Of a stretch of 64,000 nucleotides of DNA, positions 1-64,000 are shown piece by piece (the stretch's first letter is position 1; every line of letters begins with the position of its first letter). The stretch is from the NCBI RefSeq assembly GCF_002088935.1, contig NZ_NCSS01000006.1, positions 248,001 through 312,000 on the forward strand, in the 5' to 3' direction. Source of the DNA: Henriciella litoralis (GTDB lineage: Bacteria; Pseudomonadota; Alphaproteobacteria; Caulobacterales; Hyphomonadaceae). The notes below the pieces were generated by a model. It did no database searches and had not been told where the DNA came from. It saw only the letters and a list, made by a program, of their open reading frames with translations. Both the position numbers and the translations under genes were made by a program.

Positions 1-982
1 ACGGCTTGGCGCCGGCTTTGATCGATTTGTCGACCTGATCGGCGAGATCATCGCCGATCGCCTTCATCGCGAGCGGCCCGATCTTGGTGCCGTCAGCCAT
101 CGGGTCCCCGATCTTGAGCGCTTTCATGCCGGAAACGAATTTGTCCCGGAACGCGTCATAGACGTCTTCGTGAACCAGAAAGCGCTTCGCCGCGATACAG
201 GACTGGCCATTGTTCTGGACGCGTCCATCAATTGCGGTCTCTACGGCCGCATCGATATCAGCGGACGGCATGACGATGAAGGCATCGGTGCCGCCCAGCT
301 CAAGCACGGTCGGCTTGATTTCATCACCAGCCGTCGACGCAACTGCGCTGCCAGCGGGGCCGGAGCCGGTGAGTGTCGCGGCTTTGACACGGCGATCACG
401 CACGACGCCTTCAACCTTGTCAGACCCGATCAGAAGCGTCTGGAAACAGGCGCTCGGAAACCCGGCCTCCTTGAAGACCTCTTCAATGTTCAGCGCCGAG
501 CGCCAGACATTGGAGGCATGTTTGAGGAGTCCAACATTACCCGCCATCAGGGCAGGGGCGGCGAACCGGAAGACCTGCCAGAACGGGAAGTTCCAAGGCA
601 TGACCGCCAGAACGGGGCCGAGAGGCAAATGACGAACGAAAGACTGGCTCGCATCCGATTTCAGCTTCTCATCAGCAAGATAGCTTTCGGCGTTCTCTGC
701 ATAATGGCGGCAAACCCAGGCACACTTCTTCAGTTCGCCCTTCGCTTGATCAAGCGGCTTGCCCATTTCCAGAGTCATCGTGCGCGCCCAGTCATCGACA
801 TGAGACTCAAGGACGTCAGCTGCCTTCATCATGAGGCCCGCGCGTTCTTCAAAACTTGTGAGGCGCCAGGAGTAGAAACGGTCCTCTGCGGCAGACAGCG
901 CATGATCGATATCGACAGCGCTCATCGGCTCGAAGGTCTCAAGCACCTGCTCATCGGCGGGATTGACGGACTGGACACTCAT
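1..982 (-). CDS. NAD(P)-dependent aldehyde dehydrogenase, succinate-semialdehyde dehydrogenase-like (3' truncated by window)
   Basis: Oxidises an aldehyde to the acid, probably succinate semialdehyde to succinate. Reverse-strand translation starts MSVQSVNPADEQ and is open to the window edge (about 327 residues seen; the C-terminus is missing). Family motifs are in order: PWNFPFWQ with the cofactor-binding Asn, then LELGGTDAF with the general-base Glu, then NNGQSCIAAKRF with the catalytic Cys. PWNFPFWQVFRFAAPALMAGN and NNGQSC resemble the Sad/YneI type more than GabD; the substrate is inferred. A GAGGTG ribosome site sits 5 nt before the ATG. It is divergent from rsmE, so the short gap must hold both promoters. 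Confidence 0.9.
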   Translation of the reverse strand, partial: MSVQSVNPADEQVLETFEPMSAVDIDHALSAAEDRFYSWRLTSFEERAGLMMKAADVLESHVDDWARTMTLEMGKPLDQAKGELKKCAWVCRHYAENAESYLADEKLKSDASQSFVRHLPLGPVLAVMPWNFPFWQVFRFAAPALMAGNVGLLKHASNVWRSALNIEEVFKEAGFPSACFQTLLIGSDKVEGVVRDRRVKAATLTGSGPAGSAVASTAGDEIKPTVLELGGTDAFIVMPSADIDAAVETAIDGRVQNNGQSCIAAKRFLVHEDVYDAFRDKFVSGMKALKIGDPMADGTKIGPLAMKAIGDDLADQVDKSIKAGAKP

Positions 983-1029
983 GAAACACCTCAATTTGCT
1001 GACTTAACTGTTCTCCAAGCTAATCCTAT

Positions 1030-1800
1030 ATGGTGCCCATGAGTTCCGTTTCCCGTCTTTATGTCGCGTCGCCACTTGCAGCCGGCGACCTCGTCAACCT
1101 CGACGACAATCAGTCGAAATACCTGATGCGCGTGATGCGTCTTGGCGAAGGCGATGAGGTGCGCATCTTCAATGGCACGGATGGCGAGTGGTCAGCCAAG
1201 CTCGTACCACACAGCGCCAAGAAGGCGTCGCTGGAACCGGTCAGACAGACGCGCGAGCAGGTCGGTACGCCCGATCTGACGCTATTTTTTGCCCCGCTGA
1301 AGAAGGCGCGAACCGATTTTGTGGTCGAGAAAGCCTGCGAACTGGGTGTGCGCCAGATCCAGCCCGTGATGACCGAGTTCACGCAGTCGAGCCGTGTGCG
1401 AAGTGACCGGCTCCAATCGGTGGTCATTGAGGCGGCAGAGCAGACTGAGCGTATGGATGTGCCAAAAGTCCAGGATGATCGCCCGCTGCATGCCGCGCTG
1501 GACGACTGGCCTACCGGCAAGCCGCTCTACTATTGCGACGAAGCAGGGGATGCCAAGCCCTTCGCGCGCGTTCTGGAATCTTCGGAATCCAGGTCGGCCG
1601 GTATTCTGATCGGTCCGGAAGGGGGCTTTTCTCCAAAGGAGCGAGAACGCCTGAGGTCACTGGACTTTGTTGTCCCTGTTACGCTGGGGCCACGTATCCT
1701 TCGGGCAGAGACGGCAGCTGTATCTGCCCTCACTCTTTGGCAATCTATTGTTGGCGACTGGCAGGAACATCCCTATCTGCCTGAATCTGAACAAGGCTAA
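1030..1800 (+). CDS. rsmE: 16S rRNA (uracil(1498)-N(3))-methyltransferase
   Basis: Methylates N3 of U1498 in helix 44 of 16S rRNA using SAM (SPOUT superfamily). The 256-residue length is normal. An N-terminal PUA-like part is followed by the SPOUT fold. Diagnostic motifs are AAEQTERM near 135-142, IGPEGGF at 194-200 and LGPRILRAETAA at 219-230, which form the trefoil-knot SAM site. There is no clear Shine-Dalgarno; a second in-frame ATG nine bases downstream (MSSVSRLY) is an equally possible start. It lies 11 bp upstream of gshA in the same direction and is probably co-transcribed with it. Confidence 0.95.
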   Translation: MVPMSSVSRLYVASPLAAGDLVNLDDNQSKYLMRVMRLGEGDEVRIFNGTDGEWSAKLVPHSAKKASLEPVRQTREQVGTPDLTLFFAPLKKARTDFVVEKACELGVRQIQPVMTEFTQSSRVRSDRLQSVVIEAAEQTERMDVPKVQDDRPLHAALDDWPTGKPLYYCDEAGDAKPFARVLESSESRSAGILIGPEGGFSPKERERLRSLDFVVPVTLGPRILRAETAAVSALTLWQSIVGDWQEHPYLPESEQG

Positions 1801-1811
1801 AGGGGCCCGAC

Positions 1812-3191
1812 ATGACGACACCAACGTCCGACATCGACGAAAGCGCCCCGCGCATCGAGTCCAAGGCCGAGATGGTCGAATGGTGCGAGATGGGTAATAC
1901 GCCCGCCAGCGACTGGAAGATCGGCACTGAGCACGAAAAGTTCGGCTTCATCCGTGAGGGGCTGAAGCCGCTCCCTTATGATGGCGACGTTTCCATTCGG
2001 GCGATGCTCGAAGGATTGCGGGACCAGTTCGGCTGGGAGCCAATTGAAGAATCCGGCCTTCTCATCGGTCTCAAGAAGAATGGCGCAAGCGTCAGCCTTG
2101 AGCCAGGTGGCCAGTTTGAGCTCTCCGGTGCGCCGCTCGAGCATATCCATCAGACCTGCAACGAAGTCGGCGACCATCTTCGCGAAGTCCGCGAGATTGC
2201 AAACCCGCTCGGCGTCAGCTTTCTGGGCATGGGGTCATCGCCGCTCTGGACGATGGACGAGACCCCGATGATGCCGAAAGGCCGCTACGCCATCATGCGG
2301 GACTATATGACAAAGGTCGGCCGTCTTGGCCGCGAGATGATGTTCCGAACCTGTACGGTTCAGGTCAATCTCGACTTTTCGTCTGAAGCCGACATGGTGA
2401 AGAAGGCGCGCGTGTCTCTCGCGCTCCAGCCTCTCGGAACTGCCTTGTTCGCGAATTCGCCCTTCACTGAAGGTCGGACGAACGGCTTTCTCTCTTATCG
2501 ATCGCATATCTGGACCGACACCGACCCGGACCGGTCAGGCATGCTGCCCTTCATGTTTGAGGACGGGGCCGGTTTTGAACGTTATGTCGATTACGCGCTT
2601 GATGTGCCGATGTATTTCGTGCGCCGCGGCGGCAAATATCTTGATGCGAGCGGGCTCAGTTTCCGCGATTTCCTCGAAGGCAAGCTGAGCATTCTGCCCG
2701 GCGAGAAGCCTGCGATTGATGATTTTGTTGATCACCTTTCAACGATCTTCCCTGAAGTGCGACTGAAACAGTTCCTTGAGATGCGGGGATCTGATTCGGG
2801 CCCCTGGAGCCGGCTGTGCGCGTTTTCGGCTTTCTGGTCTGGCCTTCTATATGACCCTGTCGCGCTCGATGGCGCCTGGCAGATTGTGAAGGACTGGACT
2901 GCGGCTGAACGCGAAGCTGTGCGCCAGTCTGTTCGTGTGCTCGGTCTGCGCACCCCGGTGCCTGGCGGTCGCACGCTTCAGGATGTTGCCATTGACGTTC
3001 TGGCGCTTAGCCGGAACGGCCTGAAGGCTCGCAGCAAGTTCAACACTGCTGGCGACGATGAAACCGGCTTCCTCGCTGAACTGGACGAGATTGCCGAAAG
3101 CGGTCTCACGCCGGCCGACAGGCTTCTCGAGCTCTATCACGGCGAATGGGGGAAACGGGTCGAGCCTGCCTTCGAAACGCTGGCTTATTAG
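1812..3191 (+). CDS. gshA: Glutamate--cysteine ligase (plant/alphaproteobacterial type)
   Basis: First step of glutathione synthesis: ATP-dependent ligation of cysteine to the gamma-carboxyl of glutamate in the cytosol. The 459 residues match the plant-like class rather than the E. coli class. Seen are DWKIGTEHEKFGF near 35-47 (start of the GCS2 fold), EPGGQFELSG near 97-106 and MMFRTCTVQVNLD around 176-188. An AAGGGGCC ribosome site lies just before the ATG. Glutathione reductase (gor) and an Atm1-type exporter are encoded elsewhere in this window, consistent with glutathione metabolism. gshB is not in the window. Confidence 0.95.
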   Translation: MTTPTSDIDESAPRIESKAEMVEWCEMGNTPASDWKIGTEHEKFGFIREGLKPLPYDGDVSIRAMLEGLRDQFGWEPIEESGLLIGLKKNGASVSLEPGGQFELSGAPLEHIHQTCNEVGDHLREVREIANPLGVSFLGMGSSPLWTMDETPMMPKGRYAIMRDYMTKVGRLGREMMFRTCTVQVNLDFSSEADMVKKARVSLALQPLGTALFANSPFTEGRTNGFLSYRSHIWTDTDPDRSGMLPFMFEDGAGFERYVDYALDVPMYFVRRGGKYLDASGLSFRDFLEGKLSILPGEKPAIDDFVDHLSTIFPEVRLKQFLEMRGSDSGPWSRLCAFSAFWSGLLYDPVALDGAWQIVKDWTAAEREAVRQSVRVLGLRTPVPGGRTLQDVAIDVLALSRNGLKARSKFNTAGDDETGFLAELDEIAESGLTPADRLLELYHGEWGKRVEPAFETLAY

Positions 3192-3238
3192 CGTCCATTT
3201 GCGTATCTCGGATCGGAAAAGGCACATAATTGCTTGAG

Positions 3239-3256
3239 CCACGCTTTATCGCGTGG
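3239..3256 (+). terminator. Short hairpin after gshA, possible weak terminator
   Basis: Perfect 6-bp inverted repeat CCACGC/GCGTGG with a 6-nt loop, lying between gshA and the POT transporter gene. It is followed only by TCTTAG rather than a run of T, so it may be a weak terminator or an mRNA-stabilising hairpin. Function is not established. Confidence 0.35.
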
Positions 3257-3317
3257 TCTTAGTGTGCGCCGTATTTAGAGATAAACAGTGAGTCCGGTAT
3301 GGGCTCGGGGAGCAGAT

Positions 3318-4928
3318 ATGAGTGATGTTTCGGGAGGCGGCACAGTCGCTTCAGGCGCGGGGAAGACGTTTCTGGGCCACCCAAGGGGGCTGTTCGTCCT
3401 GTTCTTCACCGAGATGTGGGAGAGGTTCTCCTACTACGGTATGCGGGCCTTGCTCGTTCTCTACCTCACGAAGCATTTCCTTTTTGAACGCGATGCTGCC
3501 TACGGGCTCTATGGCGCTTATACGACGCTCGTGTTTATCGGGCCTGTCATTGGCGGCGTTCTAGCTGACCGATATCTCGGACAACGAAAAGCTGTTGTGC
3601 TCGGTGCGGTCTTGCTGGTTCTTGGCCATCTGGGCATGGCTATTGAAGGGTCTCCGGTCGCCGAAGGTGGGTCGCCCGATCCGACCGTGATGAATATTTT
3701 CTATCTCAGCCTTGCGCTGATCATTGTGGGTGTCGGTTTCCTCAAGGCCAATATCTCTACGATTGTTGGCGAACTCTATCCGAAGACCGATGCGCGGCGT
3801 GATGGTGCCTTCACGATTTTCTATGTGGGTATCAATCTCGGTGCATTCCTTGGCGCCCTTATCTCGGGCTATCTCGGCGAGACGTTTGGCTGGGCCTACG
3901 GCTTTGGGGCCGCAGGTTTCGGCATGCTGGCCGGTCTGGTTGTGTTTCTCTGGGGCAAGCCAGCCCTGCGCGGCGCCGGTGAGCCTCGTAATCCGGCTCT
4001 GTTGAAATCCTCTGTGCTCGGGCCGCTCAACCGTGAGCATCTGATCTGGGCCGGCACGCTGGTCGCTGTCCTGATCGTATGGCAGCTGGTTCGTAGTCAG
4101 GGCACCGTCAACATCGTGCTTCTGGCTGCGATGACAGTGACCTATCTCTACATCGTCTATCGCGCGGTCGTGAATTTGACCCCTCAGCAGCGCAACCGGA
4201 TTATCGTTGCGTTGATCCTGATCACAACGAACGTCCTGTTCTGGGGCCTCTTTGAGCAGGCCGGGTCCTCGCTCAACATCTTCACCGATGAAAACGTCAA
4301 TCGGAACCTGCTTGGCTGGGAAGTGCCCGCCTCGATGTTCCAGTCGATCAACGCGTTCTACATCATGGCGCTTGGTCCGGTGTTCGCGGGCCTTTGGGTC
4401 TGGCTTGGCAAAAAGGGGTGGGAGCCAAGTGCGCCGCTCAAATTTGCTCTGGGTCTGATGCAGCTCGGCCTTGGCTTCCTTGTGCTCGTCTGGGGCTCAG
4501 CCGCTGGCGACCTGACGCCGGTCATCTTCATCTTCTTGATCTATCTGCTTCACACGACCGGCGAGCTTTGTCTGTCACCTGTGGGGCTGTCCGCGATGAC
4601 GCGCCTTTCAGTGACGAGCATGGTCGGCCTCATGATGGGCGCCTGGTTCCTTGCATCTGGCGCAGGTAACGCGGTTGCGGCGCTGATTGCGCAGGCAACG
4701 GCTGCTGGTGGAGAAGGCGGCGAAGCAGCAAGCGCCGCGCAGGTCCTTTCGGTCTATTCAAAAGTCGGCTGGATCTCCATCGGTGTTGGCGTCGCCTTTG
4801 CGGCCCTGTCGCCGATCCTCACCAAGTTCATGCACCTCGATACGCTCGAGGATGATGATAATCCTGGTACGGTTGATACGGGCGGTGCGATCAAGCCTGG
4901 CGGCGACACCGGCAAAACGCTCGGTTAA
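3318..4928 (+). CDS. POT/PTR2-family proton-coupled peptide transporter
   Basis: Inner-membrane major-facilitator symporter that imports di- and tripeptides with protons. The POT signature EMWERFSYYG (ExxERFxYY) lies in TM1, followed by many hydrophobic helices (about 12-14) and the second family motif region FYVGINLGAFLGALISGYLG. Length is about 536 residues. I chose the ATG preceded by GGGGAGC; an in-frame GTG 30 bases upstream would add an unlikely polar leader (SPVWARGAD) and has no ribosome site. The short C-terminal tail is acidic and Gly-rich. A strong terminator follows. Confidence 0.92.
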   Translation: MSDVSGGGTVASGAGKTFLGHPRGLFVLFFTEMWERFSYYGMRALLVLYLTKHFLFERDAAYGLYGAYTTLVFIGPVIGGVLADRYLGQRKAVVLGAVLLVLGHLGMAIEGSPVAEGGSPDPTVMNIFYLSLALIIVGVGFLKANISTIVGELYPKTDARRDGAFTIFYVGINLGAFLGALISGYLGETFGWAYGFGAAGFGMLAGLVVFLWGKPALRGAGEPRNPALLKSSVLGPLNREHLIWAGTLVAVLIVWQLVRSQGTVNIVLLAAMTVTYLYIVYRAVVNLTPQQRNRIIVALILITTNVLFWGLFEQAGSSLNIFTDENVNRNLLGWEVPASMFQSINAFYIMALGPVFAGLWVWLGKKGWEPSAPLKFALGLMQLGLGFLVLVWGSAAGDLTPVIFIFLIYLLHTTGELCLSPVGLSAMTRLSVTSMVGLMMGAWFLASGAGNAVAALIAQATAAGGEGGEAASAAQVLSVYSKVGWISIGVGVAFAALSPILTKFMHLDTLEDDDNPGTVDTGGAIKPGGDTGKTLG

Positions 4929-4949
4929 GCGTCAGAACACCAACTTAGA

Positions 4950-4987
4950 AAGCGCGCCGCTGGATCTTTCAGCGGCGCGCTTTTTTG
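4950..4987 (+). terminator. Rho-independent terminator
   Basis: GC-rich inverted repeat GCGCGCCGCT / AGCGGCGCGC (10 bp, extended by two A-T pairs) with a 9-nt loop, followed directly by six T residues. It sits 22 bp after the POT transporter stop and before the convergent rhodanese gene. It is among the clearest intrinsic terminators in the window. Confidence 0.92.
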
Positions 4988-5012
4988 TTCGCTGATGAGG
5001 GGTGTGTCTGAC

Positions 5013-5447
5013 TTATTGAACCGGCCGCACTGGCAGGTCAGCTTCTATCCAGCCGTTCTCACCCAGCATGCCGCTGCGAACGCTGACGACGTTTTTGTAG
5101 CCGGCGTCCTTGAGCTGATCCCGAGCGCGCGCAGATCGCGCGCCCGAGCGGCAGATCAGTGCAATCGGGGCTGAGTGATCCTCGCCGGTCAGGCGATCAA
5201 CCTCGCCGACGAAGTCTGGATTTTGCAGGGAAATCATCACCGCGTCGGATGCGACTCCGGTCTGTTTCCACTCATCGGGTGTGCGGACGTCTATCAGATA
5301 AGAATCTGTTTGCTCGAGAAAGGCAGACGTTTTCTCGACGGTGATCTCGTCATTCGAGGTCGAAGCTGAGCAAGCGGCAAGCGCTAAAGCGACGCTGACT
5401 GCGCCGATGACGATCGCGGACCGTCTTGGAAACTGTTTGATTGGCAT
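5013..5447 (-). CDS. Rhodanese-domain lipoprotein
   Basis: About 144 residues. The N-terminus MPIKQFPRRS is followed by a hydrophobic stretch ending in LALAAC, a lipobox, so it is probably a lipid-anchored periplasmic protein. Residues about 35-140 form one rhodanese domain: LIDVRTPDEW in the first half and the active loop ALICRSGARSARA, where the Cys would carry a persulfide. A TTG 36 bases upstream is possible, but the ATG is preceded by AGAGGACC and gives a proper signal sequence. It lies downstream of tldD on the same strand. Substrate unknown. Confidence 0.85.
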   Translation of the reverse strand: MPIKQFPRRSAIVIGAVSVALALAACSASTSNDEITVEKTSAFLEQTDSYLIDVRTPDEWKQTGVASDAVMISLQNPDFVGEVDRLTGEDHSAPIALICRSGARSARARDQLKDAGYKNVVSVRSGMLGENGWIEADLPVRPVQ

Positions 5448-5525
5448 GCTTGAGTGGTCCTCTGCGTGTCGGTCAAAAGTCAAATGATCAGCGGTCCGTG
5501 ACGTCCGATTTGATGTTCCTGTCTT

Positions 5526-6929
5526 CTAACCCGCACCGCCAACGGTTATCGCGTCGATCTTGAGCGTTGGCTGACCGACGCCGACAGGCACGGTTTGCCC
5601 CGCCTTGCCGCACGTGCCGACGCCATCATCCATCGCGAAATCATTACCGATCATCGACACCTTGTTGAGCACGGTTGGGCCATGGCCAATGAGGGTGGCG
5701 TTCTTGACTGGCGCGACGACTTTGCCGTTCTCGACGAGATAGGCCTCGGTGCATTGGAACACGAAGTTGCCAGAGGTGATGTCGACCTGGCCGCCGCCGA
5801 AATCGACAGCCCAGATGCCACGCTTCATCGATTTGACGATTTCTTCCGGGTCGTCCTTGCCGCCAGCCATGACCGTATTGGTCATGCGCGGCATGATCGA
5901 CGAATCATAGGATTCGCGGCGACCATTCCCTGTCGGTGCCATCCCCATGAGGCGGGCGTTCTGGCGGTCCTGCATGTAGCCTTTGAGGATCCCGTCCTCG
6001 ATGAGCACCGTACGCTGCGTCGGTGTGCCTTCATCGTCGAAGGAGAGAGAGCCGCGGCGTGCTTCAATTGTGCCGTCGTCGATCACGGTGACGCCCTTGG
6101 CCGCGACCTGCTCGCCGATCTTGCCAGCATAGACGCTGGATTGTTTGCGGTTGAAATCGCCTTCGAGACCATGGCCGACGGCTTCATGGAGCAGGACGGC
6201 AGGCCAGCCTGGCCCGAGCACGACTTCCATTTCGCCAGCCGGGGCAGGAATTGATTCGAGGTTGATCTCGGCTTTCTTCAGAGCGCGCTCTGCCATGGCT
6301 TTCCAGCGGGCAGGGGCGATCCATTCGGCATATTCGGCGCGGCCACCGGCGCCTGCAGACGCCGATTCGCGGCGGCCATCCTTTTCCAGCGTAACGGAGA
6401 TATTCAGGCGCACGAGTGGGCGCACATCGTGAAAGCTCTCGCCGGCCGGGCGGAGGACGTCGATCTCCTGATGACTGCCAGCGAGTGAGACAGAGACCTG
6501 AACCACGCGAGGATCGCGCGCCCGTACCCAGGCGTCGATTTCAGCGAGGAGTTCAGTCTTGACGGAGAAGCCTGGCGCTTCTGTTGGATCGATTGGCGCG
6601 TAGAGCCGACGGTTTACCGGCTGTGGACCGATATCGAGCGTGCCAGAATAGCCGCGCTTGGCAGCCGAGGCCGTCGAAGCGGCGCGGCGAATCGCGTCAA
6701 TCGTCAGCTCTCCTGCATGGGCGCTGCCGCTGGTTTCGCCAGCAATGACGCGCAAGCCGAAGCCCTGGCTCGTGTCGAAGGCGGCCGATTTCAGTCGGCC
6801 ATCATCGTAGACAAAGTTTTCCGAGCGTGAGCGCTGGACGTAAATGTCGCCATCATCGGCGCCCTCACAGGCGTCAGCGAGTATTTTGGCGGCATCGTTT
6901 TGATCGAAGGGGAGCTGGTTTTCTAACAT
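5526..6929 (-). CDS. tldD: Metalloprotease TldD
   Basis: Cytosolic zinc protease of the TldD/PmbA family; in E. coli TldD with TldE processes microcin B17 precursor and CcdA. It carries the zinc motif HEAVGHGLEGDFNRK at about 248-262 (HExxxH) and the typical N-terminal half with GFGLRVI. The 467-residue length is normal. The ATG is preferred over an in-frame GTG 33 bases upstream, because known TldD proteins begin close to this point; its ribosome site (CAGGTC) is weak. The partner gene pmbA/tldE is not in the window. Confidence 0.92.
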   Translation of the reverse strand: MLENQLPFDQNDAAKILADACEGADDGDIYVQRSRSENFVYDDGRLKSAAFDTSQGFGLRVIAGETSGSAHAGELTIDAIRRAASTASAAKRGYSGTLDIGPQPVNRRLYAPIDPTEAPGFSVKTELLAEIDAWVRARDPRVVQVSVSLAGSHQEIDVLRPAGESFHDVRPLVRLNISVTLEKDGRRESASAGAGGRAEYAEWIAPARWKAMAERALKKAEINLESIPAPAGEMEVVLGPGWPAVLLHEAVGHGLEGDFNRKQSSVYAGKIGEQVAAKGVTVIDDGTIEARRGSLSFDDEGTPTQRTVLIEDGILKGYMQDRQNARLMGMAPTGNGRRESYDSSIMPRMTNTVMAGGKDDPEEIVKSMKRGIWAVDFGGGQVDITSGNFVFQCTEAYLVENGKVVAPVKNATLIGHGPTVLNKVSMIGNDFAMDDGVGTCGKAGQTVPVGVGQPTLKIDAITVGGAG

Positions 6930-6974
6930 GACCTGACAATGGTCACTCAGCTCGCCTGGCACAAGCCCCGGCTG

Positions 6975-7529
6975 CTACTGTTGCTCATCTACGGAAAAGC
7001 GCGCGAGTTGCCTTTTTGCAAGCTCCCAATCCGGCTTGAGCTCTAGGGCCTTCTGGAAGTCGAAGAAAGCGCCAGGCACGTCGCCCGTATTTTCCCGCGC
7101 AATCGCACGATTATAGTAGGCTGCGAATATATCGGTTGTTTCCAGCTCGATGGCCTTGTTCAGCGGAACGAGGGCAGATTGGAAGTCTTTCCTATAGATA
7201 TGTGCCGCGCCCTCATTGAGATAGGCCGCGCCGAGCTCTGGCTCCAGCGAAATTGCGTTGGAATAATCAGACAGTGATTGCTCATACTCGCCTTCGCGCA
7301 TGCGAATGACGCCGCGGTTCACATAGGTCGCTGCTCTGTTCTTGCGGGTGAGAGTCTCCTCACGAAGCGCCCGTGTGCAGGTCTCTTCAGCCGTTCGGTA
7401 CATATAGTTGTTTTCGCGGGCCAGATCGTAACATTCCTTAGCCAGGCCGCTGCCAACGACAAAGACCTGCGCGCTGGCGGCGCCAGCGGCCAAGACTGTC
7501 GCGGCGAGCGTCAAAAGTATGCGGTGCAT
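6975..7529 (-). CDS. Secreted tetratricopeptide-repeat protein
   Basis: About 184 residues. A signal peptide (MHRILLTLAATVLAAGAASA, cleavage expected before Gln21) is followed by a helical segment and three TPR units at about 66-99, 100-133 and 134-167, each with the A-x-x-x-N-R/E-G and A-L/I-x-L-E/K-P pattern. It is probably a periplasmic scaffold; partner unknown. The ATG is chosen because AGGAGAACAGGAAA precedes it and it opens the signal peptide; longer upstream starts would not encode a signal sequence at the N-terminus. It is divergent from the cytochrome oxidase operon and lies just upstream of tldD on the same strand. Confidence 0.8.
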   Translation of the reverse strand: MHRILLTLAATVLAAGAASAQVFVVGSGLAKECYDLARENNYMYRTAEETCTRALREETLTRKNRAATYVNRGVIRMREGEYEQSLSDYSNAISLEPELGAAYLNEGAAHIYRKDFQSALVPLNKAIELETTDIFAAYYNRAIARENTGDVPGAFFDFQKALELKPDWELAKRQLARFSVDEQQ

Positions 7530-7670
7530 TTTCCTGTTCTCCTGACTTAGTGAGTTGAATGTAGCGCGAATGGGAACTCTTGCGAATAAGCTGCGACATA
7601 TTCGAAAACACTGATGGGGTGGGTGGACGCGCGCTGTGAGTGTAGCTATTGCAAGGCTCAAAGCATCACT

Positions 7671-7676
7671 AAGGAG
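7671..7676 (+). promoter_or_regulatory. Ribosome binding site deciding the coxB start
   Basis: AAGGAG, 7 nt before a GTG codon. It selects that GTG over an in-frame GTG 48 bases upstream that has no Shine-Dalgarno. The resulting protein begins with a signal peptide, as expected for cytochrome oxidase subunit II. Confidence 0.8.
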
Positions 7677-7683
7677 TCGGGCT

Positions 7684-8637
7684 GTGCGTTTTTTAATCGC
7701 TCTTCTTTCGATTTTGCCATTCGGCATGTTCGCAAACGCCGCGCAGCCAGAAGCTGGCGCGATCAATTTCCAACCCGCTGCGACGCGTATCGCAGAGCGG
7801 ATTCACCACTTCCACTTCGGTGTGTTGGTGATCATTACGGTCATTACGCTCTTCGTTCTGGCACTGCTGATCTGGGTTTGTCTCAAGTATAGCCGGAAAT
7901 CCAATCCGGTTGCTCGCAAGTTCAGCCACAACACGGCTGTCGAAATCGTCTGGACGGTCGTGCCTGTTCTTATTCTCGTGGCAATTGCCGGTCCATCTTT
8001 CTCCAACCTTTTCTATCAGGAGAACCAGCCGGACCTCGAAAAGATTGCGGCATCTGATTCGGACAATCCGAACATCTACCCGGAAGCTGCAGCTGAAGGT
8101 TGGGTCACGGTAAAGGCGCAGGGCAACCAGTGGAACTGGACTTACTCCTTCCCGGATGAGCTCGACAGCGGCGGCTACCCGGTTGAGTACGTGTCCAACC
8201 CGCTTCAGCGCGGCCTGAGCAATGACAACACCAATCCTGTAAACGGCCCGCGCAACCTTGCGACCGACTATCCGCTGGTGCTGCCAGCGAATCGGTATGT
8301 GCGCTATCAGACAGCGGCTTCAGACGTCATTCACTCGTGGACCGTTCCGGCGTTCGGGGTGAAGACTGACGCCGTTCCTGGCCGCCTCAATGAGGGCTGG
8401 TTCCTCGTTGAAGAGCCTGGCGTTTACTTTGGCCAGTGTTCCGAACTTTGCGGTAAGGACCACGCCTTCATGCCGATCGAGGTTCGCGTTGTTGAGCCTG
8501 AACAATACCAAGCCTGGATCGACGGCCTCAAAGCAGGCGACGACTTCGACGCTACTTTCGATGCCGTCCGTCCAGCAATCGTTGCATCTAGCCAAGAGCC
8601 GACGGGCGCTTCGACGCGCCTCGCTCAGGCCCAATAG
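7684..8637 (+). CDS. ctaC: Cytochrome c oxidase subunit II
   Basis: Accepts electrons from cytochrome c through the binuclear CuA centre on the periplasmic side and passes them to subunit I. About 317 residues: signal peptide (1-19), two TM helices near 46-68 and 88-106, then a cupredoxin domain. CuA ligands are visible as His217 (SDVIHSW), then Cys252, Glu254, Cys256, His260 and Met263 in FGQCSELCGKDHAFM. The aromatic patch GNQWNWTYSFP is the usual electron-entry site. GTG start with AAGGAG at good spacing. First gene of the oxidase operon; also called coxB. A low-complexity C-terminal tail of about 40 residues follows the domain. Confidence 0.96.
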   Translation: MRFLIALLSILPFGMFANAAQPEAGAINFQPAATRIAERIHHFHFGVLVIITVITLFVLALLIWVCLKYSRKSNPVARKFSHNTAVEIVWTVVPVLILVAIAGPSFSNLFYQENQPDLEKIAASDSDNPNIYPEAAAEGWVTVKAQGNQWNWTYSFPDELDSGGYPVEYVSNPLQRGLSNDNTNPVNGPRNLATDYPLVLPANRYVRYQTAASDVIHSWTVPAFGVKTDAVPGRLNEGWFLVEEPGVYFGQCSELCGKDHAFMPIEVRVVEPEQYQAWIDGLKAGDDFDATFDAVRPAIVASSQEPTGASTRLAQAQ

Positions 8638-8658
8638 GACCCAGAGGGAATTTCTGAC

Positions 8659-10356
8659 ATGGCAATGGATCAAGTCTCAGTCGCTCATGACGACCACGCC
8701 CACGACCACAAGCCGGGCTTCTTTACTCGCTGGTTCCTGTCTACGAACCACAAGGACATCGGGACGCTTTATCTCGTATTCGCAATTACTGCGGGTATCG
8801 TCGGATATACGCTGTCCGGTCTGATTCGTTGGGAGCTCGCAGAGCCGGGTATTGGTCCGATGACCAGTATCATGGAGTTCTTCGGCTATCAGGGCGACCA
8901 GGCCATTGAGCACGCCAAGCACTTCTACAACACGGTGATCACGTATCACGGCCTGATCATGATCTTCTTCATGGTTATGCCTGCGCTGATCGGTGGTTTT
9001 GGTAACTGGTTTGTCCCGCTAATGATCGGCGCGCCAGACATGGCGTTCCCGCGGATGAACAACATCTCGTTCTGGCTGACCGTTGCGGCCTTCGTGATGG
9101 CCTGTATCTCCATGGTCATCCCTGGCACCGGTAGCTTCCTCGGTTTTGGTGGCGGCTGGGTGCTGTATCCGCCTCTGTCGAGCGCAACAGGTCACCCTGG
9201 TCCTTCGATGGACCTTCTGATCCTGGCGCTTCACACGGCCGGTATCGCGTCCATTCTTGGTGCCATCAACTTCATCGTGACGATCCTGAATATGCGCGCA
9301 CCGGGCATGACCCTGCACAAGATGCCGCTTTTCGCTTGGTCTGTTCTGGTGACGGCTGTCCTGCTGCTTCTGTCTCTGCCTGTTCTGGCCGGCGCGCTGA
9401 CAATGCTTCTGACGGACCGCAATTTCGGTTCGCAATTCTTTGATCCGTCAGGCGGCGGTGACCCAATCATGTTCCAGCACCTTTTCTGGTTCTTCGGTCA
9501 CCCTGAAGTCTACATCATGATCCTGCCGGCTTTCGGTATCATCTCGCACATCGTGTCGACCTTCTCGAAAAAGCCTGTCTTCGGCTATCTCGGCATGGCC
9601 TACGCCATGGTGTCCATCGGTGCGATTGGCTTCGTTGTCTGGGCTCACCACATGTACACCGTTGGTATGCCATCGGACATGAAGGCTTACTTCGTGGCCG
9701 CGACGATGGTGATCGCCGTGCCAACCGGCATCAAGATTTTCTCGTGGATTGCAACGATGTGGGGCGGTTCGATCGATTTCGAAGTGCCTATGGTTTGGGC
9801 CATCGGCTTCATCTTCCTGTTCACCGTCGGTGGTGTGACGGGGGTTGTTCTCGCCAATGCCGGTATCGACCATGCGCTGCACGACACCTATTATGTTGTG
9901 GCTCACTTCCACTACGTGCTCTCGCTCGGTGCAGTGTTCGGTCTGTTTGCAGGCTGGTACTACTGGTTCGAGAAAATGTTCGGCGTGAAGTACAACAAGA
10001 CCATTGGTTATGCGCACTTCTGGACGATGTTCCTTGGTTCGAACCTGCTGTTCTTCCCGCAGCACTTCCTCGGCCTGAACGGCATGCCTCGCCGGTACAT
10101 TGACTATGCTGACGGCTTCGCCACCTGGCACTTCTGGTCCTCGATGGGCTATGCGGTGACCATGGTTGCAACGCTGCTCTTCTTCGTCGGTGTCATTGAA
10201 GCCGCCGTCCGCCGTCGCAAGGCAACTGTTGATGCGCACGGACATGGTAACCCATGGGGTGAAGGCGCAACGACGCTGGAGTGGACGCTGCCTTCGCCGC
10301 CGCCATTCCACCAGTTCAACGAGCTGCCGGAAGTGAAGCCAGAGTCGCACCACTAA
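8659..10356 (+). CDS. ctaD: Cytochrome c oxidase subunit I (aa3-type, A1 subfamily)
   Basis: Catalytic subunit that reduces O2 and pumps protons; 565 residues with 12 TM helices. Metal ligands are in place: His97 (heme a), His281 with cross-linked Tyr285 in HPEVY (CuB), His330/His331 (CuB), and His416/His418 in VVAHFHY (heme a3 and a). Glu283 in GHPEVY marks the A1 type D-channel. D-channel Asp127 ([12 protein letters not shown]) and a K-channel Lys near 359 are also present. The N-terminus is His/Asp-rich (HDDHAHDHK). It follows ctaC by 21 bp in the oxidase operon. Confidence 0.98.
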
Positions 10357-10385
10357 AGGTCGCCGAAGAGTTAGACATTGCGGGG

Positions 10386-10416
10386 CGGCCCTTTGCGTCA
10401 GTGGCGCAGAGGGCCG
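10386..10416 (+). terminator. Inter-cistronic hairpin between ctaD and ctaB
   Basis: A 12-bp inverted repeat (CGGCCCTTTGCG / CGCAGAGGGCCG, one G-T pair) with a 7-nt loop, followed by TTTCCAC. The stem is strong but the T run is short, so partial termination or 3'-end protection of the structural-subunit mRNA is likelier than full termination. Confidence 0.55.
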
Positions 10417-10446
10417 TTTCCACTAAGTTTCAGGATGGATTGAGAG

Positions 10447-11415
10447 ATGTCTCACGTGGATATGATGGATACCAAGCCTGAACCGGTCCGTTATGCGACG
10501 GCCGGAGATTACCTGCAGCTGATGAAGCCGCGCATCATGATGCTGGTGGTTTTTACCGCTTTTGCCGGACTCGTCTCGGCTCAAGGCGTTACCGGCATCG
10601 CGATGAATCCTGTCATGGCAGCCATTGCGACCCTTGCTGTTGCGCTCGGTTCCGGGGCGGCTGGCGCCATAAATATGTGGTATGACGCCGACATCGATGC
10701 CGTCATGAAGCGCACGTCGACGCGGCCCATCCCATCAGGCGCGGTGCCACGCGATGAGGCGCTGGCCATGGGCCTCATCATGTCGGGCGTTTCGGTCCTG
10801 CTGATGTGGCTCGCGTCCAATCCGCTCGCTGCCATTCTGCTTGCTGTCTCGATCGCCTATTATGGCTGGTTCTACACAATGCTGCTCAAACGGCGCACGC
10901 CACAGAATATTGTGGTCGGAGGCGCTGCTGGCGCATTTCCCCCCGTCATCGGTTGGGCCGCAGTCACGGGCAATGCGCCGCTGGATGCCTGGTTGCTGTT
11001 TGCGATCATCTTTTTCTGGACACCGCCGCACTTCTGGGCGCTCAGCCTTCTGGCGCATGGCGAATATGCAAAGGCAGATGTGCCGATGCTGCCGGTCACG
11101 CATGGTGCGAAAACCACGCGTAATCATATTCTAGGATATTCGATCCTGCTGGCACCGCTGGCTGTATTGCCGGTGCTGACCGGTCTTGGGGGCTGGATCT
11201 ACGGCATCACTGCGACGCTGCTTGGCGCAGGGTTCCTCTGGCTGGCCTTTGGAGTCTGGCGCAGTGAGGCGGGCGATGCTGGTGCACCGACCGCCGATCT
11301 CAAGCGCGCGAAGGGGCTATTTGCCTATTCAATCCTGTACCTGTTTGTGCTGTTCGCGGCGCTCATTGTTGAGCATGGCTTCGGGCTGTTCTTTCCAATC
11401 CTGGTGACGTCATGA
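10447..11415 (+). CDS. ctaB: Protoheme IX farnesyltransferase (heme O synthase)
   Basis: UbiA-family membrane prenyltransferase that adds a farnesyl group to heme b, giving heme O, the precursor of heme A for the oxidase encoded next to it. 322 residues with about 8-9 TM helices. The prenyl-diphosphate/Mg site is NMWYDADIDAVMKRT near 76-90 (Asp-rich first motif), with TRPIPSG following, and HFWALSL in the second half. It lies 90 bp after ctaD, beyond the hairpin, and overlaps the start of the next gene by 4 bp. Heme A synthase (ctaA) is about 47 kb away. Confidence 0.96.
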   Translation: MSHVDMMDTKPEPVRYATAGDYLQLMKPRIMMLVVFTAFAGLVSAQGVTGIAMNPVMAAIATLAVALGSGAAGAINMWYDADIDAVMKRTSTRPIPSGAVPRDEALAMGLIMSGVSVLLMWLASNPLAAILLAVSIAYYGWFYTMLLKRRTPQNIVVGGAAGAFPPVIGWAAVTGNAPLDAWLLFAIIFFWTPPHFWALSLLAHGEYAKADVPMLPVTHGAKTTRNHILGYSILLAPLAVLPVLTGLGGWIYGITATLLGAGFLWLAFGVWRSEAGDAGAPTADLKRAKGLFAYSILYLFVLFAALIVEHGFGLFFPILVTS

Positions 11416-11669
11416 GCGAAGAGCCAATTGTCCCGGTCAAGCTGGATGAAGCATCCCGCAAGGCCCAGAACCGCCGCAATATCTGGCTGGCACTCGCGCT
11501 CTTTGCGTTTGTGGTTCTGGTCGGGGTGACGACCGTTATACGCCTTGGTGATTCAGATCTGGGGCCGGATGGCGGCCTTTACTGGCGCAACGATCCGAAG
11601 CCGCAAAGCCAGCCTGCGCCTGAGCTGCCTGAGAATGCGGCGCCCGCCGATGAGGGGAGCCCAGGATGA
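11412..11669 (+). CDS. coxF: CoxF-like small membrane protein of the oxidase operon
   Basis: 85 residues: a short polar N-terminus, one TM helix at about 24-47 (ends in TTVIRLG), then a Pro-rich periplasmic tail. This size, topology and place between ctaB and ctaG match CoxF of alphaproteobacterial oxidase operons; its biochemical role is not known. The N-terminal half also resembles the start of Cox15-type proteins (TRLxxSxL). Start (ATGA) and stop each overlap the neighbouring genes by 4 bp, so translation is coupled on both sides. Confidence 0.8.
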   Translation: MSEEPIVPVKLDEASRKAQNRRNIWLALALFAFVVLVGVTTVIRLGDSDLGPDGGLYWRNDPKPQSQPAPELPENAAPADEGSPG

Positions 11670-12214
11670 AGAACAGTACGATTGGAATCGGTTTTGGCGC
11701 GATCTGCGTCGGAATGCTCGGCCTCGCCTTTGCATCCAAGCCGCTCTACGACACATTCTGCCGCGTGACCGGATATGGTGGCACCACGCAAATCGCTGAA
11801 GCTGCCCCGACGGATATACTGGAACGAGAGATCGAGGTCCGGTTTGACGCCAATGTCGCCGGTGCGCCAATCCTGTTCCGTCCTCTGCAAACAAGCATGA
11901 AGATCCGGCTCGGCGAGCATGGTCTTGCTTTTTACGAGGCGACAAACACGTCCGACCGTGATGTGAGCCTGATGGCGTCCTACAATGTGACGCCGCACAA
12001 AGCAGGCCTCTACTTCAACAAGCTGGAGTGTTTCTGCTTCACGGAGCGGATCATCAAGGCGGGCGAGACGAAAAAACTGCCTGTCGTCTATTTTTTGTCA
12101 CCTGACATGGACGACGAAAGCAATATGGCGGATGTGCGTACGATAACGCTGTCCTATACTTTTTATCAAACTGACAGCTTTGAAGGTGCGGCGAATTCGG
12201 CTGCACTCAATTGA
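11666..12214 (+). CDS. ctaG: Cytochrome c oxidase assembly copper chaperone Cox11
   Basis: Delivers copper to the CuB centre of subunit I. 182 residues: one N-terminal TM helix (about 5-24), then a periplasmic immunoglobulin-like domain. The copper-binding pair is Cys122 and Cys124 in KLECFCF, and a third conserved Cys32 follows the TM segment in LYDTFCRVTGYGG. Start overlaps the coxF stop by 4 bp. Gene order with ctaB upstream and ctaE downstream is standard for Alphaproteobacteria. Confidence 0.96.
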   Translation: MKNSTIGIGFGAICVGMLGLAFASKPLYDTFCRVTGYGGTTQIAEAAPTDILEREIEVRFDANVAGAPILFRPLQTSMKIRLGEHGLAFYEATNTSDRDVSLMASYNVTPHKAGLYFNKLECFCFTERIIKAGETKKLPVVYFLSPDMDDESNMADVRTITLSYTFYQTDSFEGAANSAALN

Positions 12215-12285
12215 ACTGTTGCGACTCTAGAGCGGCGCGGGCTAAAAGGCGCCAATAATTGGGAAGACTCGAGGGATTCCGGGCC

Positions 12286-13161
12286 ATGGCACACGACGAA
12301 GTGAAACACGACTACCACCTTGTGAACCCATCACCATGGCCGTTGCTCGGGTCCATGGCGATGATCGTTCTGGCGCTGGGCGCCGTTACATTCATGAAAG
12401 GCCTTTTCGGCATGCCCGAGGGAACGCCGTGGTTGCTGCTCTTCGGCTTCCTCTGCGTCGGTTACGTCATGTTCGGCTGGTGGGGCGAAGTCATCAAGGA
12501 AGGCCGCGAAGGTGATCACACGCCGGTTGTCCAGATCGGTCTGAAATATGGCATGATCCTGTTTATCGCGTCGGAAATCATGTTCTTCGTTGCGTGGTTC
12601 TGGGGCTTTTTCGAATTTGCGATTTTCCACAGTGCCCGTATCGGCGCTTCGTATGATGCATCTAACCCGCTATACGCTGAGGCGCTTCAGGCTGTCGGCG
12701 GCCAGTGGCCACCTGCTGGTGTCGAACTGTTCGATCCGTTCCACCTGCCGCTGATGAACACGCTGGTGCTTTTGCTGTCTGGTACAACTGTGACGGCCGC
12801 GCACCATGCGCTTCAGCATGACAACCGCAAGACGGCGATCAGCATGCTTGCGCTTACCGTTGTGCTTGGTCTCGCTTTCACAGGACTTCAGGTCCTCGAA
12901 TACACCCATGCTGGTTTCACCTATGACGGGACGATCTACGGCTCTGCCTTCTTTATGGCGACCGGCTTTCATGGCGCCCACGTTGTCATCGGTACGATCT
13001 TCCTGTTCGTCTGCCTCGTTCGTCTCATGACGGGCGGAATGAGCGCGAAGAAACATCTCGGCTTTGAGTTTGCGGCCTGGTACTGGCACTTCGTTGACGT
13101 CGTCTGGCTGTTCCTGTTCGCCTTTGTGTACGTCATTCCGTATCTCGTGCTGGGGCACTAG
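12286..13161 (+). CDS. ctaE: Cytochrome c oxidase subunit III
   Basis: Third core subunit, which stabilises proton uptake by subunit I. About 291 residues with seven TM helices. Family sequences seen are HDYHLVNPSPWPLLGS at the N-terminus, FIASEIMFFVAWFWGFF and the C-terminal WYWHFVDVVWLFLF. I use the ATG preceded by GAGGGA; an in-frame TTG 27 bases upstream lacks support. It lies 71 bp after ctaG. The short linker shows no terminator. Confidence 0.97.
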   Translation: MAHDEVKHDYHLVNPSPWPLLGSMAMIVLALGAVTFMKGLFGMPEGTPWLLLFGFLCVGYVMFGWWGEVIKEGREGDHTPVVQIGLKYGMILFIASEIMFFVAWFWGFFEFAIFHSARIGASYDASNPLYAEALQAVGGQWPPAGVELFDPFHLPLMNTLVLLLSGTTVTAAHHALQHDNRKTAISMLALTVVLGLAFTGLQVLEYTHAGFTYDGTIYGSAFFMATGFHGAHVVIGTIFLFVCLVRLMTGGMSAKKHLGFEFAAWYWHFVDVVWLFLFAFVYVIPYLVLGH

Positions 13162-13170
13162 CCGGACGGT

Positions 13171-13551
13171 ATGTCACGACGCATTTCACCCATTAGTGCT
13201 GGGCTCGGCTGCCGGTGCCCGGCCTGTGGTGAAGGCCCCGTTTTCAAATCCTATCTGGAGTTGGCGCCGCGCTGTACCGCGTGCGGCGCTGACTTCTCAA
13301 AGGCTGATGCCGGAGACGGGCCCGCCTTTTTCGTGATGTTTCTTCTGGGCATATTGATCATGCCCCCAGTCTTGTTGGTGCAGGCGCTGTTTTCGCCGCC
13401 CGTCTGGGTACATCTCCTGATCTGGACTCCCGTGATTGTTCTGCTGGCCGTTTTGCTGCTGCGACCGTTCAAATCGCTGATGTTTGCGCTGCAATGGAAG
13501 AATGACGCGTCTCAGGCCTCCTGGGTCGACAAGGATGACAGCGGGTCATGA
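13171..13551 (+). CDS. DUF983 zinc-ribbon membrane protein
   Basis: 126 residues. N-terminal paired CxxC motifs, CRCPACGEG and CTACGADFS at about 11-42, form a probable zinc ribbon, followed by two TM helices near 50-70 and 75-98. DUF983 proteins sit beside ctaE and surf1 in many Alphaproteobacteria and are presumed oxidase-biogenesis factors, without a proven reaction. It starts 9 bp after ctaE and overlaps the surf1-family gene by 4 bp (ATGA). Confidence 0.85.
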   Translation: MSRRISPISAGLGCRCPACGEGPVFKSYLELAPRCTACGADFSKADAGDGPAFFVMFLLGILIMPPVLLVQALFSPPVWVHLLIWTPVIVLLAVLLLRPFKSLMFALQWKNDASQASWVDKDDSGS

Positions 13552-14237
13552 CCTTCAAGCCAATGCCGATTCTTTCAGTGTTCACCCTGGTGAGCCTGAT
13601 AATTCTCATTGTGCTGGGAAACTGGCAGTACGGGCGATACAGCGAAAAGCTGAATAGTGCGCCGGAACAACAGGCCCAGTTTTCTGATGTGACTGTTGAA
13701 ATTGATACGAGCAATCCCGGCATGGCCCAGCAGGTCTACGGGATCGTGGATGGCGAGGCGGTGTGGCGCCGGTACGTCCCCGGCCGGATCGACGGGCAGG
13801 GCGACATTGTGCTCGTGCTCTGGGATGCGACATCGGGCACAGCGCCCGTGCAGCTGCCCATATCGGATACGGGACCATATTTGCGCCGGGCGAACGTCTT
13901 TACGCGCCCAGCGCACAAGACCAGCATGTCGAGTGCGAGCTCGCCCGAAGAGAATCAGTGGTACGGCTTCGATTCATCAAAGCTTTTGGCTCGGCTAGGA
14001 TATGAGCAGTCGAATGCCCGGGTTGTGGAGCCAGATCTGATCACGCTCCGGCTTGCCGAAGATGCGTCGCGGTCGAGGCGAACCGACAATCCATACGCCT
14101 TCGAGCGACCGCGAGACCCATTGCCACCGGAACGCCATTTCGGTTACGCACTCACCTGGTGGGGGCTTGGCGCAGGTCTGCTCGTCGTTTATCTGGCGTT
14201 CCATCATTCGCAAGGCCGTTTGAAGTTCAAGGACTAG
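13548..14237 (+). CDS. SURF1-family cytochrome oxidase assembly protein
   Basis: Inner-membrane protein assisting heme a insertion into subunit I. 229 residues with the typical hairpin topology: N-terminal TM (VFTLVSLIILIVLGNWQ), a periplasmic domain and a C-terminal TM (ALTWWGLGAGLLVVYLAF). Family marks are LGNWQYGRYSEKL near the N-terminus and PPERHFGYALTWWGL near the C-terminus. It is translationally coupled to the DUF983 gene and followed 3 bp later by thrC. Confidence 0.93.
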   Translation: MTFKPMPILSVFTLVSLIILIVLGNWQYGRYSEKLNSAPEQQAQFSDVTVEIDTSNPGMAQQVYGIVDGEAVWRRYVPGRIDGQGDIVLVLWDATSGTAPVQLPISDTGPYLRRANVFTRPAHKTSMSSASSPEENQWYGFDSSKLLARLGYEQSNARVVEPDLITLRLAEDASRSRRTDNPYAFERPRDPLPPERHFGYALTWWGLGAGLLVVYLAFHHSQGRLKFKD

Positions 14238-14240
14238 GGC

Positions 14241-15626
14241 ATGAAATTCATCTCAACCCGCGGGCAGGCGAGCCCGGTCGGATTTGTTGACGCTTGCCTG
14301 GCTGGGCTGGCGCCGGATGGCGGGCTTTACGTCCCTGAATTCTGGCCGCGCATTGAGCCGGCAGGCCCGAAGGAATCATATGTGTCCGTCGCATCACGCG
14401 TTATCGCGGCGTTTGCAGACGGCGAACTCACTACCGACGAAATCAACGGCATCTGCGAGCGCGCCTATGCAGGCTTTGCGCATCAGTCCGTCGCGCCGCT
14501 GGTCCAGTGGGGATCGAATGCGTTCATCATGGAATTGCATCACGGCCCCACGCTGGCATTCAAAGACATTGCGATGCAGCTAATCGCGCAGTTGTTTGAT
14601 CATGTCCTCGCGGCGCGCGGCGCGCGGATGAGCGTGACCTGCGCGACGTCTGGCGACACAGGCGGCGCTGCTGCGGCGGCGTTCGCGGGTGCCTCACAGG
14701 TCGATCTTTTCATTCTGCATCCGTTTGAGCGTGTTTCACCGGTTCAGCGCCTTTTCATGACGACGACGGGCGCGTCCAACGTTCACAACATCGCGATTGA
14801 TGGTGATTTCGATGCCTGTCAGTCGATTGTGAAGTCCTTGTTTGCCGATCGCGATTTCGTGGATGAGACCGGACTATCGGGCGTCAACTCGATCAACTGG
14901 GCGAGAATTGCGGCGCAGTCGGTCTACTACGCGACGGCCCAGGCTGCGCTTGGCTCTGACCGCCCATTGAAGTTCATCGTGCCCAGCGGGAACATGGGCG
15001 ATGCGCTGGCTGGCTATGTCGCCGCGCGATGTGGATTGCTGAATGGCTTTGAAGCTGTTTGCGCTGTCAATGAAAACGAGACGCTGAAGACTCTGTTCGA
15101 AAGCGGCCGCATGGTGCGCACGCCAGCCATTGCGACCCCAAGCCCGGCAATGGATATCTCCGTGCCGAGCAACTTTGAGCGTATCGCGTTTGAGGTATCA
15201 GGTCGTGACCCGGAGGCTATCCGGCAGATCTATGCCGGGTTTGCGCAATCCGGCGACGTTGAGCTGCCGGAAAAGATCCGTGGACCACTGTCCTGTAGCG
15301 GTCTCTCCGCCCAATCGGTCTCAAACTCAACGACACTCGATGAGATGCGGAAGCTGCTCCAGGAGACAGGTTGGCTGATTTGCCCGCATACGGCGGTTGG
15401 CACGCAGGTGGCCCGTCAGTTGTTCGGCGATGATGACGCCACTATTGTGGTGCTGTCGACGGCGCATGCGGCGAAGTTCCCCGAAACCGTCCTTGAGGCG
15501 ACGGGCGCCGACGCGCCTTTGCCGGCACGTGTTGCAAATGTCGCTGATCGCCCTGAGGTCTTTGATCGCCTCAGCTCTGACCCGACAGTGGTACGCGACT
15601 ATATTCGCCAAAGGCAGCGCGACTGA
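14241..15626 (+). CDS. thrC: Threonine synthase
   Basis: PLP enzyme turning O-phosphohomoserine into threonine and phosphate. 461 residues, full length. The PLP Lys108 lies in GPTLAFKDIAMQ; the phosphate-binding loop is GNMGD near 250 and TSGDTGGAAAAAF near 137-149. The N-terminal MKFISTRG and LAPDGGLYVPE are standard for the bacterial long form. It follows surf1 by 3 bp, so its expression is tied to the oxidase operon, an arrangement often seen in Alphaproteobacteria. Confidence 0.96.
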   Translation: MKFISTRGQASPVGFVDACLAGLAPDGGLYVPEFWPRIEPAGPKESYVSVASRVIAAFADGELTTDEINGICERAYAGFAHQSVAPLVQWGSNAFIMELHHGPTLAFKDIAMQLIAQLFDHVLAARGARMSVTCATSGDTGGAAAAAFAGASQVDLFILHPFERVSPVQRLFMTTTGASNVHNIAIDGDFDACQSIVKSLFADRDFVDETGLSGVNSINWARIAAQSVYYATAQAALGSDRPLKFIVPSGNMGDALAGYVAARCGLLNGFEAVCAVNENETLKTLFESGRMVRTPAIATPSPAMDISVPSNFERIAFEVSGRDPEAIRQIYAGFAQSGDVELPEKIRGPLSCSGLSAQSVSNSTTLDEMRKLLQETGWLICPHTAVGTQVARQLFGDDDATIVVLSTAHAAKFPETVLEATGADAPLPARVANVADRPEVFDRLSSDPTVVRDYIRQRQRD

Positions 15627-15665
15627 CTACTCGCCAGCGGGGCCGTGCCGCACTAGGCTTCCAGC

Positions 15666-16700
15666 ATGGTTAAGGATTCGGATATTTCAGCGGGTAGCTG
15701 GTCGTGGGATGCTACGACCAACAAGCTGTCTATCGAAACCCAGACGTCTGCCGGACTAGATGAAATTGCGGGCGTTTGGTCCTTACAGTCGATCGGTCAT
15801 GTTCTCGACGGATTGAGCCTGCGCCGATTGCGTCAGGCTTTGGAAATGAAGCAGGAGGATTATCGTCACCTCCTGTGTTCGCTGTCGCTTTCGGACGGAA
15901 AAATCGTTCGCATGGTGGGGCATTTTGCTGAGAACGGGAACGGCTCGGGCTCACTTCTCAAAGCGTATCGCCGCCATGACGAGATCAGAAGCAGCCCAGG
16001 ACCGGCGCTTGAGGCGGTATTTCAGCCGATTGTGTCGCTGTCGACTGGCGAGATTGCCGGCTTTGAGGCGCTCGCGCGTTGGCAAGGCAATGCCCCCGGC
16101 AATCATTCTGGCTCAGATGGAACAGGCGACGAAGCTCTTGCGCCGAGTATGCTGATACGCGCCAGCGAAGCTTTGGCGAAATGGTGCTCATCTGCGCCCG
16201 GGAAAGACGTTTTCGTCAACGTCAATTTGACCGGCCGGGATCTTGCGCGACCGGACATACCCGATCTGGTTGCAGCGCTTGTCTCAGGCCATGGGTTTGA
16301 GCCTGGTCAGCTGCGCATTGAGTTGACAGAGCAAGCCGCCCTTAGGGATGCCATGCAGGCTCTTGAAGTAGTTGAAACGCTGAGAGCGGCCGGAGCAGGG
16401 CTCATTCTCGATGATTTCGGCTCAGGCCATTCGTCTTTTTCATGGCTCGCGGCGTTGCCGGCAGATGGTTTGAAAGTTGATGCGGAGCTCATCCGGCAAC
16501 TCGACAAGCCGAGAGTTGAGACCATTCTTCAGGGGGTCACAGAAATTGCCGCGAAACTGGGTATGAGCTCAACGGCTGAGGGCATTGAGGATCTCGGCAT
16601 GATCAAGACATTGCGCGGGCTTGGGTTCGACTATGCGCAGGGTTTTGCGTTTTCAAAACCGGTTGGGGCCGATCAGGCCTCAGCGTTCCTCAAAGCGTGA
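15666..16700 (+). CDS. EAL-domain cyclic-di-GMP phosphodiesterase with PAS-like N-terminus
   Basis: 344 residues, no TM segment. Residues 1-100 look like a PAS-type sensor (GSWSWDATTNKLSI ... LRRLRQAL), and about 115-342 form an EAL domain. All catalytic positions are present: EALAR 134-138, Asn187, Glu219 or Glu222 region, Asp249-Asp250 in LDDFGSG, Lys270, Glu305 and Gln325. Loop 6 reads DDFGSGHSS instead of DDFGTGYSS, a mild change. It is probably an active c-di-GMP hydrolase. It lies 39 bp after thrC and is convergent with yqgE. Confidence 0.85.
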   Translation: MVKDSDISAGSWSWDATTNKLSIETQTSAGLDEIAGVWSLQSIGHVLDGLSLRRLRQALEMKQEDYRHLLCSLSLSDGKIVRMVGHFAENGNGSGSLLKAYRRHDEIRSSPGPALEAVFQPIVSLSTGEIAGFEALARWQGNAPGNHSGSDGTGDEALAPSMLIRASEALAKWCSSAPGKDVFVNVNLTGRDLARPDIPDLVAALVSGHGFEPGQLRIELTEQAALRDAMQALEVVETLRAAGAGLILDDFGSGHSSFSWLAALPADGLKVDAELIRQLDKPRVETILQGVTEIAAKLGMSSTAEGIEDLGMIKTLRGLGFDYAQGFAFSKPVGADQASAFLKA

Positions 16701-16708
16701 GAAGATCG

Positions 16709-17269
16709 CTATGCGGTTCCGCCACTCGAATGCAGGCGGGCCGCATCAATCCCCAGAAGCTGCAGGGCGCGGGCCCATTTTCCGTCATGGCTGTCGCCGT
16801 AGACAAGGTCGGGTATCGGTTCCCCAACGATCCAGGTGTGAGAGGCAATTTCATCCTCCAGCTGTCCTGCGCCCCAACCGGAATAGCCGAGCGCCATCAC
16901 CGATTCGCGCGGCGCATCGCCGGACGCGATCGCGAGCAGGATATCTTTTGTGGCCGTCAGGCAGAAATCGTGGCTGATATCCAGCGTGGCGCCGTCGCAG
17001 TGAAAGTCGCCCGTATGCACCACAAAGCCGCGATCAGTCCCCACTGGGCCACCACTCAGTACAGCGTCCTCAGGGAGGCGAATATCCTGCTCGATCCCGA
17101 GTTGTGTCAGCAGTTGTGGAAGGGTTAGGTCATCGATGGGTTTGTTCAGGACGATGCCCATCGCGTAATCTGGTTCGTGCGCGCAAACGAGAATGAGCGC
17201 ACGCGCGAATCTTGAATCTTCAATGCCGGGCATTGAAATCAGGATTTTGCCAGTCAGATCCTCAATCAT
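16709..17269 (-). CDS. YqgE/AlgH family protein (DUF179)
   Basis: 186 residues. Family motifs are LTGKILISMPGIEDSRFARALILVC at the start (LIAMP-type), then HEPDYAMGIVLNKP, LSGGPVGTDRGFVVHT and GYSGWGAGQLEDEI. Function is unclear; AlgH has been linked to alginate regulation in Pseudomonas. I chose the ATG with upstream AAAGGCG because it places LTGKIL at the N-terminus as in relatives; longer starts exist upstream. Divergent from the peroxiredoxin gene. Confidence 0.88.
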   Translation of the reverse strand: MIEDLTGKILISMPGIEDSRFARALILVCAHEPDYAMGIVLNKPIDDLTLPQLLTQLGIEQDIRLPEDAVLSGGPVGTDRGFVVHTGDFHCDGATLDISHDFCLTATKDILLAIASGDAPRESVMALGYSGWGAGQLEDEIASHTWIVGEPIPDLVYGDSHDGKWARALQLLGIDAARLHSSGGTA

Positions 17270-17371
17270 GAAGCTTGCGCCTTTCGTTAACGCAAGGCTG
17301 ACCCATGCCCGGACCATTGGCAAGGACCGATTGAAAGGCGCAGACAGGTTGCTTAAGAAGCATGCAAATCC

Positions 17372-17378
17372 AGAGGAG
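17372..17378 (+). promoter_or_regulatory. Ribosome binding site deciding the peroxiredoxin start
   Basis: AGAGGAG. It is only 1 nt from the first ATG of the ATGACAATG pair but 7 nt from the second, so the second ATG (MTIKQGEK) is the likely start. Confidence 0.6.
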
Positions 17379-17385
17379 TATGACA

Positions 17386-17868
17386 ATGACAATCAAACAA
17401 GGTGAAAAGCTGCCTGACGCAGTTCTCATGGAAATGACCGACAACGGCCCGGAACCGCGCAAGACGGGCGATATCTTTGCCGGCAAGACGGTTGCGCTCT
17501 TCGCGGTACCCGGCGCTTTCACGCCGACATGTTCAGCCAAGCATCTTCCCGGTTTCATTGAGAAGGCGGAAGCGCTTCACGGCAAGGGTGTCGACGATAT
17601 CGTCTGTACGTCCGTCAACGATGTGTTCGTGATGAATGCCTGGGGTGAGCAAGCCAAGACGGGCGGCAAGGTTCGTATGCTGGCAGACGGCAATGGCGCA
17701 TTTGCCAAGGCGCTTGGTCTGGAAATGGACGCCACAGGCTTTGGTATGGGCGCCCGCTCCAAACGCTATTCGATGCTCGTCAAGGACGGCGTCGTTGAAG
17801 AGTTGAACGTGGAAGATGGCGGCGAATACAAGGTTTCGAGCGCTGACTATCTGCTGGGCCAGATTTAA
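17386..17868 (+). CDS. Peroxiredoxin, Prx5 type
   Basis: Thiol peroxidase reducing H2O2 and organic peroxides, usually with glutaredoxin or thioredoxin as reductant. 160 residues. Peroxidatic Cys49 lies in VPGAFTPTCSAKHLPGF; Cys74 in DIVCTSVND is the position often seen in this class. The C-terminal RSKRYSMLVKDG is also typical. Followed by a strong terminator, so it is probably a single-gene unit. Abundant glutathione genes in the window would fit a glutaredoxin-dependent enzyme. Confidence 0.93.
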   Translation: MTIKQGEKLPDAVLMEMTDNGPEPRKTGDIFAGKTVALFAVPGAFTPTCSAKHLPGFIEKAEALHGKGVDDIVCTSVNDVFVMNAWGEQAKTGGKVRMLADGNGAFAKALGLEMDATGFGMGARSKRYSMLVKDGVVEELNVEDGGEYKVSSADYLLGQI

Positions 17869-17895
17869 GTCCCTCAATTATACGAAGCAGTTTAG

Positions 17896-17940
17896 AAACG
17901 GCGCAGGGCAAATCAGCCTTGCGCCGTTTTTCGTTTTTTT
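17896..17940 (+). terminator. Rho-independent terminator
   Basis: A 14-bp stem AAACGGCGCAGGGC / GCCTTGCGCCGTTT with one G-T pair and a 6-nt loop, followed by a T-rich tract containing a run of seven T. It lies 27 bp after the peroxiredoxin stop. Confidence 0.93.
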
Positions 17941-18006
17941 CTTATTGAAAAACGATGATAAGCGCCCGATCTATAGTGGATAGAAAGAGTGCAGAGGGGA
18001 TATCAA

Positions 18007-18969
18007 ATGGAACCGTCATATATCGTCGCCGTCATACTCGCGGTGGCTGGCCTGGTGCTGCTGGTGTCTGCGGTGAAGGTCGTCCCGCAGGGCTATAATT
18101 ACACCGTTGAGAATTTCGGCCGGTACACCAACACGCTGTCGCCGGGCCTGCATTTCATCGTGCCGTTCTACCAGCGGATCGGTCGTCGCATGAACATGAT
18201 GGAAAGCGTTCTGGATATCCCGACGCAGGAAGTCATCACCAAGGATAACGCCATGGTGTCGTGTGACGCGGTGGTCTTCATCCAGGTGATTGATCCGGTT
18301 TCTGCCGCGTACGAAGTGAACAATCTTCAGAACGCGATTGAAAATTTGTCCCTGACCAACATCCGGACAGTTGTTGGTTCAATGGATCTTGATGAGGTTC
18401 TCTCCAATCGCGACGAGATCAATGCGCGGCTTCTGAACGTTGTCGATGCCGCAACCAATCCGTGGGGTGTGAAGGTTACCCGGATCGAGATTGCCGATCT
18501 CACACCGCCAGCAGATATTACCGAAGCTATGGCGCGCCAGATGAAGGCCGAACGTCTGAAACGGGCGGAAATTCTCACGGCGGAAGGCGACAAGCAGTCT
18601 GCCATCCTGAAAGCCGAAGGCGCCAAGCAGAGCCAGATCCTTGAGGCTGAGGGCCGACGGGAAGCGGCGTTCCGCGACGCTGAAGCGCGTGAGCGTGAGG
18701 CAGAGGCTGAAGCCAAGGCGACAGCCATGGTCTCCGAAGCTATCGCCAAGGGTGACGTCAACGCGATCAACTACTTCCTCGGCCAGCAATACGTGATGGC
18801 GTTTGAGAAGCTCGCGACATCGCAGAGCCAAAAGACGGTCATCATCCCGGCGGAGTTCAGCTCCATCATCGGTACGATTGAAGGCATCAAGGGCCTGACC
18901 GACAGTGCTGCGGCTAGTCGTTCTCAGACGGGCGGCGCGGTGCCACCAACACGGCGGGGGCGGGACTAG
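18007..18969 (+). CDS. SPFH/Band 7 membrane protein (slipin/QmcA-like)
   Basis: About 320 residues: one N-terminal TM helix (YIVAVILAVAGLVLLVSA), the SPFH domain (VVPQGYNYTVENFGRYTNTLSPGLHF ... QEVITKDNAMVSCDAVVFIQV), then a long Ala/Glu-rich coiled coil with repeats of AEGxKQSxIL. This matches QmcA/stomatin-type scaffolds that organise membrane microdomains. The ATG is chosen for the GAGGGGA just upstream over a GTG 18 bases earlier. It pairs with the NfeD gene 2 bp downstream, the usual arrangement. Confidence 0.93.
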   Translation: MEPSYIVAVILAVAGLVLLVSAVKVVPQGYNYTVENFGRYTNTLSPGLHFIVPFYQRIGRRMNMMESVLDIPTQEVITKDNAMVSCDAVVFIQVIDPVSAAYEVNNLQNAIENLSLTNIRTVVGSMDLDEVLSNRDEINARLLNVVDAATNPWGVKVTRIEIADLTPPADITEAMARQMKAERLKRAEILTAEGDKQSAILKAEGAKQSQILEAEGRREAAFRDAEAREREAEAEAKATAMVSEAIAKGDVNAINYFLGQQYVMAFEKLATSQSQKTVIIPAEFSSIIGTIEGIKGLTDSAAASRSQTGGAVPPTRRGRD

Positions 18970-18971
18970 TC

Positions 18972-19445
18972 ATGGATGCACTGATTGATCTCATGTGGCC
19001 GACGAATGCCTGGCACTGGCTAGGTATTGGATTGATCCTGCTGGCAATCGAAATGGCCGTTGGCACGTTCGATCTGCTCTGGATTGCGATTGCTGCAGCA
19101 GCGACGTCGGTGTTTGCCGCCATCGCACCGGGAAGCATCAGCGGCTGGGAAGGACAGCTTGTCCTCTTCGCGGTCGCGTCGATCGGCCTGCTTGTTTTCG
19201 GCCGAACCGTGTTCGCCGATATACGGATGAACGCCGCTGAACACCCAACGCTGAACAAACGAATGAGCCGCGCCGTGGGAAAGACCGGGACGGCGATGAG
19301 CGATTTCGTTGCTGGAGCCGGGCGCGTACGTCTTGGCGATACGGACTGGTCTGCTGAAACCGTAGATGGCAGCAATCCGGTTGCTGGCGCGAATGTGGTC
19401 GTTGAGGCGACGGCGGGCAATGCGCTTAGAGTTCGCGCGGCCTGA
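18972..19445 (+). CDS. NfeD-family membrane protein
   Basis: 157 residues: TM helices near 14-34, 35-53 and 60-78, then a C-terminal OB-fold domain (GTAMSDFVAGAGRVRLGDTDW ... GANVVVEA). This is the short NfeD1b type (YbbK) that partners SPFH proteins. It lies 2 bp after the stomatin gene, so the two are co-translated. Its stop is 3 bp from the stop of convergent xseA. Confidence 0.9.
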   Translation: MDALIDLMWPTNAWHWLGIGLILLAIEMAVGTFDLLWIAIAAAATSVFAAIAPGSISGWEGQLVLFAVASIGLLVFGRTVFADIRMNAAEHPTLNKRMSRAVGKTGTAMSDFVAGAGRVRLGDTDWSAETVDGSNPVAGANVVVEATAGNALRVRAA

Positions 19446-19448
19446 TCG

Positions 19449-20876
19449 CTAGAAGAGACTCCCCTGCGGCGTGTCCGGTTTTGGCGGCGCAGGCGTTTTC
19501 GCGGGTGCGGGCTTTTTCGGCGTTGGTTTGGGCTTTTGAGAGTCGGACGTGACCTCAGCGTCAAATGAGCCATCGGCCAGCGTTACCGATAGAGCCTGGC
19601 CTGGCGCAAGGCCGTCGCTCGTTCTCAGCACGTCGCCTGACGCATCTTTGACGATCGCAAAGCCGCGATCCAGTGTCGCCTGATAGGAGAGCGCCTGAAG
19701 CAAATTCGCTTTTGAGGCGAGTGCCGTTCTGTGGCTCTCAATCTTTCGCTTCAATGCCGGCGTCGCGCGACTGGACGCTTCGCCAAGCGCCTGACGCGCG
19801 CGCCGGGCCTCAAGTTTGAGTGGCTCTATACGTAGCCTGCCGGCTGAACGTGCGAAGATGATCTGCTTGGACTTGATGGCTCCGGAGAGGCCTGAGCGCA
19901 GGCTGGCATCCAGATGATCGATGCGCTGGTTCTTTTGCGTCAGCAGCGTTTCAAGGCGCGGCAGGCGCGAGGCACGCAGGCGGTCGCGGTCGTGGCGCAC
20001 CCGGCGGGCGAGGGCGCGTTTCAGGCTTTGGCCGCGTTCTTCAATCGACAGCAGAAGGTCAGAGCGAACGGGTACAGCGATTTCCGCGGCGCCGGTCGGC
20101 GTCGGTGCGCGGGCATCGGAGACGTAGTCGATGAGCGTGGTGTCGGTTTCGTGGCCGACGGCAGAGATCAGTGGAATTTCGCTCTCGAAGGCTGCGCGGA
20201 CGACGTTCTCTTCGTTGAACGGCCAGAGGTCCTCAATCGAGCCGCCGCCACGCCCGACGATCAAGACATCGGGACGGTCATCGCCGGTCATCGCATTGAA
20301 GCCGCGAATGGCAGCCTCGATCTGCCCGGCCGCGGAATCGCCCTGCACGAGGGCAGGCCAGAGAATGACGCGGACGGGGAAGCGCTCACGGATGCGGTGA
20401 AGGATGTCGCGGATCACAGCACCGGTCGGGCTTGTGACGACGCCGACCGTACGCGGAAGATAGGGCAGGCGCTTTTTGTGACGTTCGTCGAACAGTCCTT
20501 CGGCGGCGAGCTTCTTCTTGCGCTCTTCCAACAGCGCCATGAGCGCGCCGGCACCGGCCGGGCGCATGAAGTCCGCGATCATCTGATAGTTTGAGCGGCC
20601 AGCATAGATGGAGAGCCGCCCTTCGGCGACAACTTCCAGACCTTCCTCTGGCTTGAAGGGCAGGCGCGAGACCGAGCCTTTCCACATCACTGTGTTGAGG
20701 ACCGCCTTGTCGTCCTTGATGTCGGCATACATGTGGCCGGATCGGGCGATCGTCACACGGCCAAGTTCGCCGCGAACGCGCACATGATCGAAATTCGTCT
20801 CGATGGTCTTCTTGAGGCTTCCGGCAAGTTCAGAAACCGTCAATTCTGTGATGTTCGAGGCGGGGGTGTCGGTCAC
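19449..20876 (-). CDS. xseA: Exodeoxyribonuclease VII large subunit
   Basis: Catalytic subunit of the single-strand-specific ExoVII nuclease. About 475 residues: N-terminal OB fold (ITELTVSELAGSLKKTIE ... VRVRGELG), the catalytic core with VGVVTSPTGAVIRDI and GRGGGSIEDLWPFNEE, then a long coiled coil and a Pro/Lys-rich tail. The start is taken as GTG, which has AAGGCT at good spacing and lies 4 bp after the upstream gene's stop; a TTG further upstream would overlap that gene and has no ribosome site. xseB is not nearby. Confidence 0.93.
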   Translation of the reverse strand: MTDTPASNITELTVSELAGSLKKTIETNFDHVRVRGELGRVTIARSGHMYADIKDDKAVLNTVMWKGSVSRLPFKPEEGLEVVAEGRLSIYAGRSNYQMIADFMRPAGAGALMALLEERKKKLAAEGLFDERHKKRLPYLPRTVGVVTSPTGAVIRDILHRIRERFPVRVILWPALVQGDSAAGQIEAAIRGFNAMTGDDRPDVLIVGRGGGSIEDLWPFNEENVVRAAFESEIPLISAVGHETDTTLIDYVSDARAPTPTGAAEIAVPVRSDLLLSIEERGQSLKRALARRVRHDRDRLRASRLPRLETLLTQKNQRIDHLDASLRSGLSGAIKSKQIIFARSAGRLRIEPLKLEARRARQALGEASSRATPALKRKIESHRTALASKANLLQALSYQATLDRGFAIVKDASGDVLRTSDGLAPGQALSVTLADGSFDAEVTSDSQKPKPTPKKPAPAKTPAPPKPDTPQGSLF

Positions 20877-20880
20877 GTGA

Positions 20881-21333
20881 TTAGCCTTGACTGCTCTTGT
20901 CAGGGTCAGACAGCCCGGCAGCAACAGTGCTGACGCGCGCCTTCAATTCCCCCGAGATGCGGGTCATCATGAACGTTCCTGTCCATTCGGACGGATCATC
21001 AAAGAACCATACGCCGCTGACGACGCAACAGTCGGGGTCCGTATCGCCGTGATAGCGCAGCAGCCGATGGTTTCCATCAGCGAGCGGCCCCTCAATCTTG
21101 GTGAACTGCACATCCAGGCCGAAGCGCTGGCCGATAATCTCGGATTCGCACTCACCATCCGGCGTTTGACCGTCAAAGTCCTCCTCAAGGACAGAGCCGG
21201 TGATTGTTCCGCCGTCTTCAGAGAGCCATGCGGTAAACGCAATGGCTTCATCTGTGAGATCGAAACTATAGAAGCCTGTCCACAGGCCGCTAAGGCTGTT
21301 GGTTCGGCGCGATTGAGAAGCGTTTCTTGTCAT
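20881..21333 (-). CDS. Uncharacterised acidic protein upstream of xseA
   Basis: 150 residues, not recognised. Alternating hydrophobic strands with SGLWTGFYSFDL, DGGTITGSVLEEDF, VSGVWFFDDPSEWTGTFMM suggest a small beta-barrel (lipocalin or avidin-like) cytosolic protein; there is no signal peptide. Cys at about 61 and adjacent Cys102-Cys103 are seen. It is translated immediately ahead of xseA (4-bp gap), so probably in one operon. An equally long frame on the opposite strand lacks such composition and is treated as a shadow. Confidence 0.7.
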   Translation of the reverse strand: MTRNASQSRRTNSLSGLWTGFYSFDLTDEAIAFTAWLSEDGGTITGSVLEEDFDGQTPDGECESEIIGQRFGLDVQFTKIEGPLADGNHRLLRYHGDTDPDCCVVSGVWFFDDPSEWTGTFMMTRISGELKARVSTVAAGLSDPDKSSQG

Positions 21334-21489
21334 TGCTGATACCCTGCATTGATCACGGTCGATCCATCAAGGGGGAGTGTCCAGTCTGCCGTGAATTTAT
21401 CTGTGACCATCCATTAGTGCTCGCGAGATTTGCCAGAGAGGCTGATTAAGGACTTGATCTCAGCAGGTTCGGCGTTCATCACCCGCCTC

Positions 21490-22779
21490 ATGAAAATCCT
21501 CATTCTTGGTTCAGGCGGCCGCGAGCATTCGCTGGCCTGGAAAATCAGCCAGTCACCCTTGGTGGACGAAGTGTTCAGCGCGCCGGGAAACCCCGGCATG
21601 GACCAGATCGGCCCATGTTTTGATATTGATCCGACCAATCTGAAAGACGTGCAGGAACTGGCGCTTCAGCTGACGCCGGACCTGATCATCATCGGCCCAG
21701 AGGCGCCGCTGGCGGCAGGTGTTTCCGATGCGCTGCGGGCGCGCGGATTTGATGTCTTCGGACCAAGCCAGCAAGCCGCCCAGTTGGAAAGCTCTAAAGG
21801 CTTCGCCAAGGATCTGATGCAGAAGTATGGCGTGCCGACCGCGGCCTATGGCCGGTTTTCGGACCTGACCGAAGCGCTCGATTATCTTGAGACGATGAGT
21901 GCGCCTTACGTCATCAAGGCAGATGGTCTGGCAGGCGGCAAGGGCGTCGTGATCGCGGAAACGCTGGAAGTCGCCGAGAATACGGTCGAGGAGTTCATGA
22001 CCGGCAAATACGGTGATGCATCGACCGAGATCGTCATCGAAGAGTTCATGACGGGCGAAGAAGCCTCAATCTTCGTCATGACCGATGGCGAAGGGGCGAT
22101 CTATCTGCCACCGGCGCAGGACCACAAACGGGTCGGCGATGGGGATACCGGGCCGAATACAGGCGGCATGGGCGCCTATGCGCCAGCGCCCGTTGTTGAT
22201 GCGCGCACCATGGAGCTTGTTCAGGCGCTGATCGTGGAGCCGATGCTGTCCGGCATGGCTGAAGACGGTATGCCCTATCAGGGCGTCCTCTATGTAGGCA
22301 TCATGGTGACCGAGAGCGGCCCGAAAGTCGTTGAGTTCAATGCCCGCTTTGGTGACCCGGAGTGTCAGATCCTGATGACGGGTTTGCCCGGCGATATCGT
22401 CCCCGCGCTACTGGTTTGCTCAACGGGTGGGCTTGTCGGAAGCCATGCCGCCTTGTGCGAGATGATGGGGCTCTCCGACTATGAGCCAAGCGCCATCGTC
22501 GTTATGGCGGCCAAGGGATATCCTGAAGCGCCGATTAAGGGCGGCGTGATCAAGGGGGTCGAAGCGGCCAATGAGCTTGATGGTGTCACGGTCTTCCACG
22601 CCGGCACGGATAAAACAGCCTCTGGTGAACTTGTGGCGACAGGCGGGCGCGTGCTTGGCGTGGCTTCTACAGCGCTGAACCTGAAGCAGGCTATTGATGG
22701 CGCATATGATGGCGTCGCGAAGATCGACTTTCCTGACGGTTTCTTCCGCAAGGACATCGGGCGACGGGCGCTTGGATAA
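21490..22779 (+). CDS. purD: Phosphoribosylamine--glycine ligase
   Basis: Second committed step of purine synthesis: ATP-dependent joining of glycine to 5-phosphoribosylamine (GARS). About 429 residues, ATP-grasp fold. Seen are MKILILGSGGREHSLAWK at the start, ADGLAGGKGVV near 157-167, EEFMTGEEASIFVMTDG and NARFGDPECQ near 290. The start is fixed by the conserved N-terminus; the ribosome site is weak. Divergent from the xseA pair, so both promoters lie in the 156-bp gap. Confidence 0.96.
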   Translation: MKILILGSGGREHSLAWKISQSPLVDEVFSAPGNPGMDQIGPCFDIDPTNLKDVQELALQLTPDLIIIGPEAPLAAGVSDALRARGFDVFGPSQQAAQLESSKGFAKDLMQKYGVPTAAYGRFSDLTEALDYLETMSAPYVIKADGLAGGKGVVIAETLEVAENTVEEFMTGKYGDASTEIVIEEFMTGEEASIFVMTDGEGAIYLPPAQDHKRVGDGDTGPNTGGMGAYAPAPVVDARTMELVQALIVEPMLSGMAEDGMPYQGVLYVGIMVTESGPKVVEFNARFGDPECQILMTGLPGDIVPALLVCSTGGLVGSHAALCEMMGLSDYEPSAIVVMAAKGYPEAPIKGGVIKGVEAANELDGVTVFHAGTDKTASGELVATGGRVLGVASTALNLKQAIDGAYDGVAKIDFPDGFFRKDIGRRALG

Positions 22780-22864
22780 ATATTTTTAATCTGGGGCAAT
22801 GGTCGCAACCAGTTAGCGGCAGGGCCGTTGGTTCTTCAATAGCAACGCTTGAAGGACCAGCAGA

Positions 22865-23296
22865 ATGCAAAATCCAAATATTGACGCCCTTAATGATGTC
22901 ATCAAAACACTGATTGATAGCCAGCAAGGCTATCAAAAGGTGTGCGAGATGTCGGACGATAGCTACGCGCTACGTTCCAAGTTCCAGTCGCTCGCCAATG
23001 AGCGGACCGCACTTATCAACGACTTCCAGACGCAAGTCCGCGCTTATGGCGGCGAACCGCAGACGAGTGGCGGAGTTGCAGGCTCGATGCACAGAGCCTG
23101 GGCAGACTTCACGTCCATGTTCCGCGACGATGAGAAAGCCGCCCTGGAAGCCGTCGACACTGGTGAGGAGCACCTCGCCAAGGAAATTGACGACAAGCTC
23201 GAGAACACAGAGCTCGACGCTCAAGCCCGCGAGCTTCTCCGGCGCGCCAAGTCTTCCGCCTGTTATGGCGAGAACTTTGCCGACCAGCTGTCGTAA
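22865..23296 (+). CDS. PA2169/DUF2383 four-helix-bundle protein
   Basis: 143 residues, mostly helical: IDALNDVIKTLIDSQQGYQKVCEMSDD, LRSKFQSLANERTALINDFQ, GSMHRAWADFTSMF, then DDEKAALEAVDTGEEHLAKEIDDKL. This is the PA2169 family, a ferritin-like bundle of unknown function often induced by stress. GAAGGA lies just upstream of the ATG. Single gene with a strong terminator. Confidence 0.88.
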   Translation: MQNPNIDALNDVIKTLIDSQQGYQKVCEMSDDSYALRSKFQSLANERTALINDFQTQVRAYGGEPQTSGGVAGSMHRAWADFTSMFRDDEKAALEAVDTGEEHLAKEIDDKLENTELDAQARELLRRAKSSACYGENFADQLS

Positions 23297-23332
23297 TCTC
23301 GCTAAAGCGACATTCGTTTAAACGAACGGTCG

Positions 23333-23362
23333 AGAGCCGCCTTTTCGAAGGCGGCTCTTTTC
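23333..23362 (+). terminator. Rho-independent terminator
   Basis: An 11-bp perfect stem (AGAGCCGCCTT / AAGGCGGCTCT) closed by a TTCG tetraloop and followed by TTTC. A separate 14-bp perfect palindrome, TTCGTTTAAACGAA, lies 7 bp ahead of it. Confidence 0.88.
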
Positions 23363-23444
23363 GTTGCGGCAAGCAAGAAGTTGACTTGTCGGCTGTGTCT
23401 CCAGCGTTAGGGTGCGCCTGAAAGAATTATCAGGGAGTCATGCA

Positions 23445-24533
23445 ATGACCGAGGCTGCCAACGCGCAGGAAATGTTCACCGGAACGAAGGAAGTCGTCGA
23501 GTCTCACAGGTTCGACGAAAGCAAGCTGGCCGACTGGATGCAGAAGAACGTCGAAGGCTATGAAGGCCCGTTGACGGTCAAGCAGTTCAAGGGCGGACAG
23601 TCCAATCCGACCTACAAGCTATTCACGCCGAACAAGACCTATGTGATGCGGCGCAAGCCGCCCGGAAAGCTGCTGCCATCGGCGCACGCCGTTGACCGCG
23701 AATTCCGGGTGATCAACGCGCTGTACCCGACTGGCTATCCAGTGGCGCGCCCGTACGGACTTTGTGAAGATGAAGACGTCATCGGCACCATTTTTTATGT
23801 GATGGACTGTGTCGAAGGTCGCATCCTCTGGGACGGAACACTTCCAGAGTATGAGCCAGCCGAACGCCGCAAGATCTACGAAGCCAAGGTCAAGACGTTT
23901 GCTGACCTGCATAATACGGATTGGCGCGCCATCGGGCTTACCGGATTTGGCAAGGAAGGCGATTATGTTGCGCGCCAGGTCCATCGCTGGACAAAGCAGT
24001 ACAAGATGTCGGAAACCGAGCACATCGACGACATGGAAAAGCTGATCGATTGGCTTCCAAAAAATCTGCCCAAGAATGAGGACGTCACGATCGTCCATGG
24101 CGACTATCGGCTGGACAATATGGTGCTGCACCCAACTGAACCGAAAGTGATCGCGGTCCTGGACTGGGAGCTGTCGACGCTCGGCGACCCGCTGGCCGAC
24201 TTCTCATATCACTTGATGAATTGGGTCATGCCGGGATCTGATCCGGCGCGCGGTTCTATTCCGAACATTCCTGACCTGAAGTCCTACGGTATTCCGACAC
24301 TTGAGGAATATGTGGATATGTATTGTGAGCGGACCGGCCGCGATGGCATGCCGGACCTGAACTACTATTTCGCCTACAATGCGTTCCGGCTTGCGGGCAT
24401 TCTGCAAGGGATTGTCGGCCGCGTCCGCGACGGCACAGCCTCGAACGCCAATGCCGCCGCGAATGCAGAGCGGGTGAAACCGCTTGCGGCCTTTGCGGCC
24501 TCGCGGGCCCGTATGGCCGGCATGGAAGGCTAG
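23445..24533 (+). CDS. Phosphotransferase family protein (ACAD10/11 N-terminal type)
   Basis: About 362 residues with the aminoglycoside-phosphotransferase/kinase fold. Nucleotide-binding lobe GGQSNPTYKL near 50-59 and VMRRKPPGKLL; catalytic loop HGDYRLDN at 218-225 and Mg-binding DWE at 240-242 (LDWELSTLGDPLADF). Such proteins resemble the N-terminal domain of ACAD10/11, which phosphorylates 4-hydroxyacyl-CoAs, so a role in acyl-CoA breakdown is likely but inferred. The ATG after CAGGGAG is chosen. Followed 3 bp later by the next gene. Confidence 0.88.
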   Translation: MTEAANAQEMFTGTKEVVESHRFDESKLADWMQKNVEGYEGPLTVKQFKGGQSNPTYKLFTPNKTYVMRRKPPGKLLPSAHAVDREFRVINALYPTGYPVARPYGLCEDEDVIGTIFYVMDCVEGRILWDGTLPEYEPAERRKIYEAKVKTFADLHNTDWRAIGLTGFGKEGDYVARQVHRWTKQYKMSETEHIDDMEKLIDWLPKNLPKNEDVTIVHGDYRLDNMVLHPTEPKVIAVLDWELSTLGDPLADFSYHLMNWVMPGSDPARGSIPNIPDLKSYGIPTLEEYVDMYCERTGRDGMPDLNYYFAYNAFRLAGILQGIVGRVRDGTASNANAAANAERVKPLAAFAASRARMAGMEG

Positions 24534-24536
24534 ACC

Positions 24537-25442
24537 ATGACAAAGATTATCGAAGGCCCGCTTCGCAAGCCGGCGCAAATGCTGGCCGAGCAGTCCTATG
24601 ACGGGCACAGCTCAATCCATGATGACAAGGAAGCCGAGCGACTTGGCATCGCCGCTGGTCCGATTGAGGGGCCGACGCATTTCAGCCAGTTCACGCCGTA
24701 TCTTGTCGACCTGTTCGGCAAGGCCTGGTTCGAGCGTGGGTGTTTCTCGACGCATTTTCTGAACATGGTGGTCGAAGGCGAGGCGGTGAAGGTCATCATC
24801 GAGCCGCGATCAGAGACGCATGCCTATTGCCGCGCTGTGAAGGAAGACGGCACGCCGGTTCTCGAAGCCAGCGCGACGCTTGAACCAGACCATGGAGAGA
24901 CCTTGCTACGTGCGCGCATGGCCAATCTGCGGCCAGCGGGCGATCTCGTAATTCTCGAAAATATGAGAGTCGGTCTCACCTCCGATCAAGACGAGATTGT
25001 GCGGATGGATCCGGATCAGCACATGGGCAATCTCTATCCCTTCTCCCTGAATGAGAAGCTGAAGAAAATCACTGAGCCTATGGATTGGTACAGTGATGCG
25101 GACGCGTCGCCATGGGGCAAAGCAATTGTGCCGACCGAGATGGTGTCGGTGCTCGGCAACTATACGGGCGGTATGACCAAGTGGCCGATCAAGAAGCCGT
25201 CCATTGGCCTGTTTGCTGACCTTGAGATCAGGATGATCGATGGGCCGCTCTTCGTGGGCGAAACCTACAGGCTGAAGCGCGAAGTCGTTGCTCTGTCGCA
25301 AAGTCGCCGCGTAGAAAATTATTGGGTGGAAACGAGCTTTTTCGATGAGTCAGGCAAAACGCTGAAAGCGAAGATGCTTCTGAATCACGCGATCTTGAAG
25401 GCAAGCTATCCGGACTATCCGGCGGACCGGCTGCCAGGCTGA
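24537..25442 (+). CDS. Uncharacterised protein, possible double hot-dog (MaoC-like) fold
   Basis: 301 residues, soluble. I do not recognise a named family. Near the N-terminus AERLGIAAGPIEGPTHFSQFTPYL resembles the substrate loop of MaoC-like hydratases, and two halves (about 10-140 and 160-295) each could hold a hot-dog fold; GPLFVGETYRLKREVVAL in the second half is hot-dog-like. It sits 3 bp after the ACAD10-type phosphotransferase, which suggests a shared acyl-CoA substrate. Fold and role are inference. Its stop codon abuts that of the convergent gene. Confidence 0.6.
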   Translation: MTKIIEGPLRKPAQMLAEQSYDGHSSIHDDKEAERLGIAAGPIEGPTHFSQFTPYLVDLFGKAWFERGCFSTHFLNMVVEGEAVKVIIEPRSETHAYCRAVKEDGTPVLEASATLEPDHGETLLRARMANLRPAGDLVILENMRVGLTSDQDEIVRMDPDQHMGNLYPFSLNEKLKKITEPMDWYSDADASPWGKAIVPTEMVSVLGNYTGGMTKWPIKKPSIGLFADLEIRMIDGPLFVGETYRLKREVVALSQSRRVENYWVETSFFDESGKTLKAKMLLNHAILKASYPDYPADRLPG

Positions 25443-26306
25443 TCAAGCGCAACCAGCGGTCAGATAATCATCTTCAAAGATGTAAGTCCGCGGGGCGATC
25501 GGGACGGTGATGTCTTTATAGACATTGTTGTTTGGGTCGTCCCATGACTGGATAAATTCTTCCATATAAGTGATGCGGTCGCCCAAATATTTTTGCAAAT
25601 ATTCGGCGTCGAGCATGCCCCAGTAATTGTCAGGCGCGACGCGGCAGTCTTCTTGTCTGGCGCTCTCCAGCATACGTTTGCTGACTTCGGCAATGTAATC
25701 CATGTCGACATTCTGAGCGGCAAGGTGGCCTTTCATGTGATCTCGCCCGCTCTGGTACATGGTGTAGGCGAAATCATAGCCAAATCCGGCCTGAAGCGCC
25801 GCGGCACGGCTTGGTTCCTCGCCATCATGGGTCCAGGCATACCACTGCTTGAAAGGCATCATGACGATACCATGCACGGCGAAATGGGCAGAGCGGTGAA
25901 TGCGGATGTCATCTGCGCCGGGTAACAGCACCATGGCGCAGGCGGACATGCATTGTCCGGCGAAAACGACGGGTTCTCCGCGTCCATCAAGAATGCCGCT
26001 CATGATGCGCGCGGTCGCCACATTGCCGCCCGGGCTCGTTATAATGATCTGGTCCGCCGGCTCCATTTCGGCCAGCGACAGAAACTCCCGCGGGAAGATT
26101 GCCGCATTGTAGCAAATGCTGTCGCTGCCTTCGATGCGATACACACCCTCTGTTGCGAGGCAGGTTTCTACCAGCTCGTCGAGTTCAGCTGTCGGGCTGT
26201 CAAACTTGATGGGCTCGCCAGATTGAGCCTGAGCCGCGCCGGTAAAATAGGCGGGTCCGATTGCTGCAAGCGCGCAAGCGACGAGTGTAGAAGCTAATCG
26301 GCTCAT
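25443..26306 (-). CDS. Periplasmic ClpP/crotonase-like protein (COG3904 type)
   Basis: About 287 residues with a signal peptide (MSRLASTLVACALAAIGPAY ... AQAQ). The core IIITSPGGNVATARIM, GQCMSACAMVLLPGA and HFAVHG matches periplasmic ClpP-like serine-protease-fold proteins: oxyanion Gly-Gly, presumed nucleophile Ser in MSACA and His in VHG. Extra Cys residues near both ends might form disulfides. Substrate unknown. A longer upstream reading frame exists but would bury the signal peptide. It lies downstream of the P450 on the same strand. Confidence 0.75.
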   Translation of the reverse strand: MSRLASTLVACALAAIGPAYFTGAAQAQSGEPIKFDSPTAELDELVETCLATEGVYRIEGSDSICYNAAIFPREFLSLAEMEPADQIIITSPGGNVATARIMSGILDGRGEPVVFAGQCMSACAMVLLPGADDIRIHRSAHFAVHGIVMMPFKQWYAWTHDGEEPSRAAALQAGFGYDFAYTMYQSGRDHMKGHLAAQNVDMDYIAEVSKRMLESARQEDCRVAPDNYWGMLDAEYLQKYLGDRITYMEEFIQSWDDPNNNVYKDITVPIAPRTYIFEDDYLTAGCA

Positions 26307-26376
26307 CAATCTGTCTTTCTCTTTCAGGCGATTAGTTATCGCTTCAGGAGAGAGTGATCGGCTCTGACGCCCATGT

Positions 26377-27711
26377 CTAGAATTTGTAGCGGACAGGAAT
26401 GTTTTTGGGACCGCCGACGAAGTTCGCCCGGATAAAGGCTGGCTCGCCTGCCAGTTCAATTGATTTGATTCGCGAGAACAGCTCTTCGTAGATTGCCTGC
26501 ATTTCCAGACGCGCCAGATGCATGCCGAGGCACATATGTCCGCCATGACCGAAAGAAATGATCTTGTTGGGGGAGCGATCTACGCGGAAGCTGAACGGAT
26601 CTTCAAATACGTCTTCGTCACGATTACCTGATGGATAACAGAGCAGTAAGCTCTCTCCTTCAAGTATTTTCTGGTCCCGCAGCTTGTAGTCGGCTTGTGC
26701 CGTGCGCATGAAGTGTTTGACCGGCGTCGTCCAGCGGATTGCCTCGTCAACGGCCGTGCGGGACATGCCTTTCGGGTCATCCAGCATCTTTTTGAGCTGA
26801 GCAGGATTGTTGAGCATTCCGAGCACACCGCCGCCTGTTGAGGCGCTGGTGGTGTCATGCCCGGCAGCTGCAACGATGATGTAATAGCTCATCGCCTCAA
26901 GTTGGCCGATCGGTTCGCCATCAATCGTGCCGTTTGCGATCACAGTCGACACATCATCCTTCGGCGCGTTGCGGCGGTCCTGCGTGATGTTCGTGAAATA
27001 CATGAAGAACTGGGCGAGCGTTTCCTGGATCGAGGCAAGCCCGCTATCAGGATCATCGTCATCCAGAAGGCTCTTGTCCCGCATCAGGTCTGGATCTTGC
27101 GCGCCAAAGATCTCCTGTGTGAGCTTGAGCATCATGGGTTCATCCTGCTCGGGAACCCCGAGGATCTGCATGATGACGCGGAGAGGGTAGTGCAGGGCGA
27201 TGTCCTGCTGGAAGTCGCATTCGCCGCCCATGTCTTCCATTCGATCGACGAACTCTTTGGCGAGGCCTTTGATGGCATCTTCGCGCTTTTTCACATTTTG
27301 CGGCATGAACCATTCCTGGGTCAGGTGGCGCAGCTTGTAATGCGATGGGTCATCGAGCTGGACCAGCGTCTTCAGAAGATGCGGGCCACCGGTCTGCGCG
27401 TAGACGCGCTCTTCTGCGCTCACATAGCTCAGCATTTCGCGCTGGCCGTTCGTGAACAGCTTGTTCTGACGGCTGACTTCCATGATGTCGGCATGTTTTG
27501 TGATCGCCCAGAAGGGACGGAAATGCTCTGGCTCACACCAGGCGACCGGGTCTTCGGCGCGCAGCCTGGTAAAGGCTTTGTCCAGCGCATGCATGTCGGC
27601 ATAAACCGAGGGATCTACAATCTGGTTGCAGATTTCCGCTGCCGCCTCGCTCATTTGCCGTGACGGATTCTTCTTGGTTTCCGGTGGACGTGCAATCGCT
27701 GTATCGGACAT
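26377..27711 (-). CDS. Cytochrome P450
   Basis: Soluble bacterial heme-thiolate monooxygenase, 444 residues. I-helix AAGHDTT at 282-288 (oxygen activation), ExxR at 323-326 (EAIR) and the heme loop FGHGGHMCLGM with Cys394 as ligand. The substrate cannot be told; this general type includes terpene, steroid and fatty-acid hydroxylases. No ferredoxin or reductase gene is adjacent. AAGGGAG precedes the ATG. The neighbouring ACAD10-type kinase and hot-dog-like genes hint at a catabolic setting, but they are on the other strand. Confidence 0.93.
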   Translation of the reverse strand: MSDTAIARPPETKKNPSRQMSEAAAEICNQIVDPSVYADMHALDKAFTRLRAEDPVAWCEPEHFRPFWAITKHADIMEVSRQNKLFTNGQREMLSYVSAEERVYAQTGGPHLLKTLVQLDDPSHYKLRHLTQEWFMPQNVKKREDAIKGLAKEFVDRMEDMGGECDFQQDIALHYPLRVIMQILGVPEQDEPMMLKLTQEIFGAQDPDLMRDKSLLDDDDPDSGLASIQETLAQFFMYFTNITQDRRNAPKDDVSTVIANGTIDGEPIGQLEAMSYYIIVAAAGHDTTSASTGGGVLGMLNNPAQLKKMLDDPKGMSRTAVDEAIRWTTPVKHFMRTAQADYKLRDQKILEGESLLLCYPSGNRDEDVFEDPFSFRVDRSPNKIISFGHGGHMCLGMHLARLEMQAIYEELFSRIKSIELAGEPAFIRANFVGGPKNIPVRYKF

Positions 27712-27737
27712 GGTCTGCTCCCTTGAGTTAGCTTCAG

Positions 27738-28646
27738 CTACTTCTTGGATGCAGACTTATCCTTTCGGCGCCGCTTGTTAAGGCCTCCCCGCGCGTCACC
27801 TTTAGGTCCACGCTGAGGTCTTTTCACTTTGTCGCTGGCCGCTGGAAGATACGTGCCCAGAAGACGCTGGAGCTCCTGTTTCGGGACTTCCTCGACAGCG
27901 CCGGGTTTGAGGTCTGCGAGTTCGAACGGGCCGTAATTGGTCCGAATTAGCCGGTTGACCTCAAGGTCGACCGACTCAAGGGCACGGCGAACCTCGCGTT
28001 TCTTGCCCTCGGTCAGTTCAACGCTGATCCAGTTATTGGCGCCCGTTTCCCGTTCCAGCTCAGCGATGATCGGGGCGTATTCGATACCGTCCACGATGAC
28101 GCCGGCTTTTAGCGCAGCAAGTTTATCAGGCGTGACGCGGCCATGCGCCCGTGCTCTGTAGCGTCGTTTGAACTCATTTCTCGGAAGCTCAAGCGTGCGA
28201 GCAAGCTCACCATCATTGGTGAGCAGTAGAAGGCCCTCGGTTGTCAGGTCGAGACGCCCGACGGTGACGGTTCGGGGCAGGTGCTTTGGTAGCTCATCAT
28301 AGATCGTCCGCCGCCCGGCAGGGTCGATGGTCGTCGTGATGAGGCCAGATGGCTTGTGGTAGCGCCAGAGCCGCGTCTGCTCAGGCGGCTCGATCCGTTT
28401 GCCGTTGACCTTGATGGCTTCGCCGCCTGTCACCTTGAAGGCAGGAGAGGTCAGCGTGCGGCCATTGACCGACACCTTGCCGGATTCAATGAGCGTTTCG
28501 CATTCGCGCCGGGACGCGACGCCTGCGCGCGCGAGCCATTTGGCGATCCGCTCACCCTCTGACCAGTCGGTCGGCGTGAGAGAAGCGGGCTTGCTGTTGG
28601 GTTTGGTCCGTCTGCCGGGCCGGGGCGTCTCACGACGATCCGTCAT
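27738..28646 (-). CDS. rluB: 23S rRNA pseudouridine synthase RluB-like
   Basis: Isomerises a uridine in 23S rRNA (U2605 in E. coli). 302 residues: a basic N-terminal extension, an S4 domain (ERIAKWLARAGVASRRECETLI at about 32-53), then the catalytic domain with GRLDLTTEGLLLLTNDG, Asp133 being the nucleophile. The C-terminal tail is Lys/Arg-rich. RluE/RluF specificity cannot be excluded, but the S4 domain and length favour RluB. AAAGGATAACC precedes the ATG. Confidence 0.88.
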   Translation of the reverse strand: MTDRRETPRPGRRTKPNSKPASLTPTDWSEGERIAKWLARAGVASRRECETLIESGKVSVNGRTLTSPAFKVTGGEAIKVNGKRIEPPEQTRLWRYHKPSGLITTTIDPAGRRTIYDELPKHLPRTVTVGRLDLTTEGLLLLTNDGELARTLELPRNEFKRRYRARAHGRVTPDKLAALKAGVIVDGIEYAPIIAELERETGANNWISVELTEGKKREVRRALESVDLEVNRLIRTNYGPFELADLKPGAVEEVPKQELQRLLGTYLPAASDKVKRPQRGPKGDARGGLNKRRRKDKSASKK

Positions 28647-28664
28647 ATGGTTATCCTTTAAGGG

Positions 28665-29069
28665 TTACCCTAGTTGCAGAACCGGAGCAGCAATTGCAAG
28701 CCCGAGCGCGAGTTCCATCGGTATCCAGACCAGCATCATGCCTGGTCCACGGTTCGCCTTCGTATCGACAAGGTAGGAAAGGAGGCGCCCGATGCCGGCA
28801 CCAAACCAGCCCGCGGCGACTGGCATCAGGGCGAAAATGGCAAAGGCAGGCGGGACTGCGAAGAGGATAACGAGCGCTGTCATATGCACCATGAATAACA
28901 GGCCGCCATAGGTGGCGCGAAATTCGGAGAAGCCGCCTTCTTTTCCAGGGCTCGGATCGGGCTGAAGTCTTACAACGCCTTGCGCCCATCGCGGCGCAAG
29001 AAGCGCGCCGAGCCCAATCAGGGCACACAGGAAAAGCGCGATCGCCGAGATAATTGAGGGTACCAGCAT
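28665..29069 (-). CDS. DUF4345-like membrane protein
   Basis: 134 residues with four TM helices at about 5-25, 55-77, 78-95 and 110-130. The central FSEFRATYGGLLFMVH resembles the FRxxYGG motif of DUF4345 proteins. Function unknown. AAGGACAAC lies before the ATG. It lies just downstream of lpxL and upstream of rluB on the same strand. Confidence 0.75.
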   Translation of the reverse strand: MLVPSIISAIALFLCALIGLGALLAPRWAQGVVRLQPDPSPGKEGGFSEFRATYGGLLFMVHMTALVILFAVPPAFAIFALMPVAAGWFGAGIGRLLSYLVDTKANRGPGMMLVWIPMELALGLAIAAPVLQLG

Positions 29070-29142
29070 GATGTTGTCCTTATCAGGTTTATGCGGGAGC
29101 TAGCTTGTGCGGATCAGAACACCAGTCCCGAAGGCCCAGTTT

Positions 29143-30102
29143 TTAGACGCCCGCTGCTTTCCAGGCAGACTTCGGCCAGCGGCGGTGTTGCCAGAACCAT
29201 TGCTCTGGATTGGCGCGGACCTGCGCTTCAAGAAACTCAGTTATCTTCACAACGCAGTCGGTGACAGCCTCGTCACCCGATAGTCCGGGGTCCGGGCTGA
29301 TCGGTTCGTGTATCGTCACGCGGAAGCGGGCAGGGCCTGTTCGGACGGTCGAGACGGGGATGATCGGGACATTGTATTTCAGCGCCAGCCGTGCGGGACC
29401 GGGCGCGGTCATGGCATCATGACCAAAGAAGGGAATGGCGAGCCCCTTGTTGAACTTCTGATCATTCATCAAGGCCACGGAACGACCAGCGGTGAGCGCC
29501 CGCATGAGCTCTCTCGTGCCGAGACCCTTCGGTGTGAGAACGCCAATGCCATAATCGTGGCGAACCTTGTTGATCCGGCGATCGATGTGGGGATTGTTAA
29601 GGGCGCGATACGTAACAAGGCAATCGACCGGCCGCCGACATATGACGGCAGCCATGACTTCCCAGTTGGCGAAATGTCCTGAGATGAAGACGGCGCCTTC
29701 TGGGGCGTTTTCGACCGCGTCGAGCCGTTCGGGGTGCACGACCTCGACCCGGTCACCTTCGTATGGGTTGATGCGGGGCAGGTGGGGTAACTCACCTGCG
29801 GTCCGGCCTGTGCTCTCCCATGACGCGGCCGCGACGCGGTCGACTTCCTCATCGCTCCAGTCTGGAAACGCCAGACGCAAATTTCGCTTGGCCGTGCGGT
29901 TCTGGCTAAGGAGCGGGGCAATCTTTTTGACGATCCATCCTGCCGCGTTCGACGCGCGGTCCGGCCCGAGCATTTTCATCGGCCACCAGTAGATGACATC
30001 CCAGGCAACGGCCTCCAGCCACCACTGAACGCGCTGCCTGAAAGTGGCGCGGTTATCGATGTCCTTTGGGCGGACATATTGAGGTGATTCTGGCTCGCTC
30101 AT
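29143..30102 (-). CDS. lpxL: Lipid A biosynthesis acyltransferase (LpxL/HtrB family)
   Basis: Inner-membrane enzyme that adds a secondary acyl chain to Kdo2-lipid A precursor. 319 residues; catalytic HxxxxE motif HFANWE at 143-148, N-terminal hydrophobic WWLEAVAWDVIYWW. LpxL and LpxM cannot be separated by sight. The ATGA overlap with the lpxK stop couples translation, placing the acyl step beside the 4'-kinase and Kdo transferase. Confidence 0.9.
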   Translation of the reverse strand: MSEPESPQYVRPKDIDNRATFRQRVQWWLEAVAWDVIYWWPMKMLGPDRASNAAGWIVKKIAPLLSQNRTAKRNLRLAFPDWSDEEVDRVAAASWESTGRTAGELPHLPRINPYEGDRVEVVHPERLDAVENAPEGAVFISGHFANWEVMAAVICRRPVDCLVTYRALNNPHIDRRINKVRHDYGIGVLTPKGLGTRELMRALTAGRSVALMNDQKFNKGLAIPFFGHDAMTAPGPARLALKYNVPIIPVSTVRTGPARFRVTIHEPISPDPGLSGDEAVTDCVVKITEFLEAQVRANPEQWFWQHRRWPKSAWKAAGV

Positions 30103-31103
30103 TTCGGCAGCCGTTCTGAAACAGATGCCAGGAGCTTGTCGAGTGTGTCAGTGTCTTTGAAGCGGGCCTGCACCGGGAAGGTCATGACGTCTCGTCGGTC
30201 ATCTGTGCCGAGGCGTACATAGTCTTTTTCTGTGGTGACCAATACCGCATCCCTCTGCTTTGCGAGGTCTCTTAAATAGCGCAGATCGGACTTGTCGTAA
30301 GGGTGATGGTCGGGGAAGGGGACGGCATCTGCCAGCGAGACACCGCTTTGCGATAGCGTGTCAAAGAATTTTTCCGGTCTACCGATCCCGGCGAACGCCA
30401 CGTACGCCCCTTCGGGCAGGGTCCCCGTCGGCTCGATCTGCGCGAAGAGAACGGGATTGGCAAAATTACCAAGTTCCGAAGGTGGTTCGGACGTGCCCAT
30501 GACGATGACGGCATCTGCCCGCGCCAGACCCGCTTCGACGGGTTCGCGCAAAGGGCCTTTGGGAATCACATAGCCATTGCCGAAACCGGCAACACTGTCG
30601 ACCACCACGAATGATAGATCTTTTGCAAGGCCGGGATTCTGGTGACCATCGTCCATAATTATGAGGTCGACGCCGTCATCCTGCATAGCTTGACCGGCCA
30701 ACGCACGATCCGGACCGATCCATGCTTCGCCGCCGCGTGAGAGCATGATGGCTTCGTCGCCCACATCGGCTGCGACATGGCGATCCAGGTCAACTTTGAG
30801 CGGGCCTTTCAGCTTTCCGCCATACCCACGCGAGAGGGTGGCGATACGTATTCCCGGGTAGAGGTCCGAGAGTCTCGAGCGCAAGGCCGCGGCGACGGGG
30901 CTCTTACCTGTGCCGCCTGCCGATATGTTCCCGACGCAGATAACCGGGATGCGAAGTCTCAGCGGTTCGGCTTTGCGTATGCGATTGGCTGTGACACCGG
31001 CATAGATGGCGGCGAGCGGGGTTAGCATGAGCCTTGTGAGGGGGGCGCCCTCACGAGACTTTGGATCGACATCACGATCCCAGAAGCGCGGGGACCTTAT
31101 CAT
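30099..31103 (-). CDS. lpxK: Tetraacyldisaccharide 4'-kinase
   Basis: Phosphorylates the 4' position of the lipid A disaccharide at the inner membrane. 334 residues; Walker A CVGNISAGGTGKSP at about 57-69, family motif DDGHQNPGL near 150, and the C-terminal FPDHHPYDKSDL. Overlaps waaA upstream and lpxL downstream by 4 bp on each side, so the three genes form a coupled unit. Confidence 0.96.
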   Translation of the reverse strand: MIRSPRFWDRDVDPKSREGAPLTRLMLTPLAAIYAGVTANRIRKAEPLRLRIPVICVGNISAGGTGKSPVAAALRSRLSDLYPGIRIATLSRGYGGKLKGPLKVDLDRHVAADVGDEAIMLSRGGEAWIGPDRALAGQAMQDDGVDLIIMDDGHQNPGLAKDLSFVVVDSVAGFGNGYVIPKGPLREPVEAGLARADAVIVMGTSEPPSELGNFANPVLFAQIEPTGTLPEGAYVAFAGIGRPEKFFDTLSQSGVSLADAVPFPDHHPYDKSDLRYLRDLAKQRDAVLVTTEKDYVRLGTDDRRDVMTFPVQARFKDTDTLDKLLASVSERLPK

Positions 31104-32371
31104 CGTGAGATGGCCGGAAGGAGAGGGGCGAGCGCTTCGAGGGTTATGTTCATAGGCGTTTGGGCCTTTTCCTCCAGCATTATACGCGTGGCTTCCTTGG
31201 GCGGTGTGGCAGGAAAGCTGCGGGCGATATCCTGTGCGCCTGAGACAAACTGAAAGCCGGTCTGCTTCGCAAGGTCTGCCATGAGGTCCTCAAAGTTGAA
31301 GACGTCGGGGCCGGACAAAATCGGGCGCCCCAGTCTCAATATCTCCAGAGGGTTATGACCACCGACACCTGGCGTGTGACCTCCGCCAAGATAGACAGTG
31401 TCGGCTGCCGACGCAAACAGACCGACTTCACCTAGCGTGTCTGCGAGCAAGACATCGTCCTCAGGTGTCGGCGTCTCTCCTTTGGACCGGGTGGAGAAAG
31501 TCATCTGCTTCGCGTGAAGTGCATTGGCGATATCATTCGCCCGTTCGGGATGACGCGGAACGATGATCAGCGCCGGTCTCGGCGACATCTGGCTGATCGC
31601 CTCGATGACGAGTTCTTCTTCCCCTTCATGCGTTGAGACCGCGGTTAGGCAGCCGCGCGATCCGATAAACTGGTCACGCAAGAGGTTGAGTTGCTCACCG
31701 TTTACTGCCGGAGGCGGAAGCGCGGATTTCAGATTGCCTACAGAAGAGACCTGTCGGTGGGCGAGTGAGGTTAGCCCGTCAGCTGTTCTTGCATCAGCGG
31801 CCAATATCAAATCGAAGCAGGAAAAGACGCGCTTGGCAAAGTCAGGCCACTTTCCCCATCCAGTTATGCTGGAGCGGGTCATACGGGCATTGATCAGCGC
31901 CAGTTTAACGCCGCGGGCATGAGCTTCAGAAATGAGATTTGGCCAGATATCGCCTTCGGCAAAAATAGCGGTCGCTGGTTGCCATGTATCGATGAAACGG
32001 GCCGCCACGGCAGGCGTGTCTATCGGGGCAAATTGATGCGTGCTGCGGTCTTGAAGCTCTGGCGACGCTGAGATGGCGTCGGCGATTAGCTGAGCCGATG
32101 TTGTTGTCTGGCTGGTGAAGAGGAAATGAAGGTCAGCCCGCTCACCGCCAATCTGTTTGGCGAGTTCGAGCAGCAGGGCTGTTTCACCAATACTGGCGCC
32201 GTGTAGCCAGATCAGATTGGCGGGTGTGGCGTCGGGGACGTTTCGTGCGAACCGCTCTTCGGTCCGGCCAGCAATTTCCTTGCCCTTCGATAGTCGCTGT
32301 TTGACCAGCAGACCTAAAAAAGGTTCGGCTGCACGTGTTGCTGTGCGGTAGAGGCGTTGTCCGAGACTCAT
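31100..32371 (-). CDS. waaA: 3-deoxy-D-manno-octulosonic acid (Kdo) transferase
   Basis: Adds Kdo residues from CMP-Kdo to lipid IVA (GT30). About 423 residues. Seen are WLHGASIGETALL near 53-65 with the catalytic Glu, FIDTWQPATAIFAEGDIWPN, and the C-terminal YLGGGHTPGVGGHNPLEILRLGRPI. The ATG at MSLGQRLYR is preferred to a TTG 36 bases upstream, since neither has a good ribosome site and relatives begin here. Start lies 43 bp after the DUF374 gene. Confidence 0.95.
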   Translation of the reverse strand: MSLGQRLYRTATRAAEPFLGLLVKQRLSKGKEIAGRTEERFARNVPDATPANLIWLHGASIGETALLLELAKQIGGERADLHFLFTSQTTTSAQLIADAISASPELQDRSTHQFAPIDTPAVAARFIDTWQPATAIFAEGDIWPNLISEAHARGVKLALINARMTRSSITGWGKWPDFAKRVFSCFDLILAADARTADGLTSLAHRQVSSVGNLKSALPPPAVNGEQLNLLRDQFIGSRGCLTAVSTHEGEEELVIEAISQMSPRPALIIVPRHPERANDIANALHAKQMTFSTRSKGETPTPEDDVLLADTLGEVGLFASAADTVYLGGGHTPGVGGHNPLEILRLGRPILSGPDVFNFEDLMADLAKQTGFQFVSGAQDIARSFPATPPKEATRIMLEEKAQTPMNITLEALAPLLPAISR

Positions 32372-32414
32372 TGAAAAGAGATAGTGCGTGTTGGCGCTAT
32401 GCTGCAATCACGTA

Positions 32415-33122
32415 TCAGTTTCGCTGCGTCAGCATTTTGGCAGCCAGGCCATATGCTTCCTGAATTTCCGCATTCAGTCGGGCCGTACATTCAGCTGTGT
32501 CCTGACCCTTTCTAAACTCGAGAGGCTGACCCAGCACGATCGTGCCTTTTGCAAACGGGATCGGGACCATGAAGCGATCCCAGGTCTTGAGGCGGAATGC
32601 GGGTTTGCAGTCCAGTGCGTAAGGTATGATCAAAGCATTCGAGCGCTGGGCCAGGATGACAGGTCCGGCTTGGGCCTGCTCCGCGGGGCCGCGAGGGCCG
32701 TCCGGTGTCAAACATACGACGCTGCCAGCTCTCAAGCGCTTGGTTGTCTCCATGATGGCCGCCGAGCCACCTTTGTCTTTCTTTTTTTTCTTATGCGTGG
32801 ATGAGCCCCTCACCACGTCGATACCGAGGTGTGAGACCGCCTGGGCAACGAACTCTCCATCTCGTGATAATGAGATCATCATCGCGGTCGGGTGCGCCTT
32901 TGCGGGCATCTTCCTGACAAAGCGAGTCCAGATTGATGGAAGCAGGAGGATGCGTGAGTGCCAGGCGGCAACGATCAGGCCCCGGTCACCGCTCCAGGCT
33001 TCGCGGAACTGTTCTTCACCTTCGGTCGACCAGCGCATGGTGCGCGCGCACAGCACCATATAGGCCCATATCAGGTACCCCAGCGCAGATGAAAAAATCG
33101 GATTGCGAAAAAGCCATTTCAT
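32415..33122 (-). CDS. DUF374 lysophospholipid acyltransferase-family protein
   Basis: About 235 residues with one N-terminal hydrophobic segment. DUF374 marks are AAWHSRILLLP, SLSRDGEFVAQ, LTPDGPRGP and IIPYALDC, giving a PlsC-like acyltransferase fold. In Alphaproteobacteria it is often encoded next to waaA and lpxK; its substrate is not established. After VRGSSTHK comes a run of Lys codons containing eight consecutive A on the coding strand. The start is uncertain: this ATG or a TTG 39 bases earlier, neither with a strong ribosome site. Confidence 0.8.
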   Translation of the reverse strand: MKWLFRNPIFSSALGYLIWAYMVLCARTMRWSTEGEEQFREAWSGDRGLIVAAWHSRILLLPSIWTRFVRKMPAKAHPTAMMISLSRDGEFVAQAVSHLGIDVVRGSSTHKKKKKDKGGSAAIMETTKRLRAGSVVCLTPDGPRGPAEQAQAGPVILAQRSNALIIPYALDCKPAFRLKTWDRFMVPIPFAKGTIVLGQPLEFRKGQDTAECTARLNAEIQEAYGLAAKMLTQRN

Positions 33123-33357
33123 ATGCTGCGTCGGTTTAATGCGCGCCGTTTCAAATCGCAAAGACCAAATGAAGTACGCTCAGTAACATCAAACTTGCGA
33201 ACTTGTCTGCCTCGGCAGATGCGGCCCAAGCGGGCGTCTTGGCGCCAGCTATTCACCGCGAGGTGATCGAAGCGCTTATCATAAAGACTTAAACCTAACT
33301 TGCTTTTGCTTTCGAAGACTTGGAATATTGCGTGCTTATTTCGGGGCAGGGGGCTGC

Positions 33358-35694
33358 ATGAGAAACGGGAACTGGAGAAAGATCACTGATCTCTACCTGC
33401 AACTTCTGGAGGTGCCAGAATCAGATCGCGCAGCCCACCTCGACCGCCTGGCTCTTGCCGAAGAAGAGAAGACAGCGCTGAGCCGCCTGCTTGTCGCAAA
33501 TACGCAGGATGCAGATTTTTTCGCCACCGGCGGGGCCATCGAACATCACCTTCAATTTCTCAATGCAGGCGAGACGCTCGGCAGCTGGCGCATTCTAGAG
33601 ATGATCGGTGCCGGTGGAATGGGCGAGGTGTACCGTGTTGAGCGGGCCGACGGGCATTACAATCAGATCGCTGCACTCAAGCGCATCACTCTCTCGGATG
33701 AGGCCGCCTTCGCGCGCTTTGAACGTGAGCGCCAGATCCTCGCCCGGCTGGAGCATCCGAATATCGGCCGTCTGATCGATGGCGGGGTAGATGACAAGGG
33801 CGCTCCCTATTTTGTGATGGAGCTCATCGAAGGTCAGACCCTGCTTGACTATGCGAAGGGCCGCAGGCTGAACCGGGAGCAGATTCTTCAACTCTTTCTG
33901 AAAGTCTGTAGCGCACTTTCCCATGCTCATGGGCGCTTTGTGCTGCACCGGGACCTGAAGCCCACCAACATCATGGTCAACACCAGCGGAGAGGTGAAGG
34001 TCATCGATTTTGGCGTTGCCGGTCTGGTCGAGCAAGGCGATCAGGACCTTCGTGCGCCGATGACCCTTCAATATGCCGCCCCTGAACAGCTTGATGGTCG
34101 CGAGTCTTCTGTTCAGACGGATATTTTCAGCCTCGGCCTGACCCTCGCGGAGTTATTGACGGCCGATGCGCCAGCCGCCCTTGATCCCGGCAACCGAGTC
34201 AGGCTGGACGGGCTGCCCGCAGATCTCGCGGCCATCCTGAAAAAGGCGACCGACCCGGATGTGTCCGAACGCTATGAGAGTGTCGATGCGCTGGCATCCG
34301 ATATTCGGAACTTCCGTACACATCGTCCCGTCATGGCCAGACACCCGAACACGCTTTACAAAGGCGTCCTGTTCATGCGCCGCAACGTGATGGCGGTCGG
34401 CTTGGTTTGCGTATTGTGTGCAGGCTTTGTCGGCGTCAGCTGGCAATATGTGAAGGCTGAGCGCGAGCGGGATGTTGCCCTACACGAACGCGAACGGCTG
34501 AGGACAATGCAGGCTGCGACCTTCCTCATGTTCTCCGAGGCAGGGAATGGCGGTGGCGAGAAGACGGCCGGGTCCCTGATCCTGAAGGCGGCCGAGCAGG
34601 CCAAAGCCGACTTTGAATCGGACCCTGAAAAGGCGGCCCCTGTGCTTCAGATGTTCGGGGAAATGCTCTTTCTGATCAATGATTACACCTCGGCTGAGCC
34701 ATTGCTTCGGTTGGTTTCGGACCTCCCGGTCAAATCCGGCAATGAAGACATGATCGCTCGGGCCTCGCATGATCTCGCGAATGTCTACTTGCGGTCCGGC
34801 AAGGTGGAGCAGGCAGGAGGGGCGCTTGAGCGCGCGCTGGAGATCTGGAAATCCGATCCGGCACAGTATCATGATCAGATTCTGGGGGCCGCGCTGATCG
34901 AGTCGCAGCTGATGGCCGAAACTGGGGATCTTGAACAGGCCGAAGCCCTTTTGTCCGAAAGCCTTCCCCGACGTATCGCCTTTTCGGGCGAAACATCGCT
35001 GGAGACGGCCATACTCCTCACAAATATCGGTGTTGCCCGGATGCGGCTCGGCAATATTGAGGGGGCGCTCAGAAGTTCTGAGCGGGCCCGTGATGTTTTT
35101 AACGCGATCGAGCGCCTCGATACTCCTGATGGCCTTAATGCGATGAACAATCTCGCAACTCTCTATCATATCAGTGGCCGACTGGAGGAGGCTGAAGCGG
35201 CCTATCTGGCGACGCTGGATATCCGCCAGAAGCTCTACGGCCCGTCCACGGCGCTCGCTGTGCTTATGTCCAACTATGGAAAGCTGAAACTGCAGCAGGA
35301 AAAAACTGCTGAAGCTGCTCTCCTGCTGTCCAACGCCGTCGAAATGGCGGACGAGTTCAGCGGAGCGTCTAGCCCGGCGGCTCTTGCGGCACGTTTCGGC
35401 CTGATCGAAGCACTCGCCAATTCCGAGCAGATCGAAGAGGCGGAGGCCGTACTGACCGATGTCAGCATCAGCCTCAATGATGCCGGCATAACCAGCGGCG
35501 CTTATATGGGCCTTTTTTATGTGGCCAGCGCACAGGTTGCAGCTGCGAAGGGCGACCCTTCGGCAGCGCTTGCGTCACTCGATGCTGCGGATCAGTTTTT
35601 TGCGGAGATGGGAGCGCCTGCAGCGCGGTATGCCGCCAAGGCACAACAGGTGCGCGACAGTCTCAATCAGGATGTGGCTGGTACACCCCTCTGA
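33358..35694 (+). CDS. Membrane Ser/Thr protein kinase with TPR sensor domain
   Basis: 778 residues. Cytosolic kinase domain at about 78-322: P-loop GAGGMGEV 84-91, Lys108, catalytic HRDLKPTN 197-204, DFG 217-219, APE 241-243, all intact, so it should be active. One TM helix at about 344-361, then a coiled segment and many TPR units to the end, probably periplasmic. The N-terminal 70 residues (WRKITDLYLQLLEVPESDRAAHLDRL) are the kind found in kinases paired with ECF43 sigma factors, but no sigma gene is adjacent. The ATG after CAGGGGG is chosen. It heads a same-strand set of three genes. Confidence 0.88.
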   Translation: MRNGNWRKITDLYLQLLEVPESDRAAHLDRLALAEEEKTALSRLLVANTQDADFFATGGAIEHHLQFLNAGETLGSWRILEMIGAGGMGEVYRVERADGHYNQIAALKRITLSDEAAFARFERERQILARLEHPNIGRLIDGGVDDKGAPYFVMELIEGQTLLDYAKGRRLNREQILQLFLKVCSALSHAHGRFVLHRDLKPTNIMVNTSGEVKVIDFGVAGLVEQGDQDLRAPMTLQYAAPEQLDGRESSVQTDIFSLGLTLAELLTADAPAALDPGNRVRLDGLPADLAAILKKATDPDVSERYESVDALASDIRNFRTHRPVMARHPNTLYKGVLFMRRNVMAVGLVCVLCAGFVGVSWQYVKAERERDVALHERERLRTMQAATFLMFSEAGNGGGEKTAGSLILKAAEQAKADFESDPEKAAPVLQMFGEMLFLINDYTSAEPLLRLVSDLPVKSGNEDMIARASHDLANVYLRSGKVEQAGGALERALEIWKSDPAQYHDQILGAALIESQLMAETGDLEQAEALLSESLPRRIAFSGETSLETAILLTNIGVARMRLGNIEGALRSSERARDVFNAIERLDTPDGLNAMNNLATLYHISGRLEEAEAAYLATLDIRQKLYGPSTALAVLMSNYGKLKLQQEKTAEAALLLSNAVEMADEFSGASSPAALAARFGLIEALANSEQIEEAEAVLTDVSISLNDAGITSGAYMGLFYVASAQVAAAKGDPSAALASLDAADQFFAEMGAPAARYAAKAQQVRDSLNQDVAGTPL

Positions 35695-35825
35695 GCGGGG
35701 CCGGAGGGCAGGTGTCCGCTTTTCCCCTGATCTCGCGTGGTCAGTGATGGGAACGGGACGTGACTGACCGGTTTTAGCGACACTCGCTCCCGTCGTTACA
35801 TCCAACTCTGAAGGTTACACACATC

Positions 35826-36383
35826 ATGAAAAAACACATCCGTAAGAGCCTTGTTGTCGGCAGTGCCATGATGGCTCTCGGTGCCGCGCACGCGCACGCG
35901 CAGGTACAGGTCGAACAGATCGGCACAGTGTCGATTAGTCTGTGCGATGCAGGGGTCCTCACGAAACTCAGCGGAGATGACCTTCGTGCCGCACTGATCA
36001 AAAATCTCCGGATCAAGCCCGGCAGGGGCGTTGAGGAAGGCCGACTTTACATGGCCAGGATCGAGGACGGTAAGGTCAGGGATATTTTTGTTTCCGAGAC
36101 TTTTTCGGCCGCTCCCAAAAAAGGTAGCGAGGCCGGTTTCTTCCCCGGCGACATGTACTTTCCGGGCGATATGTATTTCCCTGGCGATATGTATTTTCCC
36201 GGGGACGTCTACTTTCCGGGCGACATGTATTATCCGGAAAAAGAGCGTAAAAGCGCTGTTAAAAAGGCAGCGGAGGCATCCTTCGTTCGAGCGTCCCAAA
36301 AAGATGGCTGGTTCTTTATCGTCATCGCGGAGAAGGGGATGGCGCAAGCCTCCGGTATGACCGTGGCTTCAAAGGGAAAGTGA
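35826..36383 (+). CDS. Secreted protein with five tandem FPGDMY hexapeptide repeats
   Basis: 185 residues; no family recognised. A signal peptide (MKKHIRKSLVVGSAMMALGA, cut after AHAHA) precedes a small domain at about 27-100 (VEQIGTVSISLCDAG ... RLYMARIEDGKVRDIFVSE). Residues 106-135 are five exact-phase hexapeptides FPGDMY (fourth unit FPGDVY), then YPE and a C-terminal part with Lys-rich and WFFIVIAEKG segments. GAAGGT lies 8 nt before the ATG. Its stop overlaps the next gene's GTG start, so the two are translationally coupled. It is probably periplasmic; role unknown. Confidence 0.8.
   Translation: MKKHIRKSLVVGSAMMALGAAHAHAQVQVEQIGTVSISLCDAGVLTKLSGDDLRAALIKNLRIKPGRGVEEGRLYMARIEDGKVRDIFVSETFSAAPKKGSEAGFFPGDMYFPGDMYFPGDMYFPGDVYFPGDMYYPEKERKSAVKKAAEASFVRASQKDGWFFIVIAEKGMAQASGMTVASKGK
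36141..36230 (+). repeat. Five 18-bp in-frame tandem repeats (FPGDMY)
   Basis: Five contiguous 18-bp units, each TTY-CCN-GGN-GAY-RTS-TAY. The units differ at third codon positions, but only one amino acid changes (Met to Val in unit four). Conservation is therefore at protein level. Confidence 0.95.
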
Positions 36384-37309
36384 CCCTGCACGCTGTTATC
36401 ATGGGCGCGGGGCTTGCCGGACTTTCGGTGGCCCTGCGCCTAAGGCAGATCGGTCTTGACCTGACAGTGCTGGACCGGCGTGAGCGGACCACATCGCCGG
36501 TCTCTCACTCTTTCGCGCATCGCCTCTCACGCGATACGTTGCGGGGCATCCTCTCCGACCCTCTCGTTGATCTGGCCATTCCGGTCTTTCCGCATCGCCT
36601 GTCCGTCCTCTTGCTGGAGAAGCTGGCAGCTGAGGGGATCTCGCCGCAGTATCAGGCCCCGGTCCAACATGTCGACTGGTCCCGCAGAGCGCTCATGGTT
36701 GGCGGCGAGGAACAGACATTTGATCTTCTCATCGACGCCACGGGGGCCGCCCGCGCCGGTCTGCGCCGTCTTCCCGGCGATACAGAAGTGACAATCGAAG
36801 CGATCGATCAGGCGTCGATCACTTATGCCATCGAGCTGCAACGCTCTGGCAATCTGCATCCGAAATCAGGCCTGTCCCGCGTCGGCGATGTGGGCCTGGC
36901 ATGCCTCTTCGATGAGAGCGACGCCTGCCTGACGGCCGGCATGAGAGGGCGTACGGCACGGACGCCCGAGGCGCTTTGCCAGATTGCAGATATGGTGTTC
37001 GGGGCGCGCCTTGTGCCAGTAAGCCCTGAAACCGTCAGGACATATGCGTTTCGTGAAATGACTCGGCTCATTCTCGATGGCCCTGACGATCTGTCTTTCG
37101 TCTCCATAGGCGATGCGCTTCTGCAGACCGATCCGGTCTTCGGCATGGGTCTGCAATCCCTGGCGATGCAGCTTGATGTTATCGAAGCCTATTTCTCAGG
37201 AGCCGATACGCCGTGCGAGTCCTGGCAAGTGCTCCGCGAGGAGATGGAGTCCGCTGTTCTACCCATCTGGCAGGGCCAAGTTTTTGCCGGAGCGCTCCAG
37301 GCCGGGTGA
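36380..37309 (+). CDS. Short FAD-dependent monooxygenase-like protein
   Basis: 309 residues, shorter than the usual 370-400 of class A flavoprotein monooxygenases. N-terminal FAD dinucleotide motif GAGLAGLSVALRL (9-21) followed by the acidic VLDRRE; second FAD motif SIGDALLQTDPVFGMGLQS near 255-273. LIDATGAARAGLR lies between. There is no NADPH-site DG motif that I can see with confidence. GTG start inside a GTGA overlap with the hexapeptide-repeat gene. Substrate unknown; the coupling suggests it acts in the same process as the upstream gene. Confidence 0.78.
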   Translation: MTLHAVIMGAGLAGLSVALRLRQIGLDLTVLDRRERTTSPVSHSFAHRLSRDTLRGILSDPLVDLAIPVFPHRLSVLLLEKLAAEGISPQYQAPVQHVDWSRRALMVGGEEQTFDLLIDATGAARAGLRRLPGDTEVTIEAIDQASITYAIELQRSGNLHPKSGLSRVGDVGLACLFDESDACLTAGMRGRTARTPEALCQIADMVFGARLVPVSPETVRTYAFREMTRLILDGPDDLSFVSIGDALLQTDPVFGMGLQSLAMQLDVIEAYFSGADTPCESWQVLREEMESAVLPIWQGQVFAGALQAG

Positions 37310-37345
37310 GCCAGCCATGAGCGCTCCGGCGCCGGTTTACGGTGT

Positions 37346-38332
37346 TCAGACCGTTTGTGGTGTTTGAGCCTCTGGCGCGGGTTTCTTTCCTGCCCAGCTG
37401 GCTGCTTTCTGCTGAAGTTTCGAGAACTTGCCCGACAGGTTCTCCAGCCGTGCCTGCCATTCAGGGTCCGGTGTCTGACCTTCGATAGCCTTGAAGTAGA
37501 CCTGCATCATGCATGTAATCGCCAGCGGCTCTATCAGGGCGGCCTTGATGGCCCAGGCAAATATGAACGCAAAGATCACGCCGCCAGCAGACCATGCGCC
37601 GGGCAGGAACCATACAAGGGCTGCTGCAGGCGCAAGCAGCAGAAGAAAGATCAGGAATGACAGGACGTAGACGAAGAACGCCAGCCAGGCCGCGTTCTTG
37701 AGCATCAGCTTGTGATTCTGACCATAATAGACGAGGGCTTCCTTTGCCGAGCCCCATGGATTGTCGCTTTGCGTACGGATGGCAAAAGCAAGAATGATTT
37801 CATCTGCAAAGCCGACGGCGATCTTCAGAAAGGCCCGGATGACACCAACAACATTCCGGATGCCGGGAATGGGCAGGAAGGATGCAATGCCTTCGATCAA
37901 TCCGGTAATCGCGGACAGCACGCCCTTGACCAGCTGGTCGATGCCAAAAAGGACCGACGACTGCACGAACCGCTCCTTCACGATGCTCGCCCCATAGGTG
38001 ATCTGGTTCTTGCCGGTCGGGATCTCCTCTCCGTCCATCAGCTTGATAAGAACGGCAATATGCGCGGCCTTGACCTGGTAGAGGATAAACTCACGGGCAA
38101 GATAGATTGCCCCGCCGGTTAAGCCGAGACCGATCAGCGAGCCCCACATGGCGCCCGCGGGGCGGCCATCCGGACCGGAAAATCCACCAATGCCCCATCC
38201 AACTCCGCCGGATATCCCGGTGATCAGAACAGTTGCAACGGCGATTCCGCCATAGATAGCGGCGCGAAGTAAAAGGTATGGTGCGGTTCGAGCCATAAGG
38301 CCGAAAGCACCGGAAAGACTGAAATTCCACAC
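37346..38332 (-). CDS. Uncharacterised multi-pass membrane protein
   Basis: 328 residues, about six TM segments: near 15-40, 62-82, a re-entrant or helical set around 135-185, and two or three helices in 205-275. A Gly-rich first loop (GISGGVGWGIGGFSG) and a soluble, Lys/Ala/Pro-rich C-terminal tail (KLQQKAASWAGKKPAPEA) are seen. No family recognised. The GTG start has AGGAG 7 nt upstream. It follows the lipoprotein gene by 31 bp on the same strand, probably co-transcribed. Confidence 0.72.
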   Translation of the reverse strand: MWNFSLSGAFGLMARTAPYLLLRAAIYGGIAVATVLITGISGGVGWGIGGFSGPDGRPAGAMWGSLIGLGLTGGAIYLAREFILYQVKAAHIAVLIKLMDGEEIPTGKNQITYGASIVKERFVQSSVLFGIDQLVKGVLSAITGLIEGIASFLPIPGIRNVVGVIRAFLKIAVGFADEIILAFAIRTQSDNPWGSAKEALVYYGQNHKLMLKNAAWLAFFVYVLSFLIFLLLLAPAAALVWFLPGAWSAGGVIFAFIFAWAIKAALIEPLAITCMMQVYFKAIEGQTPDPEWQARLENLSGKFSKLQQKAASWAGKKPAPEAQTPQTV

Positions 38333-38363
38333 GGGCAGCTCCTGTATTTCGGGATTTGGAAGG

Positions 38364-38801
38364 TCAGGGTTTCCAGCCGGTGACGGTGCGGAAAGGGGTG
38401 CTTATGTCGCCGGACTGGCCGCGCAAATCGAGCGCATAATTCATCATCTTGCGCACATCCGTGCCCGATACGCATGAGTAGGTGAGGGCATCTCCTTCCC
38501 CCAGCGGGTAGTAGGTGCGGTCAAGCGATTCCACCTTCGTCTTGAAGGCTGCTGCCATCTCTTCATTCGTGCGAGGCTCAGTCATCTCGATGAGCTCGGA
38601 AAGATAATTCACCCTGTCGCTTGTCATCTGGCAGACGAAAAAGACGCTCTGCCCACGCGTTTTCTTCGTGGCCGGTTTCGACGTTTCTGCCGTGGACGCG
38701 GCCGGTGCATCTTGCGCCGCCTGGCTGCCGGTTTCTTCGTCCTTGCATCCGGCGAATGCCAGAATGGCGAGGGATAGGGGGAGTAGAAGAAACTTGTTCA
38801 T
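38364..38801 (-). CDS. Uncharacterised lipoprotein
   Basis: About 145 residues. Signal peptide MNKFLLLPLSLAILAFAGC with lipobox AFAG-C, then an Ala/Thr/Ser linker and a small domain with two further Cys residues (FFVCQMTSD and LTYSCVSG) that could form a disulfide. No family recognised. AAGGAC lies 7 nt before the ATG, which also opens the lipoprotein signal; longer upstream starts lack support. Likely operon with the membrane protein downstream. Confidence 0.75.
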   Translation of the reverse strand: MNKFLLLPLSLAILAFAGCKDEETGSQAAQDAPAASTAETSKPATKKTRGQSVFFVCQMTSDRVNYLSELIEMTEPRTNEEMAAAFKTKVESLDRTYYPLGEGDALTYSCVSGTDVRKMMNYALDLRGQSGDISTPFRTVTGWKP

Positions 38802-39103
38802 GAGCTTGTCCTTTTTCCGTTGGGTTCTGTTCCTTCCACGCAGAAGCGGGCAAAAGCCGGACAAGCCAATCAAGCTTTTTTGAATTTTTTCATTCTGCTT
38901 GGGGTAGATTGCTCTGCGCAGACGGGAGGCAGGACGTGACGAAACACTGCTCAAGTGGCCTCGCGTCAATCTGGCCGCGACTGGAGAAATGAGTCGCAGG
39001 CGGAGGAGGCCGTGCAAGAGGTTGCTTAATTCTCTTGGAGTTTGCTCGCCTATATCCCCCGTCAGTGTGACGGAGGAGGGGGCTACTATTCAATTTGCAT
39101 GAA
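38802..39103. other. Intergenic region between lipoprotein gene and tRNA-Val
   Basis: About 300 bp without a supportable gene. It should hold the promoter of the lipoprotein/membrane-protein operon. An A/T-rich stretch (CTTTTTTGAATTTTTTC) lies about 75 bp from the lipoprotein start. I see no clear promoter boxes or terminator. Confidence 0.5.
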
Positions 39104-39178
39104 TGGTGGGCGATACTGGGATTGAACCAGTGACCCCTGCCGTGTGAAGGCAGTGCTCTACCGCTGAGCTAATCGCCC
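39104..39178 (-). tRNA. tRNA-Val (anticodon CAC)
   Basis: Reverse-strand sequence folds as a full 75-nt cloverleaf: acceptor GGGCGAT/ATCGCCC, D arm GCTCAGCGGTAGAGC, anticodon stem CTGCC/GGCAG around loop TTCACAC (anticodon CAC), T arm ACTGG-TTCAATC-CCAGT, discriminator A and an encoded CCA. It reads GUG codons. Confidence 0.96.
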
Positions 39179-39680
39179 GAGATTCGGGAAAACGGGTCTT
39201 ACTTAGCCTATCGATTGGGGTCAATCACCGACTGCACTGTCAAATATCTGGCGGCTGATCCATGATTTATCAGTATGGGAGCCATGTCTTTTTGCGGGCA
39301 CTATTTCTTTTGCAAATTTTGGTGCGACACATCGAAACACGGCGATGGTTTCTATTGCAACTAAATCAAATCACCGGTGGGCACTCAAATAGTGCATTAA
39401 AAACAACGCATATTGTGGCATTTTCATGCTTTTTGGCAGTTGCTTATGCTAAAAACAGCGAATGATGAACAACCATTCATCCTGAACATCTGTTCATATT
39501 CAAACCTTACTCGAATTTCACATGGGAAAAGGGTTGTGAAGGCGGTCGAGAGGCGTCATTTAAGCGTCACGAACGGAGCACGGACCCACAGTGTCTGCCC
39601 GTTACAAAAAGAAGCAAACGAAGGACAGGCAGGCTGGAGGACAACCTCCATGCATTGCTATTTAGCCTGGAGAGATTGAA
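39179..39680. other. AT-richer intergenic region upstream of an 82-codon gene
   Basis: About 500 bp with no supportable gene; visibly richer in A/T than its surroundings. It holds two neighbouring palindromes (one listed separately) and probably the promoter and long leader of the following small gene. Short open frames here have no ribosome site or convincing composition. Confidence 0.55.
39464..39496. promoter_or_regulatory. Pair of palindromes, possible operator
   Basis: GATGAA-N6-TTCATC is followed 1 bp later by TGAACA-TC-TGTTCA, a perfect inverted repeat. Both share a TGAA/TTCA core, suggesting two binding sites for one dimeric regulator about 190 bp upstream of the small gene. The regulator is unknown. 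Confidence 0.4.
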
Positions 39681-39929
39681 ATGAAAGACTGGTGTAACAC
39701 AGAAGGCGCACGTCGCCTTCGCGAGAAAATTCGTGAGTATTGGGCCGAACGTGGCTTCGAAGTTGACGTCGACCTGGTCGACGCAGGCTTCGTCCCTGCC
39801 ATGCGCAGCGCACGTACCGATCTGCGTAGCAACATGGTGAACGGCATGCCCCGCCGCCGCATTGCAAAAACGCAAGAAGAAGTGCGTACGTCCTACCGTC
39901 CTAACGACGCGATGGTTGAGGCGGCCTAA
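39681..39929 (+). CDS. Small conserved-type hypothetical protein
   Basis: 82 residues, soluble, mixed charge: REKIREYWAERGFEVDVDLVDAGF near 14-37 looks like a helix-strand unit, followed by a basic stretch (MPRRRIAKTQEE). GGAGAG precedes the ATG at good spacing. I do not know its function, though the codon usage and composition are those of a real gene. Its last 29 bp overlap the 3' end of convergent gph. Confidence 0.75.
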   Translation: MKDWCNTEGARRLREKIREYWAERGFEVDVDLVDAGFVPAMRSARTDLRSNMVNGMPRRRIAKTQEEVRTSYRPNDAMVEAA

Positions 39930-40602
39930 GCGCCAACTCCCGGATCAGGGCCGGAAGCTCGGCAAATGACGCAGCAGTTTTATCTGCTGACATTTCCGGG
40001 GCGGGCCCATATCCAAAACTGACAAATATGAAGGGCAGTCCGGCATTCCGGGCTGCCCTTTCGTCTGTCTGGCTGTCGCCAATCATGATGCTCTTTTCGA
40101 GATGACCGCCTGCGGCATCGAGCGTCTCGAGGATATGCCCGCCGTCGGGTTTTTTCTGTGCGACGGCATCGGCGCCACGAACCGCTTCAAACCACCGACT
40201 TAGTTCAAGGCCATCCAGGACCCTGATGGCCAGATCCTGCGTCTTGTTCGTGCAGACAGCGAATTGGGCGCCGCGTTCCGACAAGTTCTGCAGTGCTTTT
40301 TCGACGCCATCATATGGCCGGCTGAGGTCGCAGATATGCTGTCTGTAAAAGTCTAGAAACGAGCTCCAGACAGGCTCGATTTCGGCCTCATCCAGCGTAA
40401 TGCCTTGTGATGCGAGCCCTTCAACAATCATCGCTTTGGCCCCGTGCCCGATGAGGGAATCAATCACATCAAACGGGACTTCTGCGTAGCCGGCCTTAAC
40501 AAGGCAGTGGTTGAGGGCCCGGTGTAAATCCGGAGCGGTGTCGACCAGGGTTCCGTCGAGATCAAAGATGATCGTCCAGCCTTTCAGGTCACTGTCTGTC
40601 AT
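39901..40602 (-). CDS. gph: Phosphoglycolate phosphatase
   Basis: HAD-superfamily hydrolase removing phosphate from 2-phosphoglycolate, a by-product of oxidative DNA damage repair. 233 residues; motif I FDLDGTLVDT with nucleophile Asp near 14 and Asp16, motif II VCTNK, motif III with KKPDGGH and MIGDSQTDERAARNAG. GAGGAT precedes the ATG. It is divergent from glmU and its 3' end overlaps the small upstream-strand gene. Other HAD phosphatases are possible, but the sequence is close to Gph. Confidence 0.9.
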   Translation of the reverse strand: MTDSDLKGWTIIFDLDGTLVDTAPDLHRALNHCLVKAGYAEVPFDVIDSLIGHGAKAMIVEGLASQGITLDEAEIEPVWSSFLDFYRQHICDLSRPYDGVEKALQNLSERGAQFAVCTNKTQDLAIRVLDGLELSRWFEAVRGADAVAQKKPDGGHILETLDAAGGHLEKSIMIGDSQTDERAARNAGLPFIFVSFGYGPAPEMSADKTAASFAELPALIRELALRPPQPSRR

Positions 40603-40678
40603 TTCGCATCCTCTACCATCTCGCTTCGACTCGTCTGATGGTTTACGTCAGATGTCAAAGCAGAATGAGACCGAACGC

Positions 40679-42031
40679 ATGAAAGAACGGGCAGCAATCA
40701 TCCTGGCGGCCGGGCAGGGCACGCGCATGAAATCGGCGCTTCCAAAGGTGCTCCACAAGATCGGTGGCCGTCCCATGCTCGACTGGTCAATTGCGCTCGC
40801 GCGGAAAGTTGGCTGCACGCGTATCGTCACCGTGGTGAGTAAGGATTCGGATGCACTGTCTGCGCACGTCCTCAAAGCACTCGGGGATGGATCGGTTGCT
40901 GTACAAGATCCTCCGATGGGCACCGGACATGCGGTGCAGGCGGCGCATTCCAATATTCAAGGCTTCGATGGCCATGTGATCGTGCTCTACGGCGATACAC
41001 CGCTAATCTCTCCCGCTTCGGTCGAGGCTCTCTTCGAAAGCCTTGATGCGGGCGCGAAGGTTGGTGTGCTTGGTTTTGAGGCGGCTACGCCTGGCGCGTA
41101 CGGCCGGCTTGTGACCAATGACGAGGGTGACCTTGAAAAGATTGTGGAGGCCAAGGAAGCCACGCCGGAAGAGCTGGCCATTCAGCTCTGCAATTCCGGC
41201 GTGATGGCTGTCAGGTCCGGCGACCTCTTCCAGCTATTGGACGACGTCACAAATGATAATGCGAAAGGCGAGTATTATCTAACTGACATTGTTGGTCTGG
41301 CGCGCAAGAGCGGGGGAAGGTGTGCGGTTGTCAGGTGCCCCGAGAATGAAGTGATGGGGGTGAACTCCAAAGCTGAGCTGGCGCGCGCAGAGGCCGTGTT
41401 TCAGGCAGGCCGCCGGCAGGACATGCTGGACGCCGGCGTCACGCTAACGGGGCCGGAGACCGTGTTCTTCAGCTTCGATACCGAGATCGAGCCAGACGTT
41501 ATTGTCGAGCCGAACGTGGTCTTTGCGCCAAATGTACACGTCATGAAAGGCGCAACGATCCGGGCGTTCTCACATCTTGAGGGCGCGATCGTTCGCGAAG
41601 ATGCTGAGGTCGGGCCTTATGCGCGGCTTCGACCCGGCGCAGACATCGGGCGGGGCGCGAGGATTGGAAATTTTGTTGAAGTCAAAAAAACGCGGGTGGG
41701 TGATGGTGCAAAAGCCAATCACCTAGCCTATCTCGGCGATGGTTTCATTGGTGCGAACGCGAATATTGGTGCAGGTACCATCTTCTGTAATTATGATGGT
41801 TTTCTGAAGTACGAAACACGCATTGGAGAAGGCGCCTTTGTAGGCTCGAACAGCGCTCTGGTTGCGCCAGTTTCGGTAGGTGATGGCGCAATTGTGGGGT
41901 CCGGCTCCGTGATTACGGACGATGTCACGGCAGGCGCTCTTGCCGTCGGCAGGGGGCGTCAGATCGAGAAACAGGGTTGGGCCGAAGCATTCCGTTCGCG
42001 CAAGCGTGCAGAGAAAAAAGCCAAAGGCTAA
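40679..42031 (+). CDS. glmU: Bifunctional GlcNAc-1-P uridyltransferase / glucosamine-1-P acetyltransferase
   Basis: Makes UDP-GlcNAc for peptidoglycan and lipid A. About 450 residues: N-terminal uridyltransferase with ILAAGQGTRMKSALPKVLHKIGGRPM near 7-32 and YGDTPLI near 105, then from about 250 a left-handed beta helix with hexapeptide repeats carrying the acetyltransferase site (RPGADIGRGARIGNFVEVKK). The start MKERAAII is chosen because it gives the usual length; an ATG 27 bases earlier is possible. It lies 13 bp upstream of rpiA. Confidence 0.95.
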   Translation: MKERAAIILAAGQGTRMKSALPKVLHKIGGRPMLDWSIALARKVGCTRIVTVVSKDSDALSAHVLKALGDGSVAVQDPPMGTGHAVQAAHSNIQGFDGHVIVLYGDTPLISPASVEALFESLDAGAKVGVLGFEAATPGAYGRLVTNDEGDLEKIVEAKEATPEELAIQLCNSGVMAVRSGDLFQLLDDVTNDNAKGEYYLTDIVGLARKSGGRCAVVRCPENEVMGVNSKAELARAEAVFQAGRRQDMLDAGVTLTGPETVFFSFDTEIEPDVIVEPNVVFAPNVHVMKGATIRAFSHLEGAIVREDAEVGPYARLRPGADIGRGARIGNFVEVKKTRVGDGAKANHLAYLGDGFIGANANIGAGTIFCNYDGFLKYETRIGEGAFVGSNSALVAPVSVGDGAIVGSGSVITDDVTAGALAVGRGRQIEKQGWAEAFRSRKRAEKKAKG

Positions 42032-42044
42032 AGGAGGCGCGAGA

Positions 42045-42743
42045 ATGGCGTTCGAACGAGAAAAAGAAAATGCCGCAGTCGCGGCGCTCGAATTTGTCGA
42101 AGACGGCATGACGATCGGGCTTGGCACAGGCTCCACAGCAAAATTCTTTGTGGAAGCGCTGGCCGAAGAGGTCGCTGATGGCCTGATGGTCAAAGGTGTA
42201 CCGACCAGCGAGGAAACACGGCGTCTGGCCGAGTCGCTGGGCATAACGCTGCTTCCGGTTGAGCAGGTCGATAGAATTCACGTCACGGTCGATGGCGCGG
42301 ACGAAGTCGATGGAGATGCGCAGCTGATCAAAGGCGGTGGGGCGGCGTTGCTGCGCGAGAAGATTATCGCAAATGCCAGCGACCTGATGATTGTCATCGC
42401 AGATCCGTCAAAGCAGGTTGAAGTGCTTGGTGCCTTTCCGCTGCCTGTGGAAGTGACCCCATTTGGTTTCACGATCACAGCGAAGAAAGTTTACGACGCG
42501 CTTCAGGCGGCAGGCGTCAATCGCCCGAGGATTGAAGTGCGGACAGGTGGTGGCAACAAACCTGTGATCACCGATGGCGGAAATTTCATCCTGGATTGTC
42601 GCTGCTCTGTTATTCCGGATGTGCCCAAAGCGGCAGCGTTGCTGTCGACGATACCGGGTGTCGTAGAACATGGGCTTTTCATCGGACTGGCAAGAACAGT
42701 GATCATCGGCAGCGATGATGGGGCATCGATATTTGAATACTGA
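42045..42743 (+). CDS. rpiA: Ribose-5-phosphate isomerase A
   Basis: Interconverts ribose-5-phosphate and ribulose-5-phosphate in the pentose phosphate pathway. 232 residues. Signature GLGTGSTAKFFVEAL near 25-39, VDGADEVD near 83-90 and KGGGAALLREK near 95-105 with the catalytic Glu/Lys. An ideal AAGGAGG lies 7 nt before the ATG, which rules out longer upstream starts. It follows glmU and precedes gor, the same order as in many Alphaproteobacteria. Confidence 0.96.
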   Translation: MAFEREKENAAVAALEFVEDGMTIGLGTGSTAKFFVEALAEEVADGLMVKGVPTSEETRRLAESLGITLLPVEQVDRIHVTVDGADEVDGDAQLIKGGGAALLREKIIANASDLMIVIADPSKQVEVLGAFPLPVEVTPFGFTITAKKVYDALQAAGVNRPRIEVRTGGGNKPVITDGGNFILDCRCSVIPDVPKAAALLSTIPGVVEHGLFIGLARTVIIGSDDGASIFEY

Positions 42744-42796
42744 GCCCCGTAGGGCCATATGGCCGACCTCAAACAAGATTATAGAGGTAAGCCTGC

Positions 42797-44197
42797 ATGT
42801 CCGACACAAGCTATGACTACGACCTATTTGTTATCGGTGCTGGATCGGGTGGTGTAAGGGCCGCACGTATCGCGGCGCAGGCCGGCGCCAGGGTCGCGGT
42901 CGCAGAAGAGTACCGGATCGGCGGAACCTGCGTCATTCGCGGATGTGTGCCCAAGAAGTTCATGGTCTATGCAAGCGACTATGGCACCAAGATCGATGAA
43001 GCCAAAAAGTATGGCTGGAAGGTCGAGAAGGGTGGTTTTGATTTTCCGGAATTCATGTCGAACATGAATGCTGAGGTCGATCGCCTTTCCGGCATTTATC
43101 TCCGCAATCTTGCGAATGCCGGCGTCGACGTTTTTGAAGAGCGCGCTGAGTTTGAGGACGCAAATACGATTGTGTTGTCCAATAGCGGCAAGCGCTTCAA
43201 AGCGGAAAAAATCCTTATCGCGACCGGCGGAACGCCTTGGCGGCCGTCCCCCGACGAACTTCCGGGGGTTGAGCACACCATTACATCGAATGAGATCTTC
43301 CAACTCGAAACCTTGCCCAAGCACATTGTGATTGCTGGCGGAGGCTACATCGCCTGTGAGTTTGCGCACATCTTCGCGGGGCTGGGCGTTGAAACATGCC
43401 TCGTCTACCGCGGAGACACCGTGCTGAATGGATTTGACTGGGACGTTCGCACAGCAGTGCATGAAGGCCTGAAAGACGCAGGCGTACGCGTCATCACATC
43501 TACCGTTTTTGAAGAGATCAAAGAAGTTGATGGAGAGGCATGTCCCTATTGCATCACCTTGTCGAACGGCATGGAGTTGAATGCCGACGTGATCATGATG
43601 GCGACGGGGCGCCGGGCTGCGACCGATGGTCTTGGTTGCGATAAGGCAGGCGTGAGCCTCGATAGCCGAGGTGGCGTGATTGTTGACGAAGCATCTCGCT
43701 CGAGCGTTCCGAACATCTTTGCTGTTGGCGACGTGACCAATCGAATCGAACTGACGCCGGTTGCCATTCGTGAAGGACACGCATTCGCCGACACGATGTT
43801 CGGCGGCAAGGATTGGTCATTCGATCATGACAATGTTGCGTCTGCCGTTTTCACGCAGCCTGAAGTCGGAACTGTCGGCATGACAGAGGCTGAAGCGCGC
43901 AAGGCATTCGACGAGGTTGATATCTACAAGACGCGCTTCAAGCCAATGAAGACGGCGCTTCACGGCGGAAGTGAACGTGTTCTCATCAAGCTGGTCGTCA
44001 ACGCGGCTGACCAGAAAGTCGTTGGCGTTCACATCGTCAGCCCCGATGCCGGCGAGATGATCCAGATGATTGGTGTAGCCATCAAGATGGGCGCCACGAA
44101 GGAAGACTTTGACAGGACGTGTGCTGTGCATCCGACGATCGCTGAGGAGATCGTGACGTTGCGCCAGAAATGGGTGCCGGAAACCAGTCCCGCCTAG
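42797..44197 (+). CDS. gor: Glutathione-disulfide reductase
   Basis: FAD enzyme reducing GSSG with NADPH. 466 residues. FAD site FVIGAGSGGVRAARIA at 11-26, redox pair Cys45/Cys50 in GGTCVIRGCVPKKF, NADPH region GGGYIACEFAHIF, and the C-terminal active-site His/Glu in CAVHPTIAEEIV. It lacks any trypanothione-type extension. It follows rpiA after 53 bp with GAGGTAAG before the ATG. Works with gshA and the peroxiredoxin in this window. Confidence 0.96.
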   Translation: MSDTSYDYDLFVIGAGSGGVRAARIAAQAGARVAVAEEYRIGGTCVIRGCVPKKFMVYASDYGTKIDEAKKYGWKVEKGGFDFPEFMSNMNAEVDRLSGIYLRNLANAGVDVFEERAEFEDANTIVLSNSGKRFKAEKILIATGGTPWRPSPDELPGVEHTITSNEIFQLETLPKHIVIAGGGYIACEFAHIFAGLGVETCLVYRGDTVLNGFDWDVRTAVHEGLKDAGVRVITSTVFEEIKEVDGEACPYCITLSNGMELNADVIMMATGRRAATDGLGCDKAGVSLDSRGGVIVDEASRSSVPNIFAVGDVTNRIELTPVAIREGHAFADTMFGGKDWSFDHDNVASAVFTQPEVGTVGMTEAEARKAFDEVDIYKTRFKPMKTALHGGSERVLIKLVVNAADQKVVGVHIVSPDAGEMIQMIGVAIKMGATKEDFDRTCAVHPTIAEEIVTLRQKWVPETSPA

Positions 44198-44310
44198 CCG
44201 TTCGAGCACTCAATTTTTGCACTGCTGGAAACCCGCAATGTAAGTGCAGGCCATGCTAGAACTTGTCTGCCATCCGCCATTGTGTTTAAGACGCGCGGTT
44301 CAGGAGACCG

Positions 44311-45693
44311 ATGATGACGTGGAAACCAGATAGCTGGAGAACCAAACCAGCCAAACATATTCCGGAAGACTATCCGGACGTTGCCGCTCTGGCAGATGTC
44401 GAGAAGCGCCTGAAAGCGTTTCCTCCGCTTGTGTTTGCAGGTGAAGTGCGCCGTCTGAAGCAGAGCCTTGCAAACGTTTCGGCTGGCGAAGCTTTCCTTT
44501 TGCAGGGCGGCGACTGCGCTGAGAGCTTCAAGGAGTTCAGCGCGGACAATATCCGCGACACGCTGCGCGTGATGTTGCAGATGGCTGTGGTTCTGACGTT
44601 CGCGGCCTCCAAGCCAGTTGTGAAAGTTGGTCGACTTGCGGGTCAGTTCGGCAAGCCTCGCTCCTCACCCGTTGAAACCATTGATGGTGTCACGCTGCCA
44701 TCTTATCGCGGCGATAATATCAACGGGATGGATTTCACGCCGGAGTCGCGTACGCCGGATCCGGATCGACTGATTACAAGCTATTCCCAATCGGCATCGA
44801 CGCTGAACCTGGTTCGCGCCTTCTCACAAGGCGGCTATGCGGACCTCGCGAACGTGCACCGCTGGATGCTCGGCTTCGTGGATCGCTCGCCTCAGGGGGA
44901 GCGCTACAGCGCCCTGGCAGACCGCATCAGCGACGCCCTTTCATTCATGAATGCCTGCGGTGTGAACTCACAAAGCGTTCCGCAAATGGCGCAAGTGGAT
45001 GTCTATACGTCCCATGAGGCCCTTTTGCTGGGCTTTGAAGAGGCCATGACGCGTGTCGATTCGACCTCCGGCGACTGGTACGACACCTCGGCTCACATGC
45101 TGTGGATTGGTCACCGGACGCGCCAGATTGATCATGCGCATGTCGAGTTCTGCAAAGGCGTCCGCAATCCGCTTGGCATTAAATGTGGCCCAGGCCTCGA
45201 AACCGATGAACTGCTGCGTCTGATCGATACGCTGAACCCGAATGATGAAGCTGGACGAATTACGCTGATTTCGCGCTTTGGGTCTGATGGCGTTGCTGAA
45301 GGGATGCCGCCACTTGTCCGGGCGATCAAGAAGAGCGGGCGCAATGTTGTCTGGTCATGTGACCCGATGCACGGAAACGTTCTAAAAACGGCAAGTGGCT
45401 TCAAAACCCGGCCAGTTGACCGGATCCTGTCCGAAGTCAGCCAGTTTATCGATATCGTGTCGGCCGAAGGATGTTATCCGGGCGGCGTGCATTTCGAGAT
45501 GACGGGGCAGGATGTCACCGAGTGTATTGGCGGCGCCCAGGCCATCTCAGAAGCTGACTTGTCATCGCGATACCACACGCATTGCGATCCGCGTCTCAAT
45601 GGCGAGCAAGCGCTTGAACTGGCCTTCCTGATCGCTGAGAAGCTGCAGCACATGAAAGAAGCCGTTAGCGCAGAAGCCCGCGCAACAGGCTGA
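44311..45693 (+). CDS. 3-deoxy-7-phosphoheptulonate synthase, class II
   Basis: First step of the shikimate pathway: condensation of phosphoenolpyruvate with erythrose-4-phosphate. 460 residues of the plant-like class II type: WKPDSWR near the N-terminus, [10 protein letters not shown] near 65-74, the [14 protein letters not shown] loop, WSCDPMHGN and the C-terminal [24 protein letters not shown] precedes the double ATG, so the start could be either codon. Same direction as gor and the MATE gene. Confidence 0.96.
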
Positions 45694-45707
45694 TAGGAGA
45701 CACTGCC

Positions 45708-47090
45708 ATGCACCGGAGGCGGGTCTGGCCCGCCTGGGCAAGGCCAAGTGACATCACAGATCTGTTGCGGCTCTCAGGGCCGATCGCTGTCTCACGCGCG
45801 GCGATGATGCTTATGGGCCTGACGGACGTTATTGTCCTGGGCCAGAATGCGCCGTCAGAGCTTCCTTTTGTTCTGAACTCGTGGCTGCCCATTGGCGTCT
45901 CGCTCGGGCTAACCATGGGATTGCTGCTCGGCGTGTCCGTGCTGACGGCGGAGCTTTCTGGCATCGGGAGAGGGGCCGAGACTGGACGCATTTTCAGGCG
46001 CGGCATGAAGTTCTCACTATGGTTTGGCGCGCTATTGACTGTAGGCGTCGTGCTGCTGGTTGGGCCGATGTTCACGCTGCTCGGCTTCGAGGCCGATATC
46101 GCTTCTGGAACGACAGCTGTTTCGCGCATTCTCGCCTATGGTCTGATCGGCCATATGATTACGCATGTGGCGGGCTCGTATCTCGAAGCGCTCCGTAGGC
46201 CGCTTGTTGTGACCGCGATGATGTATTTCGGCGTTGTCGTGAACCTCATCATCGATCTTGCCGTTGTCGCAGGCTGGTGGGGCATGCCGAAAATGGGGGC
46301 AGAGGGGGTTGCCATTGCGACGACCGGGACGCGCTGGTTCCTGGTTATTCTGTTCCTGATTGCGGTCTGGAAGTTCACGCCCGCTTTCAGGTCATCGCCG
46401 GATGGGCCGCCGGGTGAAGCACGCCGCCAGTTCTCCGTTGGCTACGGCATGGCCGTGTCGAATGTGGCGGAGTGGGGCGGCTTCAATTTTACTTTCGTCG
46501 TTGCGACATGGATCAGTACCGCAGCCACGACCGTTTACGGCATGGCTGTGCACGTGATCGGTTTCTGCTTCATGGCATTTCTTGGCCTTGGCACAGCGAC
46601 AAGCGTGCGTGTCGCGGAGGCTTATGGGCGAAAGAACAGCGAGCAAGTCCGCGAGGCTTCGCGGCTGGGCGTTGTTGCGACCGTCCTGATAGGGCTAGTG
46701 CTGGGACTCGTCGTATGGGTTTTCCGGGCGCCGATCGCTGGCGTGCTGGTGAAGTCGGATGCCGTCGTGGACGGCGTCACGATCCGGCCAGAACTCTTAC
46801 CTATTATCGGGTTCACGGCGTTTGTTCTTGTCTTTGATGGCCTGCAGAACGTCGCTTCGATGGCGCTCAGAGCCCAAAACGTTATCTGGCCGCCGACGAC
46901 CGTCCACCTCATGTCTTATTTTCTGATCATGATCCCGGCGACATATTATTTCGGTCTCGTTCGGGGCGGTGGCGCAATTGGGATGATGCAGGGCGTGCTG
47001 CTAGCTTCGGTTATTGCTGGCGCGCTGCAATTAGTTCTGCTCGAACGCAAAGCGGCGCGCCGGTTAAAACCAACGCGCCGCCCGGCATAG
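45708..47090 (+). CDS. MATE-family efflux transporter
   Basis: 460 residues with about 12 TM helices in two related halves. The first helix region LLRLSGPIAVSRAAMMLMGLTDVIVLG and the TATSVRVAEAYGRKN segment (mid-protein) match NorM/DinF-type multidrug antiporters that use H+ or Na+. Substrate unknown. It starts 14 bp after the DAHP synthase with TAGGAG upstream, so it is probably in the same transcript. Confidence 0.9.
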   Translation: MHRRRVWPAWARPSDITDLLRLSGPIAVSRAAMMLMGLTDVIVLGQNAPSELPFVLNSWLPIGVSLGLTMGLLLGVSVLTAELSGIGRGAETGRIFRRGMKFSLWFGALLTVGVVLLVGPMFTLLGFEADIASGTTAVSRILAYGLIGHMITHVAGSYLEALRRPLVVTAMMYFGVVVNLIIDLAVVAGWWGMPKMGAEGVAIATTGTRWFLVILFLIAVWKFTPAFRSSPDGPPGEARRQFSVGYGMAVSNVAEWGGFNFTFVVATWISTAATTVYGMAVHVIGFCFMAFLGLGTATSVRVAEAYGRKNSEQVREASRLGVVATVLIGLVLGLVVWVFRAPIAGVLVKSDAVVDGVTIRPELLPIIGFTAFVLVFDGLQNVASMALRAQNVIWPPTTVHLMSYFLIMIPATYYFGLVRGGGAIGMMQGVLLASVIAGALQLVLLERKAARRLKPTRRPA

Positions 47091-47106
47091 ATATTCAAAG
47101 AATGAT

Positions 47107-47373
47107 CTAGATGTCTTTCAGAGCCGAAGCTGGCTTGAAAGCACCTGAGGTCTTCTCGGCAATCTGGATCGTTTCGCCCGTTGCCGGGTTGCGTCCTTCG
47201 CGTGCGCCGCGCGTTTTCGCGTGGAACGTGCCGAAGCCTGCAATTGCCACCTGCTTACGGCTTTTGACCGCGCCGGAGATGGTGTCGAAAACTGCGTCTA
47301 CCGCCTTGCCGGCGTCTGCTTGAGACATGCCAGCAGATTCTGCGACGGCTTTTGTAAGTTCACCCTTGTTCAT
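47107..47373 (-). CDS. hupB: HU-family DNA-binding protein
   Basis: Nucleoid protein that bends DNA as a dimer. 88 residues, typical length: N-terminal helices MNKGELTKAVAESAGMSQADAGKAV, then GFGTFHAKTRGAREGRNPATGETI, the DNA-binding arm with the family signature, and KPASALKDI. AAAAGGAGG precedes the ATG. IHF is less likely given the sequence. The 95-bp upstream gap should hold its promoter. Confidence 0.94.
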   Translation of the reverse strand: MNKGELTKAVAESAGMSQADAGKAVDAVFDTISGAVKSRKQVAIAGFGTFHAKTRGAREGRNPATGETIQIAEKTSGAFKPASALKDI

Positions 47374-47468
47374 CGGGGCCTCCTTTTAGCTAACGGCGAT
47401 ACGGTGCCGCCTATGTTTTCTACATGATTCGAAAGGGGTAGATATCCTGAAAACCCAATAACGACGGG

Positions 47469-48377
47469 CTATTTCAGCAGAATCCAACCTTCTTCAGCGA
47501 TTATCTGGGGAATTTCTGTTTCTTCGAGGCCTTCTGGAGGCCCAAAAAGTGCGCCCAGACGGCCTTTCTCGTCTAGACTGCAATAGTGACGGGCAAGAGC
47601 TTCGACCTGAGCGCGGTCGGTCACCTGGCCGTCTACGGGCTTCACATCGACAAGCGATGGGTAGACTTCGGCGAACACGATGTCGGTTTCAGCCAACGTC
47701 TCATCGTCGAATGTCGCGAACCCGGTTTCAAATGGCCAGATCTTTGATTTCGGCAGCGCCTTGCGAAGTTTCTGTACGGCGGGAATGCCGAGTAGAGACT
47801 GGCTGCCAACAGAGCCAGCGCCATAGAGCTGCCATCCAGATTTTGGCTTGGACTTGTAGTTTTTTCGCACCCAGTGTTCGGCCACCCGAAATTCATCCAC
47901 GACACTGTCGCTGAAGTCGCCCTTGGTTGCGCTCAAGGTCGATATCCGGTCGCGGGGCGGGGCGCCCCAGAATGGGTGTGGCCCCTTGGTCATGGCGTAG
48001 TTAAGCCCGGCAGCGATTGCGAAACGCGTGTTCGAGTTGTCGGACTTCTCTTTTACCTTGGCGGCGAGGTGATCATGCATGGCCTGCCAGGCTGGCTTGT
48101 CTTGCGGAAGCCCTGCAGCTTTTGCCGTGCCAGCCGGATAGCCAAGACTGAAATCAACGCCGATCAGAACCTTGTCACCGCGTGAGGTAAAACGTTCTGC
48201 GAGTTCCTGGATCATCTCTGTCGCTGCCATGCGCGTAGATGGATTGGCGGCGCTGAATTGAAACTTCAGCCGGGCATCGCGGGCCAGGGCGCCAATCCAA
48301 ACCGAATTGGCGCCCTGCGCAGGTTTGCTCGCAGCGCTCCAGTCAACGATGATGTATGCGTCGAACAGGCGCGCCAT
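47469..48377 (-). CDS. Uncharacterised DUF429-like (RNase H-like) protein
   Basis: 302 residues, soluble. The N-terminus AYIIVDWSAASKP and later GVDFSLGYPAG look like the paired Asp motifs of an RNase H-like nuclease fold, as in DUF429 proteins; AVYPSL-type segment FAEVYPSLVD supports this. I am not certain of the family and no reaction is known. AAAAGGAG precedes the ATG. It follows the MDR oxidoreductase gene by 28 bp on the same strand, so they may be co-transcribed. Confidence 0.6.
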   Translation of the reverse strand: MARLFDAYIIVDWSAASKPAQGANSVWIGALARDARLKFQFSAANPSTRMAATEMIQELAERFTSRGDKVLIGVDFSLGYPAGTAKAAGLPQDKPAWQAMHDHLAAKVKEKSDNSNTRFAIAAGLNYAMTKGPHPFWGAPPRDRISTLSATKGDFSDSVVDEFRVAEHWVRKNYKSKPKSGWQLYGAGSVGSQSLLGIPAVQKLRKALPKSKIWPFETGFATFDDETLAETDIVFAEVYPSLVDVKPVDGQVTDRAQVEALARHYCSLDEKGRLGALFGPPEGLEETEIPQIIAEEGWILLK

Positions 48378-48405
48378 GGAGTTCTCCTTTTAGAATGCCT
48401 GACAA

Positions 48406-49428
48406 TCAGGCCAGCTTCACAAGCATTTTGCCTCTGTTACGGCCCTGGAAGAGACCAAGAAAGGCCTCGGGTGCAGACTCGATGCCCTCCATGACAGTTT
48501 CCTCGAACTGCATCTGGCCAGATTTGATCCACTTCGCCATATCGGCCATGAAATCGGGCTGCATGTCAGCATGCGTTGAAACAATGAAGCCGCGGATCGA
48601 AAGCTGTTTGCCGACGATCTGGATCATATTGCGAGGGCCGGGCACCGGCTCGGTTGCATTATATTGGCTGATCATCCCGCAGACTGCGAAGCGCGCCATA
48701 GGCCGGGCACACTCAATTGCCGCTTCCAGATGATCACCGCCCACATTGTCGAAATAGACGTCGATGCCTTTTGGGGCGGCCTTCTGCAGGGCGCCCAATA
48801 GCGATTCATAGGTGTCGTGGGCCTTGTAATCGATCACTTCATCGACGCCGAGTTCTTTCAGAAGATCGCATTTTTCCTTACCGCCTGCCGAGCCGATGAC
48901 TTTGCAGTTCTTGATCTTGGCGATTTGCGCGACGGTTGAGCCGACAGCGCCGGCAGCACCTGATACGAAGACGGTATCGCCTTCTTTCAACGCAGCGACA
49001 CGAAGCAGACCTGCATAGGCCGTGAGGCCCGGCATACCGGCAACGCCGAGCAGGGCCGAATCAGGAAGCTCTGTGGATGGCATCTTTGTCGCGCCAACCG
49101 CTTCAGGCTTGGCTGTCCAGGCTTCCCGCCAACCGGCCATGGAGGTCACAAGATCACCTTCCGAGAAGTCAGGATGGGCTGAGGCGGTGACCCGTCCAAC
49201 AGCGCCGCCCTGGAGCAGTTCGCCGATCTGGAAAGGGGGCACATAGCTCTCGCGATCATACATCCGTCCACGCATGTAAGGGTCGACAGACATCCAGCTA
49301 TTCTGAACCTGAATTTCGCCGTTTGCAGGCGCAGCGGCCTCACCGTCAATCATCTGAAAATCGTCGCTCTTGGGCATGCCGACGGGACGTTTGGCCAGAG
49401 CCCAACCCTTTGAATTCAATGCTGTCAT
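48406..49428 (-). CDS. NADP-dependent medium-chain oxidoreductase (CurA / prostaglandin reductase-like)
   Basis: 340 residues, zinc-free MDR family reducing activated double bonds with NADPH. Seen are MSVDPYMRGRM near 47-57, GVAGMPGLTAYAGL near 128-141, the dinucleotide motif VSGAAGAVGSTVAQIAK near 153-169, and DVYFDNVGGDHLEAA near 235. An AAAGGAGG ribosome site precedes the ATG. Substrate not determinable. Divergent from the Gfo/Idh gene. Confidence 0.9.
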   Translation of the reverse strand: MTALNSKGWALAKRPVGMPKSDDFQMIDGEAAAPANGEIQVQNSWMSVDPYMRGRMYDRESYVPPFQIGELLQGGAVGRVTASAHPDFSEGDLVTSMAGWREAWTAKPEAVGATKMPSTELPDSALLGVAGMPGLTAYAGLLRVAALKEGDTVFVSGAAGAVGSTVAQIAKIKNCKVIGSAGGKEKCDLLKELGVDEVIDYKAHDTYESLLGALQKAAPKGIDVYFDNVGGDHLEAAIECARPMARFAVCGMISQYNATEPVPGPRNMIQIVGKQLSIRGFIVSTHADMQPDFMADMAKWIKSGQMQFEETVMEGIESAPEAFLGLFQGRNRGKMLVKLA

Positions 49429-49595
49429 GATATCCTCCTTTGGTATTTTCTTAGCGCAGAGATGGCGCTTCTGAGAGAGACTGTGAAGGTGCTGCGGTAA
49501 GAATTAGCAAGACTCTTTGACCAGCAGGTCTGAAGCTTGATGTTGCGTGTCTGCCCAAACGGGTGCGAAGGGAAGGCGCAATTGTGGAGCAGATA

Positions 49596-50516
49596 ATGCC
49601 ATTACTGAAAACAGGTCTGGTAGGCGCTGGCGTCTTTGGCGGCTATCATGCCGGGAAAATCGCCGCCTCAAACCGCACTGAATTCATGGGGGTTTTTGAC
49701 CCTGATATGGCGCGTTGCAAGACATTGGCGGACAAGCATGACGTTCCTGCGTTCAAGTCGCTGGGTGATCTTCTCAAAGCCTGCGACGCTGTCCTTGTTG
49801 CATGCCCTGCCGTCTATCACGGCGAGACGGTCGCCGCGGCATTAGAGGCCGGCGTACATGTGCTTGTTGAGAAGCCTCTGGCGCTGAATGCGCAAGCTGC
49901 CGACAGCCTGGCCGCCTTAGCCGAAGACAAGAACCTTGTTCTGCAGGTCGGACATCAGGAGCGACTGGTGCTTGATGAAATGGGCTTCTTCTCGATTGAT
50001 GAACCTGTGCTGGCGATAGAAGCTGTACGCGAGGGTCCACCAGCGCCGGACGGCCGGGCCGGTGACGTATCGGTGATCTGGGATCTGATGATCCATGATC
50101 TTGATATGGTCGCGAAGCTGATGGGACGAGCCGTGTCTGCCACCGGAGAAGGCTCAATCAGGCATTCTGACCATATCGACGAGGCCCGCGCAGAACTCTC
50201 CTTTGATGGTGGTCGCAGCGCTGTCGTAAGCGCAAGCCGAGCCGCAGCTGAGCGTAACCGCCGCATGAAAGTCGTGTACGCATCGGGCGAGATCGAAATT
50301 GATTTTCTGACGCGTGCCGTCGTGAATTCGACCAAGCATCGCATCAAAGCAGATGTCTCAGCCGAATTACCTGACCCGCTGGGCGCCGCCGATGAAGCGT
50401 TTTTCGCTTCCTGTCTCGGTGAGAGAGAAACCCCTATACCTGGCAAGGAAGCCGCCGAGGCTGTTCGACTTGCCGAATCGATTGAAACTTCAGCCCTGAA
50501 AAAGATCGGAGCCTAG
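49596..50516 (+). CDS. Gfo/Idh/MocA oxidoreductase, candidate UDP-GlcNAc 3-dehydrogenase (GnnA-like)
   Basis: 306 residues. Rossmann motif GLVGAGVFGGYHAGK at about 8-22 and catalytic EKPLA at 92-96, in the short form of the family. Paired with a DegT aminotransferase 3 bp downstream, it fits GnnA, which oxidises the 3-OH of UDP-GlcNAc so that GnnB can install an amine for amide-linked lipid A. A Wbp/Wlb-type uronic sugar route is the alternative. GGAG at 6 nt supports the ATG; a GTG 12 bases earlier is possible. The pathway is inference from the pair. Confidence 0.78.
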   Translation: MPLLKTGLVGAGVFGGYHAGKIAASNRTEFMGVFDPDMARCKTLADKHDVPAFKSLGDLLKACDAVLVACPAVYHGETVAAALEAGVHVLVEKPLALNAQAADSLAALAEDKNLVLQVGHQERLVLDEMGFFSIDEPVLAIEAVREGPPAPDGRAGDVSVIWDLMIHDLDMVAKLMGRAVSATGEGSIRHSDHIDEARAELSFDGGRSAVVSASRAAAERNRRMKVVYASGEIEIDFLTRAVVNSTKHRIKADVSAELPDPLGAADEAFFASCLGERETPIPGKEAAEAVRLAESIETSALKKIGA

Positions 50517-50519
50517 ACC

Positions 50520-51680
50520 ATGGCCGCAGATGGAAAACTTGTTGAATTGCCAGACGATGCGCCGATCCAGTTCTTTGACCTGAAAGCGCAACAGGCCTCA
50601 ATCCGGCCAGCTCTTGAGCAACGCTGGACGACCATTCTGGATCATGGACGATATATCGGCGGGCCAGAAGTCGATGAATGTGAGCAGAAGCTTTGTGAGT
50701 TTACTGGCGCAGCCGATGCTGTTGCTGTGGGCTCAGGCACACAAGCGCTCGTGATGCCGCTCATCGCGCTTGGTTACGGACATGGCGACGCGGTCTTCAT
50801 TCCCGGCTTTACGTATAATGCGACGGCAAACGCCGTTCTCCTTGCTGGCGCAACGCCGGTGCTGGTCGATATCGATCCGAAGACATTCAATATGGATGCC
50901 GAGGATCTCGAGCGGAAAGTTCAGCGCGTCAAAGGCACGCGGAATTTGCGGGCGCGAGCTGTCATCCCTGTCGATCTTTACGGTCTGGCAGCGGACTACA
51001 AAGCCATCAGCGAAGTCGCCGATGCGCATGGTCTTGTTATCGTCGGAGACGGAGCGCAGGCCTTTGGCGCGAAGCAGGATGGTCAGTGGCTCGGTACGCT
51101 CGCAGAGATTACCGCAACCAGCTTTTATCCAACCAAGACGCTGGGCGGCTATGGCGACGGCGGTGCGATCCTCGTCCGCGACAAGGAAATGGGCGATCTG
51201 CTTCGCTCGATCCGCTGGCATGGCACCGGCGACAATCGTAAGGAATCGATCCGCGTCGGCATCAACGGACGTTGCGACTCGATCCAGTGCGCTGTGGTCG
51301 CTGAGAAGCTCGGCATTTTCGAAGCTGAGCGTCAGCGCCGGAAGCTTGCCGCAGGCATCTATGATCAACGCCTTGGTGGTAAGGTCGAGGGGCAGGTGGC
51401 CGGACAGTCGGATGAGCATGCCTACGGGCTCTACACGATCCGCGTGCAGGACCGGGACAGTGTTCGTTCCAAATTGCAGGACGCAGGGGTTCCGACGGCG
51501 ATCTATTACGACACACCGATCCATCAGATGCCGGCTTTCGAACAGTTCGCGCCAGCACGTGGTCTGCCTGAATGCGAGAAGGCTTCACGAGAGGTGCTGA
51601 GCCTGCCAATGCACCCATACTTGTCGGAAAGTCAGGTTCATCGGGTCTGCGACGCGCTTCTTGGGGCTTTGCAGAGCTGA
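50520..51680 (+). CDS. DegT/DnrJ/EryC1/StrS aminotransferase, candidate GnnB-like
   Basis: PLP-dependent sugar-nucleotide transaminase, 386 residues. The PLP Lys206 lies in SFYPTKTLGGYGDGGA, the ring-binding Asp177 in GDGAQAFGA, and GSGTQALVMPLIALG near 71-85 is the phosphate cup. The sequence type is close to WbpE/GnnB enzymes that aminate the 3-position of a UDP-3-keto sugar. Separated from the Gfo/Idh gene by 3 bp. With LpxA (not in this window) it would yield lipid A built on 2,3-diaminoglucose. Confidence 0.82.
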   Translation: MAADGKLVELPDDAPIQFFDLKAQQASIRPALEQRWTTILDHGRYIGGPEVDECEQKLCEFTGAADAVAVGSGTQALVMPLIALGYGHGDAVFIPGFTYNATANAVLLAGATPVLVDIDPKTFNMDAEDLERKVQRVKGTRNLRARAVIPVDLYGLAADYKAISEVADAHGLVIVGDGAQAFGAKQDGQWLGTLAEITATSFYPTKTLGGYGDGGAILVRDKEMGDLLRSIRWHGTGDNRKESIRVGINGRCDSIQCAVVAEKLGIFEAERQRRKLAAGIYDQRLGGKVEGQVAGQSDEHAYGLYTIRVQDRDSVRSKLQDAGVPTAIYYDTPIHQMPAFEQFAPARGLPECEKASREVLSLPMHPYLSESQVHRVCDALLGALQS

Positions 51681-51702
51681 AAACGCGGCTTAAGTCACCG
51701 CC

Positions 51703-53361
51703 ATGTCTGACAGTTTAAAGATCCTTGTTGCGCAACTGAACCCGATTGTCGGCGATATCGACGGCAATCTCGAAATGGCGCGCAAGACATTGAAAGAAGG
51801 CGCCTCACGCGGGGCTGATCTCGTCGTCTTTGCCGAGATGTTTCTGCTTGGGTACCCTCCAGAGGACCTCGTGCTGAAACCAAGCGCGGTCGATGACTGC
51901 ATGCATGCCGCACGTGAGCTGGCGCGAGAAAGCGTCGACCTTCCGGCCTTCGTCATCGGCTCACCATGGGCCGAAGAGGGCGCGCTCTATAATTCTGCCG
52001 TCTATTGCGCGGGCGGAAAGGTTGAAGCGCGCTATGACAAGCAGCAACTGCCAAATTACGGTGTGTTCGATGAGCAGCGTCTGTTTGACAAAGGCACGTC
52101 GCCAGCCGTCATCGTTGAGCTTAAAGGCGTTAAAATCGGCCTCGCCATCTGTGAAGACGTCTGGTTCGAACGCGTGCCGCGGGCAACGCGGGCAGCAGGC
52201 GCAGAGCTCTTCATTATTCCGAACGGGTCGCCGTGGCGGCGTAGCATTCACCAAGAGCGCGCCGAGGCGTTTGATCGCTGGAGCGGGCTTGGCATGCCCT
52301 ACATCTTCGTCAACCAGGTAGGCGGACAGGATGAATTGGTTTTTGACGGCGGCTCCTACGTGACGAACACGACCCATGGCGAACGCTGCGGACTCATTGG
52401 CCAGTTTGTGTCGGGGACAGAGCTCGTCGAGTTCGATCTGGAGAGCCGCAAACTGGTCCTGAAAGATGAAGGTTGCAGGCTGGACCATGACGGTTGGCAC
52501 ATGGAGTACCGGGCAGCGACGCTGGCGCTTGGTGATTACGTCAACAAGAACAAGTTTCCAGGCGTCGTGCTTGGCATGTCAGGGGGAATCGACAGTGCGC
52601 TCACCGCGGCGATTGCCGTCGATGCGCTGGGCGCTGATCGCGTCTGGTGTGTGATGCTGCCGTCGAAATATACCTCGTCAGACAGTCTTGAGGACGCCAA
52701 GGCTTGCGCTGAAGCATTGGGCGCGCGGTATGACATCATCAATATCCGGCCGGGCGTGAACGCACTGGATGAGATGCTAGCCGAGCAATTTGAAGGCCTT
52801 GAGGCTAACACGACGGAAGAAAACATTCAGTCGCGTCTGCGGGCTGTCACGCTGATGGCGCTGTCGAACAAGTTTGGCCATATGGTGGTCACGACCGGCA
52901 ATAAGTCTGAAATGGCCGTTGGATATGCGACGCTCTATGGCGACATGTGCGGCGGTTACAATGCGCTGAAAGATTTCTACAAGACTGAAGTCTTCGAGCT
53001 TTGCAAATGGCGCAACCTCAACCATCCGGATGGCGCGCTCGGGCCAACAGGTGAGGTGATTCCAGAGCGGATCATCACCAAGCCGCCATCGGCCGAGCTA
53101 CGCGAAGATCAGAAAGATGAAGACTCGCTGCCTCCTTATGATCAACTGGACGACATTTTGCGCGGTCTTGTCGATGAGGAAGAAGACATTCGCGAGATCA
53201 TGGCGCGCGGGCATGATGAGGCGACTGTTAAGCGGATCGAGCATCTCTTGTATCTTGCCGAATACAAGCGTAGGCAGGCGCCGCCCGGCGTGAAGGTCGG
53301 TGGCAAGAATTTCGGGCGCGACCGTCGCTATCCGATTACCAACCGTTTCAGGGATGATTGA
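51703..53361 (+). CDS. nadE: Glutamine-dependent NAD+ synthetase
   Basis: Last step of NAD synthesis: amidation of NaAD with glutamine nitrogen. 552 residues with two domains. N-terminal nitrilase-type glutaminase with Glu45, Lys113 and Cys150 (VFAEMF, YDKQQLPNYGVF, GLAICEDVWF); C-terminal synthetase with P-loop GMSGGIDSALT near 291-301 and VTTGNKSEMAVGY. The ribosome site is weak. The stop overlaps the gltX start by 4 bp. Confidence 0.96.
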   Translation: MSDSLKILVAQLNPIVGDIDGNLEMARKTLKEGASRGADLVVFAEMFLLGYPPEDLVLKPSAVDDCMHAARELARESVDLPAFVIGSPWAEEGALYNSAVYCAGGKVEARYDKQQLPNYGVFDEQRLFDKGTSPAVIVELKGVKIGLAICEDVWFERVPRATRAAGAELFIIPNGSPWRRSIHQERAEAFDRWSGLGMPYIFVNQVGGQDELVFDGGSYVTNTTHGERCGLIGQFVSGTELVEFDLESRKLVLKDEGCRLDHDGWHMEYRAATLALGDYVNKNKFPGVVLGMSGGIDSALTAAIAVDALGADRVWCVMLPSKYTSSDSLEDAKACAEALGARYDIINIRPGVNALDEMLAEQFEGLEANTTEENIQSRLRAVTLMALSNKFGHMVVTTGNKSEMAVGYATLYGDMCGGYNALKDFYKTEVFELCKWRNLNHPDGALGPTGEVIPERIITKPPSAELREDQKDEDSLPPYDQLDDILRGLVDEEEDIREIMARGHDEATVKRIEHLLYLAEYKRRQAPPGVKVGGKNFGRDRRYPITNRFRDD

Positions 53362-54704
53362 TGACGTCTCCAACCGTTAGATTCGCTCCATCGCCGACTG
53401 GCAAGCTGCATGTCGGCAATGTCCGCACCGCGCTGATCAACTGGCTCTTTGCGAAGGGGCAGGGCGGCAGGTTTATCCTGCGCGTCGACGACACCGATAC
53501 GGAACGCTCGACCAAAGAGAATGAAGACCAGATCAAGGCCGATCTCAAATGGCTCGGTCTGGACTGGGACGACACGTTCAATCAGTCCGACAAGTTCGCA
53601 CAATATGATGCCGCCGCTGACAAGCTTCGTGACATGGGGCTGCTCTACGCCGCGTATGAGACCGCTGACGAACTAGATCGCAAACGCAAGATCGCGCTCT
53701 CGCGTGGCCGTCCGCCGGTTTATGATAGAGCTGCCCTTAACCTCACAGATGAAGACAAGGCGAAGCTCGAAGCCGAAGGCCGCAAGCCACACTGGCGCTT
53801 CAAGCTGTCCGGCGATCGCGTTGAATGGAATGACCTTGTTCGCGGACAGCAGAGCATTGATACGTCCAGCGTGTCCGACCCGGTGCTGATCCGCGAGGAT
53901 GGCTCCTACCTCTATACGCTGCCATCTGTTGTCGATGATATCGACGCGAAGATTACCCACGTCGTGCGCGGTGAAGATCACGTCACCAATTCAGGCGCGC
54001 AGATTGAAATCTTCAAGGCGCTCGGCGGCACGGCGCCGGACATGGCGCACACGCCGCTTCTGGTCGATGCCGAAGGCGGCGCGTTTTCCAAACGCCTCGG
54101 TTCGCTGAGCATGGACACGCTGGAAGCGCGGGGCATCCTGCCGATGGCGATCCTGTCGCTGCTCGCAAAACTTGGGACGAGCGACAATATCGATGTGCGT
54201 GAAACGCATGAGGCGCTTGCGGCAGACTTCGATTTTTCCAAGATCGGCCGCGCGCCAGCAAAGTTCGACGAGAAGGATTTGCTCGCTCTGAACGCGACGC
54301 TCTTGCATTCAATGCCATTCGCGGCGGTTGAAGAGCAGCTGAAGGCAATTTCTCCAGAAGCAGCGAACGAGACGTTCTGGCTTGCGGTCCGCGAAAATTG
54401 CCAGACCGTTCATGATGCCAAGCCCTTTGCCGATATTGCCTATGGGCGCATTGAGCCAGTGGTCGATGATGAGGATGCCGATTTCATTTCCCAGGCTGGA
54501 GACCTCCTGCCTGATGGTGAGATCACAGCTGAGACGTGGAAGACCTGGACGTCTTCTCTGAAAGAGCAAACTGGTCGCAAGGGGCGCGGACTGTTCATGC
54601 CGCTCCGCAAGGCGCTGACCGGACAGGAGCATGGGCCCGACATGGGCGTGCTGTTGCCACTCATCGGCCGCGAAGCGGTCGTGCGCCGATTGGCGAACGC
54701 CTAG
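53358..54704 (+). CDS. gltX: Glutamate--tRNA ligase
   Basis: Charges tRNA-Glu. 448 residues. Class I motifs: RFAPSPTGKLHVGNVRTALINW near 6-27 (HVGN at the HIGH position) and AFSKRLGSLS near 238-247 (KMSKS position). The short-form length suggests it may be one of two GltX copies commonly present in Alphaproteobacteria, so tRNA-Gln mischarging is possible. Start overlaps nadE (ATGA). Its stop abuts the stop of the convergent LOG gene. Confidence 0.94.
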   Translation: MMTSPTVRFAPSPTGKLHVGNVRTALINWLFAKGQGGRFILRVDDTDTERSTKENEDQIKADLKWLGLDWDDTFNQSDKFAQYDAAADKLRDMGLLYAAYETADELDRKRKIALSRGRPPVYDRAALNLTDEDKAKLEAEGRKPHWRFKLSGDRVEWNDLVRGQQSIDTSSVSDPVLIREDGSYLYTLPSVVDDIDAKITHVVRGEDHVTNSGAQIEIFKALGGTAPDMAHTPLLVDAEGGAFSKRLGSLSMDTLEARGILPMAILSLLAKLGTSDNIDVRETHEALAADFDFSKIGRAPAKFDEKDLLALNATLLHSMPFAAVEEQLKAISPEAANETFWLAVRENCQTVHDAKPFADIAYGRIEPVVDDEDADFISQAGDLLPDGEITAETWKTWTSSLKEQTGRKGRGLFMPLRKALTGQEHGPDMGVLLPLIGREAVVRRLANA

Positions 54705-55268
54705 CTAGCTGCTCAGCGTAACCAACCTGTCCTTAAGCGCCGCGATTGCCGCCTCAGGCGTATTCTCGTGCACGAGCGTGGCGCGGAACTCTTCGGGTGT
54801 GAATTTGCCGTCGATGATGTGGTTCATCAGTTCGAAGAAGGGTGCCCAGAAGCCGTCCTCATCGAGGAAGGCCATTGGCTTGGCATGCAGGCCAAGACGC
54901 GCCCAGCTCAGCATTTCGACAGCCTCTTCGAGCGTGCCGATGCCGCCTGGCAATACAATGAAGGCGTCGCTTTCATCGAACATCATCTGCTTACGCGTGT
55001 GCATGTCATCAACAATGACGTGCTCAACGTCTTCAAAAATGCGCTCTTTCTGCAGCAGGAATTTCGGCATGATGCCGAGCACTTCGCCGCCCGCCTCGTG
55101 AACGGCACGTGCACAAGCGCCCATAAGGCCAACGCCGCCGCCGCCATAGACAAGCCGAAGATCCTTCTCGGCAAGGGCGCGGCCAAGATCCTTGGCGAGT
55201 TGGATATAGGCTGGCTTCACGTCATTCGATGAGCCGCAGTAAACACAGACAGATTTCAGTTTTGGCAT
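54705..55268 (-). CDS. LOG-family protein (cytokinin riboside 5'-monophosphate phosphoribohydrolase type)
   Basis: 187 residues. Rossmann start SVCVYCGSSN and GGGGVGLMGACA, then the LOG signature PGGIGTLEEAVEML with the catalytic Glu, preceded by MHTRKQMM. Such enzymes split nucleoside monophosphates into base and ribose-5-phosphate; the bacterial physiological role is mostly unknown. Full length. Confidence 0.92.
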   Translation of the reverse strand: MPKLKSVCVYCGSSNDVKPAYIQLAKDLGRALAEKDLRLVYGGGGVGLMGACARAVHEAGGEVLGIMPKFLLQKERIFEDVEHVIVDDMHTRKQMMFDESDAFIVLPGGIGTLEEAVEMLSWARLGLHAKPMAFLDEDGFWAPFFELMNHIIDGKFTPEEFRATLVHENTPEAAIAALKDRLVTLSS

Positions 55269-55359
55269 TCGGGTATAATTCCTGTTTCAGTCCGCCATTT
55301 AGTTGAATGTCTGTGCCGAGGCCAGACAAACCCTGTTCTCCGGACTGTTTATCGCCCAT

Positions 55360-57210
55360 ATGGCGACGATGAGACATGGAAACGTGCACGACGCAAATCC
55401 CGACAAGATCGAATCGGCGGACGGGGGACTAAACGCCTCTATCGTTCGAATCATCCATCTGTTGAAACGGCCAGAACTGTCGAAGTGGCGGCCGATCATG
55501 TTCATCGCCATTATTCTGACCCTGGCAGCTGCCGTGCTCGAAGTGGTTTCACCGATCGTTTTGGGTGATGCGATTAACAAGGTTGCTGGCGAGAACGGGC
55601 ACGCACCTGCTTTGGGAATCGCCATTGTCTGGATCGCGTGGGCGATCGGGTTGAGGTTTCTGGCAGCCGTCTTGCCGCAAATCCGCGATGCACTTTTCAG
55701 TCCGGTTAGTCAGGATGCGCAGCGCGTGGCCTGTGTGGATGCATTTGGCCACGCGCAATCGCTGTCGCTCGCTTTCCACCAGACGCGCCGGTCGGGCGCT
55801 TTGAACCGCGTGATTGAGCGCGGCGCCAGCGCGATTGATTATCTCATCCGGTTTCTGGCTTTCAACATTGGCCCCACATTTGTGCGCCTCGCGCTTGCGT
55901 CAATTGCGCTCGGGGCAGCGTATGACTATCGGCTGTCGCTGATCGCGATCTTCACGATCATTGTCTACGTCATCGCGACGGTCATTATTACCGAGTGGCG
56001 GGTGCGCCAACGACGGCGCATGAATGTCGCCGATACCGAACTGCGTGCGGTCTCAATTGATACGCTGACGAATTTTGAGACTGTGAAGGCGTTCGCCGCC
56101 GAGACCCGCGAAACCAACCGCTATGATGCGGCGATGAGCCGTTATAACCGCCGATATGTCGAGGCGGTTCGTAGCATGTATCTACTTAACGGCGTGCAGG
56201 CATTTGTCATGAATGCTGGGCTTCTTGCCGTGCTGGCTTTGTCCGCCTGGAACTACAATCAAGGCACGATGCAGGTCGGCGATCTGACAGCGGTCATGCT
56301 CGTTCTTCTAAGTCTTTACGCGCCGCTGAACATTCTCGGCTGGGCCTGGAGAGAGATCAAGCAGGGCGCGGTCGATCTTGAGAAACTGCACGGGCTTCTG
56401 GCGATGGTGCCAGAGGTTCAGGATGCGCCTGATGCGATGTCGCTCGAGAAGCCAAAAGGACGGGTCGAGTTTGAAAATGTGAGCTTCACCCATGATGCGC
56501 GGACAGTTGGTATTGCCGACATCAGCTTCCATGTGGAGCCGGGCAGGAAGATCGCGTTTGTCGGGACATCGGGGGCCGGCAAGTCGACGTTGCTGAAATT
56601 GTTGTTCCGGTTCTACGACGTCGATCAGGGAGCCGTTCGCGTAGACGACATTGACGTTCGCAAGCTGACCCAGACGTCGCTGCGCAACGCGTTAGGCCTG
56701 GTGCCGCAGGATGTCGTTCTGTTCAACGATACAATACGAGCAAACATCGCATATGCGCGCCCCGACGCGACACTTGATGATTTGCGTGATGCGGCACGCC
56801 GAGCCCAATTGCTGGATTTCATCGAGGCCTTGCCCGATGCCTGGGATACGCCGGTTGGTGAACGTGGTCTGAAACTATCGGGCGGTGAGAAGCAGCGTGT
56901 CGGGATTGCGCGCGTTATTCTGGCCGACCCGGCGATTCTTGTTCTCGACGAAGCCACATCGGCGCTGGATAGTGCAACCGAGGCGGCCGTTCAGGGCGCT
57001 CTGGACGAAGCATCCAAGGGCCGCACCACGCTGATGGTGGCGCACAGACTGTCGACCGTTCAGAATGCAGATGAGATTGTCGTGCTTGAGGCAGGCCGGA
57101 TTGTTGAGCGCGGATCGCACGCGAAACTTTTGCAGGCCGATGGCAAATATGCACAGATGTGGCAGAGGCAGGTCGCGCGCGATCAGCTCGCGGCCGTTAT
57201 AGACGCATAG
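55360..57210 (+). CDS. Atm1-type ABC exporter (fused permease and ATPase)
   Basis: About 616 residues: six TM helices in the first 340, then the ATPase with Walker A GTSGAGKS at 402-409, signature LSGGEKQRVGIARV near 506-519, and Walker B ILVLDEATSALD. The segment DTLTNFETVKAFAAETRE in the coupling region matches the Atm1/ABCB7 group, which exports glutathione-linked metal or sulfur species. The start is uncertain: this ATG, one 9 bases later, or a TTG 57 bases upstream. Followed after 11 bp by the Psd-like gene. Confidence 0.88.
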   Translation: MATMRHGNVHDANPDKIESADGGLNASIVRIIHLLKRPELSKWRPIMFIAIILTLAAAVLEVVSPIVLGDAINKVAGENGHAPALGIAIVWIAWAIGLRFLAAVLPQIRDALFSPVSQDAQRVACVDAFGHAQSLSLAFHQTRRSGALNRVIERGASAIDYLIRFLAFNIGPTFVRLALASIALGAAYDYRLSLIAIFTIIVYVIATVIITEWRVRQRRRMNVADTELRAVSIDTLTNFETVKAFAAETRETNRYDAAMSRYNRRYVEAVRSMYLLNGVQAFVMNAGLLAVLALSAWNYNQGTMQVGDLTAVMLVLLSLYAPLNILGWAWREIKQGAVDLEKLHGLLAMVPEVQDAPDAMSLEKPKGRVEFENVSFTHDARTVGIADISFHVEPGRKIAFVGTSGAGKSTLLKLLFRFYDVDQGAVRVDDIDVRKLTQTSLRNALGLVPQDVVLFNDTIRANIAYARPDATLDDLRDAARRAQLLDFIEALPDAWDTPVGERGLKLSGGEKQRVGIARVILADPAILVLDEATSALDSATEAAVQGALDEASKGRTTLMVAHRLSTVQNADEIVVLEAGRIVERGSHAKLLQADGKYAQMWQRQVARDQLAAVIDA

Positions 57211-57221
57211 GATTGGATAAC

Positions 57222-58205
57222 ATGGCAGGACCCGGCAAATCACTGGCTCACAAAACGTTTCCATGGCGCCAGAGCGGATTCGATCTCGAAGGCGTGGTCG
57301 GCTTCCTGCTCGGCTGGCTACTAGCACTTCTGCTCGGTACGATCTGGTCTCCGCTTTTCTGGTTGGCGTTTGTGCCGGGCGTAATGTTTCTTTTTGCGAC
57401 CCGCACCGCCGAGCGTGTAACGCCGGACGATCCTGATGTAATGGTCGCGCCGTGTGATGGCGTGGTTGTCTCGATTGAAGAGGTCGATCCGCCGGAAGAG
57501 ATCAAATTCGCCGAATCGTCGCACCGTATCCGCATTTCGACGTCCCCGTTTTCGGCCAACAATATCCATGCACCGGTCGGCGGGCTGATTGATGCTATTT
57601 TCGAGAAAGAGGGTGAAGCCAAAGCTGTTGCGGCCCTCAATCCGGATGATGAGGATCTAAGTCAGCTGTTCATGACGCTGGCCGGCGAACACAGCCGGGT
57701 CGGCATAAAGGTGATCACCGGCGGACTTGGTCCGCGGCTGGATGTTAAGTCCGATGCTGGAGACCGTGTGACGGCTGGCAAGACGATCGCCATCCGCCGG
57801 CTCGGTGGATGGTGCGATGTGTTCGTTCCTTCCGATGCCGCCGGAAGCATACTGGTTGAGCCCGGTCGCACGCTCATCGGGGGCGAGACGTTTCTCTGGT
57901 CAATAGTCAGTTCAGCAAGCGAAAGCTTGAACGCGCCTGATGATACCGCGGACAGCGACCCCGTCGCTGTTTCACCGGCTCCCGAAGTCATTCCTGCTGA
58001 GGTGGTTGAAGAAGATGTGCCTGAAGCGCCGTTGCTCCCGTCGAAAACAGACGCAACCGATCCTGTCAGCCCGGAAACTGTGCCGCCAACAATTGCAGAA
58101 GAGGCACCGAAAGAGCCGCGCTCGGGCGATGAAGAAACCGCATCTGTTTTCGCCAGATTGAGGCGCGAAGCGCGTAAACTCTCTGGTGATCCGCAGAAAG
58201 ACTGA
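57222..58205 (+). CDS. Phosphatidylserine decarboxylase-like protein lacking the canonical cleavage Ser
   Basis: About 327 residues. Two hydrophobic segments near 25-60, then a domain with type II Psd features (MVAPCDGVV 74-82, HAPVGGLIDAIF 116-127, DVFVP 199-203). The usual FGSR cleavage site (Ser becomes the pyruvoyl group) aligns with LGGWC, Gly at the Ser position, and the FNVHVN His aligns with Asn113. It should not make the pyruvoyl cofactor if this alignment is right. A roughly 95-residue Pro/Glu/Ala-rich tail follows. pssA is not adjacent. Confidence 0.6.
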   Translation: MAGPGKSLAHKTFPWRQSGFDLEGVVGFLLGWLLALLLGTIWSPLFWLAFVPGVMFLFATRTAERVTPDDPDVMVAPCDGVVVSIEEVDPPEEIKFAESSHRIRISTSPFSANNIHAPVGGLIDAIFEKEGEAKAVAALNPDDEDLSQLFMTLAGEHSRVGIKVITGGLGPRLDVKSDAGDRVTAGKTIAIRRLGGWCDVFVPSDAAGSILVEPGRTLIGGETFLWSIVSSASESLNAPDDTADSDPVAVSPAPEVIPAEVVEEDVPEAPLLPSKTDATDPVSPETVPPTIAEEAPKEPRSGDEETASVFARLRREARKLSGDPQKD

Positions 58206-58409
58206 CTAGTCGGCGCTGCGTTCGTCGGGGCGGTTCATCCATGCCAGGATGGGCTTCAGCGGCAACACCCAGGCGACGCCCGCGATGACGTAGAAGACCA
58301 GCTGCACCCATTGCGGCGCCGAGGTGAGCTTCGAGCCGATTGTGCCAGCGAGGAATATCCAGAACGCAATAAAAAGTAGAATGACGACGCCTGTGGTGAT
58401 TTTCTTCAT
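58206..58409 (-). CDS. DUF2842 membrane protein
   Basis: 67 residues with two TM helices: about 6-25 and 35-57, with SAPQWVQLVFYVIAGVAWVLPLKPILAWM matching DUF2842 of Alphaproteobacteria. Function unknown. The ATG has GGAG 7 nt upstream; a much longer in-frame opening upstream is not supported. Its stop abuts the stop of the convergent Psd-like gene. Confidence 0.85.
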   Translation of the reverse strand: MKKITTGVVILLFIAFWIFLAGTIGSKLTSAPQWVQLVFYVIAGVAWVLPLKPILAWMNRPDERSAD

Positions 58410-58493
58410 TTCTGCGTCTCCAGTTTGCCGATGCGGACATGTGCGACGGCGTGGCGTCTTGCTCTTTGCTACTAGACCGTCAGATAGGGCGCT

Positions 58494-59543
58494 ATGAGAC
58501 AGATGGCAAAGACTGAAACAGGGCGCGTTTGGATCCGCAGGTGGCTGATCCTGATTGCGGTCATGGTTTATGCGATGATCCTGATCGGCGGTATGACCCG
58601 GCTCACGGATTCCGGATTGTCGATTACGGAATGGGACCCGATCAGCGGAGCCTTGCCGCCGATCGGCCATGAAGCCTGGCTGGCCGAGTTTGATAAGTAC
58701 AAGCAGACCGCAGAATTCCAGCAGCAGAACTACAATATGACGCTCGGCGAGTTCGAGTACATCTATTGGTGGGAATGGGGACACCGGCTTTTCGGCCGTC
58801 TCATCGGACTGGTCGCTATCGGTGGGTTCATTGTCTTTGCGGCACGCAAATGGATGGGGCGCAACCTGTCTCTGCGCTTGCTTGTGTTGATTGCGCTTGG
58901 CGGTCTTCAAGGCGCTATTGGCTGGTGGATGGTGTCGAGCGGGATTGGTGAAACAGATCGTCTTGATGTTGCGCCGTACCGACTGATGACGCATTTCGTA
59001 CTGGCGCTGATCATTATCGGCTACACGGCGTGGCTGTGGCTTGATCTTGGACGGCGATCAGCGGTTCAAGTGAAGCCGCTTCTGCGTAAATTCGCCATCA
59101 TCCTCGCGATTCTCATCACAGTGCAGATGGCGAGCGGCGCATTGGTGGCAGGCCTGGATGCTGGGCGTACCTATACGGACTGGCCTCTGATGAATGGCGA
59201 GTTTGTTCCGTCAAACTATGTTGAGACCCAGCTTGGCGTGCGCAGCCTGTTCGAGGGCAGGGCCGCGACGCAGTTCAACCATCGTATTCTGGCTTACATT
59301 ATCTGGGCGCTCGCTATGGCGTCCGCTTGGCTTAGCTGGCGAACAGCGGCGCGAAGCCAATTTGTCTGGCTTGGCGGGCTGGTGACGCTGCAAGCAGTGT
59401 GGGGAATCGGCACGCTACTCAGTGGCGCGCCGCTCCAGCTTGCAATCGTTCACCAGGCCCTTGGCGTTATTGTTTTTGTCGCAGCAATCCGACTGATGTG
59501 GATCAGTCGGACGCCGACGGAACTTCGATCGCCGTCATCGTGA
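58494..59543 (+). CDS. ctaA: Heme A synthase (Cox15)
   Basis: Membrane enzyme that oxidises the C8 methyl of heme O to the formyl group of heme A for cytochrome aa3. 349 residues with eight TM helices. The first motif is GGMTRLTDSGLSITEWDPISG near 23-43; heme-ligand His residues lie in WGHRLFGR, LMTHFVLA, QFNHRI and VHQALG. Type-II long form without the Cys pair of Bacillus CtaA. It is far from the cox operon, as is usual. The 3' end overlaps the convergent lipoprotein gene by 41 bp. Confidence 0.95.
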   Translation: MRQMAKTETGRVWIRRWLILIAVMVYAMILIGGMTRLTDSGLSITEWDPISGALPPIGHEAWLAEFDKYKQTAEFQQQNYNMTLGEFEYIYWWEWGHRLFGRLIGLVAIGGFIVFAARKWMGRNLSLRLLVLIALGGLQGAIGWWMVSSGIGETDRLDVAPYRLMTHFVLALIIIGYTAWLWLDLGRRSAVQVKPLLRKFAIILAILITVQMASGALVAGLDAGRTYTDWPLMNGEFVPSNYVETQLGVRSLFEGRAATQFNHRILAYIIWALAMASAWLSWRTAARSQFVWLGGLVTLQAVWGIGTLLSGAPLQLAIVHQALGVIVFVAAIRLMWISRTPTELRSPSS

Positions 59544-60525
59544 CCTTGCTAGGGTCTACGAGCACGACGCGGTGATCGCCGGGCGCAACTGCGCCACCGA
59601 TGACAACGATTCCGCCTGGGTACCCTCCGCCTCGTGCATCGCCGGTTGCGGCGAGGGCGGTTGGTTCGTCGGGAACGACAACCGTTATCCCATTCAGAAT
59701 TTCGTATTCAACAGGATCGCCATCGCCGATCTTTAGTGAGATGTCTCCGCTACGGTCGACCAGAATGGATGTCTGGCGTCCGCGCCGTTCAAGGCTTGCA
59801 GCGCCAACAATTGGTGCCGAGTAGGGTGTGGCTTGATCGCCCGAGACGGTACAGGCGGTGATTGGCGAATCAGATGCCACGCTGCCGGTTGTCTCAAGCA
59901 CCAGCTCGTCGCCGGATTGGCTAACCGATGCCAAGACAAGCGTCTCGGGGGCCTCTTCGGTCCAATAGGCGAGATTGCTGAGGGCGCCGGCGTCTGAGCT
60001 TGTCGGTGACGAGCACAATCCTATGGCTGAACCGCTCTGGTCACTGACGAGGTCATATTGAATGGCCTCGGCCAGGCTCCCGCCATGGATCCAAATTTTT
60101 ATTTGGCCATCGGCAGCGATACCGGGAAATACCGTTACCGGTGTCCCTGAAAGCATGGCATATCGCCCGTCGCTGAGGGCGAGGACATCATGATCCGACA
60201 CTTCTGTTATACGGTCGCCATCGAAGTCGAATATCTGCAGTCCACCGCCATCATAAGCGACAGCAAAGGTCGAACCAGCGCCGCCAGCGATTCCGATGCT
60301 ACGGACGGGGGCGTCCAGCTCACGCGTGGACCAGACGGCCGGCAGCGAGTTGGCGGGAGCAGGGGGACGGGCTTCTGTTGCCACCGTTTCGGTTTCAGCA
60401 GGCTCCGCCGGTGCTTCTGTCGGCTCTTGCGGCCCGGAACAAGATGCAGCATAGAAAAGCAGGAAACCCGCTATACCTGCGTTGACAGGGAAGGTCTGCG
60501 CGCTTAAACGCGGGCGCTTGAACAT
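59503..60525 (-). CDS. Uncharacterised lipoprotein, beta-rich
   Basis: 340 residues. Signal sequence with lipobox YAASC near 25-29, then a Glu/Pro/Ala/Thr-rich linker (29-60) and a domain with repeated beta-strand patterns such as [20 protein letters not shown] and [12 protein letters not shown], possibly a beta propeller like phytase-type proteins. No family assigned. Its start is 36 bp from rplM, divergent, so rplM's promoter must lie partly within this gene's 5' end. Confidence 0.7.
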
Positions 60526-60561
60526 ATTCCAACACTCCGATTGAGAGGCTCCCGAGGAGCA

Positions 60562-61026
60562 ATGAAGACTTATAACGCACCAGCTGACGTAGAGAACAAG
60601 TGGATCGTTATCGACGCAACAGACGTTGTCGTCGGTCGCCTTGCTTCATATGTCGCAAAACGGCTTCGCGGCAAGCATCGCGCTGATTTCACTCCACACA
60701 TCGATACTGGCGACCATGTCGTTGTTATCAATGCAGAAAAGGCTCGTTTCACGGGCAATAAACTGCGTGATAAGACGTATTATCGCCACACCGGATATCC
60801 GGGCGGCATCAAGTCGACCACGGCCGAGAAGATCCTCGGTGGCCGCTTTCCAGAGCGCGCTATCGAACTGGCTGTGAAGCGCATGATGCCGGGCGAAAGC
60901 CCACTGGCGAAGCAGCAGTTCTCAAAACTGCGCGTCTATGCCGGCACCGAGCATCCACATGAGGCTCAGAAGCCTGAAACCGTCGACTACGCGTCGATGA
61001 ACACCAAGAATCAGAGAGACGACTAA
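60562..61026 (+). CDS. rplM: 50S ribosomal protein L13
   Basis: 154 residues, normal length. Starts [29 protein letters not shown] and includes [21 protein letters not shown] and [22 protein letters not shown], all diagnostic of L13. GAGGAG lies very close to the ATG (2 nt), tighter than ideal; a TTG 21 bases upstream has less support. Operon with rpsI, 5 bp downstream. Confidence 0.98.
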
Positions 61027-61031
61027 GCAAT

Positions 61032-61517
61032 ATGTCCGACACTGCAAATTCGCTTGAAGACCTGAAGTCCGTCACCGGCGGAGAAACTGCAGCCGCAGAG
61101 GTTGTTGTCGCTGAGCCAAAGATTGACGATCTGGGCCGTGCCTATGGTACTGGCCGTCGTAAATCGGCAACTGCTCGCGTCTGGATCAAGCCAGGCTCTG
61201 GCAAGATCACCGTGAACGGCAAGGATCAGGAGCAGTATTTTGCCCGTCCAGTACTGCGTATGGTTATTGAGCAGCCGCTGATTGAAACTGATCGCCGCAC
61301 GCAGTTTGATGTCATCTGTACGGTGAAGGGCTCCGGCCTTTCCGGTCAGGCTGGCGCTGTGCGCCACGGCATTGCTCGCGCGCTCGTCAATTATGAGCCA
61401 GGTCTTCGCGCCGTTCTGAAGCCATTCGGCTTCATGACCCGTGACCCGCGTACCGTTGAGCGTAAGAAGTACGGCCGTGCGAAAGCGCGTCGTAGCTTCC
61501 AGTTCTCGAAGCGCTAG
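61032..61517 (+). CDS. rpsI: 30S ribosomal protein S9
   Basis: 161 residues. An N-terminal acidic extension of about 35 residues, then [26 protein letters not shown] and the C-terminal [17 protein letters not shown] that reaches the P-site tRNA. The extension is commonly seen in Alphaproteobacteria. Followed by a terminator. Confidence 0.98.
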
Positions 61518-61540
61518 GCCTCGAAACTATTCTGGTCTTG

Positions 61541-61575
61541 AAAGGGCGCTTCGAAAGAGGCGCCCTTTTTCTTTT
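61541..61575 (+). terminator. Rho-independent terminator of rplM-rpsI
   Basis: Stem AAAGGGCGC / GCGCCCTTT around a 10-nt loop, then TTCTTTTT. It lies 24 bp after the rpsI stop and ends just before argC. Confidence 0.88.
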
Positions 61576-61602
61576 TGGATCCTATGTGCAAAGAAGGCGG
61601 AC

Positions 61603-62646
61603 ATGAGCGATAAACCAATGCAAGCAGCGGTACTTGGCGCGTCTGGTTATACAGGCGCTGAGACTGTTCGGCTGTTAAAGAATCACCCTCACGTCAATGC
61701 GGTAGCGGCGACTGGCAACGCGCTGGCTGGCCAACGACTGTCCGATATCTTTCCTCATCTGCGCGGCTCGCAGGACCTCGATGTTGTCAAAGCCGATGAT
61801 GTTGAATGGGAGTCGATCGATGTCGCCTTTGGATGCCTACCACATGGGACGAGCCAGGATCTGATCGAGACCCTGCCAGAGCATGTGAAAATCGTAGACC
61901 TTTCATCCGATTACAGGTTCAGAGACCCTGTTGCTTATGCGGCGGCCTATGGTCGTGAGCACATCGCGCCTGAGCGCGCGCGGGCGGCTATTTACGGGCT
62001 AAGTGAACAGTATGCCGACAAGATTGCGGGCTCGAATCTGGTTGCATGTCCGGGCTGCTATCCAACGGCCGTATTGATGGTTCTTCTGCCGCTGATGAAT
62101 CCTCTGATTGTCGACCGTGATGCGATCATTATTGACGCAAAGTCAGGGGCTTCGGGTGCGGGCCGCGGACTGAAAGAGGGTAATCTCTTCTGTGAAGTTG
62201 GTGAGGGTACGCACGCTTATGGTGTTGGTACGCACCGCCATACGCCTGAGATCGAGCAGGAGCTCAATTTGAGAGCAGGGCTCGACGATATCGAGGTGAC
62301 GTTTACGCCTCACCTTCTGCCAATGACGCGCGGCGAACATGTGACCTGTCATCTGCGCGGCGACGTGGATGCGATTCACGCTGCGCTTGCGACCGCATAT
62401 GCGCACCAGCCATTCGTTTCGGTGCTGCCGCTGGGTTCTCCGCCGCCTGATACGCGTCACGTTCGCGGGACAAATGACTGCCGAATCGCTGTTTTTCCAG
62501 ACCGGGCAAAAGGGCGCGTGATTGTTATCGCGGTTATCGACAACCTCGTTAAAGGCTCAAGCGGTCAGGCAATCCAGAATCTGAATTTGATGATGGGCTG
62601 GGATCAGGCTTTAGGGCTGGACGTGCTCTTGCCGCTCTTTCCCTGA
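61603..62646 (+). CDS. argC: N-acetyl-gamma-glutamyl-phosphate reductase
   Basis: Third step of arginine synthesis: NADPH reduction of N-acetylglutamyl phosphate. 347 residues. NADP motif LGASGYTGAETVRLL near 11-25 and catalytic Cys in ACPGCYPTA near 150, followed by KSGASGAGR. The ATG with AAGG upstream is chosen; a longer in-frame opening through rpsI is an artefact. Its 3' end overlaps the convergent phaC end by 43 bp. Confidence 0.96.
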   Translation: MSDKPMQAAVLGASGYTGAETVRLLKNHPHVNAVAATGNALAGQRLSDIFPHLRGSQDLDVVKADDVEWESIDVAFGCLPHGTSQDLIETLPEHVKIVDLSSDYRFRDPVAYAAAYGREHIAPERARAAIYGLSEQYADKIAGSNLVACPGCYPTAVLMVLLPLMNPLIVDRDAIIIDAKSGASGAGRGLKEGNLFCEVGEGTHAYGVGTHRHTPEIEQELNLRAGLDDIEVTFTPHLLPMTRGEHVTCHLRGDVDAIHAALATAYAHQPFVSVLPLGSPPPDTRHVRGTNDCRIAVFPDRAKGRVIVIAVIDNLVKGSSGQAIQNLNLMMGWDQALGLDVLLPLFP

Positions 62647-64000
62647 GGTTTCGATTTCGTCGTCTTCTTCGTGGTCTTGGGCGACGTCTTGGCTTTTCCA
62701 GCTGTCGAAGCTGCCGCCCCATTTGAGGCAGGCTTTGTCTTAGACTTTTGGGCGGCTTTTGCAGAGGCGTACTCAGTCGCAGGTTTCTTGCCGGCGCGAA
62801 TGTCTTCGAGACGCATTTTGACGTACGTGCCGGGCGCGGCACCAAGTCCAGCATCCTTGACCGGTTTGGCGTCGACGAGGTCGCCAGATTTTGGTTCCAG
62901 CCACTCCCACCAGGTTGGCCACCAGGATCCTTTTTCTTCGTCTGCGCTCGCGACCCAGCTTTCCGGCGATCCCTTCAGGCCGTCATTCGTCCAATGCTGA
63001 TATTTTCCGCTATTGGGATGATTGACCACGCCCGCGATATGGCCTGAGCCAGCAAGGACAAAATTGACGTCGCCGCCATAGCACTGAGCGCCGCGATAAA
63101 TGGAATGCCACGGGCAGATATGGTCTTCGCGGCTCGCCTGGATCGTTACCGGGATGGTGATGTCCCGCATGCTGACCGTCTCGCCAAGAACCTCAAACTT
63201 GGCGCGTGCCAAAAGGTTCTCGCCATAGAGGTCATTTAGATAGGTCATGTGCGTGTGACCGGGAATGTTGGTCTGGTCTGCGTTCCAGAACAGCAGGTCG
63301 AACGGCCGAGGTTTCTTGCCGAGCATGTAATTGTCGACGACATACCGCCAGACAAGATCAACGGGCCGGAGCCAATTAAACGTCTCTCCCATCATTTCAC
63401 CGGGCATGATGTTGTCGTGAGAATCGATGACGCCCTGAATGCTTGCTCGGGATTCCGGATCGGTGAAGACCATAAGGTCACCGGCATCGCTAAAATCGGA
63501 CTGGGACGCGAAGAAGGTGGCTGACGAAATGCGTTTGTCACCGGTCTTTGCCATATAGGCGAGACCACTCGTCAGCATCGTGCCGCCAATGCAATACCCG
63601 ACCGTGTTGATGTCTGTTGCGCCCGTCAGATCAATTGCTGTCTGAACCGCCGGGAACAGGCCTGACTGGACATAATCGTTCCAGGTAAGGTCTCGCAGCT
63701 CGTCATCCGCCGATCGCCAGGAGACGACGAAGACAGTGAGCCCCTGGCCAACCAGCCAGCGGATCATCGAGTTTTCCTCCCGAAGATCCAGGATGTAGAA
63801 CTTATTGATCCATGGTGGGAAGATCAGCAGCGGCTTGGCGTACACCTTTTCGGTAGTCGGCTCGAATTGCAGAAGCTCTATAAGCTTGTTTCGAAAGACG
63901 ACTTTTCCGGGCGCAGTTGCGACGTTCTTGCCGACTTCAAATGGCGTTTCGTCAGACTGGCTGATTGACAGACGGCCCTGGCCTTTAGCGATGTCGGCGC
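62604..64000 (-). CDS. phaC: Class I poly(3-hydroxyalkanoate) synthase with Lys-rich tail (5' truncated by window)
   Basis: Polymerises 3-hydroxyacyl-CoA into PHA on granule surfaces. About 465 C-terminal residues are seen; the N-terminus lies beyond the window. Seen are FEVGKNVATAPGKVVF and PPWINKFYILDL at the start of the visible part, the lipase-like box GYCIGGTML with catalytic Cys, catalytic Asp in ITIPVTIQASREDHI, and His in GSGHIAGVVNHP. After APGTYVKMRLEDIR, where class I synthases normally end, a Lys/Ala/Thr-rich tail of about 60 residues follows (at least 16 Lys). Confidence 0.95.
   Translation of the reverse strand, partial: ADIAKGQGRLSISQSDETPFEVGKNVATAPGKVVFRNKLIELLQFEPTTEKVYAKPLLIFPPWINKFYILDLREENSMIRWLVGQGLTVFVVSWRSADDELRDLTWNDYVQSGLFPAVQTAIDLTGATDINTVGYCIGGTMLTSGLAYMAKTGDKRISSATFFASQSDFSDAGDLMVFTDPESRASIQGVIDSHDNIMPGEMMGETFNWLRPVDLVWRYVVDNYMLGKKPRPFDLLFWNADQTNIPGHTHMTYLNDLYGENLLARAKFEVLGETVSMRDITIPVTIQASREDHICPWHSIYRGAQCYGGDVNFVLAGSGHIAGVVNHPNSGKYQHWTNDGLKGSPESWVASADEEKGSWWPTWWEWLEPKSGDLVDAKPVKDAGLGAAPGTYVKMRLEDIRAGKKPATEYASAKAAQKSKTKPASNGAAASTAGKAKTSPKTTKKTTKSKPQGKSGKSTSSPKA

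Follow-up and report, generated by a model that had tools for sequence, protein, structure and literature searches.

A selectively maintained array of FPGDMY hexads in a rare family of presumably exported proteins, encoded beside a predicted flavin monooxygenase and a kinase-TPR gene in Henriciella litoralis

The window, i.e. the whole stretch of 64,000 nucleotides of Henriciella litoralis DNA that was analysed, contains a gene for a repeat protein of 185 amino acids (35826-36383, + strand, stop codon included), which was taken from the list of open reading frames and is matched in frame by its homologues. A gene whose product was recognised by Pfam as a Ser/Thr kinase with C-terminal TPR repeats (33328-35694, + strand) lies 131 bases upstream, and the repeat gene is overlapped by four bases (GTGA) by a gene for a 309-residue protein resembling PHBH-type flavin monooxygenases (36380-37309, + strand). 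The repeat protein is laid out as a presumed signal sequence (residues 1-25, 35826-35900, + strand; read by eye, with a guessed cleavage site), about 80 further residues, five tandem hexads and a final stretch of about 50 residues. These hexads (36141-36230, + strand) read FPGDMY three times, followed by FPGDVY and FPGDMY, and were established with Tandem Repeats Finder and by comparison of the units. In the whole 64 kb, Tandem Repeats Finder reported a single array (36147-36237, period 18, 5.1 copies, 76% matches). The hexads stay in frame in homologues of the window protein, and the fivefold FPGDMY repeat that a preliminary description of this DNA had reported was confirmed at its position and in frame within the 185-residue reading frame.

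The hexad units of the window protein are old and under selection at the peptide level. All five units are distinct in DNA, and relative to their consensus they carry 12 substitutions, a single one of which is nonsynonymous and changes Met to Val, as had been remarked from the many differences at third codon positions. Random placement of the same substitutions (20,000 draws) gave on average 9.2 residue changes and never fewer than 4. Divergence among the units of the window array amounted to pS = 1.00 and pN = 0.041, most of the 20 arrays measured agree (pooled pS 0.729, pN 0.020; the window and 17 loci, with short or interrupted arrays such as those of L019, L028, L031, L032 and L037 excluded), and the initial argument for purifying selection over recent slippage is thus supported. 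Synonymous variation among the window units was 0.60 compared to 0.57 expected from local codon usage, and in 16 of 19 arrays it deviated by no more than two standard deviations from randomly drawn codons, those of L020, L022 and L030 (3/19) varying less than expected. Given the saturation of synonymous sites and the nearly fixed peptide, most hexad units are old, and selection maintains their peptide sequence. The two arrays of L030 (Lujinxingia) are almost identical in DNA, and a recent duplication is therefore possible for these two. Synonymous diversification beyond expectation, as a means of avoiding recombination, was considered as well and was unsupported (mean z -0.75).

Relatives of the repeat protein are rare and form an undescribed family. 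Pfam, NCBIfam and PDB searches with the window protein returned only matches far below cut-off or with E-values of 0.03-1, in agreement with the earlier remark that no described family with this motif is known, and Pfam gave only weak matches for 16 family members (TAT_signal in 4/16). A pattern scan of genome contigs yielded 80 matching stretches, 27 of which were confirmed as loci by tblastn. Besides the window, a family profile free of hexads matched 16 of the 27 (L015-L029, L035); as the profile was built from 16 of its 17 matches, all of them except L026 match by construction. The remaining 11 scan loci gave no match to it at E <= 10. Together with L073, L074 and L081, the 17 matches make up a family of 20 members with three to seven hexads per protein; no assigned family was hit and hexads are present in 20/20 members, so the preliminary description stands in this respect. 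Nineteen members are alphaproteobacterial, including a MAG labelled Pseudomonadota (L023) that was counted as such by its placement in the tree; the taxa comprise Sphingomonadales, Caulobacterales, Hyphomonadaceae, Maricaulis, Rhodobacterales, Pelagibacterium, the Pseudomonadota MAG and a gammaproteobacterial Spongiibacteraceae MAG. Searches with the repeat protein found matches in 6/101 near genomes (two of them weak) and in 4/105 genomes of the window's taxonomic family. Three orders contained matches in 3/296, 10/298 and 2/341 genomes, respectively, six of the ten in the second order being hexad-type proteins outside the 20 members. A 26-position hexad profile, which scores the window at E = 1.6e-12, produced two matches at E <= 0.001 among 387 alphaproteobacterial genomes, i.e. 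the window's own protein and a weak one without the motif. L083 and L084, which matched weakly and are without the motif, were dropped.

The proposed secretion of the protein, based on the presumed signal sequence read by eye, is in line with a twin-arginine pair in 16/20 members in the reading frame used, and in one more, L026, when its alternative frame is read; the starts of the window protein, L024 and L029, likewise read by eye, are without a clear twin-arginine pair. An AlphaFold2 model of the repeat protein based on 16 sequences (mean pLDDT 67.4, pTM 0.62) had pLDDT values <50 at residues 1-31 and 113-136, the latter stretch in the region of the hexad array, with strands and helices flanking the array on either side. 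The array is thus predicted to be a disordered loop that separates one half of a small, in part confidently modelled alpha/beta domain from the other. Foldseek searches with this flanking domain gave no match at E <= 0.001, and VIA-align 2 gave middling Z-scores (best 6.6) and no convincing fold match, so that no fold is assigned. Left-handed beta-helix hexapeptide proteins share the period of six residues and a hydrophobic first position with the array, but differ from the five units found here, which are predicted as disordered (pLDDT <50), and Pfam models of hexapeptide families had no match in the window protein or the 16 members. Elastin-like and glutenin-like repeats form beta-turn spirals or self-associating strands, and the repeated PG turns might likewise act as a structural element for adhesion or assembly, with flavoenzyme and kinase being functionally unrelated. 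The regularity of the PG turns with aromatic residues on their flanks fits such a role, as do the ten copies in one Lujinxingia protein, and an assembled state may escape single-chain prediction. However, members with only three to seven units, a predicted disordered array and partner genes that a structural role does not predict make it distinctly unlikely.

The hexads follow the consensus [FI]-P-G-[D/E/N/Q]-x-[F/L/Y]. Over 29 arrays of our choice, residue frequencies were 1.00 for P, 0.99 for G and 0.80 for D, and position 5 was mostly occupied by M (0.61), H (0.13) or N (0.11), the share of Met being inflated because the scan patterns demanded M or N there. Residues seen were D, E, N, Q, S or P at position 4 and M, H, N, S, I, A, D or V at position 5. 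This variability gives no support to the early guess of a metal-binding element: Asp and Met are the commonest residues at the two positions and could act as ligands, but N, Q, S or P are allowed at position 4 and I, A, N, S or V at position 5, and we regard metal binding by the units as highly improbable.

The 11 scan loci outside the family hold hexads in otherwise unrelated proteins. They comprise the Lujinxingia protein (L030), which has a beta-helix match and ten copies of FPGDMF, arranged in two blocks of five, five loci of Bacteroidota (L031, L034, L037, L039, L041), Rhodohalobacter (L036, two genes), a Clostridiales MAG (L032), Marinimicrobium (L033), an Anaerolineales MAG (L038) and Mameliella (L040). 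Homology between the window family and an FPGDHF-type family (L075-L078, L080, L036) is only suggestive from profile comparison (hhalign E 0.0097, probability 4%). The sole archaeal case seen is a plasmid gene of Natrinema halophilum (L055:7323-9455) with a lipoprotein-like start and many hexads of the FPGDTW/FPGDAL type. Viral contigs contained 17 pattern stretches and no relatives. Further tblastn matches of 31-46% identity on plasmids and phages (Borreliella, Enterococcus, Staphylococcus and others) were put down to low-complexity sequence of period six; the records inspected were those of Natrinema and Borreliella, and the Borreliella match is located on the strand opposite its annotated genes. 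Among six motif strings searched in literature texts, only IPGDMF was matched, once, in a 2004 article on surface-protein repeats (PMC2447325). Shorter strings led to no paper on the hexad motif as far as titles tell, and no literature on hexapeptide repeats in Alphaproteobacteria was found.

The product of the downstream gene (36380-37309) is predicted to be a PHBH-type (class A) flavin monooxygenase. The Gly-rich FAD-binding motif (G9, G11, G14) and the GD motif (G244-D245) are invariant in 11/11 aligned flavoenzymes, 9/11 contain the Pfam domain FAD_binding_3, and the model (pLDDT 80.0, pTM 0.82) has a PHBH-type fold, with Lsd18, MonCI, KMO and PHBH at Z 24-28. The epoxidases Lsd18/LasC and MonCI are the nearest solved folds and align with the whole model (Z ~28, rmsd 2.7-3.2, 304-307 residues), but they share only ~18-20% identity with the window enzyme, which is shorter, and their substrates are small molecules. 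Profile matches were found to QhpG (5.7e-11) and MICAL1 (2.8e-7, FAD-binding half only). Against the QhpG equivalog NF049967 of NCBIfam, the window enzyme scored 34 bits, below the cut-off of 240, and Pfam identified only FAD/NAD-binding families in its 309 residues and no CH or LIM domain. MICAL performs S-oxidation of actin methionine. It offers a parallel as a flavin monooxygenase acting on protein Met that matches the window enzyme in profile searches, but the match is limited to the FAD-binding half, and MICAL proteins are eukaryotic and have extra domains. The QhpG/QhpC pair, as presented in the accessible part of PMC7876137, combines a flavin monooxygenase of the same broad fold with an adjacent substrate gene, and QhpG modifies its peptide in the cytoplasm before the latter is exported; it hydroxylates one Trp, whereas the candidate residue here is a repeated Met. 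Equal units, a signal sequence and an adjacent flavoenzyme gene would also be in keeping with a precursor of released hexapeptides, with the flavoenzyme as tailoring enzyme. The units abut, though, with no evident cleavage site between them, and the flanks are conserved as a domain, which renders a precursor very improbable.

A relative of the flavoenzyme is encoded directly downstream of the repeat gene in 15/20 members (window, L015-L023, L026, L027, L073, L074, L081), those of L074 and L081 having lower scores (94 and 90 bits). No flavoenzyme gene is located beside the repeat gene in L024, L025, L028, L029 and L035, and whole-genome searches at E <= 1e-10 revealed no full-length relative in these five genomes (nothing in four, a partial match of 1.2e-13 in that of L025). 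Most hexads have Met at position 5 in 15/15 members with the flavoenzyme gene and in 0/5 without it, enzyme-less L024 having Met in 1/6 hexads. This association is significant in Fisher tests uncorrected for descent (6e-5; 2e-4 when thinned to 11 vs 5). The best tree requires five changes (4-5 in bootstraps), at least two of them forced on well-supported branches, and the window pairs with L024 at 87/80. When descent is allowed for, the match comes down to two independent pairs on supported branches and is not significant (sign test, p 0.5). The long-branch rows L024, L025, L028 and L029 are uncertain in their placement, and all four lack the enzyme. A scan for M or N at position 5, which could miss members with other residues there, found no family member with Met-majority hexads but without the enzyme. 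Outside the family, Met hexads occur in 9/11 scan loci, and the genomes of these nine contain no full-length relative of the enzyme (a partial match of 4.8e-12 in that of L031). No methionine sulfoxide reductase motif was found near the loci, save one chance-like string.

The upstream kinase of the window (Pkinase 1.2e-42, TPR_12 3.6e-24) contains a hydrophobic stretch that was interpreted by eye as one membrane helix. Kinase domain, one membrane helix and C-terminal TPR repeats are also features of ECF43-linked kinases such as PknS (PMC13147305, PMC8999054), and an ECF43-type sigma factor adjoins the kinase in most linked hexad relatives; in contrast, the window is without the sigma factor, and the accessible text on the PknS type mentions no adjacent hexad protein. 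Kinases of the window type are located within 8 kb of 13/26 loci, while 0.16 would be expected from copy number and genome size (9/19 vs 0.13 after thinning by our own judgement). The 26 loci are the 20 family members, five of the FPGDHF/FPTDTF type (L075-L078, L080) and L079; inclusion of the excluded hexad loci L033, L040 and L082, all without such a kinase, gives 13/29, and kinases might have been missed in L016, L019, L021, L023 and L077, which extend less than 8 kb on a side. This linkage occurs in several gene orders. An ECF43-type sigma gene is found near 11/13 kinase-linked loci; L024 has a partial match truncated at the end of the locus, and the 64-kb window has none. The three other such kinases of the window genome have Sigma70_ECF genes nearby. 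At the genome level, a high-scoring kinase is present in 3/3 repeat genomes of Sphingomonadales (of 296) compared to 4/294 genomes overall (Fisher 1e-6), and in the window's family in 3/4 repeat genomes compared to 10/105 genomes (Fisher 0.002). In H. aquimarina, which has both the repeat gene and the flavoenzyme gene, there is no such kinase nearby, and 32 further kinase stretches, chosen for having no known linked hexad gene, contained no hexads by the pattern test. In other phyla, a kinase gene adjoins the hexad gene in L030 (FGE domain, no TPR match), L031 (a fragment, with an ECF43-type gene) and L038 (AAA and TPR), where chance adjacency is not small given 56 first-look kinase candidates per genome in L031, 118 in L038 and 129 in L030. 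A CHAT-TPR protein and a sigma factor are encoded near the hexad gene in L034 and L041. These two loci of Bacteroidota (L034:3390-7710, L041:2-3953; Pfam check for L034) have in common the CHAT-TPR protein, a small TPR-bearing protein and the ECF sigma factor.

Kinase-ECF43 pairs without hexads adjoin assorted other proteins with signal-like starts. The repeat protein might hence be just one of several exported products of the kinase-sigma module, with a task in the envelope and no role as ligand, but this would leave the Met-flavoenzyme match and the linkage in several gene orders unexplained, and we consider it unlikely. We tentatively favour an exported multivalent peptide display that is part of a kinase-sigma signalling module, with its Met as target or docking site for the flavoenzyme. 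The small alpha/beta domain would hold a flexible loop bearing three to seven copies of a short linear motif and, with several equal copies on the loop, one molecule would offer a partner many docking sites; on balance, the hexads are probably recognised as such a multivalent motif. The flavin monooxygenase would act on them in the cytoplasm before export, the Met at position 5 being the likeliest target (S-oxidation, MICAL-like) or docking residue, and this action of the enzyme on the hexads is conceivable, albeit rather uncertain. In most members, export would proceed via the twin-arginine pathway, which carries folded proteins. Beyond the inner membrane, the array would be either a ligand or an output of the adjacent receptor kinase, with the TPR region as its likeliest reader, although we deem such reading doubtful. 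In relatives of the window, the kinase would activate the adjoining ECF43-type sigma factor by phosphorylation; activation of ECF43 factors, among them one of Hyphomonas neptunium, by a neighbouring kinase is described in the accessible part of PMC8999054.

Across several bacterial phyla and in a haloarchaeon, the motif is preserved at the peptide level in otherwise unrelated proteins, which suggests a recognition system absent from the searched family libraries. The hexad array is a candidate ligand for ECF43-linked TPR receptor kinases: PknS has a periplasmic TPR region, and its activating signal was deferred to future work, according to the accessible text of PMC13147305. Likewise, the flavin enzyme may act on protein methionine, and the hexad Met is a candidate for its substrate. 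A far-reaching version, which we see as a long shot, is that FPGDxF is a reused exported recognition motif of prokaryotes and that, in this family, a dedicated flavoenzyme oxidises every repeat Met prior to Tat export, with the outward-facing kinase reading the oxidation state. If true, this would be a MICAL-like, protein-directed redox signal in bacteria.

Several minor observations were made at the loci. Members of a small lipoprotein family are repeatedly encoded next to the kinase-ECF43 pair (L017:9846-10523, L026:12838-13644, L085, L104, L105, L106). In the genome of L081, a different contig carries a second gene of the hexad type (IPGDTF; L082:7995-8507), with no such flavoenzyme or kinase nearby. 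In Rhodohalobacter, two related genes are arranged in tandem (L036:7623-9073), one with FPGDHF/FPGDNF and the other with IPGDAF hexads. Finally, the gammaproteobacterial hexad gene is neighboured by a gene (L035:6301-7905) for a 535-residue protein with many imperfect tandem repeats.
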